Source: [Bacteroides] pectinophilus (GTDB taxonomy: Bacteria > Bacillota > Clostridia > Lachnospirales > Lachnospiraceae). Taken from it: a DNA stretch of 64,000 nt. The stretch spans positions 1,069,001-1,133,000 of the forward strand of contig CP102260.1 of assembly GCA_025146925.1 (NCBI GenBank), read 5' to 3'. Below the pieces are notes generated by a model, which was given only the letters and a program-made list of their open reading frames with translations, was not told the origin of the DNA and did not search any database. Positions 1 through 64,000 of the stretch are shown in pieces (within the stretch, counting starts at the first letter, position 1; each line of letters begins with the position of its first letter). The translations under genes and the position numbers were made by a program.

Positions 1-138
1 GCCAAAGGAGCAGATATGCCGGAAGCGGTAAGAAAAGCCAAGGCATATCTTACAGGTGCGATTAAGGCAGGACTTAATCTCGGTAAAGGAAGGGGGCCGC
101 TTAATCATGCATGGCAGAATACTATATCTGATTGCTGA
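1..138 (+). CDS. thiD: ThiD C-terminus (hydroxymethylpyrimidine phosphate kinase), 5' truncated by window edge
   Basis: Frame 1 is open from the first base to a TGA at 136-138 and gives 45 residues. It contains AIKAGLNLGKGRGPLNHAW, which matches the conserved C-terminal G-x-G-x-G-P-(L/V)-N-H signature of ThiD-type HMP/HMP-P kinases. These enzymes phosphorylate the thiamine pyrimidine precursor in the cytosol. The gene overlaps thiE by about 32 bases in another frame, so the two are translationally coupled thiamine genes. Only the tail is visible, so the active-site region cannot be checked. A ThiD fused to another domain upstream is possible. Confidence 0.8.
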   Translation, partial: AKGADMPEAVRKAKAYLTGAIKAGLNLGKGRGPLNHAWQNTISDC

Positions 139-727
139 TCTTTATGATGGCGATGAGCGTGTCAGAAGTGCCCTTGATGCAGGTGTGGATTATGTACAGC
201 TGCGCGAAAAGAATATTACGTCGGCAAAGTATCTTCAGGATGCACTTCATATGCGTCATCTCGTTGATGAGTATAATGCAAAAAATAAAACAGATACAAA
301 GCTTATAATTAATGACAGACTTGATATAGCAGTGCTTTCAAAGGCTGATGGAGTGCATCTTGGTGCGGATGATGTACCTGTTGGCATGGCAAGAGAATTC
401 CTCGGCAGGGATTTTATTATAGGCGCAACTGCAAAGACTGTGGAGCAGGCTGTTGCGGCACAGAACGCAGGAGCGGATTATCTTGGGACCGGAGCGTTCC
501 ATCTTACGGCAACCAAACCGGATGCCAAGGCGATAACTCCTGAGCTTTACAAACAGATTCTTGATGCGGTAAGTATACCTGATGTTGCAATAGGCGGAAT
601 AACAGTTGATAACTGCAATCTTCCTCTTGAATGCGGCGCTGACGGTCTGGCAGTATCAGCAGGAATTCTTAAGATGGGCGATGCGGGAGAGAATGTAAGA
701 CTGTTTAGAAAAAAGTTATTAACATAA
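107..727 (+). CDS. thiE: Thiamine-phosphate synthase ThiE
   Basis: This is a 206-residue (beta/alpha)8 enzyme that joins HMP-pyrophosphate and thiazole phosphate to make thiamine phosphate. Family motifs are present in order: VQLREKN, LIINDRLDIA, ADGVHLGADD, IGATAKT, GADYLGTGAF, the TATK loop and VAIGGI near the C-terminus. The open frame reaches back to a GTG at 56, but ATG 107 is preferred. It is preceded by a purine-rich ribosome site (AAAGGAAGGGGG, 86-97) and gives the usual ThiE length. It overlaps the end of thiD, so the pair is probably one operon. No TPP riboswitch is visible here; it would lie upstream of the window. Confidence 0.92.
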   Translation: MHGRILYLIADLYDGDERVRSALDAGVDYVQLREKNITSAKYLQDALHMRHLVDEYNAKNKTDTKLIINDRLDIAVLSKADGVHLGADDVPVGMAREFLGRDFIIGATAKTVEQAVAAQNAGADYLGTGAFHLTATKPDAKAITPELYKQILDAVSIPDVAIGGITVDNCNLPLECGADGLAVSAGILKMGDAGENVRLFRKKLLT

Positions 728-769
728 TTTGTCATAATAAATTAAATCCGGCATGAACATACTAACACC

Positions 770-821
770 AAGATAAACAACGAAGCCGTTAAGCAAAGCT
801 TGGAGGTGGGGTGTTTATCTT
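770..821 (+). promoter_or_regulatory. Structured leader upstream of the spore protein gene
   Basis: A perfect 10-bp inverted repeat (AAGATAAACA at 770-779, TGTTTATCTT at 812-821) encloses about 32 bases that include a second SD-like run, GGAGGTGGGG. It sits 45 bases upstream of the SASP start. It could be an mRNA leader hairpin or a weak terminator for thiE; it lacks a clean T-tract. Seen directly; the function is inferred. Confidence 0.35.
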
Positions 822-865
822 CAATATAAATCCCGCAAGGGGCAATTAATATGGAGGTGGACAGT

Positions 866-1075
866 ATGAACAGTTCAAATTCTAATTCTAAGACAAAGAA
901 ACAGGCACAGGATGCTCTTGACAGATTTAAGATGGAAGTTGCATCAGAGATTGGTGTACCTCTTAAGGAAGGATACAACGGAGATCTTACAACAAGCCAG
1001 GCCGGTTCAGTCGGTGGTGAGATGGTAAGAAAGATGATTAAGAGACAGGAAGAGCAGATGTCTTCAGGCAACTAG
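866..1075 (+). CDS. Alpha/beta-type small acid-soluble spore protein
   Basis: This 69-residue protein matches the alpha/beta SASP family, which coats DNA in the forespore and is degraded by the GPR protease at germination. Visible hallmarks are a GPR-site-like stretch (FKMEVASEIG, residues 22-31), then GYNGDLTTSQAGSVGGEMVRKM, with the conserved GD-L-T-x-x-x-x-G-x-x-G-G-x-M-V-(R/K)-K-M spacing. The first in-frame ATG (851) lies inside the ribosome site GGAGGTGG (853-860), so ATG 866 is the start. A terminator follows. Its presence supports a spore-forming Clostridia host. Expression is probably sigma-G dependent, but no sigma-G box was assigned. Confidence 0.9.
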   Translation: MNSSNSNSKTKKQAQDALDRFKMEVASEIGVPLKEGYNGDLTTSQAGSVGGEMVRKMIKRQEEQMSSGN

Positions 1076-1123
1076 TCATCCGTAATGGATTGACCGGATT
1101 AATGGATAATTGACAATATCCGG

Positions 1124-1163
1124 ACATACGGGAGTGATTTCATGTCATTCCCGTATGTTTTTT
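1124..1163 (+). terminator. Rho-independent terminator after SASP gene
   Basis: ACATACGGGA-GTGA pairs with TCAT-TCCCGTATGT over about 14 bp and is followed directly by a T-run. It ends the SASP transcript and separates it from tig. Confidence 0.85.
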
Positions 1164-1220
1164 AATGCGTTTTTTGATGTATTTTTTAATAAAAAATTGC
1201 TGGCATTTATTTGATAACTA

Positions 1221-1229
1221 TGATATACT
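1221..1229 (+). promoter_or_regulatory. Possible extended -10 promoter for tig
   Basis: TGA-TATACT forms an extended -10 element about 70 bases before the tig start. No -35 box at proper spacing is convincing; TTGCTG at 1197 is 21 bases away. A tentative assignment. Confidence 0.3.
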
Positions 1230-1298
1230 TATCAAATGTGTACGTAGTGCGCTCATTTTTAAGTAGTATTTACATATATTAAGGAGGAAGTAATAACA

Positions 1299-2588
1299 AT
1301 GAGTTTTACAGTAGAACAGCTCGAAGAGAAGAATATGGTTAAGCTTGTGATTACATCAAGCGATGAGGAATTCGAGAAGGGATTAGAGCAGGCATACAAC
1401 AAGAACAAGAGTAAGATTAATGTTCAGGGCTTCCGTAAGGGCAAGGCTCCACGTAAGATTATTGAAAAGTTCTATGGCAAGGAAGTATTCTTTGAGGATG
1501 CTGCTAATGCAATTATTCCTGAAGCATATGCAAAGGCTGCTGAAGAGAGCGGTCTTGAGATCGTATCACAGCCGGAGATTGGTCTTGTTCAGTTAGAAGA
1601 TGGCAAGCCATTCATCTTTTCAGCAACAGTAGCTGTTAAGCCTGAGGTTGAGCTTGGACAGTATAAGGGTGTTGAGGTTGCTAAGGCTGATGTTGAGGTA
1701 ACAGAAGATGATATTAATGCTGAACTTGATAAGGTAAGAGAGCAGAATTCAAGAACTGTTAATGTTGAGGACAGACCTGTTCAGGATAAGGACATGACAG
1801 TTATCGATTTTGAGGGCTTCATTGACGGACAGCCATTCCAGGGCGGAAAGGGCGAGAATTACCCACTTACAATCGGTTCACATTCATTTATTGATACATT
1901 TGAGGAACAGCTTATCGGTAAGAATATCGGTGAGGAGACAGAGGTTAATGTAACATTCCCTGAGGATTACCATGCTGAGGAGCTTAAGGGCAAGCCGGCT
2001 ACATTCAAGGTAACAGTTAAGGAAATCAAAGAAAAGCAGTATGATGACCTTGATGATGATTTCGCACAGAATGTTTCAGATTTTGATACACTTGCAGAGT
2101 ACAAGGAAGATCTTAAGAAGACAATCGGTGAGAGAAAAGCTAACGAAGCTAAGAACAAGAAGGAAGCAGAAGCTATTGATAAGATTATCGAGAATGCAAA
2201 GATGGATATTCCTTCAGCTATGGTTGATACACAGGTTCGTCAGATGGCAGAAGACTTCAGCAGAAGACTTCAGCAGCAGGGTCTTTCAGTAGAGCAGTAT
2301 TTCCAGTTCACAGGACTTACAGCAGACAAGCTTTTTGCAGACATGCAGCCTGAGGCTGAGAAGAGAATCAAGAGCAGACTCGTTCTTGAAGCTATTGTCA
2401 AGGCTGAGAATATTGAAGTTTCTGATGAAGAGTATGAGTCAGAACTCAACAAGATGGCTGAGAGCTACGGAATGGAAGTAGACAAGATTAAGGAATTCAT
2501 GGGCGAGTATGAGCAGAAGCAGATCAGAGAAGATATCGCTGTTCAGAAGGCTGTTGATTTAGTTGTTGCAGAAGCTGTTGAGAAGTAA
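1299..2588 (+). CDS. tig: Trigger factor
   Basis: A ribosome-associated chaperone and peptidyl-prolyl isomerase of 429 residues, the usual family length. The N-terminal ribosome-binding domain holds the signature GFRKGKAPR (about residues 46-54). The central FKBP-like PPIase domain follows (VIDFEGFIDGQPFQGGKGENYPL region, about 165-245), then the long helical C-terminal chaperone arms ending in VAEAVEK. The start follows a strong AAGGAGGAAG site at 1281-1290. It lies immediately upstream of clpP and clpX, the standard Firmicutes arrangement that links nascent-chain folding with proteolysis. Confidence 0.96.
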   Translation: MSFTVEQLEEKNMVKLVITSSDEEFEKGLEQAYNKNKSKINVQGFRKGKAPRKIIEKFYGKEVFFEDAANAIIPEAYAKAAEESGLEIVSQPEIGLVQLEDGKPFIFSATVAVKPEVELGQYKGVEVAKADVEVTEDDINAELDKVREQNSRTVNVEDRPVQDKDMTVIDFEGFIDGQPFQGGKGENYPLTIGSHSFIDTFEEQLIGKNIGEETEVNVTFPEDYHAEELKGKPATFKVTVKEIKEKQYDDLDDDFAQNVSDFDTLAEYKEDLKKTIGERKANEAKNKKEAEAIDKIIENAKMDIPSAMVDTQVRQMAEDFSRRLQQQGLSVEQYFQFTGLTADKLFADMQPEAEKRIKSRLVLEAIVKAENIEVSDEEYESELNKMAESYGMEVDKIKEFMGEYEQKQIREDIAVQKAVDLVVAEAVEK

Positions 2589-2640
2589 TTAAAGAATATT
2601 AGAATTTTAATTCTTCCAGTCAGCATAGGGAGGTTTTATA

Positions 2641-3222
2641 ATGAGTTTAGTACCTTATGTCATTGAGCAGACCAGTCGTGGTGAGCGTTCTTATGATATT
2701 TATTCACGCCTGTTAAAGGACAGAATTATATTTCTCGGAGAAGAAGTGACAGATGTGTCTGCAAGTCTTATTGTAGCACAGCTCCTTTTCCTCGAGTCGG
2801 AAGATCCGGGCAAGGATATTAATTTTTATATTAACAGCCCGGGTGGCTCTGTAACAGCAGGAATGGCAATATACGATACGATGAATTATGTTAAGTGTGA
2901 TGTATCAACAATCTGTATCGGAATGGCAGCCAGCATGGGTGCATTCCTTCTTTCGGGTGGTACAAAAGGCAAGAGACTTGCACTTCCTAACGCTGAGATA
3001 ATGATTCACCAGCCATCAGGCGGAGCGCAGGGACAGGCAACAGACATTAAGATTGTGTCAGATCATATTATTAAGACAAGACACAAGCTGAATACAATCC
3101 TTGCAGCTAACACAGGCAAGCCACTCGATGTGATTGCTGTCGACACAGAGAGAGATAATTACATGAGTGCCCAGGAAGCTGTTGAGTATGGTCTTATTGA
3201 CAGTGTGATTGAGAAGAGATAA
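2641..3222 (+). CDS. clpP: ATP-dependent Clp protease proteolytic subunit
   Basis: A serine peptidase of 193 residues that assembles into the tetradecameric degradation chamber. The catalytic triad is visible as Ser98 (GMAASMG), His123 (MIHQPSGG) and Asp172 (ERDNYMS). The NSPGGSV oxyanion/handle segment is at 65-71. The start has an AGGGAGG ribosome site. It lies 52 bases after tig, with a terminator-like hairpin before clpX. Its partner ATPase ClpX is encoded next door. Confidence 0.97.
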
Positions 3223-3232
3223 ATAAACAGAT

Positions 3233-3285
3233 AAGGACTGGGACAGCATGTGCGTCTATATGCACGGCCGACCGGTCCTTTTTTG
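3233..3285 (+). terminator. Terminator between clpP and clpX
   Basis: AAGGAC-TGG pairs with CCG-GTCCTT and is followed by TTTT. An inner GTGCG...TGCAC stem lies in the loop. It likely ends or attenuates the tig-clpP transcript ahead of clpX. Confidence 0.7.
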
Positions 3286-3313
3286 TCACAATTTGTATAT
3301 TAGGAGGTATCCG

Positions 3314-4582
3314 ATGGCAGGCAGAGAGGATAGACAACTTAGATGTTCATTTTGCAATAAGACACAGGATCAGGTGAAGAAGCTTATTGCAGGACCTAAC
3401 GGAACATATATATGTGATGAGTGTGTCAGTGTATGTGAAGAGATTCTCAATGAAGAATTCGATGATTACGATGATGATGCCAAAAATGCGGCTGATATGG
3501 AGATTAATCTTCTTAAGCCGATGGAGATAAAGGAATTCCTTGACGAGTATGTTATAGGTCAGGAGGAAGCAAAAAAAGTATTATCTGTAGCGGTATATAA
3601 CCACTATAAGAGAATTATGAGAAAAGCTGAGGATGACGATGTAGAACTTCAGAAGAGTAATATTCTTGTAATAGGTCCTACCGGATGTGGTAAGACATAT
3701 CTTGCACAGACACTTGCAAAGCTTCTTAATGTACCATTTGCAATAGCGGATGCAACAACTCTTACAGAGGCAGGTTATGTAGGTGAAGACGTCGAGAATA
3801 TTCTTCTTAAGCTTATTCAGGCAGCTGATGGCGATGTAGAACGTGCACAGTACGGCATTATATATATTGATGAGATTGATAAGATTACCAAGAAGTCAGA
3901 GAATGTCTCAATAACAAGAGATGTATCGGGCGAAGGTGTACAGCAGGCGCTCCTTAAGATCATAGAGGGAACCAACGCATCAGTTCCACCACAGGGAGGC
4001 AGAAAGCATCCTCAGCAGGAACTCATTCCTATAGATACAACGAATATCCTTTTTATGTGCGGTGGCGCATTTGACGGACTTGAGAAGATAATAGAAGGAA
4101 GAATGAATCAGAAGTCAATTGGATTCAATGCTGAGATTGGTGACAGATCCAACGAGGATATAGGTGAGCTTTTCCATAAGGTAACACCGCAGGATCTTGT
4201 TAAGTTTGGTCTTATTCCTGAATTCGTAGGACGTGTACCGGTTGTTGTAGCACTTGATTCACTTGATGAAAAAGCACTTGTGAGAATACTTACAGAGCCT
4301 AAGAATGCACTTGTAAAGCAGTATAAGAAGCTGTTTGAGATGGATGAGGTAGATCTTGAATTTACTCCGCAGGCAGTAGAAGCAATAGCCAAGAAGAGCT
4401 TTGAAAGAAAGACAGGCGCGAGAGGTCTACGTTCAATAATAGAAGAAGTTATGATGGATACAATGTATACGATTCCATCAGATGATAACGTAGCAAAGTG
4501 CACAATAACAGAAGATGCAGTTGAAGGTAAGGCAGAGCCTGTACTTACTTACCGTGATGAAACAGTAAAACCGACAGCATAA
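3314..4582 (+). CDS. clpX: ClpX unfoldase, ATP-binding subunit of ClpXP
   Basis: A 422-residue AAA+ unfoldase that feeds substrates to ClpP. The N-terminal zinc-binding domain has Cys11, Cys14, Cys34 and Cys37. Walker A is GPTGCGKT (residues 121-128) and Walker B is [10 protein letters not shown]. The C-terminal small domain carries [15 protein letters not shown]. The frame is open from 3248, but ATG 3314 follows a TAGGAGGT site and starts exactly at the family N-terminus MAGRED. It is followed 25 bases later by lon. Confidence 0.97.
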
Positions 4583-4607
4583 TTTATACGGCAGGAATTA
4601 CATTAAC

Positions 4608-6971
4608 ATGAAAAAGAAAAGTTACAATCTGCCGTTCATAGCATTACGCGGAATAAACGTAGTGCCGGGAATGGTAATTAATTTTGATGTAAGCAGAAGA
4701 AAATCAGTACGTGCGATTGAAGAAGTGATGAGCAATCCGGAAGAGGAACAGAAGATATTTGTTGTTGCACAGAGGGATATGCTTGTGTCTGAACCACGCC
4801 TTAAGGACATGTATGATATAGGGACAATTGCAGCTGTAAAGCAGGTGATAAAGCTTCCTAATTCTATAATAAGAGTTGCGGCTGAGGGCGAACAGCGCGC
4901 AAAAATAGGCGAACTTATGGAGAGAGGAGACATACTGTATGCACGTGCTGATGTCATAGAGGAAGATGATACAGTACCGCCAAAGCTTGTCGAAAAAGCG
5001 ATGTGCAGGAATCTTCATGAGCTCTTAAAACTCTATGCAGCTGCCAATACAGGGATTAACCGTGATGCAATAAAACAGCTTCTCGAAATTAACGATATAA
5101 AAAAGCTGGTTAATAAGTTTATGTCGGATTTTCCGATGGATTACACCGACAGGCAGAAGCTTCTGGAGATAACTCCTCTTCAGGCAAGGTTTGAGGAAGA
5201 GGAGAGAATACTTGCGGAAGAGACAGAGATATTAAGAATCAAGGATGATATTTCACAGAAGGTTTCACAGAGGGTTGAAAAAAATCAGCGTGATTATGTC
5301 ATGAGGGAACAGCTTAAGGTCCTGCATGAGGAGCTTGACGGTGAAGATGCCGGAAGCGAGATAGATGAATATTATGCGGCAGTTGAGAAGCTTCAGGCAT
5401 CTGATGAGGTTAAGGAACGTATTAACAAAGAGATACGCCGTTATAAGACGCTTGCATCGGGATCATCTGAGGCTAATGTAAGCCGCGGATATATAGAGAC
5501 AGTCCTTAATCTTCCGTGGGACAGATGTTCAGATGACAATAATGATATTGCAAGGGCGGAGAAGATACTTAACGAAGACCATTACGGACTCGAAAAAGTT
5601 AAAGAGAGAATCCTTGAATTCCTTGCATTAAAAGCATTTACAAATGGGGCTGAAAGTCCGATAATCTGCCTTGTAGGTCCTCCGGGAACGGGTAAGACAT
5701 CAATTGCAAAGTCAGTGGCACGTGCGCTTAACAGAGAATATGTGAGAATATGTCTCGGGGGCGTAAGAGATGAGGCTGAGATAAGAGGACACCGTAAGAC
5801 ATATGTCGGTGCGATGCCGGGAAGAATTATTGAAGGACTCCGCAATGCCGGAACAGGCAATCCGCTTATGCTTCTTGATGAGATTGACAAGGTGAGCAAT
5901 GATTACAGATCAGATACGTCATCCGCGCTTCTTGAAGTGCTTGACAGAGAACAGAACCGTAATTTCAGGGATCATTATATTGAACTTCCCGTAGATCTCT
6001 CAAAAGTGCTTTTTATCGCAACTGCCAATGATGTGAGTGAGATGCAAAGACCTCTGCTTGACAGAATGGAAATTATTGAGATAAACAGCTATACCTCCAA
6101 TGAAAAGCTTCACATAGCCAAAGATTACCTTGTACCTAAGCAGCTTAAGAAGGCAGGACTTAAGAAGAGCTCAATAAAGTTTACTGATAAGGCGCTGCTT
6201 ACAATAATGGACAGCTACGTAAAAGAGGCGGGCGTGCGCGGACTTGAACGTAATATAGCGCATATATGCCGTAAAGCGGTTACAGAGTTCCTTGCTGATA
6301 ATCCGGACGCAGCAGATAATCGTGATATTAAGTTTAGGCCTGTTAAGGTCAGCGAACGCAATATAGAGCATTATCTGGGCAAGAAAAAGTATCTCCCGGA
6401 AGATTCATATGAGGGCAGACGGGTTGGAACGGTAAGAGGACTTGCGTGGACGAGTGTAGGCGGAGATACTCTTACAATTGAAGTCATAACAATGCCCGGC
6501 AAAGGTAATCTTGTGCTTACGGGACAGATGGGTGATATAATGCAGGAATCAGCAAAGATTGCAATGAGTCATGTCAGGGCAGTGGCCGGAACAAAATATA
6601 ATATCGACAGCGAATATTTTGAAAATACCGATTTCCATCTTCATATACCGGAAGGAGCAGTCCCGAAGGATGGACCATCTGCAGGAATCACAATGGCAAC
6701 GGCACTTTTATCAGCTGTAACAGGAAAAAAAGTCAGAAAAAATCTTGCCATGACCGGAGAGATTACACTTATGGGATATGTCCTTGCTGTAGGCGGACTG
6801 AAAGAGAAGCTCCTTGCTGCAAAGACAGCAGGTGTTAAGACAGTTCTTGTGCCCGCCAGAAACAAGGCAGATATTGCAGAGCTGAGTGATGAGATAACCG
6901 GAGGAATGGATATAGTATATGTGTCCGAATTTGAACAGGTAATTAAAAATGCATTTGAGGAGAAAAATTAA
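4608..6971 (+). CDS. lon: ATP-dependent protease Lon
   Basis: A single-chain AAA+ protease of 787 residues. It has an N-terminal substrate-binding LAN domain, a coiled-coil region (about 190-300), Walker A GPPGTGKT (356-363), Walker B LMLLDEIDKV, and a C-terminal Ser-Lys protease domain. The nucleophile is Ser691 in PKDGPSAG and the lysine is Lys734 in GGLKEKLLAA. The ribosome site is weak (GCAGGA). The stop codon overlaps the start of engB (TAATG), so the two are co-translated, as in many Firmicutes. Confidence 0.97.
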   Translation: MKKKSYNLPFIALRGINVVPGMVINFDVSRRKSVRAIEEVMSNPEEEQKIFVVAQRDMLVSEPRLKDMYDIGTIAAVKQVIKLPNSIIRVAAEGEQRAKIGELMERGDILYARADVIEEDDTVPPKLVEKAMCRNLHELLKLYAAANTGINRDAIKQLLEINDIKKLVNKFMSDFPMDYTDRQKLLEITPLQARFEEEERILAEETEILRIKDDISQKVSQRVEKNQRDYVMREQLKVLHEELDGEDAGSEIDEYYAAVEKLQASDEVKERINKEIRRYKTLASGSSEANVSRGYIETVLNLPWDRCSDDNNDIARAEKILNEDHYGLEKVKERILEFLALKAFTNGAESPIICLVGPPGTGKTSIAKSVARALNREYVRICLGGVRDEAEIRGHRKTYVGAMPGRIIEGLRNAGTGNPLMLLDEIDKVSNDYRSDTSSALLEVLDREQNRNFRDHYIELPVDLSKVLFIATANDVSEMQRPLLDRMEIIEINSYTSNEKLHIAKDYLVPKQLKKAGLKKSSIKFTDKALLTIMDSYVKEAGVRGLERNIAHICRKAVTEFLADNPDAADNRDIKFRPVKVSERNIEHYLGKKKYLPEDSYEGRRVGTVRGLAWTSVGGDTLTIEVITMPGKGNLVLTGQMGDIMQESAKIAMSHVRAVAGTKYNIDSEYFENTDFHLHIPEGAVPKDGPSAGITMATALLSAVTGKKVRKNLAMTGEITLMGYVLAVGGLKEKLLAAKTAGVKTVLVPARNKADIAELSDEITGGMDIVYVSEFEQVIKNAFEEKN

Positions 6972-7558
6972 TGGTAATCAGGAATGTCAGTCTTGACATA
7001 GTTATGGGTGTGACGAGCAGCATGCCGCAGACAACGCTTCCTGAGGTAGCGTTTGCAGGAAAGTCTAATGTGGGTAAGTCATCACTTATTAATGCACTTA
7101 TGAATCGCAAATCACTTGCCAGAACATCATCACAGCCGGGCAAGACACAGACAATCAATTTTTACAACATTAATGATGTAATGCATCTTGTTGACCTGCC
7201 GGGGTACGGATATGCCAATGCAAGTGAGGAAGTTAAGGCCAAATGGGGCAGGATGATTGAACGCTACCTGCAGAAATCGCAGCAGCTTAAGCAGGTATTC
7301 CTGCTTATAGATATAAGACATGCACCATCTGCCAATGACAAGCTTATGTATGACTGGATTGTACATAATGGGTACAGACCGGTTATTATCGCTACCAAAC
7401 TGGATAAGCTTAAGCGTAGTCAGGTGGCAAAAAGTGTGAAGATTGTAAGGGAAGGACTTAATCTTGAAAAAGAGGATATCCTGATACCATTTTCTGCCCA
7501 GACCAAGCATGGACTGGAACAGATATGGGAGACAATAGAATCATTTTGTGAGTTATAG
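6971..7558 (+). CDS. engB: Ribosome biogenesis GTPase EngB/YsxC
   Basis: A small essential TRAFAC GTPase of 195 residues needed for 50S subunit assembly. G1 is GKSNVGKSS (30-38), the conserved Thr of switch I lies in QPGKTQTINFY, G3 is DLPGYGYA, G4 is TKLDK and G5 is FSAQ. Length and motif order match YsxC. It begins inside the stop codon of lon, so translation is coupled. Confidence 0.96.
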   Translation: MVIRNVSLDIVMGVTSSMPQTTLPEVAFAGKSNVGKSSLINALMNRKSLARTSSQPGKTQTINFYNINDVMHLVDLPGYGYANASEEVKAKWGRMIERYLQKSQQLKQVFLLIDIRHAPSANDKLMYDWIVHNGYRPVIIATKLDKLKRSQVAKSVKIVREGLNLEKEDILIPFSAQTKHGLEQIWETIESFCEL

Positions 7559-7569
7559 AATGAAAACGG

Positions 7570-7605
7570 ATTCCATGTGCCATTATATTGTATGGTACAT
7601 GGGAT
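7570..7605 (+). other. Long intergenic hairpin
   Basis: ATTCCATGTGCCAT (7570-7583) pairs with ATGGTACATGGGAT (7592-7605) over 14 bp with two G-U wobbles and an 8-base loop. There is no T-tract after it. It lies between engB and the kinase gene and may stabilise an mRNA end or act as a processing site. The role is inferred. Confidence 0.4.
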
Positions 7606-7629
7606 TTGGTGCATATGGAGAATGAAATA

Positions 7630-8160
7630 ATGAATATTGTACTGATAGGCATGCCGGGAAGCGGTAAGAGTACTATAGGAGTTGTGCTTGCAAAACATCT
7701 CGGATATACATTTATAGATTCTGATATTGTAATTCAGGAGAAGCATAAAAAGCTTCTGTGTGAGCTGATTGATGAGTTTGGTGAGGAAGGCTTTTTGAAG
7801 ATAGAGAATGATGTGAATAAGTCGCTTGATGTGGACAGAACGGTCATTGCAACAGGAGGAAGTGCCGTTTATTCAGAAGAGTCGATGATGCATCTTAAGA
7901 AAAGCTCTATATTTGTATATCTTAAGGTTAATAATTCTGAACTTGACAACCGGGTTACAGACCTGAAGGGAAGAGGGGTAGTAACGAACGGCAAGGAGAC
8001 AATGCAGGAGATATTTGAGGACAGAACCAGACTTTATCAGCGGTATGCAGATGTAACGATAGATGAGGATGAGTTCAGTGCAATATCGGTTCCTAAGATA
8101 GTAGATGAGATAGAAGAACTTGTGCGTGAGTGTGCAGGTAAGAGAAATATTGAGTTGTAA
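7630..8160 (+). CDS. Shikimate kinase-like P-loop kinase
   Basis: A 176-residue P-loop kinase of the AroK/shikimate kinase fold. Walker A is GMPGSGKST (7-15) and the DxD motif is FIDSD. The stretch ATGGS lies where the family has ATGGG, and the C-terminal RLYQRYAD is typical. Some substrate residues differ. The family GE-x-G-F-R-x-x-E motif reads EEGFLKIE, losing the shikimate-binding arginine, and the lid reads GRGVV instead of RPLL. It may use another substrate. The frame opens at 7588, but ATG 7630 has a GGAG site nine bases upstream and gives the family N-terminus. No aro genes are nearby. Confidence 0.75.
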   Translation: MNIVLIGMPGSGKSTIGVVLAKHLGYTFIDSDIVIQEKHKKLLCELIDEFGEEGFLKIENDVNKSLDVDRTVIATGGSAVYSEESMMHLKKSSIFVYLKVNNSELDNRVTDLKGRGVVTNGKETMQEIFEDRTRLYQRYADVTIDEDEFSAISVPKIVDEIEELVRECAGKRNIEL

Positions 8161-8183
8161 TGAAGATTTTAATATAGTATAAT
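8155..8183 (+). promoter_or_regulatory. Sigma-A type promoter for glnS
   Basis: TTGTAA (8155-8160), a 17-base spacer and TATAAT (8178-8183). It overlaps the end of the kinase gene and lies 37 bases before the glnS start. Confidence 0.6.
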
Positions 8184-8219
8184 TCAAGCATGCATAAGTA
8201 CAAACAGACGGAGGGCGTT

Positions 8220-9893
8220 ATGGAGAACGAGACAGGTTCAAAGAATTTTATAGAGCAGATTATTGAAAAAGATATTGCGGAAGGACACTGCGAGACAGTC
8301 AGGACGAGATTCCCGCCGGAACCTAATGGCTACCTTCATATCGGACATGCCAAGTCAATACTTCTTAATTATGGACTTGCTGCTGAATATGGCGGAACAT
8401 TCAATATGAGATTTGACGATACTAACCCTACCAAGGAGAAGGAAGAGTTTGTTGAGTCTATTAAGAAGGATGTTGAGTGGCTTGGAGCAAAGTGGAACGG
8501 AGATATTCTTTTTGCATCAGACTATTTTCCTCAGATGTATGAGGCAGCTGTAGGGCTTATTAAGAAGGGTAAGGCATATGTTGATGACCTTTCGGCAGAA
8601 GAGATAAGACAGTACAGAGGAACTCTTACGGAAGCAGGTAAGGAGAGTCCATACAGAAACCGTTCTGTAGAAGAGAATCTCAAGCTGTTTGAGGAGATGA
8701 AGGAAGGCAGGTATGCAGATGGCGAGAAGGTCCTCAGAGCTAAGATTGACATGGCTTCACCTAATATCAATATGAGAGATCCTGTTATATACAGAGTTGC
8801 ACATATGACACATCACAGAACAGGAGATAAGTGGTGCATCTATCCTATGTATGATTTTGCTCATCCTATAGAAGATGCAGTAGAGGGAATCACCCATTCA
8901 ATATGTACACTTGAGTTTGAAGATCACAGACCTCTCTATGACTGGGTCGTAATAGAGACGGGATATAAGACATCACCTGAAGGTAATCCTAAGCAGATAG
9001 AATTCGCCAAGCTTTATCTTACCAATGTGGTTACTGGCAAGAGATATATCAAGAAGCTTGTTGAGGACGGAGTAGTTGACGGATGGGATGACCCACGTCT
9101 TGTATCATTAAGTGCTTTAAGAAGAAGAGGCTTTACACCTGAATCAATTAAGATGTTCGTTGATCTTGTGGGTGTTACGAAGAGTCAGGGCTCTGTTGAG
9201 TATCCTATGCTTGAGTACTGCATAAGGGAAGACCTTAAGCTTAAGTCAAAGAGAATGATGGCAGTCCTTAATCCTATTAAAATTGTTATAGATAATTATC
9301 CGGAGAATCAGACGGAATATTTTGATGTACCTAATAATCAGGAGAATCCCGAACTTGGCTCAAGAAAGGTTCCATTCTCAAGAGAGCTTTATATTGATGC
9401 TGAAGACTTTATGGAAGAACCGCCTAAGAAGTATTTCAGACTGTTTCCGGGGAATGAAGTACGCTTTATGAATGCGTACTATCTTACATGTACCGGATGT
9501 GAGAAGGACGCAGATGGCAATGTTACGCTTATTCACTGCACATATGATCCTGCAACAAAGGGTGGCAATTACCCTGAGCGTAAGGTTAAGGGAACAATTC
9601 ACTGGGTTAATGCTCCTACAGCTGTCAATGCTGAAGTAAGACTGTATGAGAACCTTATTGATGAGGAGAAGGGCGTATACAACGAGGAAGATGGGTCAAT
9701 GAACATTAATCCTAACTCACTTACTGTTCTTAACAAATGTGTTGTCGAGCCTGAACTTGCAGATGCTAAGCCTGAGGATAAGTTCCAGTTTGTACGTACG
9801 GGATATTTCTGCGTTGATTCAAAGGATTCATCTAAGGAACATCTCGTATTTAACAGAATTGTATCACTTAAGAGTTCATTCAAGCTTAACTGA
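8220..9893 (+). CDS. glnS: Glutaminyl-tRNA synthetase
   Basis: A class I aminoacyl-tRNA synthetase of 557 residues that charges tRNA-Gln. The HIGH motif is HIGH at 40-43 within [15 protein letters not shown]. The C-terminal region is the two-barrel anticodon-binding domain ([19 protein letters not shown]). The position that reads VMSKR in Escherichia coli GlnRS reads VTGKRY here, so the KMSKS loop is variant. GWDDPR and LRRRGF confirm GlnRS rather than GluRS. The frame is open from 8190, but ATG 8220 follows GGAGGG at 8210-8215. A direct GlnRS means this host need not depend on GatCAB for Gln-tRNA. Confidence 0.95.
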
Positions 9894-9907
9894 TATTAAT
9901 GTATAAT
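9879..9907 (+). promoter_or_regulatory. Possible promoter for DUF2225 gene
   Basis: A perfect TATAAT (9902-9907) with a weak TTCAAG -35 box at 17-base spacing. Transcription would begin close to the ribosome site and leave a very short leader. Confidence 0.35.
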
Positions 9908-9929
9908 TATGAAAGCGGGGACAATATTA

Positions 9930-10799
9930 ATGGACGATTTGTTTGGTGATCTTGCGGGACTTGGAATTAAGAAGCCGCAGAGTGAAGATATATTCAAGGA
10001 AGATGAACAGGAGGCTGCCGTCAGGCCGGGCGTACAGTCTCCTATAGAGAAAAAGGAAAAGGTATTTAACGAAGCTGATTACATATTTGATAAAAATATG
10101 GAATGTCCTGTGTGCGGACGTTCGTTCAAGACTAAGAAGGTAAGGGCCGGAAAAGCACGTTTCCTCGGCACGGATTCAGATCTGCGTCCACTTCATGAAG
10201 GCGTTGATACTGTTAAGTATGATGCGGTAGTCTGTCTGCATTGTGGATATGCTTCGCTTGAGAGAGTATTTACCAATGTTACGGCGAAGCAGGCAAAGGA
10301 AATACGCGACCAGATAGGATATAACTTCAAGGGAATGACCAATTCAATAGGCGCATATACATATGAAGAAGCAATCCAGAGGTACAAGCTTGCACTTCTC
10401 TGCTGTGTTATCCGTAAGATGAAGATAAGTGAGAGAGCTTATGTATGTCTTAAGCTTGGCTGGCTTTACAGAGGATGGAAAAGTACACTTTCTGAGTCGG
10501 ATGCGGATTATGCGAAGAAGAAAAAAGAATGTGACGATAATGAAAAGTCATTTATAACTAAGGCATATGAGGGCTTTAAGATAGCTCTCGCTAAGGAATC
10601 AATGCCGATATGTGGCATGGATCAGTATACATTCAGCTATCTTATGGCTGATCTTGCAAGGCAGAACAAAGATTACGACAATGCCCAGAAGTTCATATAT
10701 GAGATAATAAGTTCAAGATCTGTATCAGCTAAGGTTAAGGAAAAAGCCAGAATGCTTAATGAGAGAATTAAGCAGGAAAAAGATGAACAAAGCTCTTGA
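9930..10799 (+). CDS. DUF2225 family protein with zinc-binding cysteines
   Basis: A cytosolic protein of 289 residues with the DUF2225 layout. There is a CPVCGRSFKTKKVRAGK motif, then a second CLHCGYA pair about 50 residues later, together likely binding one zinc. A helical repeat-like C-terminal half resembling TPR segments follows. Function is unknown in the family. An ATG lies at 9909, but ATG 9930 has the GCGGGG site at proper distance and starts with MDDLFGDL. It is followed by a terminator, so it appears to be transcribed alone or with glnS. Confidence 0.8.
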   Translation: MDDLFGDLAGLGIKKPQSEDIFKEDEQEAAVRPGVQSPIEKKEKVFNEADYIFDKNMECPVCGRSFKTKKVRAGKARFLGTDSDLRPLHEGVDTVKYDAVVCLHCGYASLERVFTNVTAKQAKEIRDQIGYNFKGMTNSIGAYTYEEAIQRYKLALLCCVIRKMKISERAYVCLKLGWLYRGWKSTLSESDADYAKKKKECDDNEKSFITKAYEGFKIALAKESMPICGMDQYTFSYLMADLARQNKDYDNAQKFIYEIISSRSVSAKVKEKARMLNERIKQEKDEQSS

Positions 10800-10834
10800 A
10801 AATGATACTGTAATATGATAGAATTTATTAAATT

Positions 10835-10871
10835 AAAAAAAGAGAAAAACTATGTGCTTCTCTTTTTTTTT
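10835..10871 (+). terminator. Rho-independent terminator
   Basis: AAAAAAGAGAA pairs with TTCTCTTTTTT across a short loop and runs into a long T-tract. It closes the glnS/DUF2225 region before carA. Confidence 0.85.
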
Positions 10872-10974
10872 GCGCAAATATGAAAAAATATAACTATTCA
10901 GCGCATAATGATGTATTTTTATGCATCATGATAAAAGAATCGTTATTGAATAATGAAAGGAAAAGGTGGCGTTC

Positions 10975-12042
10975 ATGAAAGCATTTTTAATACTTGAAGA
11001 TGGAACGGTATTTCAAGGTACGAGCATAGGTTCAACCAGAGAAGTAATCAGCGAGATAGTCTTCAATACGTCTATGACGGGATATCTGGAGGTGCTTACA
11101 GATCCTTCGTATGCAGGACAGGCTGTAACAATGACATATCCACTTATCGGTAACTATGGAATATGTCATGAGGATATGGAATCTTCCAAGGCATGGCCTG
11201 ACGGCTTTATTGTGAGGGAATTATCTAGAACGCCAAGTAATTTCCGTAGTGATGATACAATACAGGATTTCCTTAAGGAGCAGGATGTTCCGGGTATAGC
11301 AGGGATTGATACAAGAGCTCTTACGAAGATTCTTCGTGAAAAGGGAACTATGAATGGAATGATTACAACTAATGAGAATTATAACCTTGATGAGGTTCTG
11401 CCTAAGCTTAAGGAATATAAGGTTACAGGAGTTGTGAAGAAGGTAACATGCAAGGAACCTGTACATATGCCTAATACAGGTTACAGAGTTGCACTTATGG
11501 ATTTCGGTGCCAAGGATAACATTGCCAATTCGCTTCATAAGCGTGGATGCGATGTTACTGTATATCCTGCACTTACGCCGGCTGAGGAGGTACTTGCATC
11601 TAACCCTGACGGAATTATGCTTTCCAACGGTCCCGGAGATCCTAAGGAATGTGTGGAGATAATTGAAGAACTTAAGAAGCTTTATGCAAGCAATGTACCT
11701 ATATTTGCAATATGTCTCGGACATCAGCTTATGGCACTTGCAACTGGAGCTGATACACACAAGCTTAAGTATGGACACAGAGGAGCTAATCATCCTGTTA
11801 AGGACATGAAGACAGGAAGAGTATATATATCAACACAGAACCATGGATACGTTGTCGATGAGTCAACACTTGACAAAGATATTGCCAAGCCGGCATTTGT
11901 CAATGTTAACGACGGAACTAACGAAGGTCTGGAGTATATAGGCAAGAACATATTCACAGTCCAGTTCCATCCGGAAGCATGTGCAGGTCCGCTTGATACT
12001 GCATATCTTTTTGACCGCTTCATTGGAATGATGGCTAAGTAA
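10975..12042 (+). CDS. carA: Carbamoyl-phosphate synthase small subunit
   Basis: A glutaminase subunit of 355 residues that supplies ammonia to CarB for carbamoyl phosphate, used for pyrimidines and arginine. The N-terminal CPSase small-chain domain (TSMTGYLEVLTDPSYAGQ) is followed by a class I glutamine amidotransferase domain. Its nucleophile Cys247 is in FAICLGHQ, and the His-Glu pair is in VQFHPEA. A GTG at 10966 is in frame, but ATG 10975 behind AAGGTGG gives the family start MKAFLILEDG. No PyrR attenuator or arginine box was recognised upstream. Confidence 0.95.
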   Translation: MKAFLILEDGTVFQGTSIGSTREVISEIVFNTSMTGYLEVLTDPSYAGQAVTMTYPLIGNYGICHEDMESSKAWPDGFIVRELSRTPSNFRSDDTIQDFLKEQDVPGIAGIDTRALTKILREKGTMNGMITTNENYNLDEVLPKLKEYKVTGVVKKVTCKEPVHMPNTGYRVALMDFGAKDNIANSLHKRGCDVTVYPALTPAEEVLASNPDGIMLSNGPGDPKECVEIIEELKKLYASNVPIFAICLGHQLMALATGADTHKLKYGHRGANHPVKDMKTGRVYISTQNHGYVVDESTLDKDIAKPAFVNVNDGTNEGLEYIGKNIFTVQFHPEACAGPLDTAYLFDRFIGMMAK

Positions 12043-12111
12043 TATAAACATTTGTATACATTAGTATAATAGTAAGCATTATAAGCATTAAGCTTTGAAT
12101 GGGAGGAAAAA

Positions 12112-15100
12112 ATGCCAAAGAATCCAGACATTAAAAAAGTATTGGTTATCGGATCAGGTCCTATAGTAATCGGTCAGGCTGCAGAGTTTGACTACGCAGG
12201 TACACAGGCTTGCCGTTCTCTTAAGGAGGAAGGTATTGAGGTAGTACTTGTCAACTCTAATCCTGCAACTATCATGACAGATAAGGATATAGCTGATGAA
12301 GTATATATTGAGCCGCTGACAACTAAGTCAGTAGAGCAGATTATTCTTAAGGAAAAGCCGGACAGCGTGCTTCCTACACTTGGAGGTCAGGCCGGACTTA
12401 ATCTTGCAATGGAGCTTGACGAAGCGGGATTCCTTAAGGAGCATAATGTAAGGCTTATCGGTACAACAGCACTTACAATAAAGAAGGCAGAGGATCGTCT
12501 TATGTTCAAGGAGACGATGGAGAAGATTCATGAGCCTGTTGCGGCATCGTTAGTTGTCGAGAATGTTGAAGACGGTGTTGTATTTGCGGAGAAGATTGGC
12601 TATCCTGTAGTTCTTCGTCCGGCATATACACTTGGCGGCAGCGGCGGTGGTATCGCACATTGCCGTGAAGAACTTGAAGAGATTCTTGAGAACGGACTCC
12701 GTCTTTCAAGAGTGGGACAGGTTCTTGTAGAGCGTTGCATCGCTGGCTGGAAAGAGATTGAATACGAAGTAATGCGTGACAGCAACGGTAACTGCATTAC
12801 GGTATGTAATATGGAGAATCTTGATCCTGTAGGCGTTCATACAGGTGACAGTATCGTAGTAGCTCCGTCGCAGACACTTTCAGATAAGGAATACCAGATG
12901 CTCAGAACATCTGCCCTTAATATTATCAGCGAACTCAAGATTACAGGTGGATGTAATGTACAGTTTGCACTTCATCCTACGAGCTTTGAGTACTGTGTAA
13001 TCGAGGTTAATCCACGAGTAAGCCGTTCTTCAGCACTTGCATCTAAGGCTACAGGTTATCCTATTGCCAAGGTTGCAGCTAAGATTGCGCTCGGATATAC
13101 ACTTGATGAGATTAAGAATGCAATCACAGGCAAGACATATGCAAGCTTTGAGCCTGCACTTGACTACTGTGTAGTTAAGATACCTAGACTTCCGTTTGAT
13201 AAGTTCATTACAGCTAAGAGAACTCTTACAACACAGATGAAGGCTACAGGTGAAGTTATGAGCATAAACCAGAGCTTTGAGGGAGCACTGATGAAGGCCA
13301 TCCGTTCACTTGAACAGCATGTTGACAGTCTTATGTCATATGACTTTACAAAGCTTACTGATGATGAGCTTCTTGAAGAGCTTAATGTTGTAGATGACAG
13401 AAGAATCTGGAAGATTGCCGAGGCACTCAGACGTAATATGCCTCAGGAGACACTTCATGATATAACTAAGATTGATCTCTGGTTCATAGATAAGCTTGCA
13501 ATTATAGTAGAGATGGAGAAGACTCTTAAGGAGCAGCCTCTTACTAAGGAACTTCTTGCGGAAGCTAAGCGCATTGAGTTCCCTGATAATGTTATCGGAC
13601 AGCTTACAGGCAGAACGGAGGAAGAGGTTAAGGCTCTCCGTGATGAGTATGGCATACATGCAGCGTTTAAGATGGTTGATACATGTGCCGCAGAGTTTGC
13701 TGCTACAACACCGTACTACTATTCATGCTATGGAAGTGAGAATGAAGTTATAGAGACAACACCTCTTAAGAAAGTTCTTGTACTTGGTTCGGGTCCTATC
13801 AGAATCGGACAGGGTATCGAGTTCGACTTCTGCTCAGTTCACTGTACATGGGCGTTCAAGAGAGAAGGATACGAGACAATAATCATCAACAATAACCCTG
13901 AGACAGTAAGTACGGACTTTGATATTGCTGATAAGCTCTATTTTGAACCACTTACGGCAGAGGATGTTGAGAATGTTGTAAGACTGGAGAAGCCGGACGG
14001 AGCAGTAGTACAGTTTGGTGGACAGACAGCAATCAAGCTTACGGAAGCACTTATGAAGATGGGTGTACCTATTCTCGGTACAAAGGCAGAGGATGTCGAT
14101 GCTGCAGAGGATAGAGAACTCTTTGATGAGATACTTGAGAAAACACAGATTCCAAGAGCTAAGGGACATACAGTTTATACTGTGGATGAGGCTCTGAAGG
14201 CTGCTAATGAACTTGGATATCCGGTGCTTGTAAGACCTTCATATGTCCTTGGCGGTCAGGGCATGCAGATTGCGGTATCAGATACAGATGTTATCGAGTT
14301 CATGAATATTATCAACAGAATCAAGCAGGATCATCCTATTCTTGTAGATAAGTATCTTATGGGTAAGGAAATCGAAGTCGATGCTGTATGCGACGGTGAT
14401 GATATTCTTATTCCGGGTATCATGGAGCATATTGAACGTGCAGGTATCCATTCAGGAGACAGTATCTCTGTATATCCTGCCAAGTCTCTTTCTCCTAAGA
14501 TTATCGATATGATTGAGGATTACACAGGAAGACTTGCAAGAGCACTTCATGTAAAGGGGCTAATCAATATACAGTTTATCGATTATAATGATCAGGTATA
14601 TGTTATCGAGGTTAACCCACGATCAAGCCGTACAGTTCCTTATATCAGCAAGGTAACAGGAATTCCGATTGTTAAGCTTGCTACTAAGGTTATCACGGGA
14701 AGTAAGATTAAGGAGCTTGGTTATACACCGGGACTTCAGAAAAAGTCAGATTATTATGCAATTAAGATGCCTGTATTCTCATTTGAGAAGATACGTGGAG
14801 CTGATACAACACTTGGCCCTGAGATGAAGTCTACAGGTGAGTGCCTTGGTATATCCAAGGACTTCAATGAAGCACTTTATAAAGCGTTCCAGGGTGCAGG
14901 AGTCAACCTTCCAAAGCACAAGCAGATTATTATGACTATTGCTGATAAGGATAAGGAAGAGTCACTTGATATTGCTAAACGCTTTGACGCTCTTGGATAC
15001 AAGATTTATGCTTCAAGAGGAACAGCTAAGTTCTTTAATGACAACGGAATAAAGGCTATCAAGGTTAATAAGATTGACCAGGAGTCACCAACACTTCTTG

Positions 15101-15312
15101 ACCTCCTTTATGAGCATAAGATAGACCTTGTAATTGATACTCCTTCTAACGGAATTGAGAGAGCAAGGGATGGCTTCCTCATCAGACGTATTGCAATTGA
15201 GACAGGCGTTAATGTACTTACAAGCCTTGATACGGCACATGCACTTGTATCGAGTCTTGAGCATGCATTCAACAGCAATGACCTCTCAATAGTTGATATT
15301 GCCAAGATCTGA
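12112..15312 (+). CDS. carB: Carbamoyl-phosphate synthase large subunit
   Basis: A 1066-residue synthetase with two homologous ATP-grasp halves. The first begins KKVLVIGSGPIVIGQAAEFDYAG and the second begins near residue 555 with KVLVLGSGPIRIGQGIEFD. The C-terminal MGS-like allosteric domain (ALGYKIYASRGTAKFF) is present. The start follows GGGAGGAAAAA. A TATAAT box at 12065 lies between carA and carB without a clear -35 box, so an internal promoter is possible. It forms the CarAB complex with the gene upstream. Confidence 0.96.
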   Translation: MPKNPDIKKVLVIGSGPIVIGQAAEFDYAGTQACRSLKEEGIEVVLVNSNPATIMTDKDIADEVYIEPLTTKSVEQIILKEKPDSVLPTLGGQAGLNLAMELDEAGFLKEHNVRLIGTTALTIKKAEDRLMFKETMEKIHEPVAASLVVENVEDGVVFAEKIGYPVVLRPAYTLGGSGGGIAHCREELEEILENGLRLSRVGQVLVERCIAGWKEIEYEVMRDSNGNCITVCNMENLDPVGVHTGDSIVVAPSQTLSDKEYQMLRTSALNIISELKITGGCNVQFALHPTSFEYCVIEVNPRVSRSSALASKATGYPIAKVAAKIALGYTLDEIKNAITGKTYASFEPALDYCVVKIPRLPFDKFITAKRTLTTQMKATGEVMSINQSFEGALMKAIRSLEQHVDSLMSYDFTKLTDDELLEELNVVDDRRIWKIAEALRRNMPQETLHDITKIDLWFIDKLAIIVEMEKTLKEQPLTKELLAEAKRIEFPDNVIGQLTGRTEEEVKALRDEYGIHAAFKMVDTCAAEFAATTPYYYSCYGSENEVIETTPLKKVLVLGSGPIRIGQGIEFDFCSVHCTWAFKREGYETIIINNNPETVSTDFDIADKLYFEPLTAEDVENVVRLEKPDGAVVQFGGQTAIKLTEALMKMGVPILGTKAEDVDAAEDRELFDEILEKTQIPRAKGHTVYTVDEALKAANELGYPVLVRPSYVLGGQGMQIAVSDTDVIEFMNIINRIKQDHPILVDKYLMGKEIEVDAVCDGDDILIPGIMEHIERAGIHSGDSISVYPAKSLSPKIIDMIEDYTGRLARALHVKGLINIQFIDYNDQVYVIEVNPRSSRTVPYISKVTGIPIVKLATKVITGSKIKELGYTPGLQKKSDYYAIKMPVFSFEKIRGADTTLGPEMKSTGECLGISKDFNEALYKAFQGAGVNLPKHKQIIMTIADKDKEESLDIAKRFDALGYKIYASRGTAKFFNDNGIKAIKVNKIDQESPTLLDLLYEHKIDLVIDTPSNGIERARDGFLIRRIAIETGVNVLTSLDTAHALVSSLEHAFNSNDLSIVDIAKI

Positions 15313-15332
15313 TTATATAAGATATATAATAT

Positions 15333-15372
15333 AAGACCATATTATTCGTAATGAGTAATATGGTCTTTTTTT
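15333..15372 (+). terminator. Terminator after carB
   Basis: AGACCATATTA pairs with TAATATGGTCT, followed by a T7 run. It ends the car transcript. Confidence 0.88.
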
Positions 15373-15477
15373 AGATAAATAACAGTACATTAGTACTATG
15401 ACTGCATTTCGAAACTCCTACAAATATGGTAAATTGTATAAGTGTTATAAGGCAATAATATATGGTATATTAGACTA

Positions 15478-16548
15478 ATGAGTGATTTGAAAAGGGGTAT
15501 GGAGTTGTTTACGAAAAAATTATTGAAGTTTATAGCAGTCCTTCTTACGATAGTGCACTGTGTTATACTTGCGGAGATGATACACATGGGCGTGAAACCT
15601 ATGATTGTTTATAATATATTCAGTATATTATGTTATCTCATTGCAATCTGTTTTATTAACAAAGAGTATTATAATGCAGTCTTCATAGCGGCATATTTTG
15701 AAATAATCCTGCATTCATTCCTTGCAACAGTATTTCTGGGATGGGATTCAGGATTCGCATTATATATGATAGCACTTGTTCCGGTGGGATTTTATATGCA
15801 GTATTTTATATCGGGGGATAAGTATAACATTAAGCAGCCATTGCTTCTGAGTATTTTGGATTTTGTCATTTTTATAAGCTGTAAGGTGTACTCGGCTGAT
15901 GATATATCGCCGGTATATGTGGGAATGGAAAGTGTCATACATGAGGGTATGTACACATTTAACGCATTTTGTGTGTTCACTGCACTTATAGGATTTTCGG
16001 TTATATTCCTAAAGGAGCTTAACAGAAGCCACGATGAAATCATTAAGGTTAATGAACAGCTTGGAAGAATGGCTAAACTGGATACACTTACCGGATTGTT
16101 TAACAGACGCGGAATACAGCCGTTTCTTGATATATGTAGTGTTTCAGGAAGAAACTTCTGTATTGCAATGTGTGACATAGATGATTTTAAGAATGTCAAT
16201 GATTCATACGGACATGATGTTGGTGACGAGGTAATAGCAAGGACAGCCAGAACAATACGTGAATGTATCAAGCCGGACGACCATGTGTGCAGATGGGGAG
16301 GCGAGGAGTTTGTATTTCTTGTGGACAGTGCACAGATGCATGATGGATATATAATAGCAGATAATATAAGAAGGACGATAGAGCAGAATCCTCTTGAGAT
16401 ATTCGGTAAGATAGTGGATTTTACTGTGACAATCGGTATTACTGAATATAAAAAGGGAGAGACAATCGACCAGACCATAATCAGGGCTGATGAGATGATG
16501 TACAGCGGTAAAAAGAATGGCAAAAATGTTGTCATAAGTGGAATATAA
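15478..16548 (+). CDS. Membrane GGDEF diguanylate cyclase
   Basis: About 356 residues. The N-terminal half has about six hydrophobic helices (residues ~15-185), followed by a GGDEF domain that makes cyclic di-GMP from GTP. The active-site loop reads GGEEF at 274-278, a functional variant. The expected inhibitory I-site RxxD reads KPDD, so product inhibition may be absent. DTLTGLFNRRG marks the domain start. The start is uncertain: 15478 lacks a ribosome site, and ATG 15499 or TTG 15505 follow an AAAGGGG run. A possible extended -10 (TGG-TATATT, 15463-15471) would start transcription near 15478, which also favours a later start. Confidence 0.85.
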   Translation: MSDLKRGMELFTKKLLKFIAVLLTIVHCVILAEMIHMGVKPMIVYNIFSILCYLIAICFINKEYYNAVFIAAYFEIILHSFLATVFLGWDSGFALYMIALVPVGFYMQYFISGDKYNIKQPLLLSILDFVIFISCKVYSADDISPVYVGMESVIHEGMYTFNAFCVFTALIGFSVIFLKELNRSHDEIIKVNEQLGRMAKLDTLTGLFNRRGIQPFLDICSVSGRNFCIAMCDIDDFKNVNDSYGHDVGDEVIARTARTIRECIKPDDHVCRWGGEEFVFLVDSAQMHDGYIIADNIRRTIEQNPLEIFGKIVDFTVTIGITEYKKGETIDQTIIRADEMMYSGKKNGKNVVISGI

Positions 16549-16555
16549 AGAATAC

Positions 16556-16602
16556 ATAAAAGGGATGAATTATACATTGTTCGTATAATCCATCCCTTTT
16601 AT
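16556..16602. terminator. Bidirectional terminator between GGDEF gene and tRNA-Pro
   Basis: ATAAAAGGGATG-AATTATAC pairs with GTATAAT-C-CATCCCTTTTAT around a 7-base loop, with A/T runs on both sides. It serves the + strand GGDEF gene and the - strand tRNA. Confidence 0.85.
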
Positions 16603-16617
16603 AAAGTATAAATATAA

Positions 16618-16691
16618 TCGAAGCGACGTGATTCGAACACGCGACCTCTGCGTCCCGAACGCAGCGCTCTACCAAACTGAGCCACGCTTCG
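16618..16691 (-). tRNA. tRNA-Pro (anticodon CGG)
   Basis: Read on the minus strand it forms a full cloverleaf. The acceptor is CGAAGCG/CGCTTCG with discriminator A, the D arm contains GGCTCAGTTTGGTAGAGC, the anticodon stem is CTGCG/CGCAG with loop TTCGGGA, and the T arm is TTCGAAT. The anticodon CGG reads CCG. No CCA is encoded. A promoter lies just upstream. Confidence 0.95.
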
Positions 16692-16708
16692 ATATATGCA
16701 ACACTAAG

Positions 16709-16737
16709 ATAATACACTTTTTAGGCCGCCAAGTCAA
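16709..16737 (-). promoter_or_regulatory. Promoter of tRNA-Pro
   Basis: On the minus strand TTGACT, 17-base spacer and TATTAT, ending about 18 bases before the tRNA 5' end. Confidence 0.7.
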
Positions 16738-16868
16738 GTAAAAAAATAGTTATGATTTTGTAATGATTGACATCTAATCTGTAGACTAATAATGATAAAA
16801 GAGTTATAATAAGCAAAAAATAAAGATTCGTATCTAACGCATGATGCGATATCTGGGAGGATGATAAT

Positions 16869-17654
16869 ATGCATATAGGTGATTTCTTTGATTTGAAGAT
16901 GCTTGATGAGATTATGCGTTCATGGTCGAAAGCAACAGGGCTTGCAACGGTAGCCGTTGATAATGAGGGAAAGTACATATCAGGAGAAATCGGCTTTACG
17001 GACTTTTGTATCAAGTATACGAGAGGCTCCAAAGAAGGATGCAGAAGATGTGTAAAGTGTGATAACGAATGCAGCGGAACATATTATTGCCATGCAGGAC
17101 TGATGGATTTTTCTCATGATATAATTGTCGACGGACAGTTTATGGGAAAGATTATAGGAGGTCAGGTGCTTCCGGGTACTCCGGATGAAGATAAGTTCCG
17201 AAGTATGGCTGTGGAATTAGGAATAGATCCTGATAAGTATATAGAAGCATTACGCAAGGTGCCTATCAGATCGGAAGAGAGCATAAGAGCAGCATCTGAG
17301 CTGCTTGGCAGAGTTGTCAATATGCTCGTTAACTTTGAATATTCAAAGAAAAAGAATGAGAATCTTATTAATACAATGAATGATGAGCTTGGCAATTCAA
17401 TGAAGCTTATAAGACAGGTTGAGGACTATTCAAAAGATCTAGATGGTATTGAGAACAGACAGAATATTCTTTCACTGAATGCTTCAATCGAAGCTGCCAG
17501 AGCAGGTGAGGCAGGAAGAGGATTTGCTGTTGTTGCCGGTGAGGTACGCAATCTGAGTGCCCGTTCATCAGAAGTTAACAGGCATATTAAGGATACGCTT
17601 GCAAATCTTGATGATTCAATTACCAAGATGGATAAGGCGAGAGTTTCAATCTGA
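16869..17654 (+). CDS. Soluble PocR-domain / chemoreceptor-signalling protein
   Basis: A 261-residue cytosolic protein. Residues ~5-150 form a PocR sensory domain with its cysteine cluster ([21 protein letters not shown]). A helical connector leads to the hairpin tip of a methyl-accepting chemotaxis domain ([25 protein letters not shown]). No membrane segment is present. The signalling helix is short and ends KMDKARVSI. After this stop, the +1 frame stays open for about 22 codons up to the terminator, so a frameshift at the 3' end is possible. A TTGACA box (16767-16772) lies upstream with only a weak -10. No other chemotaxis gene lies nearby. Confidence 0.82.
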
Positions 17655-17708
17655 CAGATATCGATAAGAAGTACAACAGTAACAGCGCAACAGATATTAC
17701 ATATTAAT

Positions 17709-17773
17709 AAAGCTGCACGGCATATGACTGGCAGCCGGAGTTCCGGTTACATCACAGGCTGCGCAGCTTTTTT
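17709..17773. terminator. Bidirectional terminator between PocR and AP2 genes
   Basis: AAAGCTGC (17709-17716) pairs with GCAGCTTT (17763-17770), with an inner GCCGGA/TCCGGT hairpin and a T-run after it. It overlaps the last codons of the minus-strand AP2 gene. Confidence 0.7.
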
Positions 17774-18582
17774 GACAGTCGTACGGAATTGTATATCCGC
17801 GCGTATTCAATAGGTGTTATGTCTTCAATATAGTTGGAAGGATAATTACGGATGATTCCTTTTGAGGCAAGCAGCTCAACGGCCTTGTTGTAAGCTATGG
17901 CTGCTTCATGCTCACTTGAATATATCCCGGCAACAAAGTTACCCCGGATATGTATAACAGCTTTATATAATGTCCTTCCGTTACGCTGTATCTCCTGCAC
18001 TCCGTGGTAATGATTGATTATGTGTATATTGCCGTATCTGAAGTCATTATGGTCTCCATTTACAAATATATAGTCACGGCCACATACGGCATGGCTTCTG
18101 ATACCATAGTGGGAAAGAATACTTGTCTGTGAACCGTAATCATTTACAAAGAGGTAACCATCGCGGGACATTATTTTGTGAGTTGAATAATAAAACAGAT
18201 CATCAACATCAAAACGCAGCACACGCTCAGATGTGAGAAAGTACAGGAAAAATTTCTTGAAAATATATATCGGTGTCTTAAAATACATTCCATTATCCCG
18301 GTAATTGATGAGGATGACCCATTTTTCAAAAGAAAGAGGAGTATCTGCCGGATAATGAAGGTCAGGCAGAAGATGGCCGGCTGCCATATCGCTCAGCGGT
18401 GTTCCGTCATCATCATGGAGGAGAAGGTCAGCATCACGGTAGGCTCTTGCAGCAAGCTTGATGTCGTCATAACTTCCGAGACTGATATGCTTGTTTTTGT
18501 ATGTTATTGATACACGGTAATATGTGGAGCCGTCCTTGTGTGTTGCGGTGAAAACACCGGGCATTGACGTCATGCTGCTCAT
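17752..18582 (-). CDS. AP2/HNH-like protein
   Basis: 276 residues with two AP2-like three-stranded segments. The N-terminal one reads TYYRVSITYKNKHISLGSYDDIKLAARAY (split over about residues 18-46). The C-terminal one reads LYKAVIHIRGNFVAGIYSS followed by EAAIAYN. Between them FVNGDHNDFRYGNIHII resembles an HNH nuclease core (H-x-N-G-D...D-x-R-x-x-N) but lacks a clear pair of catalytic histidines. AP2-HNH proteins are often homing endonucleases or their descendants. This one stands alone and may be a domesticated DNA-binding protein. The start follows AGGAGGAGGC; the upstream ATG at 18600 overlaps that site. Confidence 0.7.
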   Translation of the reverse strand: MSSMTSMPGVFTATHKDGSTYYRVSITYKNKHISLGSYDDIKLAARAYRDADLLLHDDDGTPLSDMAAGHLLPDLHYPADTPLSFEKWVILINYRDNGMYFKTPIYIFKKFFLYFLTSERVLRFDVDDLFYYSTHKIMSRDGYLFVNDYGSQTSILSHYGIRSHAVCGRDYIFVNGDHNDFRYGNIHIINHYHGVQEIQRNGRTLYKAVIHIRGNFVAGIYSSEHEAAIAYNKAVELLASKGIIRNYPSNYIEDITPIEYARIYNSVRLSKKLRSL

Positions 18583-18626
18583 AAAAGCCTCCTCCTGCAT
18601 TCAGCTTATGTTTAGTATTTATATTT

Positions 18627-18655
18627 ATTGTGCATGGAGCAATGAAAAAAGTCAA
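18627..18655 (-). promoter_or_regulatory. Possible promoter of the AP2 gene
   Basis: On the minus strand TTGACT, 17-base spacer and CACAAT, about 45 bases upstream of the start. It diverges from the glyS promoter. Confidence 0.5.
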
Positions 18656-18679
18656 GTTGGCCGGTATATGAAATATTTA

Positions 18680-18718
18680 TATTTTAGGCACAACACACTT
18701 GTCATAATGCCTAAAATA
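18680..18718. promoter_or_regulatory. Perfect inverted repeat across the glyS promoter
   Basis: TATTTTAGGCA (18680-18690) and TGCCTAAAATA (18708-18718) form a perfect 11-bp inverted repeat with a 17-base centre. The centre holds the -35 box of the glyS promoter. It could be an operator or an unlinked hairpin; it has no T-tract to act as a terminator. Confidence 0.55.
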
Positions 18719-18727
18719 GTTTAAAAT
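18699..18727 (+). promoter_or_regulatory. Sigma-A type promoter for glyS
   Basis: TTGTCA (18699-18704), 17-base spacer, TAAAAT (18722-18727). It lies 48 bases before the start codon, too close for a T-box leader. Confidence 0.65.
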
Positions 18728-18774
18728 ATTTCAATATGTAAAATGTCAATAAATATAAAAGTGAGGATTTAATC

Positions 18775-20163
18775 ATGGAAAAGACAATGGAGAAGATTGT
18801 AGCTCTGGCTAAGGCAAGAGGATTTGTATATCCGGGTTCTGAGATATATGGCGGACTTGCCAATACATGGGATTACGGTAATCTCGGAGTAGAGCTTAAG
18901 AATAATGTTAAGAAGGCATGGTGGCAGAAGTTCGTTATGGAAAGCCCATACAATGTAGGTGTTGACTGTGCGATTCTTATGAACCCACAGACATGGGTTG
19001 CATCAGGTCATCTTGGCGGATTCTCAGATCCACTTATGGATTGTAAGGAGTGCCATGAGAGATTCAGAGCTGATAAGCTTATTGAGGATTGGTGCGCAGA
19101 CAATAATTATGAGCTTGAGGGCTCTGTTGACGGATGGACACAGGAGCAGATGAAGAACTTTATCGAGGAGAAGCAGATTGCATGTCCTTCATGCGGTAAG
19201 CATAACTTTACAGATATCCGTCAGTTCAACCTTATGTTCAAGACATTTCAGGGAGTTACGGAGGATGCAAAGAATACTGTATATCTTCGTCCTGAGACAG
19301 CACAGGGTATATTTGTTAACTTCAAGAATGTACAGAGAACATCAAGAAAGAAGGTACCATTTGGTATAGGACAGATTGGTAAGTCATTCCGTAACGAGAT
19401 TACACCTGGTAATTTTACATTCCGTACACGCGAGTTTGAGCAGATGGAGCTTGAATTCTTCTGTAAGCCTGGAACAGACCTTGAGTGGTTCAATTACTGG
19501 AGATCATATTGTATCAATTGGCTTAAGTCTCTCGGAATGAAGGATGACGAGATGAGAGCAAGAGATCATTCACCTGAAGAACTCTGCTTCTACAGCAAGG
19601 GTACAACGGATATCGAATTCCTCTTCCCATTCGGATGGGGCGAGCTCTGGGGTATTGCAGACCGCACAGATTATGACCTTACACAGCACCAGAACGTATC
19701 CGGTGAGGATATGTCTTACTTTGATGATGAGTCTAAGGAAAAGTACATTCCTTATGTTATTGAGCCGTCACTTGGCGCAGACCGTGTAACACTTGCATTC
19801 CTCTGCTCAGCATATGATGAGGAGGAGATTGGCGAGGGAGATGTAAGAACGGTTCTGCATTTCCATCCGGCACTTGCACCTGTTAAGATTGGTATCCTTC
19901 CTCTTTCAAAGAAGCTCAATGAAGGCGCTGAGAAGATTTATGCAGAGCTTTCCAAGAAGTATAACTGTGAGTTTGATGATCGTGGCAATATCGGTAAGAG
20001 ATACAGAAGGCAGGATGAGATTGGTACACCATTCTGTATAACATATGATTTTGATTCTGAGACAGACGGAGCTGTTACAGTACGTGACAGAGATACAATG
20101 CAGCAGGAGAGAATCAAGATAGAGGATCTTAAGGCATATTTTGAAGATAAGTTTACATTCTAA
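18775..20163 (+). CDS. glyS: Glycyl-tRNA synthetase (alpha2 type)
   Basis: A class II synthetase of 462 residues, the homodimeric type used by Gram-positive bacteria. Motif 2 is in [21 protein letters not shown] and motif 3 in [16 protein letters not shown]-terminal anticodon-binding domain ends [13 protein letters not shown] zinc-like cysteine pair CKECH and CPSCG is present in the insertion domain. The start has a GTGAGGA site. It is probably transcribed with the zinc-ribbon gene downstream (18-base gap). Confidence 0.96.
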
Positions 20164-20181
20164 TTCTAACAGGGTGGTCAG

Positions 20182-21885
20182 ATGATTTGTCCAAAATGTG
20201 GTAATGAGTTTGAGGGTACGACGTGCCCTAAGTGTAATTCCCCGGCAATCCTTGTTAATGCCTCGGATTATGAGCGCAGGCGCAGGGAGTGGGAAGAACG
20301 CGAGAAACAGAAAAACAGCGAAGAGCAGAAGAAGCAGAAGAACAGGGATGATGTGAGGCGTGTAGCAAAGAAGATTGCGGACACGGATTACAGTCAGCTT
20401 GTATCTTCCAATGCAGGCAGAGCTGCCGGATTTGCTTCCAGGAATCGCAGAATATTAGCAATGGCAGGAGCGGTAATAGCTGCTGCCATTGTGATTATTG
20501 TACTTATAAATGCTGTGACGGCTTCCGGTAAAAATATATTTTATGTAAGTGATGGCAGCAGCATCTATAAGGGAATGGATAAAAATAACATTATATGCAG
20601 CACTGATGATGTCATTTTTAATTATGACAGATCATGTGCATATTCATATAATATTGTCGGGGATATCGACAGGCAGGCTATAACCGGGACAATGGTTTCT
20701 TCCAATGGCAGATATTATGCAGCTGTGATGTACACTGAGAATAACGGCGGCAATAATGAAAGCGCAGCAGTTGATGGTAACGATGATGCAGGGTATATTG
20801 GAGAGAGCAACAGTACGGCTGTTAACGGCAATGCAATCAGCACCGGTACATATACGCTAATATGCTGGAAGAAGAACGGCGGATATGTATCAGTCAAGAG
20901 CAGCACTGACAAAAAGACCATTGCGATGGTGACAGATGACGGCATGCTTGTATATACCGATACGCATTATCTTAATGAAGGCGCAGTAGGAGCTGAGATA
21001 CTTGGATGTTATTATATCGATGAACAAAAGAACCTCACGCTTTCGTCCGATATGGATGAATATGCCGTTGCTGCGGACAATGTAATATGGACTGATTCGG
21101 ATGGAACACTCTATCGTACAAAGTATAAAGACGGCACAGCTGTAAGAATTGCCAGAAATGTAAAAAAAATATATACACGGCAGAAGACGTATATGTATGC
21201 CAATGTTAATGGGATGATTCAGACGGAATCTGCATTTGTATATGTTACTCAGGACGGAGAATATATTTATCTTGACCTGTCTGATAAAAAGAATCCTGAT
21301 GGAATATATCTGTTTACATCGGCTTCACAGACGGACAGCCTTGTATATATAGCCAAATCAGGCTGTGCTTACACGGCAGGAGGAGGCAGGCTGTCAAGAA
21401 TAACAGGTATAACAGACGAAACAGTGTCAGACCAGCCGGATGACAATATCCGCAAGACAGAGACTGTATCGGAACTTGCTTCATCGTCTGTATATTATTC
21501 TTCAGATGCTGATTGCTTGTATTATGTTAATAAGTCAGATGAACTTGTATTAATTAAGAATGCAGGTAAAGCAGCCGATATAAGCGTTTCAGGCGTAACT
21601 GTTACTTCAGGGATTACAAAGTCGGGAATTCAGTATACTGCGTACGGCAATGACGGCTTCTGGTATATATCACAGTCATCGCTTTGTTATTGTGATGGAT
21701 CTTCTAAGCAGATTAAGCTGAAAGACGATGTAAAACAGGGCGCAGTAATCTACTGCATGGAGTATAAGAACAGGATATACTGTCTGCATGACGGTACATT
21801 ATCAAGAATATCCACAGGCGGCAATGTACAGATGGAGACAGGTGGTATAGCTGATATATGGACGGGAAGAATAAGAACCCGCTGA
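20182..21885 (+). CDS. Zinc-ribbon single-pass membrane protein with large extracellular domain
   Basis: 567 residues. An N-terminal zinc ribbon has Cys3, Cys6, Cys15 and Cys18. A charged helical stretch (30-65) precedes one transmembrane helix at about 91-112. The remaining ~450 residues are a beta-rich extracellular region with repeated short blades (NIFYVSDGSSIYKG, NVIWTDSDGTLYR, YCLHDGTLSRIS), resembling a beta-propeller of the DUF5050 kind. It has no known enzyme motif. The topology suggests a sensor or structural protein with its zinc ribbon in the cytosol. It is flanked by glyS and a carboxypeptidase. Confidence 0.7.
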   Translation: MICPKCGNEFEGTTCPKCNSPAILVNASDYERRRREWEEREKQKNSEEQKKQKNRDDVRRVAKKIADTDYSQLVSSNAGRAAGFASRNRRILAMAGAVIAAAIVIIVLINAVTASGKNIFYVSDGSSIYKGMDKNNIICSTDDVIFNYDRSCAYSYNIVGDIDRQAITGTMVSSNGRYYAAVMYTENNGGNNESAAVDGNDDAGYIGESNSTAVNGNAISTGTYTLICWKKNGGYVSVKSSTDKKTIAMVTDDGMLVYTDTHYLNEGAVGAEILGCYYIDEQKNLTLSSDMDEYAVAADNVIWTDSDGTLYRTKYKDGTAVRIARNVKKIYTRQKTYMYANVNGMIQTESAFVYVTQDGEYIYLDLSDKKNPDGIYLFTSASQTDSLVYIAKSGCAYTAGGGRLSRITGITDETVSDQPDDNIRKTETVSELASSSVYYSSDADCLYYVNKSDELVLIKNAGKAADISVSGVTVTSGITKSGIQYTAYGNDGFWYISQSSLCYCDGSSKQIKLKDDVKQGAVIYCMEYKNRIYCLHDGTLSRISTGGNVQMETGGIADIWTGRIRTR

Positions 21886-21902
21886 AACATTTGTAATAAT
21901 GT

Positions 21903-21949
21903 AAGACTTCCGATACTACAATGTATTAGTATGTATAGGGAGTCTTTTA
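21903..21949 (+). promoter_or_regulatory. Hairpin overlapping the ribosome site of the carboxypeptidase gene
   Basis: AAGACTTCC (21903-21911) pairs with GGGAGTCTT (21938-21946) with one G-U pair, and an inner ATACTA/TAGTAT stem extends it. A T-run follows, so it can act as a terminator for the preceding gene. The same 3' arm contains the GGGAG ribosome site for ATG 21949, so folding would hide the start. Confidence 0.55.
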
Positions 21950-23133
21950 TGTTACAAAGAAGAATTGCGGGAATATTGCTGACTGTAATAGTGGCAGTGC
22001 TTGCGGCAGTGCCGGTGCAGAGCATGTGTATGTATCGGGTGAATGCAGCAGAGCCGGATGTTGAGTCACCATCCGTGATACTGATGGAGGCATCGACCGG
22101 CAAGACGGTATACGAAAAAAATGCGGATGAAACACTTCATCCTGCAAGCATAACTAAGATAATGACGCTTATTCTTATATTTGATGCTTTAAGCGAGAAT
22201 AAGATAACGCTTGAAGAGAATGTAACAGTATCTGAGCATGCTGCCTCAATGGGTGGAAGCCAGGTATTTTTGGAGGCGGGAGAAAAACAGACCGTCAACA
22301 CCATGATAAAATGCATATCTGTAGCGAGTGCCAATGATGCATCGGTAGCAATGGCAGAGCATATATGGGGGAGCGAGCAGACATTTGTTGATAAGATGAA
22401 TGAACGTGCACAGGGACTTGGCATGAGCGGTACGCATTTTGTTAACTGCTGCGGGCTTGATACTGACGGACATATGATGACTGCGAGGGATGTAGCCATA
22501 ATGTCAAGAGAACTGATTACAAGGTATCCGCAGATACATGAGTATTCCGGAATATGGATGGATACCATAACGCACAACACAAGACGCGGAGAGTCAGAGT
22601 TCGGGCTGTCCAATACTAATAAGCTGATTAAGCAGTATGAATGGGCAACAGGTCTTAAGACCGGCTCAACCGGTCTTGCAAAATGCTGTCTTTCAGCTAC
22701 TGCTGAAAAGGATGGGATAGAGCTCATCGCTGTCGTAATGGCAGCTCCTAACAGTAAGACACGTTTTAAGGATGCGATAAGCCTGCTTAATTATGGATAT
22801 GGTGTTGTAGACATTTACAGAGACAATGCATGGTTAAGTCAGGAAAAGATGGTTGTACACGGAGGAAAATCTGATTCGGTAAAATGCCGTAAGAATAATG
22901 AATTTGTCTATGTATTTACGGAAGATACTGATACAGGCAGAATTAAGTGTACGGAGGAATATGCAGACGGGCTTGAAGCACCGGTGTATGAGGGGGACGT
23001 GGTCGGACAGATGGTATACGAGCTGGATGGCAATATACTTGGAACTATTGATATTGTAGCGGCAGATACAGTAGAAAAAGCGGGATTGGGAGATTGTATA
23101 AGAAGTACAATGATGAAAATGTTGCTAAATTAA
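21949..23133 (+). CDS. D-alanyl-D-alanine carboxypeptidase (DacF-like, peptidase S11)
   Basis: A secreted penicillin-binding protein of 394 residues that trims the terminal D-Ala of peptidoglycan stem peptides. A signal peptide spans residues ~1-34, ending NAA. Catalytic motifs are SITK (67-70), SAN (127-129) and KTG (237-239). A C-terminal beta-rich PBP5-like domain follows, and the amphipathic tail ends STMMKMLLN. The ATG at 21931 lies upstream of the GGGAG site, so ATG 21949 is the start. The neighbouring spore gene makes a DacF-type role plausible, but the paralogue cannot be fixed from sequence alone. Confidence 0.9.
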   Translation: MLQRRIAGILLTVIVAVLAAVPVQSMCMYRVNAAEPDVESPSVILMEASTGKTVYEKNADETLHPASITKIMTLILIFDALSENKITLEENVTVSEHAASMGGSQVFLEAGEKQTVNTMIKCISVASANDASVAMAEHIWGSEQTFVDKMNERAQGLGMSGTHFVNCCGLDTDGHMMTARDVAIMSRELITRYPQIHEYSGIWMDTITHNTRRGESEFGLSNTNKLIKQYEWATGLKTGSTGLAKCCLSATAEKDGIELIAVVMAAPNSKTRFKDAISLLNYGYGVVDIYRDNAWLSQEKMVVHGGKSDSVKCRKNNEFVYVFTEDTDTGRIKCTEEYADGLEAPVYEGDVVGQMVYELDGNILGTIDIVAADTVEKAGLGDCIRSTMMKMLLN

Positions 23134-23186
23134 TGTACCGGGTATAAAATCTAATCGTTAGATAACGGAATGGAATGGGGATTAAT

Positions 23187-23777
23187 ATGCAGGAAAATAT
23201 ATCATCCGAAGAGATGCTCGAGATACTTGATAATAATGGGAGACCTACAGGCAGGGCTAAAGCAAGGCGGCTTGTCCACCGTGACGGTGACGCACATGCA
23301 ACATCTCATGTATGGATTATAAGAGCTGATAATGTTGGTAAAACAGGGTACGATATTCTGCTGCAGAAGCGCAGCCATAACAAGGATTCATTCCCTGACT
23401 GCTATGATATATCGTCAGCCGGACATATACCATTCGGTCAGGGATACATTGAATCAGCGATAAGGGAACTTAAGGAAGAACTTGGAATTGACGCTTCGGA
23501 AGAAGAGCTTGAGTTCATCGGGGTTCATGATGCGTTTAACAGGGCTGAATTCTACGGACAGCCATTTCTTAATCATGAGATAAGCAATGTCTATCTTCTT
23601 GAACGTGGTCCGGAAGCAGTTGAATTCAGGCTGCAGCCGGAGGAAGTACAATCGGTTATGTGGATTGATTTTGACGAATGTTATAATAATGTTAAGAATA
23701 ACCTGTTTGAACACTGCATCTGCATGGATGAGATGGATATGCTTTATGATGCACTTTCACATAGAAAAAGTCATTAA
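23187..23777 (+). CDS. NUDIX hydrolase
   Basis: 196 residues. The Nudix box lies in GHIPFGQGYIESAIRELKEE followed by LGI: the core RELKEELGI is intact, while the first box glutamate is replaced by Gln. The upstream LLQKRSHNKDSFPDCYDIS segment resembles the isopentenyl-diphosphate-isomerase/YfcD-type branch of the family. The substrate is unknown. ATG 23187 follows GGGG at the right distance; the in-frame ATG at 23175 overlaps that site. It is followed 30 bases later by rarA. Confidence 0.88.
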   Translation: MQENISSEEMLEILDNNGRPTGRAKARRLVHRDGDAHATSHVWIIRADNVGKTGYDILLQKRSHNKDSFPDCYDISSAGHIPFGQGYIESAIRELKEELGIDASEEELEFIGVHDAFNRAEFYGQPFLNHEISNVYLLERGPEAVEFRLQPEEVQSVMWIDFDECYNNVKNNLFEHCICMDEMDMLYDALSHRKSH

Positions 23778-23807
23778 AGAGCGAATGACTGATGAATGGA
23801 GGAACTA

Positions 23808-25139
23808 ATGGATCTGTTTCAATATATGCGTGAAAATACGATGGAAAAGGAATCACCGCTTGCATCGCGCATGCGTCCCGAGACCCTGGAGGAGGTTGTG
23901 GGACAGCAGCACATAATCGGAAAGGATAGGCTGCTCTACAGAGCAATCAAGGCCGACAAGATAAGTTCAATTATATTCTATGGTCCTCCCGGAACTGGTA
24001 AGACAACGCTGGCAAAAGTTATTGCCAATACTACAAGTGCTGATTTCTGCCAGATTAACGCTACAGTTGCAGGCAAGAAGGATATGGAAGATGTTGTTGC
24101 AAAAGCAAAAGATAACATTGGAATGTATGGAAGAAAGACAATACTTTTTGTGGATGAGATTCACCGCTTTAACAAGGGACAGCAGGATTATCTGCTTCCG
24201 TTTGTCGAGGACGGTACAATCATTCTTATAGGTGCAACAACAGAGAATCCGTATTTTGAGGTCAATCAGGCTCTTATATCCAGATCGGCAGTATTTGAAT
24301 TGAGGCCTCTTGAAAAAGATGATATTCTCAAGCTCATAAAAAGGGCAATATCAGATGACAAAAAAGGTATGGGTGCGTATGGAGCACTGATAGATGATGA
24401 TGCGTCGGAATTTCTTGCCGACTGTGCCAATGGTGATGCACGAAATGCACTTAACGCAGTGGAGCTTGCCGTACTTACAACATCACCGTCAGAGGATGGT
24501 CACATACATATTACGATTGATGTAGCATCAGATTGTATTCAGAAACGTGTGCTTAAGTATGACAAGACGGGTGACAACCATTATGATACGATATCAGCAT
24601 TTATTAAGAGCATGAGAGGCTCGGATCCGGATGCGGCAGTGTATTATCTTGCAAGGATGCTTTATGCAGGCGAGGATGTTGCATTTATTGCCAGAAGAAT
24701 AATGATATGTGCAAGTGAGGATGTTGGAAATGCGGATCCGCGTGCATTAGAAGTTGCTGTGGCTGCATCACAGGCTGTTGAGAGACTTGGAATGCCGGAA
24801 GCGAGAATAGTTCTTGCACAGGCAGTTACTTATATTGCGTGTGCGCCTAAGAGTAACGCTGCGTATATGGCTGTTGATGCTGCACTTGACAGGGTTAGGA
24901 ATGAAAAAACAGCAGCTATTCCAACGCATCTCAGGGATGCGCATTATAAGGGGGCTGCGAAGCTTGGGCATGGTGAAGGTTACAGGTATGCACATGATTA
25001 TCCTAATCATTATGTTGACCAGCAGTACCTTCCGGACGAACTTAAGGGGACGAAATTCTATAACCCTACAGATATGGGATATGAGAAGGAGATGAAGAAT
25101 CTTCAGAAAAAAATAAGAGAAGAAGCAGGAGAAGTTTAG
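23808..25139 (+). CDS. rarA: Replication-associated recombination protein RarA (MgsA)
   Basis: A 443-residue AAA+ ATPase related to clamp loaders and acting at stalled replication forks. Walker A is GPPGTGKTT and Walker B is LFVDEIHRFNKGQQD. Sensor 1 is GATTENPYFEVN, sensor 2 is in DARNALNAVELA, and the C-terminal tetramerisation domain has GDNHYDTISAFIKSMRGSDPD. The start follows TGGAGGA; the in-frame ATG at 23796 lies before that site. It is co-transcribed with the TPR gene (two-base gap). Confidence 0.95.
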   Translation: MDLFQYMRENTMEKESPLASRMRPETLEEVVGQQHIIGKDRLLYRAIKADKISSIIFYGPPGTGKTTLAKVIANTTSADFCQINATVAGKKDMEDVVAKAKDNIGMYGRKTILFVDEIHRFNKGQQDYLLPFVEDGTIILIGATTENPYFEVNQALISRSAVFELRPLEKDDILKLIKRAISDDKKGMGAYGALIDDDASEFLADCANGDARNALNAVELAVLTTSPSEDGHIHITIDVASDCIQKRVLKYDKTGDNHYDTISAFIKSMRGSDPDAAVYYLARMLYAGEDVAFIARRIMICASEDVGNADPRALEVAVAASQAVERLGMPEARIVLAQAVTYIACAPKSNAAYMAVDAALDRVRNEKTAAIPTHLRDAHYKGAAKLGHGEGYRYAHDYPNHYVDQQYLPDELKGTKFYNPTDMGYEKEMKNLQKKIREEAGEV

Positions 25140-25141
25140 AT

Positions 25142-26179
25142 ATGACAGAATACACACAGTATATAGTCTCACATATAAGAGGACAGATTACGGGAGATTA
25201 CGAAAAAGATATGCAGTATCTGTATGACTGCAGTGAAAAGTATAAGGAGGATGAGGAGTCTGCAGATATTTTAAGAGAAATAGCATCAATGATGTATGAG
25301 ATACTGCCCGATGACCAGAAAGAGCAGGTAGGTGACAGACTGAAAGACCTTCACGATAATTTTGAGACTACATATCAGGCTGTATTGGACATGATAAAAT
25401 GCAATGATACTGCTAAGGCCAGAACAATGATTGAAGAACTTATTGCTTCAGTTGAAGGAAGATATGTAAATGATGATAAGAATATATATCTCAGTCTTAA
25501 TCATATAATGGAGCTTTATGAGTATTCATACTATTTTAAGACGGACAGGAATATAAAATGTACCGATGTGATGTATAACGAGTATTACAGAACGTATGCA
25601 CAGCTGCTATGTGCAACAGGAGAATATGGGAAGGCACTGGATGCCTGCAATACTGCGCTGGAATGGAATCCTGTTGACCTTGAATCGCATCTTCAGCTTG
25701 CTGAAGTGTATATCCTTATGGGCGATCATGATGAAGAGTATAGGCAGGCGACAGAGAATGCTTACAGATATTGCTGCACAAGAGCGACAATGGCTAGGTA
25801 TTACCGTAATATGGGGCGGTATTATCTTGATAAATACAAGCCTGAAACAGCTAGGGCACTGTATGTGTACAGCAATATTTATTTTAGCAGTGAAGCAGCA
25901 GACAGTGCACTTCAGTTCATAGAATCAGCACTTAATGCACCTGCTCCTAAGTATGAGATAAAAGAACTGCAGCAGATTCTTGAAGAGAATGATGTGAAGC
26001 TTGGACCTGATGCGGATACAATTGGAATAATATACCGCGTGGGCAATCTGATGCTGGAAAGTAAGGATTATGACAGGGCGAGAGACTGCTTTGCCATTGT
26101 ATATGATATTACTCAGGATGAAGAGACAGGAACTATTCTTGCCCAGCTTATGAATTCGCAGGCAGATGATATACAATAA
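25142..26179 (+). CDS. TPR-repeat protein, function unknown
   Basis: 345 residues, soluble, nearly all helical. TPR-like helix pairs are visible, for instance ATGEYGKALDACNTALEWNP and YDRARDCFAIVYDI. Acidic and tyrosine-rich helices make up the N-terminal third. No signal peptide or enzyme motif is present. It starts two bases after rarA and is probably translationally coupled, but no functional link is known to me. Confidence 0.7.
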   Translation: MTEYTQYIVSHIRGQITGDYEKDMQYLYDCSEKYKEDEESADILREIASMMYEILPDDQKEQVGDRLKDLHDNFETTYQAVLDMIKCNDTAKARTMIEELIASVEGRYVNDDKNIYLSLNHIMELYEYSYYFKTDRNIKCTDVMYNEYYRTYAQLLCATGEYGKALDACNTALEWNPVDLESHLQLAEVYILMGDHDEEYRQATENAYRYCCTRATMARYYRNMGRYYLDKYKPETARALYVYSNIYFSSEAADSALQFIESALNAPAPKYEIKELQQILEENDVKLGPDADTIGIIYRVGNLMLESKDYDRARDCFAIVYDITQDEETGTILAQLMNSQADDIQ

Positions 26180-26233
26180 TTGTATGCCAGGATGATAATT
26201 CATGTCTGTATACAGAAATTTTGGAATGCTTTA

Positions 26234-26271
26234 ACAAATTTTGAGTTATTATAAGCACAAATTTTGAGTTA
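26234..26271 (+). repeat. 15-bp direct repeat upstream of secreted protein promoter
   Basis: ACAAATTTTGAGTTA occurs exactly twice (26234-26248 and 26257-26271), 23 bases start to start and just upstream of the promoter of the next gene. The placement suits binding of an activator on roughly the same face of the helix. Confidence 0.6.
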
Positions 26272-26280
26272 GTTTGTTAA

Positions 26281-26310
26281 TTGAAAATGTGCAGCCCTCT
26301 CTGATATAAT
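26281..26310 (+). promoter_or_regulatory. Promoter of the secreted coiled-coil protein gene
   Basis: TTGAAA (26281-26286), 18-base spacer and TATAAT (26305-26310), with an extended TG two bases before the -10. Confidence 0.7.
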
Positions 26311-26344
26311 TGCACTCACCAATTATAACAGAGGGGGTATTTTT

Positions 26345-28861
26345 ATGAAAAAAATTTCTAAAAAGTTTGCTGTTGTGTGGGCAGCTGCGGTAACAGTGAT
26401 GGTTGTTGCAATGATGGTGCAGATTATGCGACCGGGCAATGCATTGGGGGCGCAGGGATATGACGGCACGGACAGTGTCCGGACAGGGGAGGTACATGAG
26501 CAGGGCAGTCTGCATGTAAGGACAGAATTTGAGGATATTAAGGATATGCTGCGGCAGAGATGCATAGCGGTGCTCGAGAATGGTGTGAAGGTTGAAGATA
26601 TGGCGGTTCTGTCAGATGTATTTGGGGACAGGCAGATTAAGCTGCTGTATGATGCGTTGGCGGCAGAGCTTGAGAATCAGGGGCAGACTGTTCCTGATGG
26701 GCTGTATGCAGTTATAAGGGACAGCAGCGTCCCTGCAAAGTGGAGGATAATGCTCGATTCGGCAGATGTGGAGCGGATTGCAGGCATTATGATGGAGTAT
26801 ATTGAGAATAACAGGGAGCGGCTGTATGACGGTGACAGGTTATCCGATGCCAATGTATCAGCACTTGTTCGGGAGGCACTTGAGAGTGCGATGTCAGGTC
26901 AGGAGGGGCGCCTTATAGTATCGAAAGAATATATATCAGGCAGCAGTGACATAATCAGGGAGGTAATAAGCAATATAACCGGTAACGGCAGCTATCGGAT
27001 ACAACTGAGTGATGAGGATGTGAGAAGAATAACAGATGAACTGAAAGACCAGATACAGATGCCGCCGTCACAGAAACAAATACTTGGGCATGAGGAGCTT
27101 AACGTATTGCTTAACGGATGGCAGGAGCAGATTACAAGAAGCATCGGAAGCATGATAGATTTCTGCAATTCAAAGCTGGATGAGCTTGGCTCGGATATTG
27201 ATTATATGGGAAGACGTGTCGATAATGACATGGCATCACTGGAAGGGAAAATTGGTGGAGAGATGTCATCACTTGGAGGCAGGCTCAGTGATGACATATC
27301 ATCAGCCAGGGATGGGCTTGATGCATTATCACAGCGTCAGGATGCATCAGACATACGGCTGGATGTGATAAGGCAGGATAATGAAGAGAACATAGCTGCG
27401 TTGAAAGACAGTACAATGCAGCTTATAGAAGAACTTTCGGCAGTATCTGACAGTCACGGAACAATGCTTCTGCAGAATGCACAGGCTGTGGAGAACCTGA
27501 GAAACGTGTGTGAAGCGCTTGAAAATGATAAGCTTTCAAGAGCGGAATTTGACAGATTTGGTGTTTCAATAAATGAGGTAATAGAAAAAGCCAATCAGGA
27601 AAATAATTCGGCTATTGCTAAGCTGGCTGAGGAGGTTAAGAGTCAGGGGAATAATATCGGCAGAATTAATGATATGTATAACGAACTCGATAAGAGTGTT
27701 ACGGCGAGATTTGAGGCAGCAGTGGAAGAGGCACAGAAAAAGCATGAGGAATTACGGGATAATATGACAAAGGATGTTGAGAAAGCGAAGGAAGACCTGC
27801 AGAAGAATATTGATAATGTGTCAGATAGCATGAACAGTATGGATAAGAAACTTGATAATATATCGTCAGAAGCACAGGTACAGCTTGACAGGCAGAATAA
27901 GGAGCTTAACAAGAGAATAGACGGAATAATAGCGGAACTTGATAAGTCATCTTCAGAATCTGATAAGAAGCTTGCAGAACTGATGAAGAGTATGCAGGAT
28001 AACATAGGAGATACAACAAAGCTTGTAACATCACAGAAAACTGTTGTTGGAGCACTTAATGAGGTTTTTCAGTATGCCAGTGACGGTAAGAGAGTCATAG
28101 CGGATGCAATAACTGCACCGGCAGCCGGAACTGGCGTAAAGACAGAGATTAATGCATCGTTTGGCGTTATGGCGGGTAATATCAGTAAACTTGCCAAAAT
28201 TAATTATGACAAGGGGCTTGCGGATGCAGATTCTGTAATTAATACATCAGGAGACAACTATAAGGCTGGCGTTGACAGCGCTAAAAAGGGGAATGCTTCT
28301 CCTTCACAGGTACTTGCAGGAGTTACGTTCACATCGCTGGGAGAAATTAATCAGACGGGAACTATGCCTGACAGAGGAATGCTTAACTGGAAACCGTCTG
28401 CCGGAGAGGTTATGAGAATCCCGGAAGGCTATTACAAAGGAGGACTTATAGATTCGTCAGCTGCATATGATGCCGGAGTTAAGGCAGGACTGACGGCTGA
28501 AAAAAAACAAAGTTTCCTTAAGTACACGATAGATAATATATGCAGTACTCCTTATCAGGAAGACAGTAATGATATAACGTATAATGTTGACGGATTCAGT
28601 AGAATATATTACAGATTCAGCTCCAGCTACGGAGAGAATGATAATGATGAATCGTTCGGTAAAGCAAGCCTCACAATTAATAATCAAAGTCAGTGCGTGT
28701 TTGACGAATATGATGAAGATGATAACCGCATATACGGAGGAAGAACTTATGAAGGAGTATTTGACTGCAGCGGAATGTCAACGATAACAACATCTGTATG
28801 GATACGATCCGGCAGTTCGAGATGGGGTTCAGCATCTTTTCAGATTACGGATGTAGAGTAG
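26345..28861 (+). CDS. Large secreted coiled-coil protein with a tail-fibre-like C-terminal domain
   Basis: 838 residues. A signal sequence or anchor covers 1-36 (hydrophobic core 9-27, ending NALGAQG). A helical region follows, then a long coiled coil at about 260-560, rich in Asp, Lys, Glu and Asn. The C-terminal part begins SDGKRVIADAIT near residue 579. It shares this motif, and then GD..YKAGV-type residues, with the two phage tail fibres at 49804-50541 and 51275-52264. The extreme C-terminus is beta-rich. A clear promoter and AGAGGGGG ribosome site serve it alone. It looks like a surface or secreted fibre rather than an enzyme; no known family is recognised. Confidence 0.75.
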   Translation: MKKISKKFAVVWAAAVTVMVVAMMVQIMRPGNALGAQGYDGTDSVRTGEVHEQGSLHVRTEFEDIKDMLRQRCIAVLENGVKVEDMAVLSDVFGDRQIKLLYDALAAELENQGQTVPDGLYAVIRDSSVPAKWRIMLDSADVERIAGIMMEYIENNRERLYDGDRLSDANVSALVREALESAMSGQEGRLIVSKEYISGSSDIIREVISNITGNGSYRIQLSDEDVRRITDELKDQIQMPPSQKQILGHEELNVLLNGWQEQITRSIGSMIDFCNSKLDELGSDIDYMGRRVDNDMASLEGKIGGEMSSLGGRLSDDISSARDGLDALSQRQDASDIRLDVIRQDNEENIAALKDSTMQLIEELSAVSDSHGTMLLQNAQAVENLRNVCEALENDKLSRAEFDRFGVSINEVIEKANQENNSAIAKLAEEVKSQGNNIGRINDMYNELDKSVTARFEAAVEEAQKKHEELRDNMTKDVEKAKEDLQKNIDNVSDSMNSMDKKLDNISSEAQVQLDRQNKELNKRIDGIIAELDKSSSESDKKLAELMKSMQDNIGDTTKLVTSQKTVVGALNEVFQYASDGKRVIADAITAPAAGTGVKTEINASFGVMAGNISKLAKINYDKGLADADSVINTSGDNYKAGVDSAKKGNASPSQVLAGVTFTSLGEINQTGTMPDRGMLNWKPSAGEVMRIPEGYYKGGLIDSSAAYDAGVKAGLTAEKKQSFLKYTIDNICSTPYQEDSNDITYNVDGFSRIYYRFSSSYGENDNDESFGKASLTINNQSQCVFDEYDEDDNRIYGGRTYEGVFDCSGMSTITTSVWIRSGSSRWGSASFQITDVE

Positions 28862-28931
28862 AACTTGTTGTCACTGCTAAAAAATAGTATAATAACAATA
28901 TTACATAGATGAGCAGGAAGGCAGTGGATTA

Positions 28932-30794
28932 ATGAGTATATTGAATCTTGAGAAGATAACGAAGGTTTATGGTGAAAGGACGTTGCTTGACAATGTCACT
29001 CTTGGTATAAATGAAGGCGATAAGATTGGCGTTGTGGGAGTTAATGGCTGCGGTAAGTCGACGCTCCTCAAGATAGTAGCAGGTCTGGAGGAGGCAGATT
29101 CAGGTAAGATTGTAAAGGGCAATGACGTAACAATCTCATATCTGCCTCAGACACCTGTGTTTTCTAAGGATGAAAGGATAATAGATTATGTTGTCGGTGG
29201 TGCGTTGGATATTGCGACAAGCTATAATTCCGGAGGATCGGAGCACGAGCTTGAAAATTACGATTCAATAGCCGGGGAAGCTAAGACTATTCTTACAAAG
29301 TTAGGAATAGATGATTATGAAGCTGATATCAGTAAGATGTCCGGCGGACAGAAAAAAAGAATAGCATTGGCAAGAGCACTTATAAGACCATCAGGTCTTC
29401 TTATACTGGATGAGCCGACGAACCACCTCGATAATGATATGGTAATATGGCTGGAGGATTATATACGCAGATTCCGTGGACAGCTCCTGATGGTTACGCA
29501 TGACAGATATTTCCTTGATAATGTAACGAACAGGATAATAGAGGTTGACGGAGGCAGTCTGTATTCATATGCAGAGAATTATTCGGGCTTTCTTAAGCTT
29601 AAGAGTGAGCGCGAAGAGATGGCCAATGCAACAGAACAGAAAAGACAGAATATGCTACGTAAAGAGCTTGCCTGGATCCAGCGTGGATGTCAGGCACGTT
29701 CAACCAAGCAGCAGGCAAGAATTGACAGATATGAGGATATGAAAGAAGCTTCAAGGCAGGCACGGCAGTCGTTTGATAAGCAGTCACTTGAACTTGGTTC
29801 GGTATATACAAGGCTTGGCAGGAAGACGATAGAACTTAACAGCATATCCAAGTCGTTTGGTGCAAAGAAGATAATAGATAACTTCACATATATATTCCTG
29901 CGTGATGACAGGATAGGTTTCATAGGCAATAATGGCTGTGGTAAGTCGACGCTTATGAAGATTATTACCGGAATTATGGAGCCGGACAGCGGCTATGTTG
30001 AAATCGGACCAACTGTCAAAATCGGATTTTTCATGCAGGAGAATAAGTTTGAAGATGAGTCACTTACAGTGCTTGATTATGTTAAGGCAATTGGAGAATA
30101 TGTAATCACTGCTGATGGAAGGATTACGGCATCACAGATGTGTGAGAAGTTTCTTTTCAACATGAAGATGCAATGGACACCGATAACCAAGCTGTCAGGC
30201 GGAGAGAAGAGAAGATTGTATCTCCTGTCCGTACTTATGGAGTCACCGAATGTGCTTATTCTGGATGAGCCTACTAATGACCTTGATATTGAGACACTTG
30301 AGATACTTGAAGACTACCTTGATAAGTTTGCAGGAATAGTAATAACAGTATCACATGACAGATATTTCCTTGACAGGGTTGTGGACCGTATATTCGCTTT
30401 TGAGGACGGTGGAGTAATTAAACAGTATGAAGGCGGATTCAGCGATTACTATGAAAAATCACACCAGTCAGCAGGTGCGGCTGTTGCCAGACAGGCAGCT
30501 GCACAGGACGGAAAGCCGGCATCGGTAAGGAACAGGGAGCATGAGAAAAAGCTTAAGTTCACATTTGCGGAGCAGAAAGAATTCGAGACTATAGATGATG
30601 ATATAGCTAATCTTGAACAGAAGATAGCGGATATAGATATGCAGATAGAAAAATCAGCTACACAATATTCAAAGCTTAGCGAGCTTATGTCACAAAAAAC
30701 GGAATATGAACAAAAGCTCTCAGACATGATGGACAGATGGGTTTATCTCAATGATCTCAATGAAAGGATTAATAATGAAGAACAACGCAAATAA
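28932..30794 (+). CDS. ABC-F family ATPase
   Basis: A soluble protein of 620 residues with two ABC ATPase domains and no membrane segments. Walker A motifs are GVNGCGKST and GNNGCGKST, and signatures are MSGGQKKRIALARAL and LSGGEKRRLYLLSVL. The inter-domain linker (LAWIQRGCQARSTKQQARID) and a C-terminal coiled coil are typical of Uup/YfmR-like members. ABC-F proteins act on ribosomes, relieving stalls or protecting against antibiotics. Whether this one gives resistance cannot be told from sequence. Its end overlaps the next gene by 20 bases. Confidence 0.92.
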   Translation: MSILNLEKITKVYGERTLLDNVTLGINEGDKIGVVGVNGCGKSTLLKIVAGLEEADSGKIVKGNDVTISYLPQTPVFSKDERIIDYVVGGALDIATSYNSGGSEHELENYDSIAGEAKTILTKLGIDDYEADISKMSGGQKKRIALARALIRPSGLLILDEPTNHLDNDMVIWLEDYIRRFRGQLLMVTHDRYFLDNVTNRIIEVDGGSLYSYAENYSGFLKLKSEREEMANATEQKRQNMLRKELAWIQRGCQARSTKQQARIDRYEDMKEASRQARQSFDKQSLELGSVYTRLGRKTIELNSISKSFGAKKIIDNFTYIFLRDDRIGFIGNNGCGKSTLMKIITGIMEPDSGYVEIGPTVKIGFFMQENKFEDESLTVLDYVKAIGEYVITADGRITASQMCEKFLFNMKMQWTPITKLSGGEKRRLYLLSVLMESPNVLILDEPTNDLDIETLEILEDYLDKFAGIVITVSHDRYFLDRVVDRIFAFEDGGVIKQYEGGFSDYYEKSHQSAGAAVARQAAAQDGKPASVRNREHEKKLKFTFAEQKEFETIDDDIANLEQKIADIDMQIEKSATQYSKLSELMSQKTEYEQKLSDMMDRWVYLNDLNERINNEEQRK

Positions 30795-32334
30795 CAAAAA
30801 GAAAAGAGGCCTATTCAGGATTGTGTTCGGAAGAACAACAATTGTCGTACTTCTGATTCTTATGCAGGTGGCAATGCTGTTTTGTGCATATGCATTTCTT
30901 GCAAATAAGATAATATACTATCAGGGAGTTATAACTGCAATATCGTTCGTCACCCTGGTATGTATAATCAATAATGACGAGAATGCCGGATTTAAAATTG
31001 CATGGATAATTCCTGTATTGGCATTTCCGGTATTTGGCGCGTTATTCTATCTTTACTGCCGCAATCAATATTCCATTAAGATGATAAAAGGAAAGCTTAA
31101 TTTGATTGATGCTGACATAAAGCAATATCAGAGAAAAAGCATAGGTGCTGATTCTGTTGAGGTTAATAATGATCTTGGGGAAGTAGGTATTGCTAACTAT
31201 CTGTATAATTCCGGAAACTATTCAGCATATACGGAGAGCGGGATAGAATACTATCCGCTTGGAGATGACATGTATGTGAGCCTTGTAAGAGAATTAGAGA
31301 AGGCAGAGAAGTTTATATTTTTGGAATATTTCATAATTGCCAAAGGATATATGTGGGATTCGATACTTGATATTCTCAAGCGAAAAGTCAGTGAAGGCGT
31401 TGAAGTCCGCCTTATGTATGATGGAATGTGCAGTTTTGTTCTCCTGCCATATTCATATCCGAAGCAGCTTGAAGAGTACGGAATTAAGTGCAGGATGTTT
31501 GCACCTATAGTTCCGGTACTCTCGACGTATCACAATAACAGGGATCACCGTAAGATAGTTGTGATAGATGGCAGGACGGCATTTACCGGTGGGGTTAATC
31601 TGGCGGATGAATACATTAATCACATAGAGAGGTTCGGACATTGGAAAGACACGGGCGTTATGATTAAAGGCGACGCTGTAAAGAGTATGACGCTTATGTT
31701 TCTGCAATTGTGGAATGTCAGTGAGCAGCACATGGAAAGACATTACTCAAAGTATCTTATTGACAATCCTGAGATAAAGGGCAATCAGGGCATTGTAATT
31801 CCATTTGGTGACGGACCATATAATAGAGAAGACATTGGAAAGAATGTATATATCGACATACTTAACCGGGCACACAGATATGTTCATATAATGACACCAT
31901 ATCTTATACTTGATGATGAGATGGTGGCAGCTCTTAGATATTCTGCAGAGAGAGATGTGGAGACAATAATTATCATGCCGCATATCCCGGATAAGAAGTA
32001 TGCTTATCTGCTTGCAAGAACATATTATAAAGAACTTATAGAATATGGCGTTAAGATATACGAATATACGCCGGGGTTTGTGCATGCCAAGCAGTTTGTG
32101 AGTGACGATATACGAGGAGTTGTCGGCTCATTTAATCTTGACTACAGAAGTATGTATCTGCATTATGAATGTGCAGTATATATGTACAATACACCGGTTA
32201 TCAGTGATATAGAAAAAGATTTTCAGGACACGCTTGCTAAGTGCCAGCAGATAACTGTAAAGACATGCAACGAGTACTCTAAGATTGGAATGCTTATCGG
32301 AAGAGTCTTAAGAATCTTTGCACCACTTATGTGA
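30775..32334 (+). CDS. Cardiolipin synthase-like phospholipase D protein
   Basis: 519 residues with three N-terminal hydrophobic helices (about 10-40, 45-62 and 72-92) and two PLD catalytic motifs. The first is in HRKIVVIDG and the second in HAKQFVSDD, followed by GSFNLDYRS. This is the Gram-positive cardiolipin synthase plan: two phosphatidylglycerols condense at the membrane. Translation starts inside the ABC-F gene at ATG 30775 behind GAAAGGA; the upstream ATGs at 30751 and 30763 have poor sites. Confidence 0.9.
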   Translation: MKNNANNKKKRGLFRIVFGRTTIVVLLILMQVAMLFCAYAFLANKIIYYQGVITAISFVTLVCIINNDENAGFKIAWIIPVLAFPVFGALFYLYCRNQYSIKMIKGKLNLIDADIKQYQRKSIGADSVEVNNDLGEVGIANYLYNSGNYSAYTESGIEYYPLGDDMYVSLVRELEKAEKFIFLEYFIIAKGYMWDSILDILKRKVSEGVEVRLMYDGMCSFVLLPYSYPKQLEEYGIKCRMFAPIVPVLSTYHNNRDHRKIVVIDGRTAFTGGVNLADEYINHIERFGHWKDTGVMIKGDAVKSMTLMFLQLWNVSEQHMERHYSKYLIDNPEIKGNQGIVIPFGDGPYNREDIGKNVYIDILNRAHRYVHIMTPYLILDDEMVAALRYSAERDVETIIIMPHIPDKKYAYLLARTYYKELIEYGVKIYEYTPGFVHAKQFVSDDIRGVVGSFNLDYRSMYLHYECAVYMYNTPVISDIEKDFQDTLAKCQQITVKTCNEYSKIGMLIGRVLRIFAPLM

Positions 32335-32401
32335 TAATTATATGTAGCAATATATGCAATAATTGGTACTTGCAATAATTTAAGAAGATATGGTATTATT
32401 T

Positions 32402-32455
32402 AGCTCTGATTAGGCTGAACTAATTTGAATTTAGTGCAACTAATCAGGGCTTTTT
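32402..32455 (+). terminator. Rho-independent terminator
   Basis: AGCTCTGATTAG (32402-32413) pairs with CTAATCAGGGCT (32440-32451), with a T5 run after it. It separates the ABC-F/cls pair from the next unit. Confidence 0.85.
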
Positions 32456-32515
32456 ATGTGCTTGTGTGTGCATACATATTATTTCAGGCAGGCGGCCTGA
32501 AGAATGGAGTTTTTG

Positions 32516-32917
32516 ATGACTATTATTAAGATTACATGGATAGCACTGGGATTTGTATGTTTTGGGCTTGGTACACTTGGAGTAGTGCTTCCGGTACTGC
32601 CGACAGTTCCATTTTATATGGCAACGGCATATTGTTTTGCAAAAAGCTCAGACAGATTACATGATTGGTTTACAGGAACACGGTTATACAGGAAGTATCT
32701 GGATTCATATGTGAAAAACAGGGCAATGACTGTGAAAACGAAGGTGAGCCTTCTTACAACGTCTTCAATAGTAATGGGAATAGGATTTATTATGATGGAA
32801 AGCGTTCCGGCTGCGAGAGTTATTCTGTTTGTCGTGTGGGTATGTCATATATTATATTTTGTTTTCAGAGTGAAGACTATAAGAGAAAGCGGGGAATCAA
32901 CATTTGTCGGGGACTGA
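32516..32917 (+). CDS. DUF454 (YbaN-like) inner membrane protein
   Basis: 133 residues with three or four hydrophobic helices. The DUF454 core LGTLGVVLPVLPTVPFYMAT is followed by a charged LHDWFTG..YRKYL segment. Function is unknown. ATG 32516 follows TGGAG; the in-frame ATG at 32504 lies upstream of that site. It is the first gene of a tight unit with the YgbA-like gene and the two ABC genes (gaps of 1-2 bases or overlaps). Confidence 0.85.
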   Translation: MTIIKITWIALGFVCFGLGTLGVVLPVLPTVPFYMATAYCFAKSSDRLHDWFTGTRLYRKYLDSYVKNRAMTVKTKVSLLTTSSIVMGIGFIMMESVPAARVILFVVWVCHILYFVFRVKTIRESGESTFVGD

Positions 32918-32918
32918 T

Positions 32919-33323
32919 ATGAATTATAAGACTGAGAAAAAGAGACTCAGGGAGCAGAAGGTAGTTGGGCAGATGATTGCGCTGTATTGCAGGAAGAACC
33001 ATAACACTGATTACGGAATGAAGAATGGCGCAAGCCATGACATGAGTCATAATACGGACGGCATAGGTGGAAAATTGTGTGATGAATGCAGTGCTTTGTA
33101 TGAATATGCGGCACAGAGAAGCAGAATGTGTCCTTTTATGGAGAAAAAGACATTTTGCTCTAACTGTACAGTACACTGCTATAAGCCGGAGATGAGAGAA
33201 CGGATTAAGAAGGTTATGAAATTCTCCGGACCGAGAATGCTGCTTTATCATCCGTTCATGGCGGTGTGGCATGTTGTAAGTTCACGGCTTGAGAAAAAGA
33301 AAGATAAGAAGGGAAAGACCTGA
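32919..33323 (+). CDS. YgbA-type cysteine-rich protein (nitrous oxide-stimulated promoter family)
   Basis: 134 residues matching PF11756. It has LCDECSALYEYAAQRSRMCP, then FCSNCTVHCYKP, giving six clustered cysteines, and the conserved SGPRMLLYHP near the C-terminus. It probably binds metal. Homologues in enterobacteria respond to nitrosative stress, but the biochemical role is not clear. It starts two bases after the DUF454 gene and ends two bases before the ABC exporter, so it likely belongs to the same redox-linked operon. Confidence 0.88.
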   Translation: MNYKTEKKRLREQKVVGQMIALYCRKNHNTDYGMKNGASHDMSHNTDGIGGKLCDECSALYEYAAQRSRMCPFMEKKTFCSNCTVHCYKPEMRERIKKVMKFSGPRMLLYHPFMAVWHVVSSRLEKKKDKKGKT

Positions 33324-33325
33324 TT

Positions 33326-35056
33326 ATGATAAAGACAAAGCTGATAAAGCTGCTTGCAGACTCTAAAAAATACATAGCGTATAACATATTCTGGCAATGG
33401 GCAGCGCTCATAAGCCAGATAATAATAGTGTACATAATTGCAAATATTATAGCAAAGCTGCCCGCTCCTTTAAACTATATGGACGTGGTTAAGCTTTTGG
33501 CAGCACTGGCAGTAAGATTCGTAAGTGACAGGCTCGCGTCTATGGCTTCATACAGAGCGAGCATCGATGTGAAAAGAGTGCTCAGGGAGAAGATATTTGA
33601 CAAACTTTTAAGGCTTGGAAGCTCGTATAATGAGCAGATTGCAACATCGCAGGTCGTACAGCTTGCAACGGAAGGTGTTGAACAGCTTGAAACATACTTT
33701 GGAAAGTATATTCCACAGCTTTTTTATAGTCTGCTTGCACCGGTTACGCTTTTTGCGGTGCTTGCATTTGTAAGTGTTAAGGCGGCGGCAGTGCTTCTTA
33801 TATGCGTTCCGCTGATACCTGTATCCATAGTGGCGGTACAGAAATTTGCAAAAAAACTGCTCAATAAGTATTGGGGAATATATACGGAACTTGGAGACAG
33901 TTTTCTTGAAAATCTTCAGGGGCTTACAACACTTAAGATATATAAGGCGGATGAGATGAAAGCCGGGCAGATGGATGAAGAAGCACAGCGCTTTAGAAAT
34001 GTAACAATGAAGGTACTAACGATGCAGCTTAATTCCACAAGCGTAATGGATATTATGGCTTACGGAGGAGCGGCAACAGGAATGGTTGTTGCAGTGAGTG
34101 AATATTATACCGGTAATATAGATGCGGCCGGAACTGTAATGATAGTTTTTCTTGCAGCGGAATTCTTTCTTCCGTTGAGACTGCTTGGTTCATTCTTCCA
34201 TATAGCAATGAATGGAATGGCTGCAAGTGACAGGATATTTGAACTGCTCGATATGCATGAGGATGATAATTCGGAGACGGCAGTGATTAACGTGGCGGAT
34301 GAAGGAATAGAAATAGATATAAGTAATCTGTCATTTTCATATGATGGTGAGAGAAATGTGCTGGAGAATATATCATTTGAACTGAAAAACGGCAGTTTTG
34401 TATCACTTGTTGGTGAATCGGGATGTGGAAAGAGCACGATTGCCGGAATTCTTATGAAGAGAGTTACAGGCTGGAAGGGCAGCGTTACTGTTAACGGCCA
34501 GGATATACGAAACATCAGTGATATAGATATAATGAAGAATATTACTCTGGTAAGCCATGACAGTTATCTGTTTAAGGGAACTGTAAGGGATAACCTAATG
34601 ATGGGCAGTCCTATGGCATCTGATGATATGATGACAGCTGCGTTAAGAAGAGTTAATCTGGCAGATTTTGTAGAGTCAGAGGGAGGATTGGATATGCAGC
34701 TTAATGAGCGTGCAAGTAATCTCTCGGGAGGACAGAAACAGAGACTTGCGATGGCAAGGGCACTTCTTAAGGATTCAGGAGTATATATATTTGATGAGGC
34801 GACATCTAACATAGATATAGAAAGTGAAGAGATGATAATGTCAGTCATAAGAGAATTGGCAAAGACAAAGTCAGTATTGCTGATTAGCCACAGGCTTGCC
34901 AATGTCGTTAATTCGGATGATATATATATGCTTAAGGACGGCGTCATAGTTGAGAGTGGAACACATGATGAACTGACTGCCAATAAAAAAGCTTATGCCG
35001 ATATGTATGAAAATCAGATGAAGCTTGAAAAATATAAAGAGGAGGCAGTATTATGA
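33326..35056 (+). CDS. ABC exporter subunit, CydD-like
   Basis: A half-transporter of 576 residues with about six N-terminal transmembrane helices and a C-terminal ATPase. Walker A is GESGCGKST, the signature LSGGQKQRLAMARAL and Walker B VYIFDEATS. The membrane part (GDSFLENLQGLTTLKIYKADE) resembles CydD, the thiol exporter needed for cytochrome bd assembly. No cydAB is in view, so the substrate is open. The last codons overlap the next gene (ATGA), which encodes its partner. Confidence 0.88.
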   Translation: MIKTKLIKLLADSKKYIAYNIFWQWAALISQIIIVYIIANIIAKLPAPLNYMDVVKLLAALAVRFVSDRLASMASYRASIDVKRVLREKIFDKLLRLGSSYNEQIATSQVVQLATEGVEQLETYFGKYIPQLFYSLLAPVTLFAVLAFVSVKAAAVLLICVPLIPVSIVAVQKFAKKLLNKYWGIYTELGDSFLENLQGLTTLKIYKADEMKAGQMDEEAQRFRNVTMKVLTMQLNSTSVMDIMAYGGAATGMVVAVSEYYTGNIDAAGTVMIVFLAAEFFLPLRLLGSFFHIAMNGMAASDRIFELLDMHEDDNSETAVINVADEGIEIDISNLSFSYDGERNVLENISFELKNGSFVSLVGESGCGKSTIAGILMKRVTGWKGSVTVNGQDIRNISDIDIMKNITLVSHDSYLFKGTVRDNLMMGSPMASDDMMTAALRRVNLADFVESEGGLDMQLNERASNLSGGQKQRLAMARALLKDSGVYIFDEATSNIDIESEEMIMSVIRELAKTKSVLLISHRLANVVNSDDIYMLKDGVIVESGTHDELTANKKAYADMYENQMKLEKYKEEAVL

Positions 35057-36690
35057 ATAAATCAAATGTAAGACAGAAAAGTGCAATATCAATAATGGCC
35101 AGTCTTATAGTGCTTGTTAAGCCTCTGCTTCACATAATGCTCATGGCGGTCATACTTGGCGTGGCAGGATATCTTTGTGCAATATTCATAACGGTTCTGG
35201 CGGCAGGAGTGCTTGCCTATGGAGCGTCAGTACATATTTTTATATTAATGATAGTTATTGCGGTTATGCGTGGTGTGCTTCATTATGCAGAACAGTACTG
35301 TAATCATTTTATTGCATTCAAGCTTCTTGCAATAATACGACATAAGGTATTTGCAGTATTGAGAAAACTGTGTCCCGCCAAACTTGAGGGGAGAGACCGT
35401 GGCAACCTTATATCAATAATAACAACAGATATAGAGCTGCTTGAGGTATTCTATGCACATACTATATCTCCGATAGCAATAGCAGTTATCACATCAATAA
35501 TTATGACAGCTTATATTGCCAATATATATATGCCGGCAGGGATTCTTGCAATGTGTGCCTATATTATTGTTGGCGCAGTCCTTCCACTTCTGTTTGGCAG
35601 GGCAGGAGCTGACACAGGTATGCAGTTTCGCAATGATTTTGGTGAACTGAACAGCTATGTTCTGGATTCACTCCGTGGACTTGATGAAACAATACAGTAT
35701 GGCTGTGAGAAAAAGCGCAGGGAAGAGATGGATAACAGGGCATTACGCCTTGCCGGTATGCAGAAAAAACTCAGTAATATTGAGGGGAGGCAGAGGTCTG
35801 TGACTAATGCAGCGGTGCTGCTTGCATCATTTGCAATGCTGTTTCTTATGTCTGATGCCGCCGCATCACATGCTGTTGGCAGAGAGGAGGTACTGGTGTG
35901 TACAGCTGCAATGATGAGTTCATTCGGACCGGTAGTTGCACTTGCCAATCTGTCTAATAATCTTCATCATACGCTTGCGAGCGGGGAGAGAGTCTTGTCG
36001 CTGCTTGAGGAGAGTCCGGAGACGGAAGAGATTACTGACGGATGTGATATTGCCGGATTCGGAGGTGTGTCGTGCAATGATGTGACATTTGCTTATGATG
36101 ACAGGGATATACTCAGGAACTTTTCTGTAAGTTTTCAGCCCGGACGGATGATTGGGATACACGGAGCAAGCGGATGCGGAAAATCCACGCTGTTAAGGCT
36201 TATTATGAGATTCTGGGATGTGAAGTCGGGAAGCATAGATATATCAGGAAATGATGTCCGTAACATTAACACAAACAGCCTGAGGGATAATCAGTCATTC
36301 GTTACTCAGGATACATATATATTTAACGATACGATAGCTGCCAATATAGCTGTAGCTAAGCCTGATGCATCCAGAGAGGAGATTACGGAAGCAGCTAAGA
36401 AAGCATCTGTGCATGATTTTATAATGTCACTGCCTGATAATTATGATTCAAAGACCGGAGAACTCGGTGGAGCACTGTCCGGAGGTGAGAGACAACGTTT
36501 AGGGATTGCCAGGGCATTTCTTCATGATGCGCCGCTTATGCTTCTTGATGAGCCTACAAGCAATCTGGATTCACTTAATGAAGGAATAATATTAAAATCT
36601 CTCAGGGAGAGCAGTGACGGGAAGACTATTATTATGGTCTCGCACAGGGAATCAACTTTGAATATTGCTGATGAAATAGTGGAGATGTAA
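35053..36690 (+). CDS. ABC exporter subunit, CydC-like
   Basis: 545 residues; about six transmembrane helices followed by an ATPase with Walker A GASGCGKST, signature LSGGERQRLGIARAF and Walker B LMLLDEPTSNLD. With the preceding subunit it forms a heterodimeric exporter. The four-base overlap with its partner and the terminator after it mark it as the last gene of the DUF454-YgbA-ABC-ABC unit. Confidence 0.88.
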   Translation: MNKSNVRQKSAISIMASLIVLVKPLLHIMLMAVILGVAGYLCAIFITVLAAGVLAYGASVHIFILMIVIAVMRGVLHYAEQYCNHFIAFKLLAIIRHKVFAVLRKLCPAKLEGRDRGNLISIITTDIELLEVFYAHTISPIAIAVITSIIMTAYIANIYMPAGILAMCAYIIVGAVLPLLFGRAGADTGMQFRNDFGELNSYVLDSLRGLDETIQYGCEKKRREEMDNRALRLAGMQKKLSNIEGRQRSVTNAAVLLASFAMLFLMSDAAASHAVGREEVLVCTAAMMSSFGPVVALANLSNNLHHTLASGERVLSLLEESPETEEITDGCDIAGFGGVSCNDVTFAYDDRDILRNFSVSFQPGRMIGIHGASGCGKSTLLRLIMRFWDVKSGSIDISGNDVRNINTNSLRDNQSFVTQDTYIFNDTIAANIAVAKPDASREEITEAAKKASVHDFIMSLPDNYDSKTGELGGALSGGERQRLGIARAFLHDAPLMLLDEPTSNLDSLNEGIILKSLRESSDGKTIIMVSHRESTLNIADEIVEM

Positions 36691-36705
36691 GAAAAAAATA
36701 AAAAC

Positions 36706-36733
36706 AAGGCACTGCTTTGCCGGTGCCTGTTTT
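36706..36733 (+). terminator. Terminator of the ABC exporter operon
   Basis: AGGCAC pairs with GTGCCT across a 10-base loop, followed by GTTTT. Confidence 0.6.
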
Positions 36734-36742
36734 GGTGGCAAC

Positions 36743-36769
36743 AAAAAAGGAATGTACTTAACATTCCTT
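36743..36769 (-). terminator. Terminator of the tRNA-Leu cluster
   Basis: On the minus strand AAGGAATGT pairs with ACATTCCTT around a 5-base loop, followed by TTTTGTT. Confidence 0.8.
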
Positions 36770-36778
36770 CTTGATGAA

Positions 36779-36863
36779 TGCGGAAGATGGGACTTGAACC
36801 CACACGACTGCAATAGCCACAAGATCCTTAGTCTTGCTCGTCTGCCAGTTCCGACACTTCCGC
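36779..36863 (-). tRNA. tRNA-Leu (anticodon AAG), copy 1
   Basis: A class II tRNA of 85 bases on the minus strand. The acceptor is GCGGAAG/CTTCCGC with discriminator A, the anticodon stem CAAGA/TCTTG encloses CTAAGGA, and there is a long variable arm and a GGTTCAAGTCC T arm. Anticodon AAG would need A34-to-inosine editing to read CTT, CTC and CTA. It differs from the second copy at one D-arm base. Confidence 0.95.
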
Positions 36864-36898
36864 ATGCGTATTAAATTGTTCATCTGAATAATAATTGA

Positions 36899-36983
36899 TG
36901 CGGAAGATGGGACTTGAACCCACACGACTGCAATAGCCACAAGATCCTTAGTCTTGCTCGTCTGCCAATTCCGACACTTCCGC
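36899..36983 (-). tRNA. tRNA-Leu (anticodon AAG), copy 2
   Basis: Almost identical to the copy 36 bases downstream on the minus strand, with the same AAG anticodon and variable arm. A tandem duplicate. Confidence 0.95.
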
Positions 36984-37026
36984 ATATTAAATTAGATGAT
37001 GCTATAGTGGATATCCGCAATTGATA

Positions 37027-37111
37027 TGCGGAAGATGGGACTTGAACCCACACGAGCTTAACGCCCACAAGAACCTGAATCTTGCTCGTCTGCCAATTCC
37101 GACACTTCCGC
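37027..37111 (-). tRNA. tRNA-Leu (anticodon CAG)
   Basis: A class II tRNA with the same acceptor and T arm as the two AAG copies. The anticodon loop is TTCAGGT (anticodon CAG, reads CTG) and the variable arm differs. First gene of the three-tRNA transcript. Confidence 0.95.
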
Positions 37112-37149
37112 GTAGCTCACAGTTGATATCCCAACCACAACGCTTGCTT

Positions 37150-37178
37150 ATAATAACATTTGAGTATTTGAAAGTCAA
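37150..37178 (-). promoter_or_regulatory. Promoter of the tRNA-Leu cluster
   Basis: On the minus strand TTGACT, 17-base spacer and TATTAT, about 39 bases before the first tRNA. It has the same boxes and spacer as the tRNA-Pro promoter. Confidence 0.75.
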
Positions 37179-37249
37179 CACTTTTTTATAAAAAATTTGA
37201 AAAAAGTTTTTTATGGCAAACTTTATGAGAAACTTTAATAAAAATGTTT

Positions 37250-37278
37250 TGAATTTTTATATGTACTATGGTACAATA
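37250..37278 (+). promoter_or_regulatory. Promoter of scfA
   Basis: TTGAAT (37250-37255), 17-base spacer and TACAAT (37273-37278) with an extended TG at 37270. It lies 69 bases before the peptide gene. Confidence 0.7.
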
Positions 37279-37347
37279 GCAAAAGATGTTTAATGCGGAT
37301 ATAATGCATTTGACTATGTAATCTATTTTAGTTCCAGGAGGTTTATT

Positions 37348-37494
37348 ATGAAGCATATTAAGACAATTAATGACAGAGTTCTTAAGGATACTATGAAGAA
37401 GGGCGGCTGCGGTGAGTGCCAGACATCATGCCAGTCAGCATGTAAGACATCATGTACAGTAGGTAACCAGAGCTGCGAGAATAAGAACAACTAA
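37348..37494 (+). CDS. scfA: Six-cysteine peptide SCIFF (precursor)
   Basis: A 48-residue peptide with six cysteines at 21, 24, 28, 32, 36 and 43 in its C-terminal half, after a conserved leader-like MKHIKTINDRVLKDT. This is the SCIFF family of Clostridia (six cysteines in forty-five residues). Its partner radical SAM enzyme forms a thioether crosslink in the peptide. The gene has a strong AGGAGG site and its own promoter. The maturase gene starts 128 bases downstream beyond a hairpin. The final role of the mature peptide is not known. Confidence 0.95.
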   Translation: MKHIKTINDRVLKDTMKKGGCGECQTSCQSACKTSCTVGNQSCENKNN

Positions 37495-37516
37495 TACTCA
37501 TAGTATTGGACTGCTG

Positions 37517-37560
37517 ACGAGAGAGTGTTTGGGATATAAGCACTCTCTCGTTGTGTGTTT
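37517..37560 (+). terminator. Terminator or attenuator between scfA and scfB
   Basis: ACGAGAGAGTG (37517-37527) pairs with CACTCTCTCGT (37541-37551); the tail TGTGTGTTT is only partly T-rich, so read-through to scfB is likely. This fits a high peptide to enzyme ratio. Confidence 0.7.
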
Positions 37561-37621
37561 ATGATTGTATGATTTTTAAAGAAAAGATAGTAGATATAGA
37601 TAGATTTGGAGTAATTAAGTA

Positions 37622-39010
37622 ATGATTCATCAGTATAAGAACAACGGATACAACATAATACTTGATGTCAACAGCGGAGCAGTTCATGTTGTTGATGATA
37701 TAGTTTATGATGTTATAGAGGAATACAATAAGAATGAAGATGCCGACGGCAGATTTACAGGCACTGATAAGGACAGTCTGGCTGAGAAGTTTGCATCAAA
37801 GTACAGCAGGGATGATGTATATGAAGTATGTGATGAGATTGAAGAGCTTACAGAGCAGGGGCGTCTTTTTACAAGAGATATATATGAACCTTACATAGAC
37901 AGCTTTAAGGACAGACCAACGGTTGTTAAGGCACTCTGCCTGCATATAGCACATGACTGTAACCTTGCATGTAAGTACTGCTTTGCAGAAGAAGGAGAAT
38001 ATCACGGACGCAGAGCCATGATGTCATATGAGGTTGGCAGGAAGGCTCTTGATTTCCTTGTTGCCAATTCAGGAAGCAGGCGCAACCTTGAGGTTGATTT
38101 CTTCGGCGGTGAGCCGACGATGAACTTTGACGTTGTTAAACAGCTTGTTGAATATGGAAGAAGCATTGAGAAGGAGCATAATAAAAACTTCAGATTTACG
38201 CTTACGACTAACGGAGTACTTCTTAATGATGAGATAATGGAATTTGCCAACAAAGAGATGGCAAATGTAGTTTTAAGCATTGACGGACGTAAGGAGATTA
38301 ATGACCTTATGCGTCCTACACGCAATAACCATGGCAGCAGCTATGATATAATTATGCCGAAGTTCAAGAAGTTTGCCGAGAGCCGTAATCAGACTAATTA
38401 TTATGTACGCGGTACATTTACACATAATAATATCGACTTTTCAAAGGATGTTCTTCATCTCGCAGATGAGGGATTTGAGCAGATTTCGGTTGAACCGGTA
38501 GTTGCAAAACCGGAAGATGACTATGCAATAAGAGAGGAAGATCTTCCTAAGATATTTGAAGAATATGATGCACTTGCAGCAGAACTGGTTAAGAGAAAGA
38601 AGGCGGGTAATGGATTCAATTTCTTCCACTTCATGATTGACCTTGATGGCGGTCCATGTGTAGCCAAGAGACTTTCAGGATGTGGCTCAGGCTGTGAGTA
38701 TCTTGCAGTTACTCCTTGGGGTGATTTTTACCCATGTCACCAGTTTGTGGGTAATGAAGAATTTATAATGGGTAATGTGGACGAAGGTATTACACGCACA
38801 GACATCAGAGATGAGTTCAAGGCGTGCAATGTATATTCAAAAGACAAATGCAAAAAATGTTTTGCAAAGTTTTTCTGCTCGGGCGGCTGCGCTGCCAACT
38901 CTTATAATTTCCATGGCAATATCAATGATGCATATGATATTGGATGTGAGATGCAGAGAAAGCGCGTTGAGTGTGCGATTATGATAAAAGCGGCACTTGC
39001 AGACAAATAA
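37622..39010 (+). CDS. scfB: SCIFF maturase, radical SAM/SPASM thioether enzyme
   Basis: 462 residues. An N-terminal peptide-recognition (RRE-like) domain (about 1-100) precedes the radical SAM motif CNLACKYC with Cys113, Cys117 and Cys120 for the SAM-binding 4Fe-4S cluster. A SPASM domain with two further cluster sites follows: CGSGCEY...YPCHQF, then CKKCFAKFFCSGGC and a final Cys in IGCEMQ. It forms the Cys-Thr thioether in ScfA. The start has a distant GGAG site. It lies 25 bases upstream of secDF, an association typical of Clostridia. Confidence 0.95.
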   Translation: MIHQYKNNGYNIILDVNSGAVHVVDDIVYDVIEEYNKNEDADGRFTGTDKDSLAEKFASKYSRDDVYEVCDEIEELTEQGRLFTRDIYEPYIDSFKDRPTVVKALCLHIAHDCNLACKYCFAEEGEYHGRRAMMSYEVGRKALDFLVANSGSRRNLEVDFFGGEPTMNFDVVKQLVEYGRSIEKEHNKNFRFTLTTNGVLLNDEIMEFANKEMANVVLSIDGRKEINDLMRPTRNNHGSSYDIIMPKFKKFAESRNQTNYYVRGTFTHNNIDFSKDVLHLADEGFEQISVEPVVAKPEDDYAIREEDLPKIFEEYDALAAELVKRKKAGNGFNFFHFMIDLDGGPCVAKRLSGCGSGCEYLAVTPWGDFYPCHQFVGNEEFIMGNVDEGITRTDIRDEFKACNVYSKDKCKKCFAKFFCSGGCAANSYNFHGNINDAYDIGCEMQRKRVECAIMIKAALADK

Positions 39011-39035
39011 TTTATTATGGGCATGGAGGATTGAT

Positions 39036-41327
39036 ATGAGGTACAATTTAAAAAAGAAGATTATCTATTCGATAATCATTCTTGCACTGCTCTTTGGAAT
39101 GAGTTATGTTGCTATATTCGGAATGAAGGACGGATACGGCAGCATAGGACAGATTAAGCAGGGACTTGATCTTGCGGGCGGTGTCAGCATAACTTATGAG
39201 ATACAGGAAGATAATCCAAGTGATCAGGATGTATCAGATACAATATACAAGCTGCAACAGCGTGTTACTAATTACAGTACTGAAGCAGAAGTATACAAAG
39301 AGGGTGGCAACAGAATTACTGTTGAGATTCCTGACGTAACGGATGCCAATGCAATTCTTGAAGAGCTTGGACAGCCGGGAACACTTATGTTCCTTGACAG
39401 CGACGGATATACTAAGTTCAGCAACGGAGAAGAATGCACACCTCTTCTTACAGGTTCAGACGTTAAGAATGCAGTAGCAGGAGCAGACACAAGCCAGTCA
39501 TCAACAAGCAAGTATGTAGTATCACTTGAGTTTAATGATGAAGGTAAGCAGAAGTTCGCAGATGCAACATCAGCTAACGTAGGCAAGATTATTTATATAG
39601 TATATGATGGTAAGGTCGTAAGCGCACCAAGAGTTAATGAGGCAATTACAGGCGGAAGTGCACAGATAGACGGTATGTCATCTTATGATGAGGCTAACAC
39701 TCTTGCTTCATATGTAAGAATAGGTGCAATGCCTCTTGAACTTAAAGAGATGCGTTCGCAGGTAGTAGGTGCAAAGCTTGGAGAGACAGCAATCCAGACG
39801 AGCCTTCTTGCGGGAGCAATAGGACTCGCAATACTCTGCCTGTTTATGATAATTGCCTACAGAGTACCGGGAGTTGCAGCCTGTCTTGCACTCGTAATAT
39901 ATGTAGCACTTGATATATTTATACTCAGCGTATATGAGATAACACTTACACTTTCAGGTATAGCAGGTATTGTATTGTCAATCGGTATGGCTGTCGATGC
40001 CAACGTCGTAATCTTCTCACGTATAAGAGAGGAAATCGGTGCAGGCAAGAGCGTTGATGCGGCAATCGAACAGGGCTTCAAGAAAGCTATGTCAGCCGTA
40101 GTTGACGGTAATGTTACAACAATTATCGCAGCACTTGTTCTGTATCTTAGAGGTTCGGGCTCAGTTAAGGGATTTGCGGTAACTCTTGGAATCGGTGTTG
40201 TGCTTTCGATGTTTACGGCACTTGTTATTTCTAAGACGATAGTACGTCTGCTTTACAACTTTGGCTGCAAGTCAGAGAAGCTGTATGGTTCTGTAAGACA
40301 CAAGAAGATATTCGACTTTGTCAGCATGAGAAAGGCTACATTCGCTATTCCGGGCGTAATACTTGCTATCTGTATTATCGTGATGATAGTATTCACAGCC
40401 AATGGTAAGGGCGCACTTAATTACAGCCTTGATTTTGCAGGTGGTACTTCTACAACAGTTACATTTGCAGAAGAAATGTCACTTGCTGACATTGATGCCA
40501 ATGTAATCCCTGTAATCAGGGAAGCTACAGGAGTTGCCAATGTGCAGCAGCAGAAAGTAACAGACAGCACACAGGTAGTATTTAAGACAGATGAGCTTTC
40601 ATTAGCACAGAGAGAGGCTCTTAATACAGCACTTGAGAATAAGTTTGGTGTGGCTGATTCAGATATTGACAGCCAGAGCATCAGTTCAACAGTCAGCTCA
40701 GAGATGAAGCAGGATGCAGTTATAGCTACTGTGCTTGCAATTATCTGTATTCTTATATATGTATGGTTCAGATTTAAGGATATCAGCTTTGCCGGAAGTA
40801 CGGTACTTGCACTTGTGCATGATGTTGCAATCGTATTTACATTCTATGTATTCTCAAGACTTTCAGTCGGCGGAACATTTATCGCATGTATGCTTACTAT
40901 AGTCGGATATTCAGTTAACTCAACAATCGTTATATTCGACCGAGTACGTGATACGATTAATTCGGCAGCAGATAAGAGTAAGCTGGATTATAAGCAGGTT
41001 GTTAATGAGAGTATCACTAATACACTTACAAGATCAATTAATACATCACTTACAACATTTATAATGCTTGCTGTATTGTATATATTCGGCGTTGCCACAA
41101 TCAGGGAGTTTGCACTTCCTCTTATGGTTGGTATTATTGCAGGTGCATTCTCATCAGTATTCCTTACCGGTAATATGTGGCTTATTTTCAGAGCTGCCAA
41201 GGAAAAGCATCAGGCTAAGTCTGCTGCAAGAGAAGCGGAAAAAGAGAAGAGAGCAGAGGCGGAAGCTGCAAAGAATCTCAGCAATTCAAAGAAAAAGAAG
41301 AAAGATAAGAAGAATAACGAAGATTAA
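39036..41327 (+). CDS. secDF: Fused SecDF protein-export membrane protein
   Basis: 763 residues. The SecD half (1 to ~425) has a first helix at ~7-27, a shortened periplasmic-type P1 domain (GGVSITYEI) and five more helices, including GIVLSIGMAVDANVVIFSRI. The SecF half has the same plan with FAGGTSTTVTF and GYSVNSTIVIFDRVRD. The C-terminal tail is lysine-rich. It uses the proton gradient to help Sec export. The frame opens at a TTG at 38997, but ATG 39036 behind ATGGAGGA is the likely start. Confidence 0.94.
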   Translation: MRYNLKKKIIYSIIILALLFGMSYVAIFGMKDGYGSIGQIKQGLDLAGGVSITYEIQEDNPSDQDVSDTIYKLQQRVTNYSTEAEVYKEGGNRITVEIPDVTDANAILEELGQPGTLMFLDSDGYTKFSNGEECTPLLTGSDVKNAVAGADTSQSSTSKYVVSLEFNDEGKQKFADATSANVGKIIYIVYDGKVVSAPRVNEAITGGSAQIDGMSSYDEANTLASYVRIGAMPLELKEMRSQVVGAKLGETAIQTSLLAGAIGLAILCLFMIIAYRVPGVAACLALVIYVALDIFILSVYEITLTLSGIAGIVLSIGMAVDANVVIFSRIREEIGAGKSVDAAIEQGFKKAMSAVVDGNVTTIIAALVLYLRGSGSVKGFAVTLGIGVVLSMFTALVISKTIVRLLYNFGCKSEKLYGSVRHKKIFDFVSMRKATFAIPGVILAICIIVMIVFTANGKGALNYSLDFAGGTSTTVTFAEEMSLADIDANVIPVIREATGVANVQQQKVTDSTQVVFKTDELSLAQREALNTALENKFGVADSDIDSQSISSTVSSEMKQDAVIATVLAIICILIYVWFRFKDISFAGSTVLALVHDVAIVFTFYVFSRLSVGGTFIACMLTIVGYSVNSTIVIFDRVRDTINSAADKSKLDYKQVVNESITNTLTRSINTSLTTFIMLAVLYIFGVATIREFALPLMVGIIAGAFSSVFLTGNMWLIFRAAKEKHQAKSAAREAEKEKRAEAEAAKNLSNSKKKKKDKKNNED

Positions 41328-41347
41328 TCTTACATCTGAAAGGATAT

Positions 41348-41386
41348 ATGCCTGCGGCTTATATAGTGTCGCAGGCATTATTTTTA
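41348..41386 (+). terminator. Terminator after secDF
   Basis: ATGCCTGCG (41348-41356) pairs with CGCAGGCAT (41370-41378), followed by TATTTTTAT. It ends five bases before the recJ start. Confidence 0.78.
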
Positions 41387-41390
41387 TAAT

Positions 41391-43124
41391 ATGAGTATAT
41401 GGAAAGTATATGCCAAAAAGGCGGATTTTAAAGCTATAGGAGCCAGATTCGGAATTAATCAGGTGATTGCCCGTATAATAAGAAATCGCGATGTGACGGA
41501 GGATTCGCAGTATGAGGAATATCTGTACGGGGGACTTGAAAGCATGCATGATCCGGTGCTTATGAAAGGGATAAGCGAAGCGGTGGCTGTTATAAAAAAT
41601 GCAATAGCAGACGGAAAACGCATAAGAATAATAGGTGATTATGATATAGACGGGGTATGTTCGATATGTATACTCCACAAAGGGCTTATAATGGCTGGAG
41701 CAGACGCAGATTATGTTGTGCCGGACAGAATAACCGATGGATATGGAATAAATGAGAATCTGATACGCAATGCGATTGCAGACGGCATAGACATGATTAT
41801 AACATGTGACAACGGAATTGCAGCATATGATGCGATTGCATATGCAAAGGAAAATGGTATAACCATTATAGTAACAGACCATCATGATGTGCCATTCAGG
41901 GAGAACGCAGACGGAACAAGAGAATATATCATCCCGCCTGCAGATGTTGTGGTTGATCCCAAACAGTCAGACTGCGGATATCCGTTTAAAGAATTGTGCG
42001 GTGCGCTTGTAGCATGGAAGATGATACAACATCTGCTTGGGCAGAAGCCCAAGGACAGTGAATTTCTGATGTATCTGCTTGAACTTGGAGCGATTGCCAC
42101 GGTCGGGGATATAGTAAGTCTTCAGGGAGAGAACAGGACAATAGTCAAGCAGGGACTGCGGCATATTCATGCGGGAACGAGAAATGTCGGACTTAAGACA
42201 CTAATGGATGTGTGTGGAGTTGCAGAGGCTGATTTTAATGCATATCATATAGGATTTGTTGTCGGACCGTGTCTTAATGCGAGCGGAAGGCTTGACAGCG
42301 CGGTTAAGGCGATAAGGCTTCTTGAGACGGATGATGAAAAGCAGGCGCAGGCGCTTGCTGCTGAATTAAAGCTGCTTAATGACGAACGCAAGGATATGAC
42401 GGAAAGGGGAGTCGAGAATGCATGCAATACGGTTGAGCGTGAGTATGGAAACAATATACCACAGATTATAGTTGTGCATCTCGATAACTGCCATGAGAGC
42501 GTTGCCGGTATTATAGCGGGAAGAGTAAGAGAGAAATATTACAGACCGTGTATAATATTCACGGATTCAATAGGCGAGCACGGAATATACAAAGGTTCAG
42601 GAAGGTCAATTGAGCCTTATGATATGTTTGCAGGAGTTAACAGATTCAGGGATATGCTGGAGAAGTTCGGTGGACATCATATGGCAGCGGGAATGAGCAT
42701 AAGAAGCGAAAGATTTGAAGAGTTCAGGGAATGTCTTGTGAATTCAATGGACATGAGCGATGAAGAACTTACACCGGTAACATGGATAGATGTGCCGATG
42801 CCGCTGGACTATGTGACAGAAGAGGTGACAGAACAGCTGCAGCTGCTTGAGCCGTTTGGTAAAGATAATCCCAAACCTGTTTTTGCAGATAAGAATCTTA
42901 CAGTTGTAAGAAAGAATATAATAGGAAAAAACCGCAATGTACTCAAAATGATACTTCAGACTGTCAACGGACGCAGACTTGAGGCTGTGAAGTTCCACGT
43001 CACGCAGGAAGAGGCAGATAATATGAAGACAGGGGATATTATTTCAATTGTTTATTATCCTGATATAAATACATTCAATGGCAACAGCACGCTCCAGATG
43101 ATTATCTCTGAAATAAAACATTAA
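41391..43124 (+). CDS. recJ: Single-stranded-DNA exonuclease RecJ
   Basis: A DHH-family exonuclease of 577 residues for recombination and mismatch repair. Motifs are GDYDIDG (82-88), TDHHD with Asp163-His165, GPCLNASGRLD, the DHHA1 region (DNCHESVAGIIAGRV, FGGHHMAAG) and a C-terminal OB domain. The start gives the family N-terminus but has no ribosome site and directly follows a terminator tail. The sequence TATAAT abuts the ATG. A start further in would remove conserved residues, so expression may be unusual. Confidence 0.9.
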   Translation: MSIWKVYAKKADFKAIGARFGINQVIARIIRNRDVTEDSQYEEYLYGGLESMHDPVLMKGISEAVAVIKNAIADGKRIRIIGDYDIDGVCSICILHKGLIMAGADADYVVPDRITDGYGINENLIRNAIADGIDMIITCDNGIAAYDAIAYAKENGITIIVTDHHDVPFRENADGTREYIIPPADVVVDPKQSDCGYPFKELCGALVAWKMIQHLLGQKPKDSEFLMYLLELGAIATVGDIVSLQGENRTIVKQGLRHIHAGTRNVGLKTLMDVCGVAEADFNAYHIGFVVGPCLNASGRLDSAVKAIRLLETDDEKQAQALAAELKLLNDERKDMTERGVENACNTVEREYGNNIPQIIVVHLDNCHESVAGIIAGRVREKYYRPCIIFTDSIGEHGIYKGSGRSIEPYDMFAGVNRFRDMLEKFGGHHMAAGMSIRSERFEEFRECLVNSMDMSDEELTPVTWIDVPMPLDYVTEEVTEQLQLLEPFGKDNPKPVFADKNLTVVRKNIIGKNRNVLKMILQTVNGRRLEAVKFHVTQEEADNMKTGDIISIVYYPDINTFNGNSTLQMIISEIKH

Positions 43125-43130
43125 AAATAT

Positions 43131-43179
43131 CCCCCGGATGACAGGCGTGGTACGGTCTGAAATCCGGGGCGTATTTTGT
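43131..43179. terminator. Bidirectional terminator between recJ and YcxB-like gene
   Basis: CCCCGGAT (43132-43139) pairs with ATCCGGGG (43162-43169); T-rich on one side, A-rich on the other. Confidence 0.7.
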
Positions 43180-43180
43180 A

Positions 43181-43708
43181 TTATGAACGTTTTATCTTTA
43201 TAAGACATTTATTCTGGTCAGCGTGCTCGAATATGTAATCAATAAAAGTTTTTTTGAATTCTTCCGGAATGTCAGCCTTGCGTATCATGACAATCATCCG
43301 GCCTTTGTTAAACATCATGTAGTATCCGAGCTTATCATATATTGTGGTAAATTCATCCCAGTTGTAGGTGTAGGATATGTTAAAATCCTTTATCTCTGCG
43401 AGAATTCCTGTTGGCATAAGTGTAATCTCACATGGGGCACTCTCTGATGCATCACGGTGTTTCAGATGGTAGCTGATGCTGCTTTTGCACTGTGAAAATA
43501 TGAAAAACGGATATGCACAGAATATTACATAAACAATCATTAAAAATGATGAACGGAATCCACAGGCAAAGAGCACAATCGATGCTGCGGCCGGAATGCA
43601 CGAAAGGATGAGTTCAGTCTTATTGCGCCAGAAACGGTTCCAGTATACAATCCGGGAGTATTCTTTGCCATCAGCCTTTAGCCTGGTATTAAATTTTATA
43701 ATATCCAT
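43181..43708 (-). CDS. YcxB-like membrane protein
   Basis: 175 residues with two adjacent hydrophobic helices (about 35-75) and a C-terminal beta-sandwich-like domain (TYNWDEFTTIYDKLGYYMMF) similar to the YcxB C-terminal family. Function is unknown. The frame opens at 43813, but ATG 43708 follows GAGGAT at normal spacing. It is a single gene between two terminators or divergent neighbours. Confidence 0.75.
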   Translation of the reverse strand: MDIIKFNTRLKADGKEYSRIVYWNRFWRNKTELILSCIPAAASIVLFACGFRSSFLMIVYVIFCAYPFFIFSQCKSSISYHLKHRDASESAPCEITLMPTGILAEIKDFNISYTYNWDEFTTIYDKLGYYMMFNKGRMIVMIRKADIPEEFKKTFIDYIFEHADQNKCLIKIKRS

Positions 43709-43807
43709 TATATAAATCCTCATTTCTGCTAAAAAATAATCTTTGATTAATATAACACACGCTGCAGCTTTACTCAATAAAATAATAATAAAATCGTAAT
43801 ATAGCTG

Positions 43808-43836
43808 TTCCAAAAAGGGAGAATATAGAGTATAAT
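43808..43836 (+). promoter_or_regulatory. Possible promoter of GGDEF-EAL gene
   Basis: TATAAT (43831-43836) with a weak TTCCAA -35 box at 17-base spacing. Confidence 0.4.
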
Positions 43837-43898
43837 AAAAAAATAATTAATCAGATAAATATGCGGCGGTAATGCCAGTGTGCGGGGGAGATTTTGTT

Positions 43899-46028
43899 GT
43901 GGAAAAAGACAGCGTACGCGATATTGCAATGACTAACATTGTCAGCAGGCTTGACAAGGAAGGAACATTCACGGAAGTAGTATATGAGATTCTGCAGGAG
44001 ACTCAGAAGTATCTTGAGGCTACATGTGCAGCACTTATGCAGATTAATTCATCACAGACTAAGATAGGTACTGTAATAGCATGTAATTCTGCAGGTAATT
44101 CCAATTATGTGCCTCCTGAAGTCAGGCTCGAAGGAATGCAGGGAGTATTGTTTACGGAAGAGACAACAGTGTATCAGAAGTCAGAAGCTGACAGAGTTCA
44201 GTCAGAACTTCTTGAGCAGCTTGATGTAAGCTGTATAGTTACTGTTCCTATTGTAATCAATGACATGATTGCGATGTATTTCGTGATATTTGAGCAGAAT
44301 GAAGAACATGCATATGATGACAGGAAACTCCAGTTTATACAGGATACGGCCAGGATTATTCAGAGCATTGCACAGAAGAAGATAATTAACAACTCATTGC
44401 TTTCTTCGTATGAATTGTTAAGAGAGATATTGAGTAATATAGGAAGCGGGATTATTGTCTGCAGTCAGGAGAATGGCAATGTGCTTTTTGAGAACGATAT
44501 TGCACAGAATGCAGATGAAGTCCGCAGAACAATGAAGGAATGTATTCAGGATTTCTTCGATAAGGGATGTCCTATGGAGGATATCAGACCCGTTGAGAAT
44601 TACGATGCACAGTCAGGCCTCTGGTTCGAGGTAAGATTTGCTCCGCTTAACTGGCTTGACGGCAGTCCGGTAATTATATGTACTGCAGTTGACATTACAC
44701 AGAAAAAGAAGAATCAGCAGAAGATAGAATATCAGGCTCATAATGATTTTCTTACAGGTCTTTATAACAGAATGAAGTGTGAAAGTGACCTGCGCAAGGT
44801 TATCAAGAATGCGGTAAAGGATGGCACTACAGGTGCTGTAATGTTCATTGATCTTGATAATTTCAAGCATATCAATGACGGATTGGGACATCAGTATGGA
44901 GATGTTCTTCTTCAGCAGGTTGCAGCAGGAATCCAGGGGATAGCAGGGCTTCGTGGACACTGCTACAGAATGGGCGGCGATGAGTTTGTAATAATAATAG
45001 AACCGCAATTATATGACCAGCTTGACAGGTTGGTAAGAATAATTTCTGATATGTTCAACAGATCGTGGTATCTTATGGGAACGGAATATTACTGTACAAT
45101 GAGTATGGGTATTGCACGTTTTCCTGAACATGGGAGCGATGTTAATGAGCTTATCAAAAAAGCAGATATTGCAATGTATGAGGCCAAGAAAGGCGGAAAG
45201 AACCGATATGCTTATTACAGTGCCGGCAATGATAGTGGCTCGATAAAGCAGCTTGATATTGAAAATAATATGCGTCAGGCAGTAGCTTCGGAATGTGACG
45301 AATTCATTGTATTCTACCAGCCTGTAGTGGATGCTGTTACGAGAGAATGCGTATCATGTGAAGCTCTTATAAGATGGAACAGTAAGGCACTCGGATTTAT
45401 GGCACCGGGAGAGTTTATACCCCTTGCGGAATATCTTGGACTTATTACATCAATAGGTGACTTTATACTTGAGGAAGCGTGCAGGCAGTGTAAGGACTGG
45501 AACGAGCATGGTTTCCCTGATTTCAGGATTAATATTAACCTTTCGGTTGTACAGCTTATGCAAAAAGACGTTGTTGACAATGTTAAGAAGATTCTTGACA
45601 GAACCGGCGTTAATCCGCATAACATTGTCCTTGAGATAACGGAATCATTTGCAATTAATGATATGGAGAGAGTCATGAATATCGTTAAGGGATTGCGAAG
45701 GCTTGGTCCTAAGATTGCACTTGATGATTTTGGAACAGGATATTCATCGCTCAATTACATAAAGCAGCTCCCACTTGATATAATAAAGGTGGACAAGACA
45801 TTTATAGATGATATAGTTGATGATGATTACGCAAAGGCATTTGTGAAGCTTATAGTAGAACTTTCCAAGACAATAGGCACTAAGATATGTGTAGAAGGCG
45901 TTGAATCAAGAGAACAGTATGAGGTACTGTCACAGATTGGTGTTGACTACATTCAGGGATATTATTTTGGAAAACCTGTACCTGTAGGAGAATTTGCTCA
46001 CAGAAATCTCCGGAGGGATGCGCAATGA
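43899..46028 (+). CDS. GAF-GGDEF-EAL cyclic di-GMP protein
   Basis: 709 residues, soluble. A GAF-like sensor domain (about 10-160) and a PAS-like segment (about 170-270) precede a GGDEF domain with intact GGDEF at 359-363. An EAL domain follows, with EAL at 488-490, DDFGTGYSSLNY, KVDKTF and CVEGVES. Both catalytic sites look intact, so it could make or break cyclic di-GMP depending on signal. The start is taken as GTG 43899, because the GGGGGAG site at 43884-43890 suits it; an ATG at 43872 is in frame. The stop overlaps queH by four bases. Confidence 0.92.
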   Translation: MEKDSVRDIAMTNIVSRLDKEGTFTEVVYEILQETQKYLEATCAALMQINSSQTKIGTVIACNSAGNSNYVPPEVRLEGMQGVLFTEETTVYQKSEADRVQSELLEQLDVSCIVTVPIVINDMIAMYFVIFEQNEEHAYDDRKLQFIQDTARIIQSIAQKKIINNSLLSSYELLREILSNIGSGIIVCSQENGNVLFENDIAQNADEVRRTMKECIQDFFDKGCPMEDIRPVENYDAQSGLWFEVRFAPLNWLDGSPVIICTAVDITQKKKNQQKIEYQAHNDFLTGLYNRMKCESDLRKVIKNAVKDGTTGAVMFIDLDNFKHINDGLGHQYGDVLLQQVAAGIQGIAGLRGHCYRMGGDEFVIIIEPQLYDQLDRLVRIISDMFNRSWYLMGTEYYCTMSMGIARFPEHGSDVNELIKKADIAMYEAKKGGKNRYAYYSAGNDSGSIKQLDIENNMRQAVASECDEFIVFYQPVVDAVTRECVSCEALIRWNSKALGFMAPGEFIPLAEYLGLITSIGDFILEEACRQCKDWNEHGFPDFRININLSVVQLMQKDVVDNVKKILDRTGVNPHNIVLEITESFAINDMERVMNIVKGLRRLGPKIALDDFGTGYSSLNYIKQLPLDIIKVDKTFIDDIVDDDYAKAFVKLIVELSKTIGTKICVEGVESREQYEVLSQIGVDYIQGYYFGKPVPVGEFAHRNLRRDAQ

Positions 46029-46669
46029 ATGCAGATAATTCATATGAAGGAATAAAGAAGCGCAATCTGTCAAAGGAACTTGACAGACTGATAGGCTGTA
46101 TATCGGCTGAAGATATAGTGCCAAAGCTTCTGCTGCACAGTTGCTGTGCGCCATGCAGCAGCTATGTAATAGAATATCTTTCACAGTATTTTGCAATTAC
46201 GGTTTTTTATTATAATCCCAATATATCCGAGCGGGAAGAATACACGAAACGTGTTGAGGAGCAGAAGCGTTTTATCAGTGAGTTTCCGGCGAAGAACAAA
46301 GTGAACTTTATTGAAGGTGATTATGAGCCTGATGTATATTATGCAGCTGTAAAGGGATTTGAAAAGTGCCCTGAGGGAGGCGACAGATGTTTTATCTGTT
46401 ATAGGATGAGGCTTGAGGCAGCTGCGGAACTTGCTGCCAGGATGGGTACATTTGATTATTTTACGACAACTCTCAGCATAAGTCCGCTTAAGAACAGCGC
46501 AATGCTTAATTCTATTGGATATGAGCTCGGGAAGAAGTACGGAGTTCCATATCTGCTATCGGATTTTAAGAAAAAAGAGGGATATAAGAGGTCAGTAGAG
46601 TTATCATCTGAATACAATCTGTATAGACAGAATTACTGCGGATGTATATTCTCAAAAACAAACAAATAA
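46025..46669 (+). CDS. queH: Epoxyqueuosine reductase QueH
   Basis: 214 residues, formerly DUF208. It has the paired cysteines HSCCAPCSSYV (about 38-48), a CPEGGDRCFICYRMRLE cluster and a final NYCGC, which together hold the iron-sulfur cluster and second iron. It reduces epoxyqueuosine to queuosine in tRNA, the anaerobic alternative to QueG. It overlaps the end of the GGDEF-EAL gene, so the two are co-translated, although no functional link is obvious. An ATG at 46642 near its end is not a real start for the next gene. Confidence 0.93.
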   Translation: MNADNSYEGIKKRNLSKELDRLIGCISAEDIVPKLLLHSCCAPCSSYVIEYLSQYFAITVFYYNPNISEREEYTKRVEEQKRFISEFPAKNKVNFIEGDYEPDVYYAAVKGFEKCPEGGDRCFICYRMRLEAAAELAARMGTFDYFTTTLSISPLKNSAMLNSIGYELGKKYGVPYLLSDFKKKEGYKRSVELSSEYNLYRQNYCGCIFSKTNK

Positions 46670-46701
46670 TATCAAAACAACAGCAAACAGGAGGTATGAT
46701 T

Positions 46702-47382
46702 ATGGCAAAGAAGGGTTCATTATTAAAGACAGTAATAGGTATTGGTTCACTTGCAGTGGCAGGTAAGGTAGCATATGACAAGTACAGGAACACAAAGGAA
46801 AAGTATGTAAAAGAAGAAAAAGAGAGTGCTGACGATGTAGTTAAAAAGTATAATGCAATTGCAGAGTCTAAGGTCATCGAGATACAGGATGAGGAGTTCG
46901 AGGGATGCGAGATTAAGGCTTCTGCATCAAAGGTTGTTCTTGACTTAAGTCTTGCCGTGATTGAAAAAGATGTCTATATTAATTTTAAGAGCCAGGCAAG
47001 CAGCGTTGTTATTGTAGTACCGGAGGGAGTTAATGTTACATGTGACATTGAGAAGGTAGCAAGCCGTGTACGCAATGAAGTCATAAATGTTGATGAAGAA
47101 GGAATTCACACTGTATATGTTATAGGTAATGCGAGTGTAAGTAATGTTGATATCATTCCTGTTGATTTCTATGGTGAAGACGAAGACTTTGAAGACGAGG
47201 ATGTGGAAGCTGAGGCAGACGAGAGCAATACAGATGATGCCGCAGATGCAGGAGAATCAGGGGAAAATACTGTAGAAGCAAAGCCTGAGGTTAAGGCAGA
47301 CGTAGATGAAAAGGCAGAAAAGTCAGACGGTGATAGAGATGACACTGATGAGACTGACGAGATTCCGCTTCAGGAAGTATAA
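46702..47382 (+). CDS. Short-anchor protein with LiaF-like beta domain and acidic tail
   Basis: 226 residues. A hydrophobic N-terminal segment (about 7-20) precedes a charged linker. A beta-rich domain with repeating V-x-I/V strands (about 60-150; EGCEIKASASKVVLDLSL, SSVVIVVPEGVNVTCDIEKV) recalls the cell-wall-stress LiaF/YvlB-type fold. The final ~70 residues are very acidic (Asp/Glu/Ala). Start ATG 46702 has a strong AGGAGG site. Function is unknown, and homology is suggested by pattern only. Confidence 0.6.
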   Translation: MAKKGSLLKTVIGIGSLAVAGKVAYDKYRNTKEKYVKEEKESADDVVKKYNAIAESKVIEIQDEEFEGCEIKASASKVVLDLSLAVIEKDVYINFKSQASSVVIVVPEGVNVTCDIEKVASRVRNEVINVDEEGIHTVYVIGNASVSNVDIIPVDFYGEDEDFEDEDVEAEADESNTDDAADAGESGENTVEAKPEVKADVDEKAEKSDGDRDDTDETDEIPLQEV

Positions 47383-47396
47383 TTGAATAATGAGGC

Positions 47397-47453
47397 AGAG
47401 GCTTTGCTGATATGTGGTTATGTATCATGTATCAGTTCAAGGCCTCTTTTTTT
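47397..47453 (+). terminator. Rho-independent terminator
   Basis: AGAGGC-TTTG-CTGAT pairs with ATCAG-TT-CAAGGCCTCT and is followed by a T7 run. Confidence 0.75.
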
Positions 47454-47494
47454 AATTAGGAGTCGGGAACTTGCTGAGCCAGTGAAGTACGCAC

Positions 47495-47529
47495 AATCAT
47501 TACTACCCGTCAAACGGGTAGTAATGATT
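47495..47529. repeat. Perfect 16-bp stem palindrome
   Basis: AATCATTACTACCCGT (47495-47510), a 3-base loop, then its exact complement ACGGGTAGTAATGATT (47514-47529). There is no T-tract on either side. It sits just 3' of the Rpn nuclease gene, at the point where housekeeping genes give way to the nuclease and tail module. It could be a mobile-element end, a recombination site or a minus-strand mRNA 3' hairpin. Confidence 0.65.
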
Positions 47530-47561
47530 ACAGTCTGATAAGATACATGGTTATATATAGC

Positions 47562-48734
47562 TTAACTGTTGTGTGCTAAAGCCTCGGCTAACTGAGCTCT
47601 GAGTTGGGCTATTACAGCATCCTTTTCATTAAGCTGGGAATTGGCCTCATCAAGCTGGGAATGAGCATCGTTAAGCTGGGAATTGGCCTCATCGAGCTGG
47701 GAATGAGCATCGTTAAGCTGGGAATTGGCCTCATCGAGCTGAGCATTGAACAGATTCAGCCGTTCTTTAACTTCACTAAGTGCTGCCCGTGTGCCATCAA
47801 GTTCAGCTCTGGAAGCTTCAAGCTCAGCCTTGGCATCTTCAGCTTCTTTTGTCATTGTATCAATCATAAGCTTGGTTGTATTCCTGTCAAGTATACGAAG
47901 TTCTTCGGAAAACATATTCATCACCTTCCCTACATCAGTACACATTCTGTAAATAATATCGTAGAGTGGCTTGAAATCAGGATACTTTGTGATGATTTCA
48001 ATAATGCGTTCAGGTGAATCATCACTCAGAAATGTAAGCCATGCCTCTTCGATAGTTTCTATAGGTTTATTGTGCATGTGCTTATGAAAATTGTCAAGTG
48101 ATATGAGAATAAAATCCTGTAACATATCAAGACTGATTCCTGTGTTGAAAGATGTCCTGCCGTAGTGTATATAACATTCCGGTCTGCCGGATAATTCATG
48201 TGGGCTGCGTTCATATAGGACGATAAGGTATACGGTTTTTACATCACGGTATGTAAAATCACGCTTTTTCTCGCTACGGATACGTTTATACTGACGCAGA
48301 AGCATATCAGCAGAATAGCAGGAACAGCGTTGCGCCGGAAACATATAACCTATACGCTGGACTTCTATGTTGGCAACAGAACCATCTTCAAGCTGTACGA
48401 TAATGTCTGTTACAAGAAGAGAAGCCTCATCTGTAATTCGTGTGGTATCATTGGGAAGTACGTGAAGAATGTGGACCTTGCGCCCAAGAATTGTTGTTAG
48501 AAAACCCTCAAGAGGTTCGGGATTGCTTTCAGCATTCATAACTTCTTTAAAGAATGAATCATACATAATCTTAACGCCGCATGCTCCGGAACAAAAGCTT
48601 ATAAATTCATTCTGCTCCTGCTCGTTCCATGAATAGAATATACTGCTGAGACCGGCGTTATTCTTAATCTCATCCATAATCTCATCACGAGACCTGATAT
48701 ATGGAAAGTATTCTTTTAATTCAGACTTATTCAA
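47562..48734 (-). CDS. Rpn-family PD-(D/E)XK nuclease with coiled-coil tail
   Basis: 390 residues. The N-terminal two thirds match the Rpn/PDDEXK transposase-like family. An early FFKEVM segment precedes LVTDIIVQLEDGSVANIEVQ, with the catalytic Asp and E-x-Q, and then the RYSxxM-like CYSADMLLRQY. Family members cut DNA and promote RecA-independent recombination. The C-terminus is a coiled coil built from nearly exact 14-residue repeats (QLDEANSQLNDAHS). The start follows AAAGGAGGA. A palindrome lies in its leader. Confidence 0.85.
   Translation of the reverse strand: MNKSELKEYFPYIRSRDEIMDEIKNNAGLSSIFYSWNEQEQNEFISFCSGACGVKIMYDSFFKEVMNAESNPEPLEGFLTTILGRKVHILHVLPNDTTRITDEASLLVTDIIVQLEDGSVANIEVQRIGYMFPAQRCSCYSADMLLRQYKRIRSEKKRDFTYRDVKTVYLIVLYERSPHELSGRPECYIHYGRTSFNTGISLDMLQDFILISLDNFHKHMHNKPIETIEEAWLTFLSDDSPERIIEIITKYPDFKPLYDIIYRMCTDVGKVMNMFSEELRILDRNTTKLMIDTMTKEAEDAKAELEASRAELDGTRAALSEVKERLNLFNAQLDEANSQLNDAHSQLDEANSQLNDAHSQLDEANSQLNEKDAVIAQLRAQLAEALAHNS
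47631..47740 (-). repeat. 42-bp in-frame tandem repeats in the Rpn gene
   Basis: Units start at 47631, 47673 and 47715 and are almost identical; each encodes 14 residues (two heptads). Copy number can change without a frameshift. Confidence 0.85.
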
Positions 48735-48767
48735 TAAAAATCCTCCTTTGTAAATAATTAAAACAAA

Positions 48768-48783
48768 TAATATCCGGATATTA
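48768..48783. promoter_or_regulatory. Palindromic operator-like site in the Rpn leader
   Basis: TAATATCCGGATATTA is a perfect 16-bp palindrome between the predicted transcription start (about 48791) and the ribosome site of the Rpn gene. The position suits a repressor site; no regulator is known. Confidence 0.5.
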
Positions 48784-48797
48784 CTGAAAGTGAAATA

Positions 48798-48827
48798 ATA
48801 TTATCATGCAACGGCAGTAAAATACAA
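48798..48827 (-). promoter_or_regulatory. Promoter of the Rpn gene
   Basis: On the minus strand TTGTAT, 18-base spacer, TAATAT. The Rpn gene is thus probably transcribed separately from the tail module. Confidence 0.5.
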
Positions 48828-48937
48828 TGGCAATAGTATATAAAAAAATAATTTATGTTTGGAATGGTTTAACAAAGTTTTATCAAAATTAAAAATAGTA
48901 TCTGTAGATATAGAATATATGTATCTGCATGATACAG

Positions 48938-49792
48938 TTATATATATTCATCCCTGAATGCTTCGTAGTTTTCAGCAAAGCGTCTGCACATAAGCGATTT
49001 ATTAAGCTCATAATGGAGTACATATTGTGCATACCACCAGTTGATTTCCGATTGGGCAGGGATTCTTCCAAGTATATCTGCAAAAAGAGTATATTTTATC
49101 CAGCGTTTGACGGCTTCCTCTGATTCCTGAAGCCTTTTGGTGAATTCATACCAGTCAAGCTGGCCTGTGCTGAGAAGTTCCACATAAGTGTCTGCATCAC
49201 CGATTTCTCGACCAAGAACAGTCAAAGCATAGCGGTTTACCTCGTATTTTAACTGTTCAGGACTAATAGCTCTATTCATAATGTTGCCTCCTTCAAAGAT
49301 TAAAGAATTGCCTATATCCGAAAAGTGTTCATTGATAGCGAAATAATCATGCCAGTCAGATACGGTTCTGCTCAATATCTCATCACCATACCAATGATTG
49401 TTTTTATATCCGCCATTGCCACGCGTGTCGAGGTGTACGGCGTTACCCATATAGCCAATGCCCTCGCATCCGAGATCCTGTGCGATACAGCATATAATAC
49501 TGCCGGGAATCACGTCATTATCAGAGTAAAATACTATATCCGCAGCCATACCGTAAGCGTGGGCATCCTTATCAAGTCCGCTTATCGAACGGCAATAAGC
49601 TCCAGGTTCCCTGTAACCATCATTTACAGTGGCACTTGAAGCATCGCTCACCCTGAATACCTTTTCGAGCAGATCAATAAGTGCATCGTCAATAAGTACC
49701 TCATCACAGCCGTTACGGGACTGGAATTCGTGCAGCATAAAGTGAGGGGATAATTGTATATCCCCGTCAGAAAAATAATAACTGTTAATCAT
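48938..49792 (-). CDS. M15-type peptidase with DUF4214-like C-terminal domain
   Basis: 284 residues. The N-terminal half is a peptidase M15 fold of the phage endolysin kind, with HAYGMAADIVF and VHLDTRG supplying the zinc-binding His-Asp-His residues. The C-terminal half (about 175-284) reads like DUF4214: LTVLGREIGDADTYVELL, then DILGRIPAQSEINWW. No signal peptide is present. ATG 49792 follows AAAGGAG; the upstream ATG at 49807 lies before that site. It is the last gene of the tail module and may cut peptidoglycan peptides for lysis or for tail penetration. Confidence 0.82.
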   Translation of the reverse strand: MINSYYFSDGDIQLSPHFMLHEFQSRNGCDEVLIDDALIDLLEKVFRVSDASSATVNDGYREPGAYCRSISGLDKDAHAYGMAADIVFYSDNDVIPGSIICCIAQDLGCEGIGYMGNAVHLDTRGNGGYKNNHWYGDEILSRTVSDWHDYFAINEHFSDIGNSLIFEGGNIMNRAISPEQLKYEVNRYALTVLGREIGDADTYVELLSTGQLDWYEFTKRLQESEEAVKRWIKYTLFADILGRIPAQSEINWWYAQYVLHYELNKSLMCRRFAENYEAFRDEYI

Positions 49793-49803
49793 AAAAGCTC
49801 CTT

Positions 49804-50541
49804 TCATCCAACTGCAATAAGCGTCATTGATGTTGAAGAATCAGGTTCACCACGATAAAATGCAGCATTTCCGGAATGGTCCCACTTAAACAAATTTGCA
49901 GTAAATATTCCGGTATTGGTGTCATAACTGTAATCAATTATAAAACGGGTTGTTGAGTCACTGAAGAATGAGTAATTTATCTGACAATACACATTTGTGT
50001 AACCTTTACCTATGTTATATTTAAAAGTATGATTCCAATTCTCATAATGACCATCTTCATCTACGTCATCAGGGTTGGGATAATCATAAAGACTTACAGT
50101 GACAACCTTGTAGTCAGCCTTCCCCTTACTATAGCCGGCATTATACCCGCTCTTGTAGTTGGTGCTTCCGGTGTTGACACGGTTGTCGGCGGCAATAACG
50201 CCCTGTCCGAACTGATAACCTGCCATGAGTCTTACATTATCAGACATGACCTTAAAAGAAGCGTCAGTTGCCGTAGTAACACCCTTATCAGTGATGGCAG
50301 TGGCAACTGTACGTTTGCCGTCACTGACAGATTTTTTTAATTCGGCAATCTCCCTGTTGATTTCTGTAATTGAACCTGATGAGCCGCCGAGCTTCTCTTC
50401 AACATTGGTGCCATCCGAGAAAATGACATCAGAGGCATCGGTTACGAAGGAATATCTGTCATAGTTTCTTGTGCCGTCAGAGCTGGTGTCCTTTAATACT
50501 CTGTAATATTGTCCGTTTTTCTTGTTTTCTGTAAAATTCAT
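49804..50541 (-). CDS. Phage tail-fibre-like protein (short)
   Basis: 245 residues. A short N-terminal part reads NKKNGQYYRVLKDTSSDGT, then a helix (ITEINREIAELKKSV) leads into SDGKRTVATAITDKGVTTAT and a GYNAGYSKGK segment. A beta-rich C-terminal domain follows that could bind a receptor. The SDGK-type domain is shared with the fibre at 51275-52264 and with the secreted protein at 26345-28861. The gene ends just before the peptidase start. Confidence 0.7.
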   Translation of the reverse strand: MNFTENKKNGQYYRVLKDTSSDGTRNYDRYSFVTDASDVIFSDGTNVEEKLGGSSGSITEINREIAELKKSVSDGKRTVATAITDKGVTTATDASFKVMSDNVRLMAGYQFGQGVIAADNRVNTGSTNYKSGYNAGYSKGKADYKVVTVSLYDYPNPDDVDEDGHYENWNHTFKYNIGKGYTNVYCQINYSFFSDSTTRFIIDYSYDTNTGIFTANLFKWDHSGNAAFYRGEPDSSTSMTLIAVG

Positions 50542-50561
50542 ATAAATAAACTCCTTTCAGA

Positions 50562-50891
50562 TTATTCAGATATACTGCCGGATATCCATATGGATATTGC
50601 GGGGTTATCAGGCTGAGAATCTCCGTGGAATGAGATTACTGTTTTTGTAAGTGTTTTAACAAAAAGCTGAGTCTGATAGATTCTGTTTTCCAGCATATTA
50701 AAAAAGCCGGCATCGACAGGTGTGACTGCCGACCGGCTGTTAAGGTATTCATGCGCTTTGGCGTAGCTGCCATTGTTTGTAAGATTATTGTGCTGCCGTG
50801 ATATTCCGATGGTATCAAGGGAGACATCCGATATAAACATAATGTCATCCACAGCCTGCGGATATGCTGAAGTGCTGTTATAACTACTCAT
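50562..50891 (-). CDS. Small tail-module protein, unknown
   Basis: 109 residues from ATG 50891, which follows GGAGGTCTGC and overlaps the previous gene. The sequence MSSYNSTSAYPQAVDDIMF begins it, and ISIWISGSISE ends it. No domain is recognised. A longer frame from 50978 lacks a ribosome site. Confidence 0.65.
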   Translation of the reverse strand: MSSYNSTSAYPQAVDDIMFISDVSLDTIGISRQHNNLTNNGSYAKAHEYLNSRSAVTPVDAGFFNMLENRIYQTQLFVKTLTKTVISFHGDSQPDNPAISIWISGSISE

Positions 50892-51219
50892 GCAGACCTC
50901 CAATCCATACATCACCGGTTTCAATGACCTCCGGCTCAGTATCAGATATTCTGATGCTTTGGCATCTCTTGAGAGCAAGAATCTGTGTGTTACGGATTTC
51001 TTCCTGCAAGGTCATAAGAGTATCATTGCCTACAAGACATGAGTCAAAGAAATCACTGTTTCTTTTTGCGTAGGCGGCTGCCGAATCATACTGTCCGTTC
51101 CGGATGTATTTTCTGTAGGTGTTAATAATACCTGCATTTTCATCAGTGACATCTTTATAGTGCTTAAGAGTAATGAGAGCATCAGGAAAATGACTGTATT
51201 CGTGTGTGTATGCTGCCAT
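50884..51219 (-). CDS. Small tail-module protein, unknown
   Basis: 111 residues with a strong AAGGAGG site. It is mostly helical in the first two thirds (YRKYIRNGQYDSAAAYAKR) and ends IETGDVWIGGLHE. Its stop overlaps the next start (CATGAGTAG). It could be a fibre chaperone or connector, but nothing decides this. Confidence 0.65.
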   Translation of the reverse strand: MAAYTHEYSHFPDALITLKHYKDVTDENAGIINTYRKYIRNGQYDSAAAYAKRNSDFFDSCLVGNDTLMTLQEEIRNTQILALKRCQSIRISDTEPEVIETGDVWIGGLHE

Positions 51220-51274
51220 AAAAAACCTCCTTGATTAGTAATAATTATATTAGTGAATTTTGATGAATAATAAA

Positions 51275-52264
51275 TCATATTGAAAATGTTATTGACCAAT
51301 TTACAAGACGTTCATAGATTCTGGTTGACCATCCGTCATAACGTGGACCTAATTCGATATCCTTCAAAGGCTTGCCATTAATATAAAATACAACATGATA
51401 CAGATCATTTTCTGAATCATCGTCCACCTTTGAGGTATATCCTCCGGTTGTAAGAACTGCCGTACTGTTGGAAGCTTTACCCTGTGTGTAGCCTGAGTTG
51501 TACTGAAGCTTTGAGATAATACCGATATTATCGGTAAGTGTCTGAAATGCCGCATCAGCCGCCGTAGCTTTGCCGTTTTCAGTGATGGCAGCGGCGACTA
51601 AAGCTTTGCCATCACTGACAGATTTTTTTAGTGATGATATGGCATCATTAACGGTCTTCTGAGTTACGGAGCCATCTGTGGCTGAGCCGAGAGAGCTGTA
51701 CAATTTTGATACTCCTGCGGTGCTTGAGCTGGCGGCAGAGTAGACAGTGTTGGCATCAGGACCCCATACGGCAGTGCCGTCAGCACTCCATCGAAGAATC
51801 TGACCGGCTTTGCCTCCGCTTGGAATATGCCGGTATCCGGATGTTGCGGGATGTGAATATACACAGGTGTCAGTTCCGTTAATCAGGATATTACCATTTA
51901 CAGAAGAATTCCGGATATTAGTAGCATCTGTGCGTGCGTGAGCAGACAGACTGTGTGTGTACGCCGCATCATAACAGGATTTCAGTGCATTGGTAAGATT
52001 GTTGTCGGATAGTGCCTTGCCGTCTGTTTTGTCAACCTTGGTACTGCTTATAACACCAATACGGGTGTCGACATCAACAAGCTGCTTGTCAACATCATCA
52101 AAGTGTTTGTCAACATCATTAAAGTGCTGCGGGATTCCTGCAATAGCATTGCTGATATCAGTAATTGATGAGTCGATAATGTCTGCATTCTCATTGAAGA
52201 GCGATATATCATATTTGTCACTGATATCCGGTTTGTTAAGTTTGAGATTTGTGGTTGTTAGCAT
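51275..52264 (-). CDS. Phage tail fibre protein
   Basis: 329 residues. The N-terminus MLTTTNLKLNKPDISDKYDI is typical of tail fibres. It then has VDKTDGKALSDNNLT and AYTHSLSAHARTDATN, found in many fibre shafts, a GKAGQILRWSADGTAVWG knob-like turn, and the SDGKALVAAAITENGKAT domain. The C-terminal ~60 residues are likely the receptor-binding tip. It lies downstream of the baseplate genes in tail-module order. Confidence 0.82.
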   Translation of the reverse strand: MLTTTNLKLNKPDISDKYDISLFNENADIIDSSITDISNAIAGIPQHFNDVDKHFDDVDKQLVDVDTRIGVISSTKVDKTDGKALSDNNLTNALKSCYDAAYTHSLSAHARTDATNIRNSSVNGNILINGTDTCVYSHPATSGYRHIPSGGKAGQILRWSADGTAVWGPDANTVYSAASSSTAGVSKLYSSLGSATDGSVTQKTVNDAISSLKKSVSDGKALVAAAITENGKATAADAAFQTLTDNIGIISKLQYNSGYTQGKASNSTAVLTTGGYTSKVDDDSENDLYHVVFYINGKPLKDIELGPRYDGWSTRIYERLVNWSITFSI

Positions 52265-52287
52265 TAAGATTGCACCTTCTTTCTTTT

Positions 52288-54045
52288 TTAACGTGATTTT
52301 ACAAGAGCAAGCTTCGCATGTGTGAAGCGGGAGAGCCTTGCATGGGAATAGGATGAGAGAACTCTGTATGTTCCGGATTCTGAATTGTCCTCATATAGCG
52401 GATAGAATGTATACATGCCGACAGTTGTAGTTCCGTTGGCAAAATCGAGGGATACGGATTTTGTTATATATTGTGAAGGAACATTATATTGGCGGCTTGT
52501 GTACTCTATCTTCATATTCTCCTTAAGCCAGGGGATGATTGTGTTAAGGGTGATGGTAATATCATCCGTAAGCCTGCTGTTTTTCCAGTTCTCATACCGA
52601 GCGCGTTCAAGTGCGAGAGAGTCAGAGGTGATATTGTCATATTCCTGACCCGACATAACGGCACATCTTTCGCCGATACGCTGTACAGTGAAGGGTGAAT
52701 CGGGAACTATAGTCAATTCGACATTGCTGCAATTATAGACCGTCTCAAAATATTCGGAGCTGTACAGGTCAAGCACTGTTCCGTCCGGAGCAGTGTAACC
52801 GTCCTCAATGACAGAGCCGTCTGTTAAAACATTAACGGCATGGGGCTGCCATTGACCGAGAAGGTACAGCATGGTTACAAATGAGGCGGTATCCGTATCG
52901 TAGCGGCGCCTGCAACGGAAGGTATAGACATTTCCGGCAAGGCAGGCACATGCACTGATTGGATTATCAGTGTTTTCATCACATACCGGTACTATGCCAA
53001 GACCATTAATATTCACCTTCTGCGCGGCAGTATTATCCTTATCAACACGGAAAGAGATAATGTCACCTGTGTAGTATGATGTCTTGTAGTTGTCTATTTC
53101 GACGTTATAGCAGCCGTCCAAGGAAGAGCATTTTTCGGAATAAAAGTCAGTGTCAAAGGTTCTTCCCCACACCTCACATACATTGCGCACACAGGACAGG
53201 TCAGAGGAGATGCTTTCAGATATGAGAACCTCATTTATATCGGAATCATCCATGATGACCGGGTCACTGTAGCAGTCGGGAACAGGCTGTACTACAAATG
53301 TTCCGTTTTCGTCAAAAGCGGCATCATAGCCCGGATATAATTCAATCATGTCGGTTATGACAGAGCTTATGGAAGAACCGGATGAGTACTCAAGGTCATA
53401 CGGCAGGCAGTTCCAGCGTGGATTATTGATACGATATTGCTGATAATCCGTGTTGTGTTCCCGGAATCCACGGTACTCACCAATGTCACATACGAGATAA
53501 TTGCGTATTTTTCCGAAAGTTGATATTGCTAAGATGAGGGAGTCGCGGATAGTGTTGTACCGGTCATCCTTTACACTGCCGTCAGAATCCTCGGCATATG
53601 CGGGGAATACCGTCTTGTATGCGCCTAAGGCTCCGTTTATCGTACCATCGAGCGTCACATACAGATCACTGCAATTAATCGTTAAATTATCAGATGAGCT
53701 GTCATATGACAGGTTAGTGCCGGTAATCAGAAAAATGCCCTGATTATACCATGTGAACTGCTCCTGTCTCGGAGTGCGCACACCAAGCCTCAGCAGGCAG
53801 GTGCGGCCTGCCCAGCCGCTTATCCGTGTGCCGAGATTATAGTCAGTAAGGGACGGTGTGATTGTAATGCTGTATGTGCGCCGCACAGAGGATGAACTGT
53901 CAATGTTGAGAGTTCCTGCATTGGCAATTCCGGTCAGATCGTCAAAGACAGAATTATCATCATTCAGTATGAGTAATTTTACTGACAGCTCAAGCCATCT
54001 TGAAAATGCAAGCTGTCTGTCAGCAGATGTTATTGTATAATTCAT
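52288..54045 (-). CDS. Baseplate/tail hub-like protein (DUF5048-like)
   Basis: 585 residues. The N-terminal ~130 residues (SVKLLILNDDNSVFDDLTGI, YSITITPSLTDY) and the middle (SSVITDMIELYPGYDAAFDENG) resemble DUF5048-type phage baseplate proteins. It is rich in Tyr, Asp and beta strands and has no enzyme motif or signal peptide. It starts four bases after the gene upstream. Assignment rests on pattern and context; a tail-spike role is also possible. Confidence 0.6.
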   Translation of the reverse strand: MNYTITSADRQLAFSRWLELSVKLLILNDDNSVFDDLTGIANAGTLNIDSSSSVRRTYSITITPSLTDYNLGTRISGWAGRTCLLRLGVRTPRQEQFTWYNQGIFLITGTNLSYDSSSDNLTINCSDLYVTLDGTINGALGAYKTVFPAYAEDSDGSVKDDRYNTIRDSLILAISTFGKIRNYLVCDIGEYRGFREHNTDYQQYRINNPRWNCLPYDLEYSSGSSISSVITDMIELYPGYDAAFDENGTFVVQPVPDCYSDPVIMDDSDINEVLISESISSDLSCVRNVCEVWGRTFDTDFYSEKCSSLDGCYNVEIDNYKTSYYTGDIISFRVDKDNTAAQKVNINGLGIVPVCDENTDNPISACACLAGNVYTFRCRRRYDTDTASFVTMLYLLGQWQPHAVNVLTDGSVIEDGYTAPDGTVLDLYSSEYFETVYNCSNVELTIVPDSPFTVQRIGERCAVMSGQEYDNITSDSLALERARYENWKNSRLTDDITITLNTIIPWLKENMKIEYTSRQYNVPSQYITKSVSLDFANGTTTVGMYTFYPLYEDNSESGTYRVLSSYSHARLSRFTHAKLALVKSR

Positions 54046-54048
54046 AGC

Positions 54049-54966
54049 TTATCCTCCGTAACTCCAATATTCAGAATCAATGTCAATGAGATCCGCATCG
54101 TAGAGGTCACATTCATTCAGGCAGTCACCGGACTCAAACCAGTTAAATGAGGTCATACGGTGCTGCCAGTGGTCACCCTCATTATCACTCACAGAGCCGC
54201 CATCGACATTTATAAGCCACATACGGCCATCACTGACTTTAAGTATCTTGGGTCTGCCGTCAGTAAGAAAATCCATCAGCTCGTGCCTGTATGAGCAGGA
54301 ATCATCGGGATGGAAGGCATGCCGTGCCGTATCATATCGGCAGAAAAATGCTTCAACTGAGCCGGAATCGTAATTGACCGAGGAATTGTATATTGCGCGC
54401 GGATATCTGTTACGAAGTGATGTCTGGCATATAAGGGAATTCTTTCTGGAAGTGCTGCATTTGATATCAAGAGTTGTACCGAACATTCTGTTTTTATCAA
54501 AAATGTATATGCCGTCAAAATCAGAATGTACGGACACAATGTAATAATTGCCCTCTGCACCGTTGAGAATAGGCACAAGAGCATATTCATAGTCTGTATT
54601 ACCGGCATTGAAAAGGTCAATCCCGGCAAACTGAAGATCCTCCTTTGAATCAATATTGCGGACACATACGGTAGTCCAGTTAAAGGTACCGTATTTGCGG
54701 CGCCTGACGGCAAGCTGGCTGATTGTGGACAGAGAAAAATCAATGTTGCCGGCATTGATTGATTTTTCATAATCGGCGCAAAATACCGTATCTGTGTCCC
54801 AGATAAGGGAAGGAGGGTCAATAAGCGGCATTGCAGTGCTGCGTGATGCATATATGGAATCATATCTGCCTGTGCCAAGCTCCAGACCTGTCAGTTCCTC
54901 AGTCGGGACAACATACGGAAAATAAGAATAATCAGAGCCAAGCAGTAATAAACCTGAAATAAACAT
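54049..54966 (-). CDS. Tail-module protein, possibly distal-tail type
   Basis: 305 residues, beta-rich, acidic, with many aromatic residues. No domain could be recognised with confidence. It shares a stop/start overlap with the fibronectin-like protein upstream and sits four bases before the hub-like gene, so it is likely a structural tail component. Confidence 0.55.
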   Translation of the reverse strand: MFISGLLLLGSDYSYFPYVVPTEELTGLELGTGRYDSIYASRSTAMPLIDPPSLIWDTDTVFCADYEKSINAGNIDFSLSTISQLAVRRRKYGTFNWTTVCVRNIDSKEDLQFAGIDLFNAGNTDYEYALVPILNGAEGNYYIVSVHSDFDGIYIFDKNRMFGTTLDIKCSTSRKNSLICQTSLRNRYPRAIYNSSVNYDSGSVEAFFCRYDTARHAFHPDDSCSYRHELMDFLTDGRPKILKVSDGRMWLINVDGGSVSDNEGDHWQHRMTSFNWFESGDCLNECDLYDADLIDIDSEYWSYGG

Positions 54967-56039
54967 TATATTTCACCTCCTGTTGCAACGTACAGGCTGT
55001 ACAGATTATTTTTCCGCCGGACATAGACAGTCCGCATGGCATCCTTATCGTAAAAGTCTGAGTAAAGAATGACAGGTGGAAGAACACCGTCGGATATGCT
55101 GAGACGGTAATGGATTCTGCCTTCATATTCCAGACTGCTGAGAGTTATGCGGCTGCCTGCTACGGAGGAATCTGTGTCCGGTGAGCTGTAGAGGCATACC
55201 GATGTACCTCCCATGAAGCGTACGGCAAATGTAAAATCAGACGTAATGCTGAAACCCGTGTTATAGTAAACGGTGCCGCTTATTATGTTAAGTATGCCGT
55301 TATCAATTACATATTCACCTGACGAATGCCCCTGCACATCGATTATATTAGTGCTGTACTTTACATAGCCGGCATCCCTGTCACAGACGGCATTAAGTGC
55401 CGAGCAGGACGCAGGGGTGCTGTAATATACACTGAATTCAATCAGCGGGGAGTGTATACATACATTGTCAATAGATATTACGTCAATGGAGAAGTAATAT
55501 GTGCAGTCACTTATAAGGGACCTTAAAGGACATGTGATAATATTGCCGTCCCCGGCAGACTGATATTTTGAACCGCTTGAATATACCGGTGTCTTATATG
55601 AATCATACAGCGTGTAGGAATATTCACTGATCGGACGGTTTTCAGCCTGCGAATATGTTACCGTGACGTTGAAGCCCGATACATTAAGAATGGTCGAGCC
55701 GTCAGTCTCAAGCCCCGTGAATGTAAGAGCCGGGGCAGAGTAGCAGGAAAAATACTGCCGGTATGATATCTCTGACGGATTGCCGACTGAATCATACAGG
55801 ATTATTACAGCGTAGTATGAATGGCTGTTTTTCAGCGTATTGGCAGGAATCTGCTGCCTGAGCCGTATGCTTTCGCAATATTGTGTGAAAACAGGCTGGC
55901 TGCTTTCGGAAGAGGCATCTGATTCATATATGTACAGCCGGCTTGCATAGGGCTGTATGCCCTGCCAGCAGAATTCTATATCTGCCGGCATTGATGCATC
56001 AAATACATCTATTTTGTTGATGGTGGGTCTGTTAACCAA
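54966..56039 (-). CDS. Tail protein with fibronectin-III-like repeats
   Basis: 357 residues. At least two Fn3-like segments are visible: ADIEFCWQGIQPYASRLYIYE with SYYAVIILYDSVGNPSE, and SEYSYTLYDSY with YYFSIDVISIDNVC. A LamG/jelly-roll-like end follows (TSDFTFAVRFMGGTSVCLYSS). Such domains decorate tails and bind surfaces. It lies between the small OB-like gene and the 305-residue protein. Confidence 0.62.
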   Translation of the reverse strand: MVNRPTINKIDVFDASMPADIEFCWQGIQPYASRLYIYESDASSESSQPVFTQYCESIRLRQQIPANTLKNSHSYYAVIILYDSVGNPSEISYRQYFSCYSAPALTFTGLETDGSTILNVSGFNVTVTYSQAENRPISEYSYTLYDSYKTPVYSSGSKYQSAGDGNIITCPLRSLISDCTYYFSIDVISIDNVCIHSPLIEFSVYYSTPASCSALNAVCDRDAGYVKYSTNIIDVQGHSSGEYVIDNGILNIISGTVYYNTGFSITSDFTFAVRFMGGTSVCLYSSPDTDSSVAGSRITLSSLEYEGRIHYRLSISDGVLPPVILYSDFYDKDAMRTVYVRRKNNLYSLYVATGGEI

Positions 56040-56061
56040 TTTTTATGTCCTCCTTAGAAAA

Positions 56062-56340
56062 TTAGTGCGGCTGGCGGGGTTTTACAGCGATTATAAAGCG
56101 CTGCTTATAATCGCCGTCCGGTATGCATACAATGACGCGGGTACCCGGAGAAAAAGTCATTGCAGTACCGTTGGGAAGCTCATATTCCTGTCCGTCAATA
56201 TTGCCGTAATAGCAGCCTTCCGCATTAATGCGGCTTATAATAACTGTTTTAAAAAGAGTGCGTTCTTTTTCAAAACGGTTAATAATGCGGAAAAACTGGT
56301 CTATAAGTGTAAATAAACCTTCTGAAGTCTTATCTTTCAT
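56062..56340 (-). CDS. Small OB-fold-like baseplate protein
   Basis: 92 residues. An N-terminal helix is followed by five short strands (IISRINAEGCYYGNIDGQEY, LPNGTAMTFSPGTRVIVCIP) with the look of small OB-fold tail proteins next to tape measures. Context, not a clear family match, supports the call. Confidence 0.5.
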   Translation of the reverse strand: MKDKTSEGLFTLIDQFFRIINRFEKERTLFKTVIISRINAEGCYYGNIDGQEYELPNGTAMTFSPGTRVIVCIPDGDYKQRFIIAVKPRQPH

Positions 56341-56365
56341 AAATCCTCCATTCTTCGTAAGAGTA

Positions 56366-59300
56366 TCAGCGGTAATTGAGCCGCTGTGTCACATAGTTGG
56401 GAACTATGCTGAGTATTGCTTCACCGACACGCTCTGCGTCATCAACCTCATTAAGCGTTATCGCACCGCTTTCAATATTGACAACAGGTGCGGACGAATA
56501 GCAGGAGATATCGCTGATATCTGATACAATAGCCGGTGCGTCAGGAATATCATGCAGATTCACTGACTGGACACTGAAGCCTGTGCTGTCCGGATGTACT
56601 GAAACTGTATCAAGGGCAGCAAGCTGTTCAAGGGCGTTACGGGCTTCGTCAGCTTTGGAGCGTATATCGTCAAGAGAGCCGCAGATGCTTGAGGATGATG
56701 CTGTTGTACTGTCAGCAAGTGAGAGCAGGGCGCTGCTTCCAATTTCCATCAGACTGTTAAGGGAATCTTCACCGGTCTGTCCGGAGGATTGCAGGACATT
56801 GCCCATCAGGGCTATCTCATCCGATGAGGCATCCGTTACATACTGAAGCTGTTCCTGTACTCTTGTATATTCATCGCCGAACTGTGTGAGCAGCTCCTCA
56901 TCAAGGTTCAGGACACTGCTTTGCCATTCCTGCCCCAGCAGCATGGATGCATATATCTGATTCTGTGAATCCTCAAACTGTTGAGGAAGGGCAGCCCATC
57001 TGTCGCGGTACTGTGTAAGTGCCTGTATCTGTGCGTCAATCCCTGACGTTATGCTGTCGAGTTCTTCCTTTAGCGATGATATGGAGGAGCTGATTGCCGC
57101 ACTCTTGTCATCAATGGCATTGATGCTGTCATCAAGAGAGTCAATCTGTTCCTGAACTGCTGCACGCTTCTGCTCGTCCAAAGCCTCATCAAGGGCTTCT
57201 GCGGCATCAGATACGGCAGAGGAATCATTGCGCCATATCATCTGGCCGTTTACCATAACGCGCATTGAATTCTGGTTCTCTGCCCGTGCAAGCTCATACT
57301 CCTTTTTTCGGAGATCAATGGAACGCTGTCGGGCCTCATTAGCCTTATTAATAGCGTTGAGCTGTTCCTCAAGCTCTTTCTTCTGGCCTTCAATGGCGGT
57401 CTTCTGTTCAAGCAGTGCAGCCTGCTCATCTTCAAGAGCCTCGATCCTTGCATTGTATTCAGCCTCCACGGCAGTTTTCTGAAGCTCAAGTGCTGACTGC
57501 TGCTCGTCAAGACATCCGGTAACCGCTTTGGCTGCTTTATCCATGCTGTTTAGCTGTTCATTAAGGGAATCCGTATAGAACTGCTTAAGGCCTGTATATA
57601 TCTTCTCAGCATATGAGCGGTAGTCATCAAGATACTGCTCCTGATTGGCAAAATATTTTTCGTTAAGGACGTTAAGTGCGGCATAATATTTGTCCTCACT
57701 TATAAGTCCCATGTTGTGATGATGCTCAAGCAGTGCGAGCTGGCGGTCAAATTCCTCACGCCATGTATCAGTGACATTGCCGGCAGCATCGGAAGGGTAA
57801 CCGGAGTCATCCTTAACCGTATTGTTATCCTGTACATTGTTCCATGAAAGATCCATTGAAGAAGCAATAGCCTGATATGCAGTATTGTGAAGCTCACGCG
57901 CAGGCTCTGTTATCTCCTTGAGACACTCCTTTTTCCGGTCAAATAATGTATTCAGCCGTTCAGCTTCTTCGGGATCATATAGTGCGAGGTCGCTGTCATC
58001 AAAGCTCATTGACAATATGCCTGACGCAGAATCGACAATGATGTTAAAGTAATCTGCCCATTCTTTGCCAAGCTCAGCCCTGAGGGCATCATCAATGGTT
58101 TTCTTGGCATCCTCTAAGGACTTCCAGTTAAGTACATCGTTACCGTATACAGCGGCAAGCTTATCAAAGAGAACAGGATAATTAGTTTTGATGGAATTGA
58201 AGAAATCCCTGTCAGCAGCCGATTTGCTTAAAACAGAATTAATATATTGCCTGCTGTCGCCGGCGTATATATCAGCCAGACTGTTGAAAAGCTCTTCTGA
58301 TGACATCAGACCCTGTGAGAACTTCAGGACTGCATCGGTTGCTTCCGGAAATTGCTGAAGTATCTGTGAGAGAAATGAACTGTTCAGAGAGCCTGATCCG
58401 TCAAGCAGGCTTCTTATTGATGAGAGCGTGGAGGCCTCAGCGTTAAGATCTGCAAGAGTGGCAGAGGAGAGCTTATTGGTGGATTCTTTAAAAAGTGAGG
58501 ATACGCTGCTTAAAGATTCGGATACGGCAGCAGTACCGCTGCCTGCATTCTTGAGGTACTCAAGAAACATATCGCGGGCAGATTTGCCGTCTTCAAGAAT
58601 AAGACCTGATTCCTCAAGCTTTTTATTGAGCCTGTCAATCGAATCGGCTGAGGTATCAGCTTCTCCGCTCAGAAGGGCGCTGATATCTGTGGCGAAATCA
58701 GAATTGCCGGCTATTGATTCAAATATATGCTTGTTCCATGTGGAAGCTTTGCCGGTTATCTCATACATATACTTTTCAGCGGCATTAATGCTGTTCCACA
58801 GCGCCTGATCCGCTGTATTGTCAAAGGTTCCGTCAGACTTCATGAGCTTGATAAGATTTTCCTTGTAATCCGACAGTTCGGATATTGTGTCAAAGAATAC
58901 AGTATTAAGCGAGTCGGTAATATACCGTGTATTTTCCTCCAACATGGATATGGCAGCTCTATTGGCAGGACTGTCATCTTTGGAACTCAGCTCTTGGAGC
59001 TTCTGCCGGTTGATTGCATAGCCGACAATAAGACTGCTTATATCAGAGCCTTTTTCATTAAGGTAAGCCGTGGCATCGGGAACATCATGGGAGCTGAGAT
59101 AATCACGGGCAATATTTTCCGAGTCAGACAGCTTATCCATATCGAATTCCTTGGAAAATGTCTTTCTGTTTTGCTCTGACAGCTCCTTTGCTTCAGTCTT
59201 GACCTTTTCATTCTGAAGCTCTATGCTTTCGCGGAGAAGGTTGTTCCGTTCCTTAAGGCGCGCTATTTCAAGTTCCTGATCCGAAGAGAGGGACTTAGAG

Positions 59301-59914
59301 CCTGACAGTGTTTCAAGTTCATTTATGCGGCTGATATTGGAGCTTAGTTCGCTGTTATAGGAATTGAGCACAGAGGAAGCTTCATCAAAACTGTTGCTGA
59401 CCTCTTTCAGCTTATCCTTTGCAATATCGAGGGCATGCGTGTAGTTGTGGTATACAGCTATGCCGCCGGCTACAACGGCAGTTAACGCTGATATGGCAAT
59501 CGTCGGAAGATTGGCAGCCGCAAAGCTCTTCAGACTGAGCGCAAGTCCTTTAAGTGGGTCCGAAAGCCCTTTAAAGACGCTGCCGCCACCTTTTAAAGTG
59601 CCGATAAGTCCGTCAGAGGAAGCCCTGAACTCATCAGAGGCTGATGCGGCAGCCTTTTCTGCTTCAGCAATACGGTTGAGCTCAGTTATTCTGGAGAGCT
59701 CAGAGGTGGTGGATTGGAGAAGGTCGCCTATGTAACCGCGCGCTGTGAGAATACTTTTAATTGATTTGTCATCAAGTGTTGATTCGGATATGGCGGATTT
59801 CAGAACGTCAGAGGTGTATTTTTCCCCTATAGAATCTAAAATATTGCCAGACTTAGAGACATTATTTATATCATTCAGAGCATTGTTAATCTGGGCAAGA
59901 GATTTTAATTGCAT
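56366..59914 (-). CDS. Tape measure protein, C-terminal part
   Basis: 1182 residues, highly helical, with a membrane-like segment near 150-170 (AISALTAVVAGGIAVYHNYT) and coiled coils at ~170-250 and ~790-960. Its start MQLKSLAQINNALNDINN has no ribosome site and reads as mid-protein. It continues the end of the ORF at 62117-63250 (…SFIKNFD), so the two were probably one ~1560-residue gene. The intervening ~2.2 kb interrupts it exactly between those residues. Whether a joined product is still made is unknown. Confidence 0.85.
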   Translation of the reverse strand: MQLKSLAQINNALNDINNVSKSGNILDSIGEKYTSDVLKSAISESTLDDKSIKSILTARGYIGDLLQSTTSELSRITELNRIAEAEKAAASASDEFRASSDGLIGTLKGGGSVFKGLSDPLKGLALSLKSFAAANLPTIAISALTAVVAGGIAVYHNYTHALDIAKDKLKEVSNSFDEASSVLNSYNSELSSNISRINELETLSGSKSLSSDQELEIARLKERNNLLRESIELQNEKVKTEAKELSEQNRKTFSKEFDMDKLSDSENIARDYLSSHDVPDATAYLNEKGSDISSLIVGYAINRQKLQELSSKDDSPANRAAISMLEENTRYITDSLNTVFFDTISELSDYKENLIKLMKSDGTFDNTADQALWNSINAAEKYMYEITGKASTWNKHIFESIAGNSDFATDISALLSGEADTSADSIDRLNKKLEESGLILEDGKSARDMFLEYLKNAGSGTAAVSESLSSVSSLFKESTNKLSSATLADLNAEASTLSSIRSLLDGSGSLNSSFLSQILQQFPEATDAVLKFSQGLMSSEELFNSLADIYAGDSRQYINSVLSKSAADRDFFNSIKTNYPVLFDKLAAVYGNDVLNWKSLEDAKKTIDDALRAELGKEWADYFNIIVDSASGILSMSFDDSDLALYDPEEAERLNTLFDRKKECLKEITEPARELHNTAYQAIASSMDLSWNNVQDNNTVKDDSGYPSDAAGNVTDTWREEFDRQLALLEHHHNMGLISEDKYYAALNVLNEKYFANQEQYLDDYRSYAEKIYTGLKQFYTDSLNEQLNSMDKAAKAVTGCLDEQQSALELQKTAVEAEYNARIEALEDEQAALLEQKTAIEGQKKELEEQLNAINKANEARQRSIDLRKKEYELARAENQNSMRVMVNGQMIWRNDSSAVSDAAEALDEALDEQKRAAVQEQIDSLDDSINAIDDKSAAISSSISSLKEELDSITSGIDAQIQALTQYRDRWAALPQQFEDSQNQIYASMLLGQEWQSSVLNLDEELLTQFGDEYTRVQEQLQYVTDASSDEIALMGNVLQSSGQTGEDSLNSLMEIGSSALLSLADSTTASSSSICGSLDDIRSKADEARNALEQLAALDTVSVHPDSTGFSVQSVNLHDIPDAPAIVSDISDISCYSSAPVVNIESGAITLNEVDDAERVGEAILSIVPNYVTQRLNYR

Positions 59915-59936
59915 ATATAACTGATAATGATATAAT
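59909..59936 (+). promoter_or_regulatory. Promoter of the first zinc-ribbon copy, at the insert edge
   Basis: TTGCAT (59909-59914), 16-base spacer and TATAAT (59931-59936) with an extended TG. Part of the -35 box lies in tape-measure sequence. Confidence 0.5.
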
Positions 59937-59973
59937 TATATTAATGATAAATAAGTAGGAGGCGTATAAAATT

Positions 59974-60408
59974 ATGACACCACAGCAAATATATGATGAT
60001 TTTAATAAATTGGAAAGCGATTCAATGGGGGGATATATTTGGAAGGAAAATCCAAGGACGGGAGAGGCAATATATAATGAAATTAAGGAATTATATTATG
60101 CTGGCAAGGAAGAGGAAGCTGTTCAGTATATAAAAGAAGTTTATGAATGCGAAGAGGAGGTTGCACGTCAGGTATTCGATATATTTAAAAGCAAAACACA
60201 TAAGGTAACTCCCCTGATGAAAGCAGAGGTCGAAGCGTATGAGAGAGCATGCAGAAACAAGAACGTCCCAAAGTGTCCTACATGTGGCTCAACCAATATA
60301 AAAAAGATATCATCAATGAGCAAGGCAGTGGGAATGCTTACACTCGGAATCCTTGACGCGGATATCCACAGAACCTTCTATTGTAAGAACTGCGGATATA
60401 GGTGGTAG
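59974..60408 (+). CDS. Zinc-ribbon protein, tandem copy 1
   Basis: 144 residues. The N-terminal helical half begins MTPQQIYDDFNKLESDSMGG and contains YYAGKEEEAVQYIKEVYECE, a short helical-repeat or L7/L12-like unit. The C-terminal zinc ribbon has CPTCGS and CKNCGYRW around an SSMSKAVGMLTLGIL segment. There is no signal peptide. It is the first of three adjacent copies and has its own extended -10 promoter and a GTAGGAGG ribosome site. Function is unknown; such ribbons occur in phage and gut Clostridia proteins. It is transcribed opposite to the tail genes. Confidence 0.75.
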   Translation: MTPQQIYDDFNKLESDSMGGYIWKENPRTGEAIYNEIKELYYAGKEEEAVQYIKEVYECEEEVARQVFDIFKSKTHKVTPLMKAEVEAYERACRNKNVPKCPTCGSTNIKKISSMSKAVGMLTLGILDADIHRTFYCKNCGYRW

Positions 60409-60542
60409 GTATCACGTATAGACCGGTTGTATTACGATAATTTACAGTCACAGGGTAATTACAAGGTGCAGGGTAATGTGAATTACGGTGTAACGATAAA
60501 TGATACAGTGCGATGACAAATAGGTAGGAGGCGTATAAAACT

Positions 60543-60980
60543 ATGACACCACAGGAAATACATGATGATTTTAGTAAATTGGAAAGAGATCCAATGGGGG
60601 GATATATTTGGAAGAAAAATCAAAAGACGGGACGTCCAATAGCTACAGAAATTCTTGAGTTGTATTATGCTGGCAAGGAAGAGGAAGCTGTTCAGTACAT
60701 AAAAGAGCTTTATGAATGTGAGGAAGAGGTTGCACGCGAGGTTTTCAAAATATATAAGAGAAAAATTGGAGAGCCACCAACTCCTCTGATGAAAGCAGAG
60801 GCAGCAGCATACTTTGGTGGACTGTATGAAAAGAACGTCCCAAAGTGTCCTACATGTGGCTCAACCAATATAAAAAAGATATCATCAATGAGCAAGGCAG
60901 TAGGAATGCTTACACTCGGAATCCTTGATGCGGATATACACAGAACCTTCTATTGTAAGAATTGCGGATATAGGTGGTAG
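60543..60980 (+). CDS. Zinc-ribbon protein, tandem copy 2
   Basis: 145 residues with the same plan as copy 1: MTPQEIHDDFSKLERDPMGG start, a helical half, then FGGLYEKNVPKCPTCGS and the CKNCGYRW ribbon. It differs from copy 1 mainly between residues 15 and 95. The last ~50 codons are the same apart from silent changes. A repeated leader with a good ribosome site precedes it. Confidence 0.75.
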   Translation: MTPQEIHDDFSKLERDPMGGYIWKKNQKTGRPIATEILELYYAGKEEEAVQYIKELYECEEEVAREVFKIYKRKIGEPPTPLMKAEAAAYFGGLYEKNVPKCPTCGSTNIKKISSMSKAVGMLTLGILDADIHRTFYCKNCGYRW

Positions 60981-61114
60981 GTATCGCAGTATAGTCCGGT
61001 TGTATTACGATAATTTACAGTCACAGGGTAATTACAAGGTGCAGGGTAATGTGAATTATAGCGTAACGATAAATGATACAGTGCGATGACAAATAAGTAG
61101 GAGGCTCATAAATT

Positions 61115-61519
61115 ATGACACCACAGGAAATATATGATGAAATTAATTATCTGAAGGAAAATCCTAAAACAGGAAATGCAATATTTGACGAAGTTATTGC
61201 TTTATACTATGCAGACAAAGAAGAGGATGCCGTTCAGCATATAAAAGAAGTTTATGATTGTGAAGAGGAACTTGCACGTCAGACATTCGATATATTTAAA
61301 AGCAGAATAAGTAAGCCAACTCCCCTGATGAAAGCAGAGGCAGCAGCATACTTTGGTGGACTGTATGAAAAGAACGTCCCAAAGTGTCCTACATGTGGCT
61401 CAACCAATATAAAAAAGATATCATCAATGAGCAAGGCAGTGGGAATGCTTACACTCGGAATCCTTGACGCGGATATCCACAGAACCTTCTATTGTAAGAA
61501 CTGCGGATATAGGTGGTAG
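61115..61519 (+). CDS. Zinc-ribbon protein, tandem copy 3
   Basis: 134 residues; the most divergent N-terminus (MTPQEIYDEINYLKENPKTG, lacking the GGYIWK piece of the other two). The FGGLYEKNVPKCPTCGS segment matches copy 2. The zinc-ribbon end equals copy 1 at the DNA level, pointing to gene conversion or recent duplication. The downstream repeat stops soon after its stop codon. Confidence 0.75.
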   Translation: MTPQEIYDEINYLKENPKTGNAIFDEVIALYYADKEEDAVQHIKEVYDCEEELARQTFDIFKSRISKPTPLMKAEAAAYFGGLYEKNVPKCPTCGSTNIKKISSMSKAVGMLTLGILDADIHRTFYCKNCGYRW

Positions 61520-62116
61520 GTATCGCAGTATTTCTTAGTATCGTATTATCTGTATTACAGGTTATTAATATTCTTTGGTAAAATCTGAATTTTACTCGCC
61601 GGATGTAACACGCATCCGGGCATATTACTGAAATTCATAATCGCAATATGCACTATGCATTATAAGCAGATGCTGCATTATGGCCGCAGCCTGCTCAGAG
61701 GATGGGTATGTCTGTGGGGATTGCTCTCTGTGCGCTGGCACAAGACTCTTCATTACTATATACAGTCATGCACATATGTGCAGAGTGCCGTCCTGCTCGT
61801 TGTCTGTTGTCAGGATATCCTGTGGCACACAGGCGTCTCAAGGGTCTCCCCCTGATTACCATATACCGGCATAATCAGTTATTTCTGCTTTCGCAACCCG
61901 ATGAATGAATATTCAGGGGTCTGATATGCTCTGAGAGTTTCAAGCATTTACTCCTCCATGTAAGTTTATACTCCGTTAATTGTGTTATACAGAGTTTTTA
62001 ATAAAGAATCCCATGTATCCGCAGACTTGTTCACAGCGCCATTATGCTGTGTCCTTATCTGCGATTGACCTGATAAAATCTCTTGCCGGATTTTATATGA
62101 TTGTCACCTTAAAAGG
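61520..62116. other. ~600 bp without a recognised protein gene
   Basis: This stretch has no convincing long ORF on either strand. The minus strand shows several possible stems and one 22-codon ORF with a strong ribosome site (61879-61947). It looks richer in structure than the surroundings but does not match tRNA, known riboswitch or group II 5' (GTGYG) patterns that I can recognise. It may be a structured RNA or the remains of a mobile element. Confidence 0.5.
61879..61947 (-). CDS. Possible 22-residue small protein with strong ribosome site
   Basis: On the minus strand GGAGGAGTAA stands directly before ATG 61947 and is followed by 22 codons and TAA. The peptide starts MLETLRAYQTPEY and ends FIGLRKQK. 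It may be a leader peptide, a small protein or the broken start of a lost gene. There is no homologue I recognise. Confidence 0.35.
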   Translation of the reverse strand: MLETLRAYQTPEYSFIGLRKQK

Positions 62117-62122
62117 TCAATC
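62063..62122. other. Nested and competing hairpins at the insert end
   Basis: GATTGACCT (62063-62071) pairs with AGGTCAATC (62114-62122) and encloses ATAAAATC/GATTTTAT (62073-62080, 62089-62096). The arm at 62114 can pair instead with GATTG-TC-ACCTT (62099-62110). The outer arm includes the last Asp codon of the tape-measure N-half. Confidence 0.6.
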
Positions 62123-63250
62123 AAAATTCTTTATAAAGCTTGCGAGACCTGCGGCACCTGCACTGAGTGCGATGGCACCCTTGCCGCCGATAACGTCTGT
62201 TACGGATTCGACAACAGACAGAAGCTTGGTGAGCGCGTTGACAGCGTCAGCAATATCATCTGTATCGATAAGATTGCCTGCTGTGGCGTCCCATGCAGCG
62301 CTGAATTTGTTAACAGCCTTGTTAAGCTCAGATGATGTCGCGGCAGAGCTGTCAATTAAAGAAACAGCAGATGCCCGGTACAGTGCCAGATTATCGCTGT
62401 AGGACTTCATATTGGACATGAAAGCTGTGAGCGAGGCGGAATCCGTGCCGAGAATACCGGCAATGCTGTTCTTTGAAGAGCTGTCAAGAGTGTTGAATTG
62501 GTCAGCAAGCTCGCTGATTAGCTGTATTGGGGATCTGAGTGCATTACTCCCCTCCGATATTTCTGTAATTGATATGCCTACAGAATTCAGGGCTGAGATT
62601 ATGGAAGGGTCGGTAAGATTACTGAGAGTGTTAAAAATGCTGTTAAGCATGCTGCCGGCTGCTTTGCCGGACATTGCTGTACCGTCCAGCGCGGTGGCTG
62701 CCAATGCAGAGAATTCATCTGCGCTTATACCGCACTGTGCTGCTGATGCGGCGGCAAGGATAGTGGCTTCAGCCATATCCTGAAGTCCTGCCGAAGTGCT
62801 GTTTATGATGCTGTTCTGACCGTCAAGAATATCAATAAGACTGTCCACGCCGTCATGCAGTGTGTAGGCAGAGTTGGCGGCAAGAATATAACCGGAGCTC
62901 ATTTCCGATGACATTCCGGCAGAATTCTGCAATGCGGCACACAGGTCAGTTAGCTGTGCGGCATTGGCTGCACCGGAATCATAGATAGCTCCGGCAGCGG
63001 CAACATAATCAGATGCGTGCTTTCCGTACCGTGCTGCGGCGTTGGCGGAAGCAACGCTGATTTCATTAAGCTCCTTTGAAGTAAAGGATGACGTGCCGGC
63101 AACCTTTGAGAGAGCAGAGTTGTATTTCTCAAGCTCTGACGTTGCCGCAACAAGCCCTGATGTCAGTACACTGAGGAATTCCGAAAATGCTTTTGAAGTA
63201 TTTCCGTTACTGAGACTCAGGATAATTGAGAGTAATGAGTTAAAATTCAT
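62117..63250 (-). CDS. Tape measure protein, N-terminal part
   Basis: 377 residues matching the N-terminal TMP core of siphophage and myophage tape measures: SANAAARYGKHASDYVAAAGAIYDSG, AAQCGISADEFSALAATALDG and the IIGGKG-like VIGGKGAIALSAGAAGLASF near the end. The start follows AGGAGG. The frame runs into TGA just after KNFD where the insert begins. The other part lies at 56366-59914. It follows the XhlA-like gene. Confidence 0.85.
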   Translation of the reverse strand: MNFNSLLSIILSLSNGNTSKAFSEFLSVLTSGLVAATSELEKYNSALSKVAGTSSFTSKELNEISVASANAAARYGKHASDYVAAAGAIYDSGAANAAQLTDLCAALQNSAGMSSEMSSGYILAANSAYTLHDGVDSLIDILDGQNSIINSTSAGLQDMAEATILAAASAAQCGISADEFSALAATALDGTAMSGKAAGSMLNSIFNTLSNLTDPSIISALNSVGISITEISEGSNALRSPIQLISELADQFNTLDSSSKNSIAGILGTDSASLTAFMSNMKSYSDNLALYRASAVSLIDSSAATSSELNKAVNKFSAAWDATAGNLIDTDDIADAVNALTKLLSVVESVTDVIGGKGAIALSAGAAGLASFIKNFD

Positions 63251-63303
63251 GTAGTATTTAACCTCCTATCGTATAAATGCATAGATATAACTGCCGGACA
63301 ATG

Positions 63304-63579
63304 TCAAAAGACACCGGGAAGGACATTGGCAAGAAGAAAGCCTGCAATGCCTGCGGCAAACAGCCAGATAAGCTTGTCTGAAAGCGAGTCCCAGCGTGCC
63401 TTTGTCTCAATTGCGGGGCGGTTTTCAAGAGTAGTGACCTTATCAGCAAGTTCACGTTGTGAATCCCTTATATCATGGATATCTGTTTTCAAATCTTCTA
63501 TGCGAAGTTCTATAGAACGGCAGTGACTGTCAACATCCTGAAGCTTGACAGCCATTTCCATAAATTGTTTATCATCCAT
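63304..63579 (-). CDS. XhlA-like coiled-coil membrane protein
   Basis: 91 residues. A coiled coil (about 10-55; LEIRIEDLKTDI-type heptads) is followed by one C-terminal hydrophobic helix (LIWLFAAGIAGFLLANVLPGVF). This is the plan of XhlA hemolysin-like lysis proteins, which act with a holin at the cell membrane. It lies between the holin-like gene and the tape measure, an unusual place for lysis genes. Confidence 0.72.
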   Translation of the reverse strand: MDDKQFMEMAVKLQDVDSHCRSIELRIEDLKTDIHDIRDSQRELADKVTTLENRPAIETKARWDSLSDKLIWLFAAGIAGFLLANVLPGVF

Positions 63580-63597
63580 ATATGAATACCTGCCTTG

Positions 63598-63912
63598 TCA
63601 TATATTGGTAGCCGTTATATTTACACCAAGTATTTTACCGAGGGATATCATGGCTTTTCCCACATACAGACCTATAGCGGAGGTCATGATAAACATGGGT
63701 GTGACACCGGTTGCTGATAAGTCGGTGGCATCGAAGCAGTAGGCTGTTCCGATGAACATAAATGTTACGATTGCTGCCTTAAGGAGTCCTGATGCCAGCA
63801 ATGACAATTCAAAATGCATCCGGCGTGTACCGATATTGTAGTACATTCCCGCAGCAATATTCATTGTGATTGCTATAGCAAGTGTTGGCAGCAGTGATAT
63901 AAGCTCTTTCAT
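63598..63912 (-). CDS. Phage holin-like membrane protein
   Basis: 104 residues with three hydrophobic helices (about 8-27, 35-58 and 70-92) and short polar loops, matching the small phage holin family (Cph1/holin_4_1 type) that forms pores in the inner membrane. The start follows GGAGG. The frame upstream overlaps its ATG by ATGA, so it is not the first gene of the operon. Confidence 0.7.
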   Translation of the reverse strand: MKELISLLPTLAIAITMNIAAGMYYNIGTRRMHFELSLLASGLLKAAIVTFMFIGTAYCFDATDLSATGVTPMFIMTSAIGLYVGKAMISLGKILGVNITATNI

Positions 63913-63998
63913 ACTAATCCTCCGTTCTTGCGCCGTCTTTGGCGCATACTAAGTTTGTGCTTGCAGGCACGGATTACGGAAAAACGCGGGCAGGCTTC
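63909..63998 (-). CDS. Possible C-terminus of the next upstream gene
   Basis: On the minus strand one frame is open from the window edge to a TGA that overlaps the holin ATG (ATGA). It would encode about 29 residues ending RRRKNGGLV. The overlap is typical of operons, but other frames also exist, so this is tentative. Confidence 0.25.
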   Translation of the reverse strand, partial: EACPRFSVIRACKHKLSMRQRRRKNGGLV

Positions 63999-64000
63999 AT

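Follow-up and report, generated by a model that had tools for sequence, protein, structure and literature searches.

A probable mobile group I-type intron carrying antisense zinc-ribbon genes in a phage-type tape measure gene

In the window, as we call the whole 64,000-nt stretch of DNA analysed here, which comes from a gut-type bacterium, the gene for a phage-type tape measure protein (TMP) is interrupted by an insert that is very probably a mobile group I-type intron within a working gene. This reading is built on comparison, namely of boundaries, guide pairing, covariation, frame restoration, recurrence and uninterrupted homologues. The TMP gene is probably functional rather than broken, because many related bacteria show the same arrangement, and we infer from these sequence comparisons that splicing takes place, autocatalytically.

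The split tape measure gene and its surroundings

The TMP gene lies on the minus strand and is broken at 62120/59911, with 2,208 nt in between. Its N-terminal open reading frame (ORF; 62117-63250, minus strand) ends ...GLASFIKNFD-TGA and is preceded by a clear AGGAGG Shine-Dalgarno site (AGGAGGTT; 63260..63267, minus strand, read from the sequence); its product, P0002, is identified as a TMP by matches to PF10145 (E=6.7e-12) and phrog_4211 (E=2.5e-18). The C-terminal ORF (56366-59914, minus strand) reads ATG-QLKSLAQINN, and no Shine-Dalgarno-like sequence is read 5' of this ATG (...ATTATCAGTTATATATG/CAA, the slash marking the boundary). Expressed as exons, the two halves are both open, with exon 1 (62120..63250, minus strand) contributing 377 codons up to ...SFIKNFD and exon 2 (56366..59911, minus strand) contributing 1181 codons from QLKSLAQINN onward. 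The putative group I-type intron itself (59912..62119, minus strand; 2208 nt) begins TGACC and ends ..ATATATG, so that its 5' boundary reads GAT/TGACC (62120/62119) and its 3' boundary TATATG/CAATTA (59912/59911). It contains three tandem plus-strand ORFs together with about 600 nt, adjoining exon 1, in which no convincing gene is seen. The original prediction had described an ORF ending SFIKNFD-stop, a second beginning QLKSLAQINN without a ribosome site and about 2.2 kb of opposite-strand genes between them, and our reading of the ORFs and of their upstream sequence bears this out, the genes being three zinc-ribbon genes within the 2,208 nt.

It had further been proposed that the joined halves give one continuous tape measure, with a search for uninterrupted homologues as a check, and single-ORF relatives that align across the junction were indeed found. 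A profile of the spliced TMP segment matches 42 of the 397 genomes of the host family, which is very probably Lachnospiraceae. One long ORF runs through the junction in several of these homologues, of which three align well (L125, L126 and L130) and three more weakly (L127-L129), all being distant Lachnospiraceae homologues and not empty-site siblings. Among the near relatives inspected, the TMP gene is split in most.

The surrounding element (window positions 48938-63912 and L024:1-7804) carries tail, endolysin and regulatory genes. Because no portal, terminase or capsid gene was named among the ORFs of these two intervals, the element may be tail-only (tailocin-like) and not a full prophage. 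It also encodes an RdRP-family polymerase (857 aa; PF05183, E=2.7e-17; DFDGD motif) at L024:3483-6053 (minus strand), reminiscent of YonO, an RNA polymerase of phage origin. A sigma-like protein is encoded at L024:6259-6837 (plus strand). At the edge of the element, an ORF with an in-frame tandem repeat (DEANSQLNDAHSQL) occupies window positions 47562-48734 (minus strand); we take its product to be Rpn/PD-(D/E)XK-like.

Boundaries, internal guide and RNA core

The ten fully bounded related introns come mostly from Lachnospiraceae genomes. In all ten, the last base of exon 1 is T, the last base of the intron is G and removal of the intron restores the reading frame, over intron lengths of 1,030 to 2,208 nt that leave 0, 1 or 2 modulo 3. 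This count is not blind, because conserved sequence was used in the choice of boundaries (in the window and L053, the 3' boundary was set by the position of the conserved QLK), and the rank of the guide pairing is a more independent test of the boundaries.

An intron guide was first hinted at by a site close to the insert's 5' end, which matches the start of exon 2 over 14 nt in inverted orientation and has a second match to the end of exon 1. The end of exon 1, UUUGAU, pairs with the candidate internal guide for P1 (62064..62069, minus strand; GTCAAT), placing a U.G at the splice site, and of the 22 nt that open exon 2, 16 pair with the adjoining P10-like guide segment (62070..62091, minus strand; 5'-ATCCGGCAAGAGATTTTATCAG-3'). 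Among related introns, the U.G formed at the 5' splice site between guide and exon 1 end is conserved in 11 of 11, and the P1 guide pairing includes a compensatory C-G to A-U change in two. Across eleven introns, exon 2 can pair over 16-21 of its first 22 nt with the part of the guide immediately 5' of the P1 guide, its base 1 pairing with the guide's first G. The order of the two guide parts fits group I, with exon 1 pairing (P1) and then exon 2 pairing (P10), and a single guide would form the two in that succession.

When about 2,700-3,300 positions per intron are scored against the guide, the true exon 2 start takes the top score in 10 of 10 introns, although the window's start ties with 7 others and its P10 match (16/22) is the weakest in the set. 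Guides and exons score 217 when matched and 193 +/- 6.6 when exons are shuffled among introns (3 in 20,000 as high), and an intron of genome G378 whose sides lie on two contigs has the same pairing, at 21/22. The guide strand also pairs with the intron segment just 3' of exon 1 (helix 3 of the 61-pair model described below), a pairing that looks like the exchange of P1 extension for P10 in Tetrahymena.

The core of the intron is matched by covariance model R1 at 61643..61814 (minus strand) with 123 bits, the window being among the sequences from which that model was built. Within it we read, all on the minus strand, a conserved, Q-like core segment (61785..61803; ACAACGAGCAGGACGGCAC), an R-like element with P3' (61700..61721; ATCCCCACAGACATACCCATCC), a P8 hairpin (61659..61699) in which 8 of 11 pairs are compensated over 14 introns, and an S-like element with the P7 3' strand (61650..61658; GCATAGTGC). 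In a 61-pair model of 14 introns, 95.5% of cells hold standard pairs, compared with 35-50% in slid versions of the model, a comparison that favours the model since its helices were drawn from the same alignment as was counted. Compensated pairs number 28 as against 10.1 in shuffles that disregard sequence relatedness, none of the 500 reaching 28; these compensated changes, spread over seven helices, are a stronger point than the fraction of paired cells. Within the window's subfamily P8 covaries; P3 and P7 hardly vary, and covariation is therefore no test of either helix there. In sister introns P7 does covary (GACUA/UAGUC, GAAUA/UAUUC and GAGCA/UGUUC).

The P7 pair equivalent to G264-C311, the guanosine site, reads G.G in 17 of 17 introns including the window, with bulged alternative registers possible, and is G-C in most of nine sister introns. 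Given this G.G, classical guanosine-initiated splicing may be altered in the window's subfamily. By our own reading, R- and S-like group I motifs are present in L045, L037, L039 and L042, and a Q-like motif also in L045. Searches of the window and its relatives against Rfam returned no intron family at threshold and no match to group II models (domain V). The group I model RF00028 has no match on the window and stays below threshold on all introns tested (18 bits, a weak match below the cut-off, on the L037 intron), but this test is of low sensitivity, because it also misses L045 despite readable R and S motifs.

Recurrence, mobility and antisense cargo

Homologues of the cargo protein occur in 31 of the 397 genomes of the host family, and the layout around them repeats: the N half of TMP is followed by a non-coding stretch, a zinc-ribbon gene on the opposite strand and the C half of TMP. 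The split is more than chance, since the same split with related intervening sequence is present in many genomes. A search with a 19-nt conserved motif gave 12 further loci, two of which are contigs of earlier loci; another two (L049 and L050) were set aside, the TMP/guide arrangement being absent from both. The core covariance model matches 15 of the 397 family genomes and, in an order-wide sample, 5 of 392 genomes, four of these belonging to the same family. Some of its matches lie at other TMP sites, where exon 1 has only about 100 codons. The TMP halves gave no match in single-protein scans of viral and genome collections, nor did a viral scan with the spliced TMP alignment, and phage records yielded distant TMP matches only, or none. 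In genome G420, neighbouring tail-module copies (L026 and L027) each have an interrupted TMP gene, and two of the copies are nearly identical.

At four further loci (L037, L039, L042 and L045), the split in TMP falls at about the same point of the protein. The window's model does not match the introns of L037, L042 and L045, nor one of the two in L039, and antisense zinc-ribbon genes are again found in most of these introns; the zinc-ribbon cargo may be associated with several ribozyme lineages.

Exon sequence next to the insertion site is unusually uniform. Compared over seven to eight introns, exon 1 is 98% identical in its last 18 nt (100% at third codon positions), as against 46% for the preceding 57 nt in an ungapped comparison (29% at third positions), and exon 2 is 89% identical in its first 21 nt as against 51% for the next 60. 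This flanking identity suggests mobility of the intron and would fit either a fixed insertion target or homing with co-conversion of the flanks. The earlier proposal of a mobile cassette that entered the gene precisely is upheld as to a precise, mobile insert, but the cassette is better described as the intron itself, with the passenger genes inside it.

The three cargo genes of the window lie on the plus strand, antisense to the TMP gene, and encode proteins of 134-145 aa: the zinc-ribbon protein P0001 (59974..60408; 144 aa) and two paralogues that are 79% (60543..60980) and 78% (61115..61519) identical to it. The proteins have a C-terminal CPxC...CxNCG zinc ribbon in common and a helical, variable N part. 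All ten fully bounded introns carry an antisense cargo ORF, with the zinc ribbon readable in eight; in the other two the ribbon is truncated (L047) or masked (L052). Four cargo proteins (the window's three and the one of L026) showed no HNH, GIY-YIG or LAGLIDADG endonuclease family. Searches of cargo proteins against family libraries named no family, PADLOC gave no system above noise, and a predicted structure with a mean pLDDT of 78, weak in the region of the zinc loop, had no convincing fold match. The zinc-ribbon cargo is probably dispensable for splicing, because two related split TMP genes (L138 and L143) carry lipoprotein-like antisense genes in its place. We infer that the cargo consists of moron-type genes kept within an essential gene.

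In a related genome, about seven antisense cargo-type ORFs follow one another in tandem within a TMP intron (L077, from about 3364 onward), which suggests repeated cargo duplication inside introns. In the TMP intron of L045, a GA-cis RNA (Rfam RF02987; 47 bits, above threshold) adjoins the zinc-ribbon gene in antisense orientation (L045:9862-9944, minus strand); it might be linked to the cargo genes, or represent an intron helix read on its reverse strand.

Proposed splicing, its alternatives and known systems

Under the group I-type reading, the TMP mRNA would carry the intron as RNA. The guide near the intron's 5' end would pair with the last nucleotides of exon 1 (P1, with the U.G at the splice site) and, once cleavage has occurred, with the start of exon 2 in an extended P10. 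Exon ligation would then give ...SFIKNFD^QLKSLAQINN... (...AATTTTGAT joined to CAATTAAAATC...). The three zinc-ribbon genes would be passengers on the other strand, moron-like and expressed independently of the tail operon.

The original prediction had left a choice between a dead tail, restoration by excision or RNA splicing, and cooperating halves; RNA splicing is now strongly favoured and the other options are disfavoured. If the insertion had disrupted the TMP gene and left its halves as pseudogene fragments, the want of a ribosome site at the only ATG from which the window's C half could start would be accounted for, but the openness of both halves (377 and 1181 codons) and the occurrence of the same split, a covarying RNA structure and a preserved frame (10/10) across many genera make a dead tail gene highly unlikely. 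It is extremely unlikely that the insert is instead a DNA element excised precisely on phage induction, in the manner of skin or the nifD element: we recognised neither a recombinase nor an integrase in the window's insert and see no direct repeat on its flanks, the repeats that touch the exons are inverted and run from guide to exon, and the covariation favours an RNA structure, even though precise boundaries and unusually conserved flanking exon DNA would suit such an element.

Least probable of all is a cooperation of the two halves as separate proteins. An ATG does stand directly 5' of exon 2 in the window and several relatives, but in L026, L047 and L056 the 3' boundary reads ACG/CAA and no in-frame start follows the upstream stop before exon 2 begins, so that the C half could not be translated from the boundary there (the next possible exon 2 starts are at codons 127, 25 and 105, respectively), and uninterrupted homologues exist. 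As to intron class, the sub-threshold RF00028 result and the altered guanosine-site pair could point to group II or another kind of intron; against this, no group II model matched in Rfam, and the 5' U.G, the terminal G, the P1/P10 order of the guide and the R and S elements of sister introns fit group I, and we regard a different class as extremely improbable too.

A more far-reaching proposal, which we consider unlikely, is that these introns form a natural group I-type clade with departed chemistry, guide-directed spread by reverse splicing and antisense genes. The G.G in place of the guanosine-site G-C would then mean a first step by hydrolysis or with another cofactor, and the guide, covering about 6 nt of exon 1 and up to 22 nt of exon 2, would specify the target. 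Spread would be RNA-guided, by reverse splicing without an intron-encoded endonuclease, and independent genes would occupy the opposite strand.

For the group I-type reading as such, several implications follow. Lachnospiraceae TMP genes are often split in this way, and annotation would label functional genes as broken or overlook one of their halves. With such an arrangement a phage could carry passenger genes within an essential late gene and still keep that gene. Testable predictions on ribozyme chemistry and intron mobility follow from the long P10-like guide and from the altered guanosine site, and a group I-type family invisible to the libraries suggests that many more introns are overlooked.

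Introns in TMP genes are already known as such from vibriophage ICP1, in which introns interrupt TMP and terL, their removal from mRNA was demonstrated by RNA-seq, RT-PCR and Sanger sequencing, and intron contents vary between nearly identical exons, with HNH homing endonucleases as cargo (PMC10448857). The window shares with ICP1 a phage TMP gene interrupted by an intron, splicing here being read from sequence comparison, and differs from the ICP1 HNH introns in that its cargo lies on the opposite strand and the proteins tested match no nuclease family (PMC10448857). Cluster J mycobacteriophages LittleE and BAKA have group I introns in structural genes, and that of LittleE, in the capsid gene, contains a bottom-strand ORF for a putative homing endonuclease (PMC3706429). 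A structural-gene location, an exon 1 ending in U and an intron ending in G are common to these introns and ours, whereas zinc-ribbon genes, the TMP location and the long P10-like guide set ours apart (PMC3706429). The nuclear group I intron Didymium S956-2 likewise has a gene on the strand opposite the ribozyme, but this is a homing endonuclease gene in eukaryotic rDNA (PMC3679873), as compared with zinc-ribbon cargo in a TMP gene here. In the Tetrahymena ribozyme, P10 comprises 5 bp (exon +1 to +5), and G264-C311 in P7 forms the guanosine site (PMC10020454). P1 with its U.G, the apparent exchange between P1 extension and P10, and P7 have counterparts in our introns, which, unlike Tetrahymena, can pair at 16-21 of 22 positions and read G.G at the guanosine-site equivalent (PMC10020454). 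Our searches of open-licence papers turned up no report of this Lachnospiraceae intron family, of antisense non-endonuclease cargo or of a natural P10 of this length. What looks new relative to these known systems is the antisense cargo other than homing endonucleases, the long P10-like guide, the G.G at the guanosine site and the invisibility of the family to Rfam.
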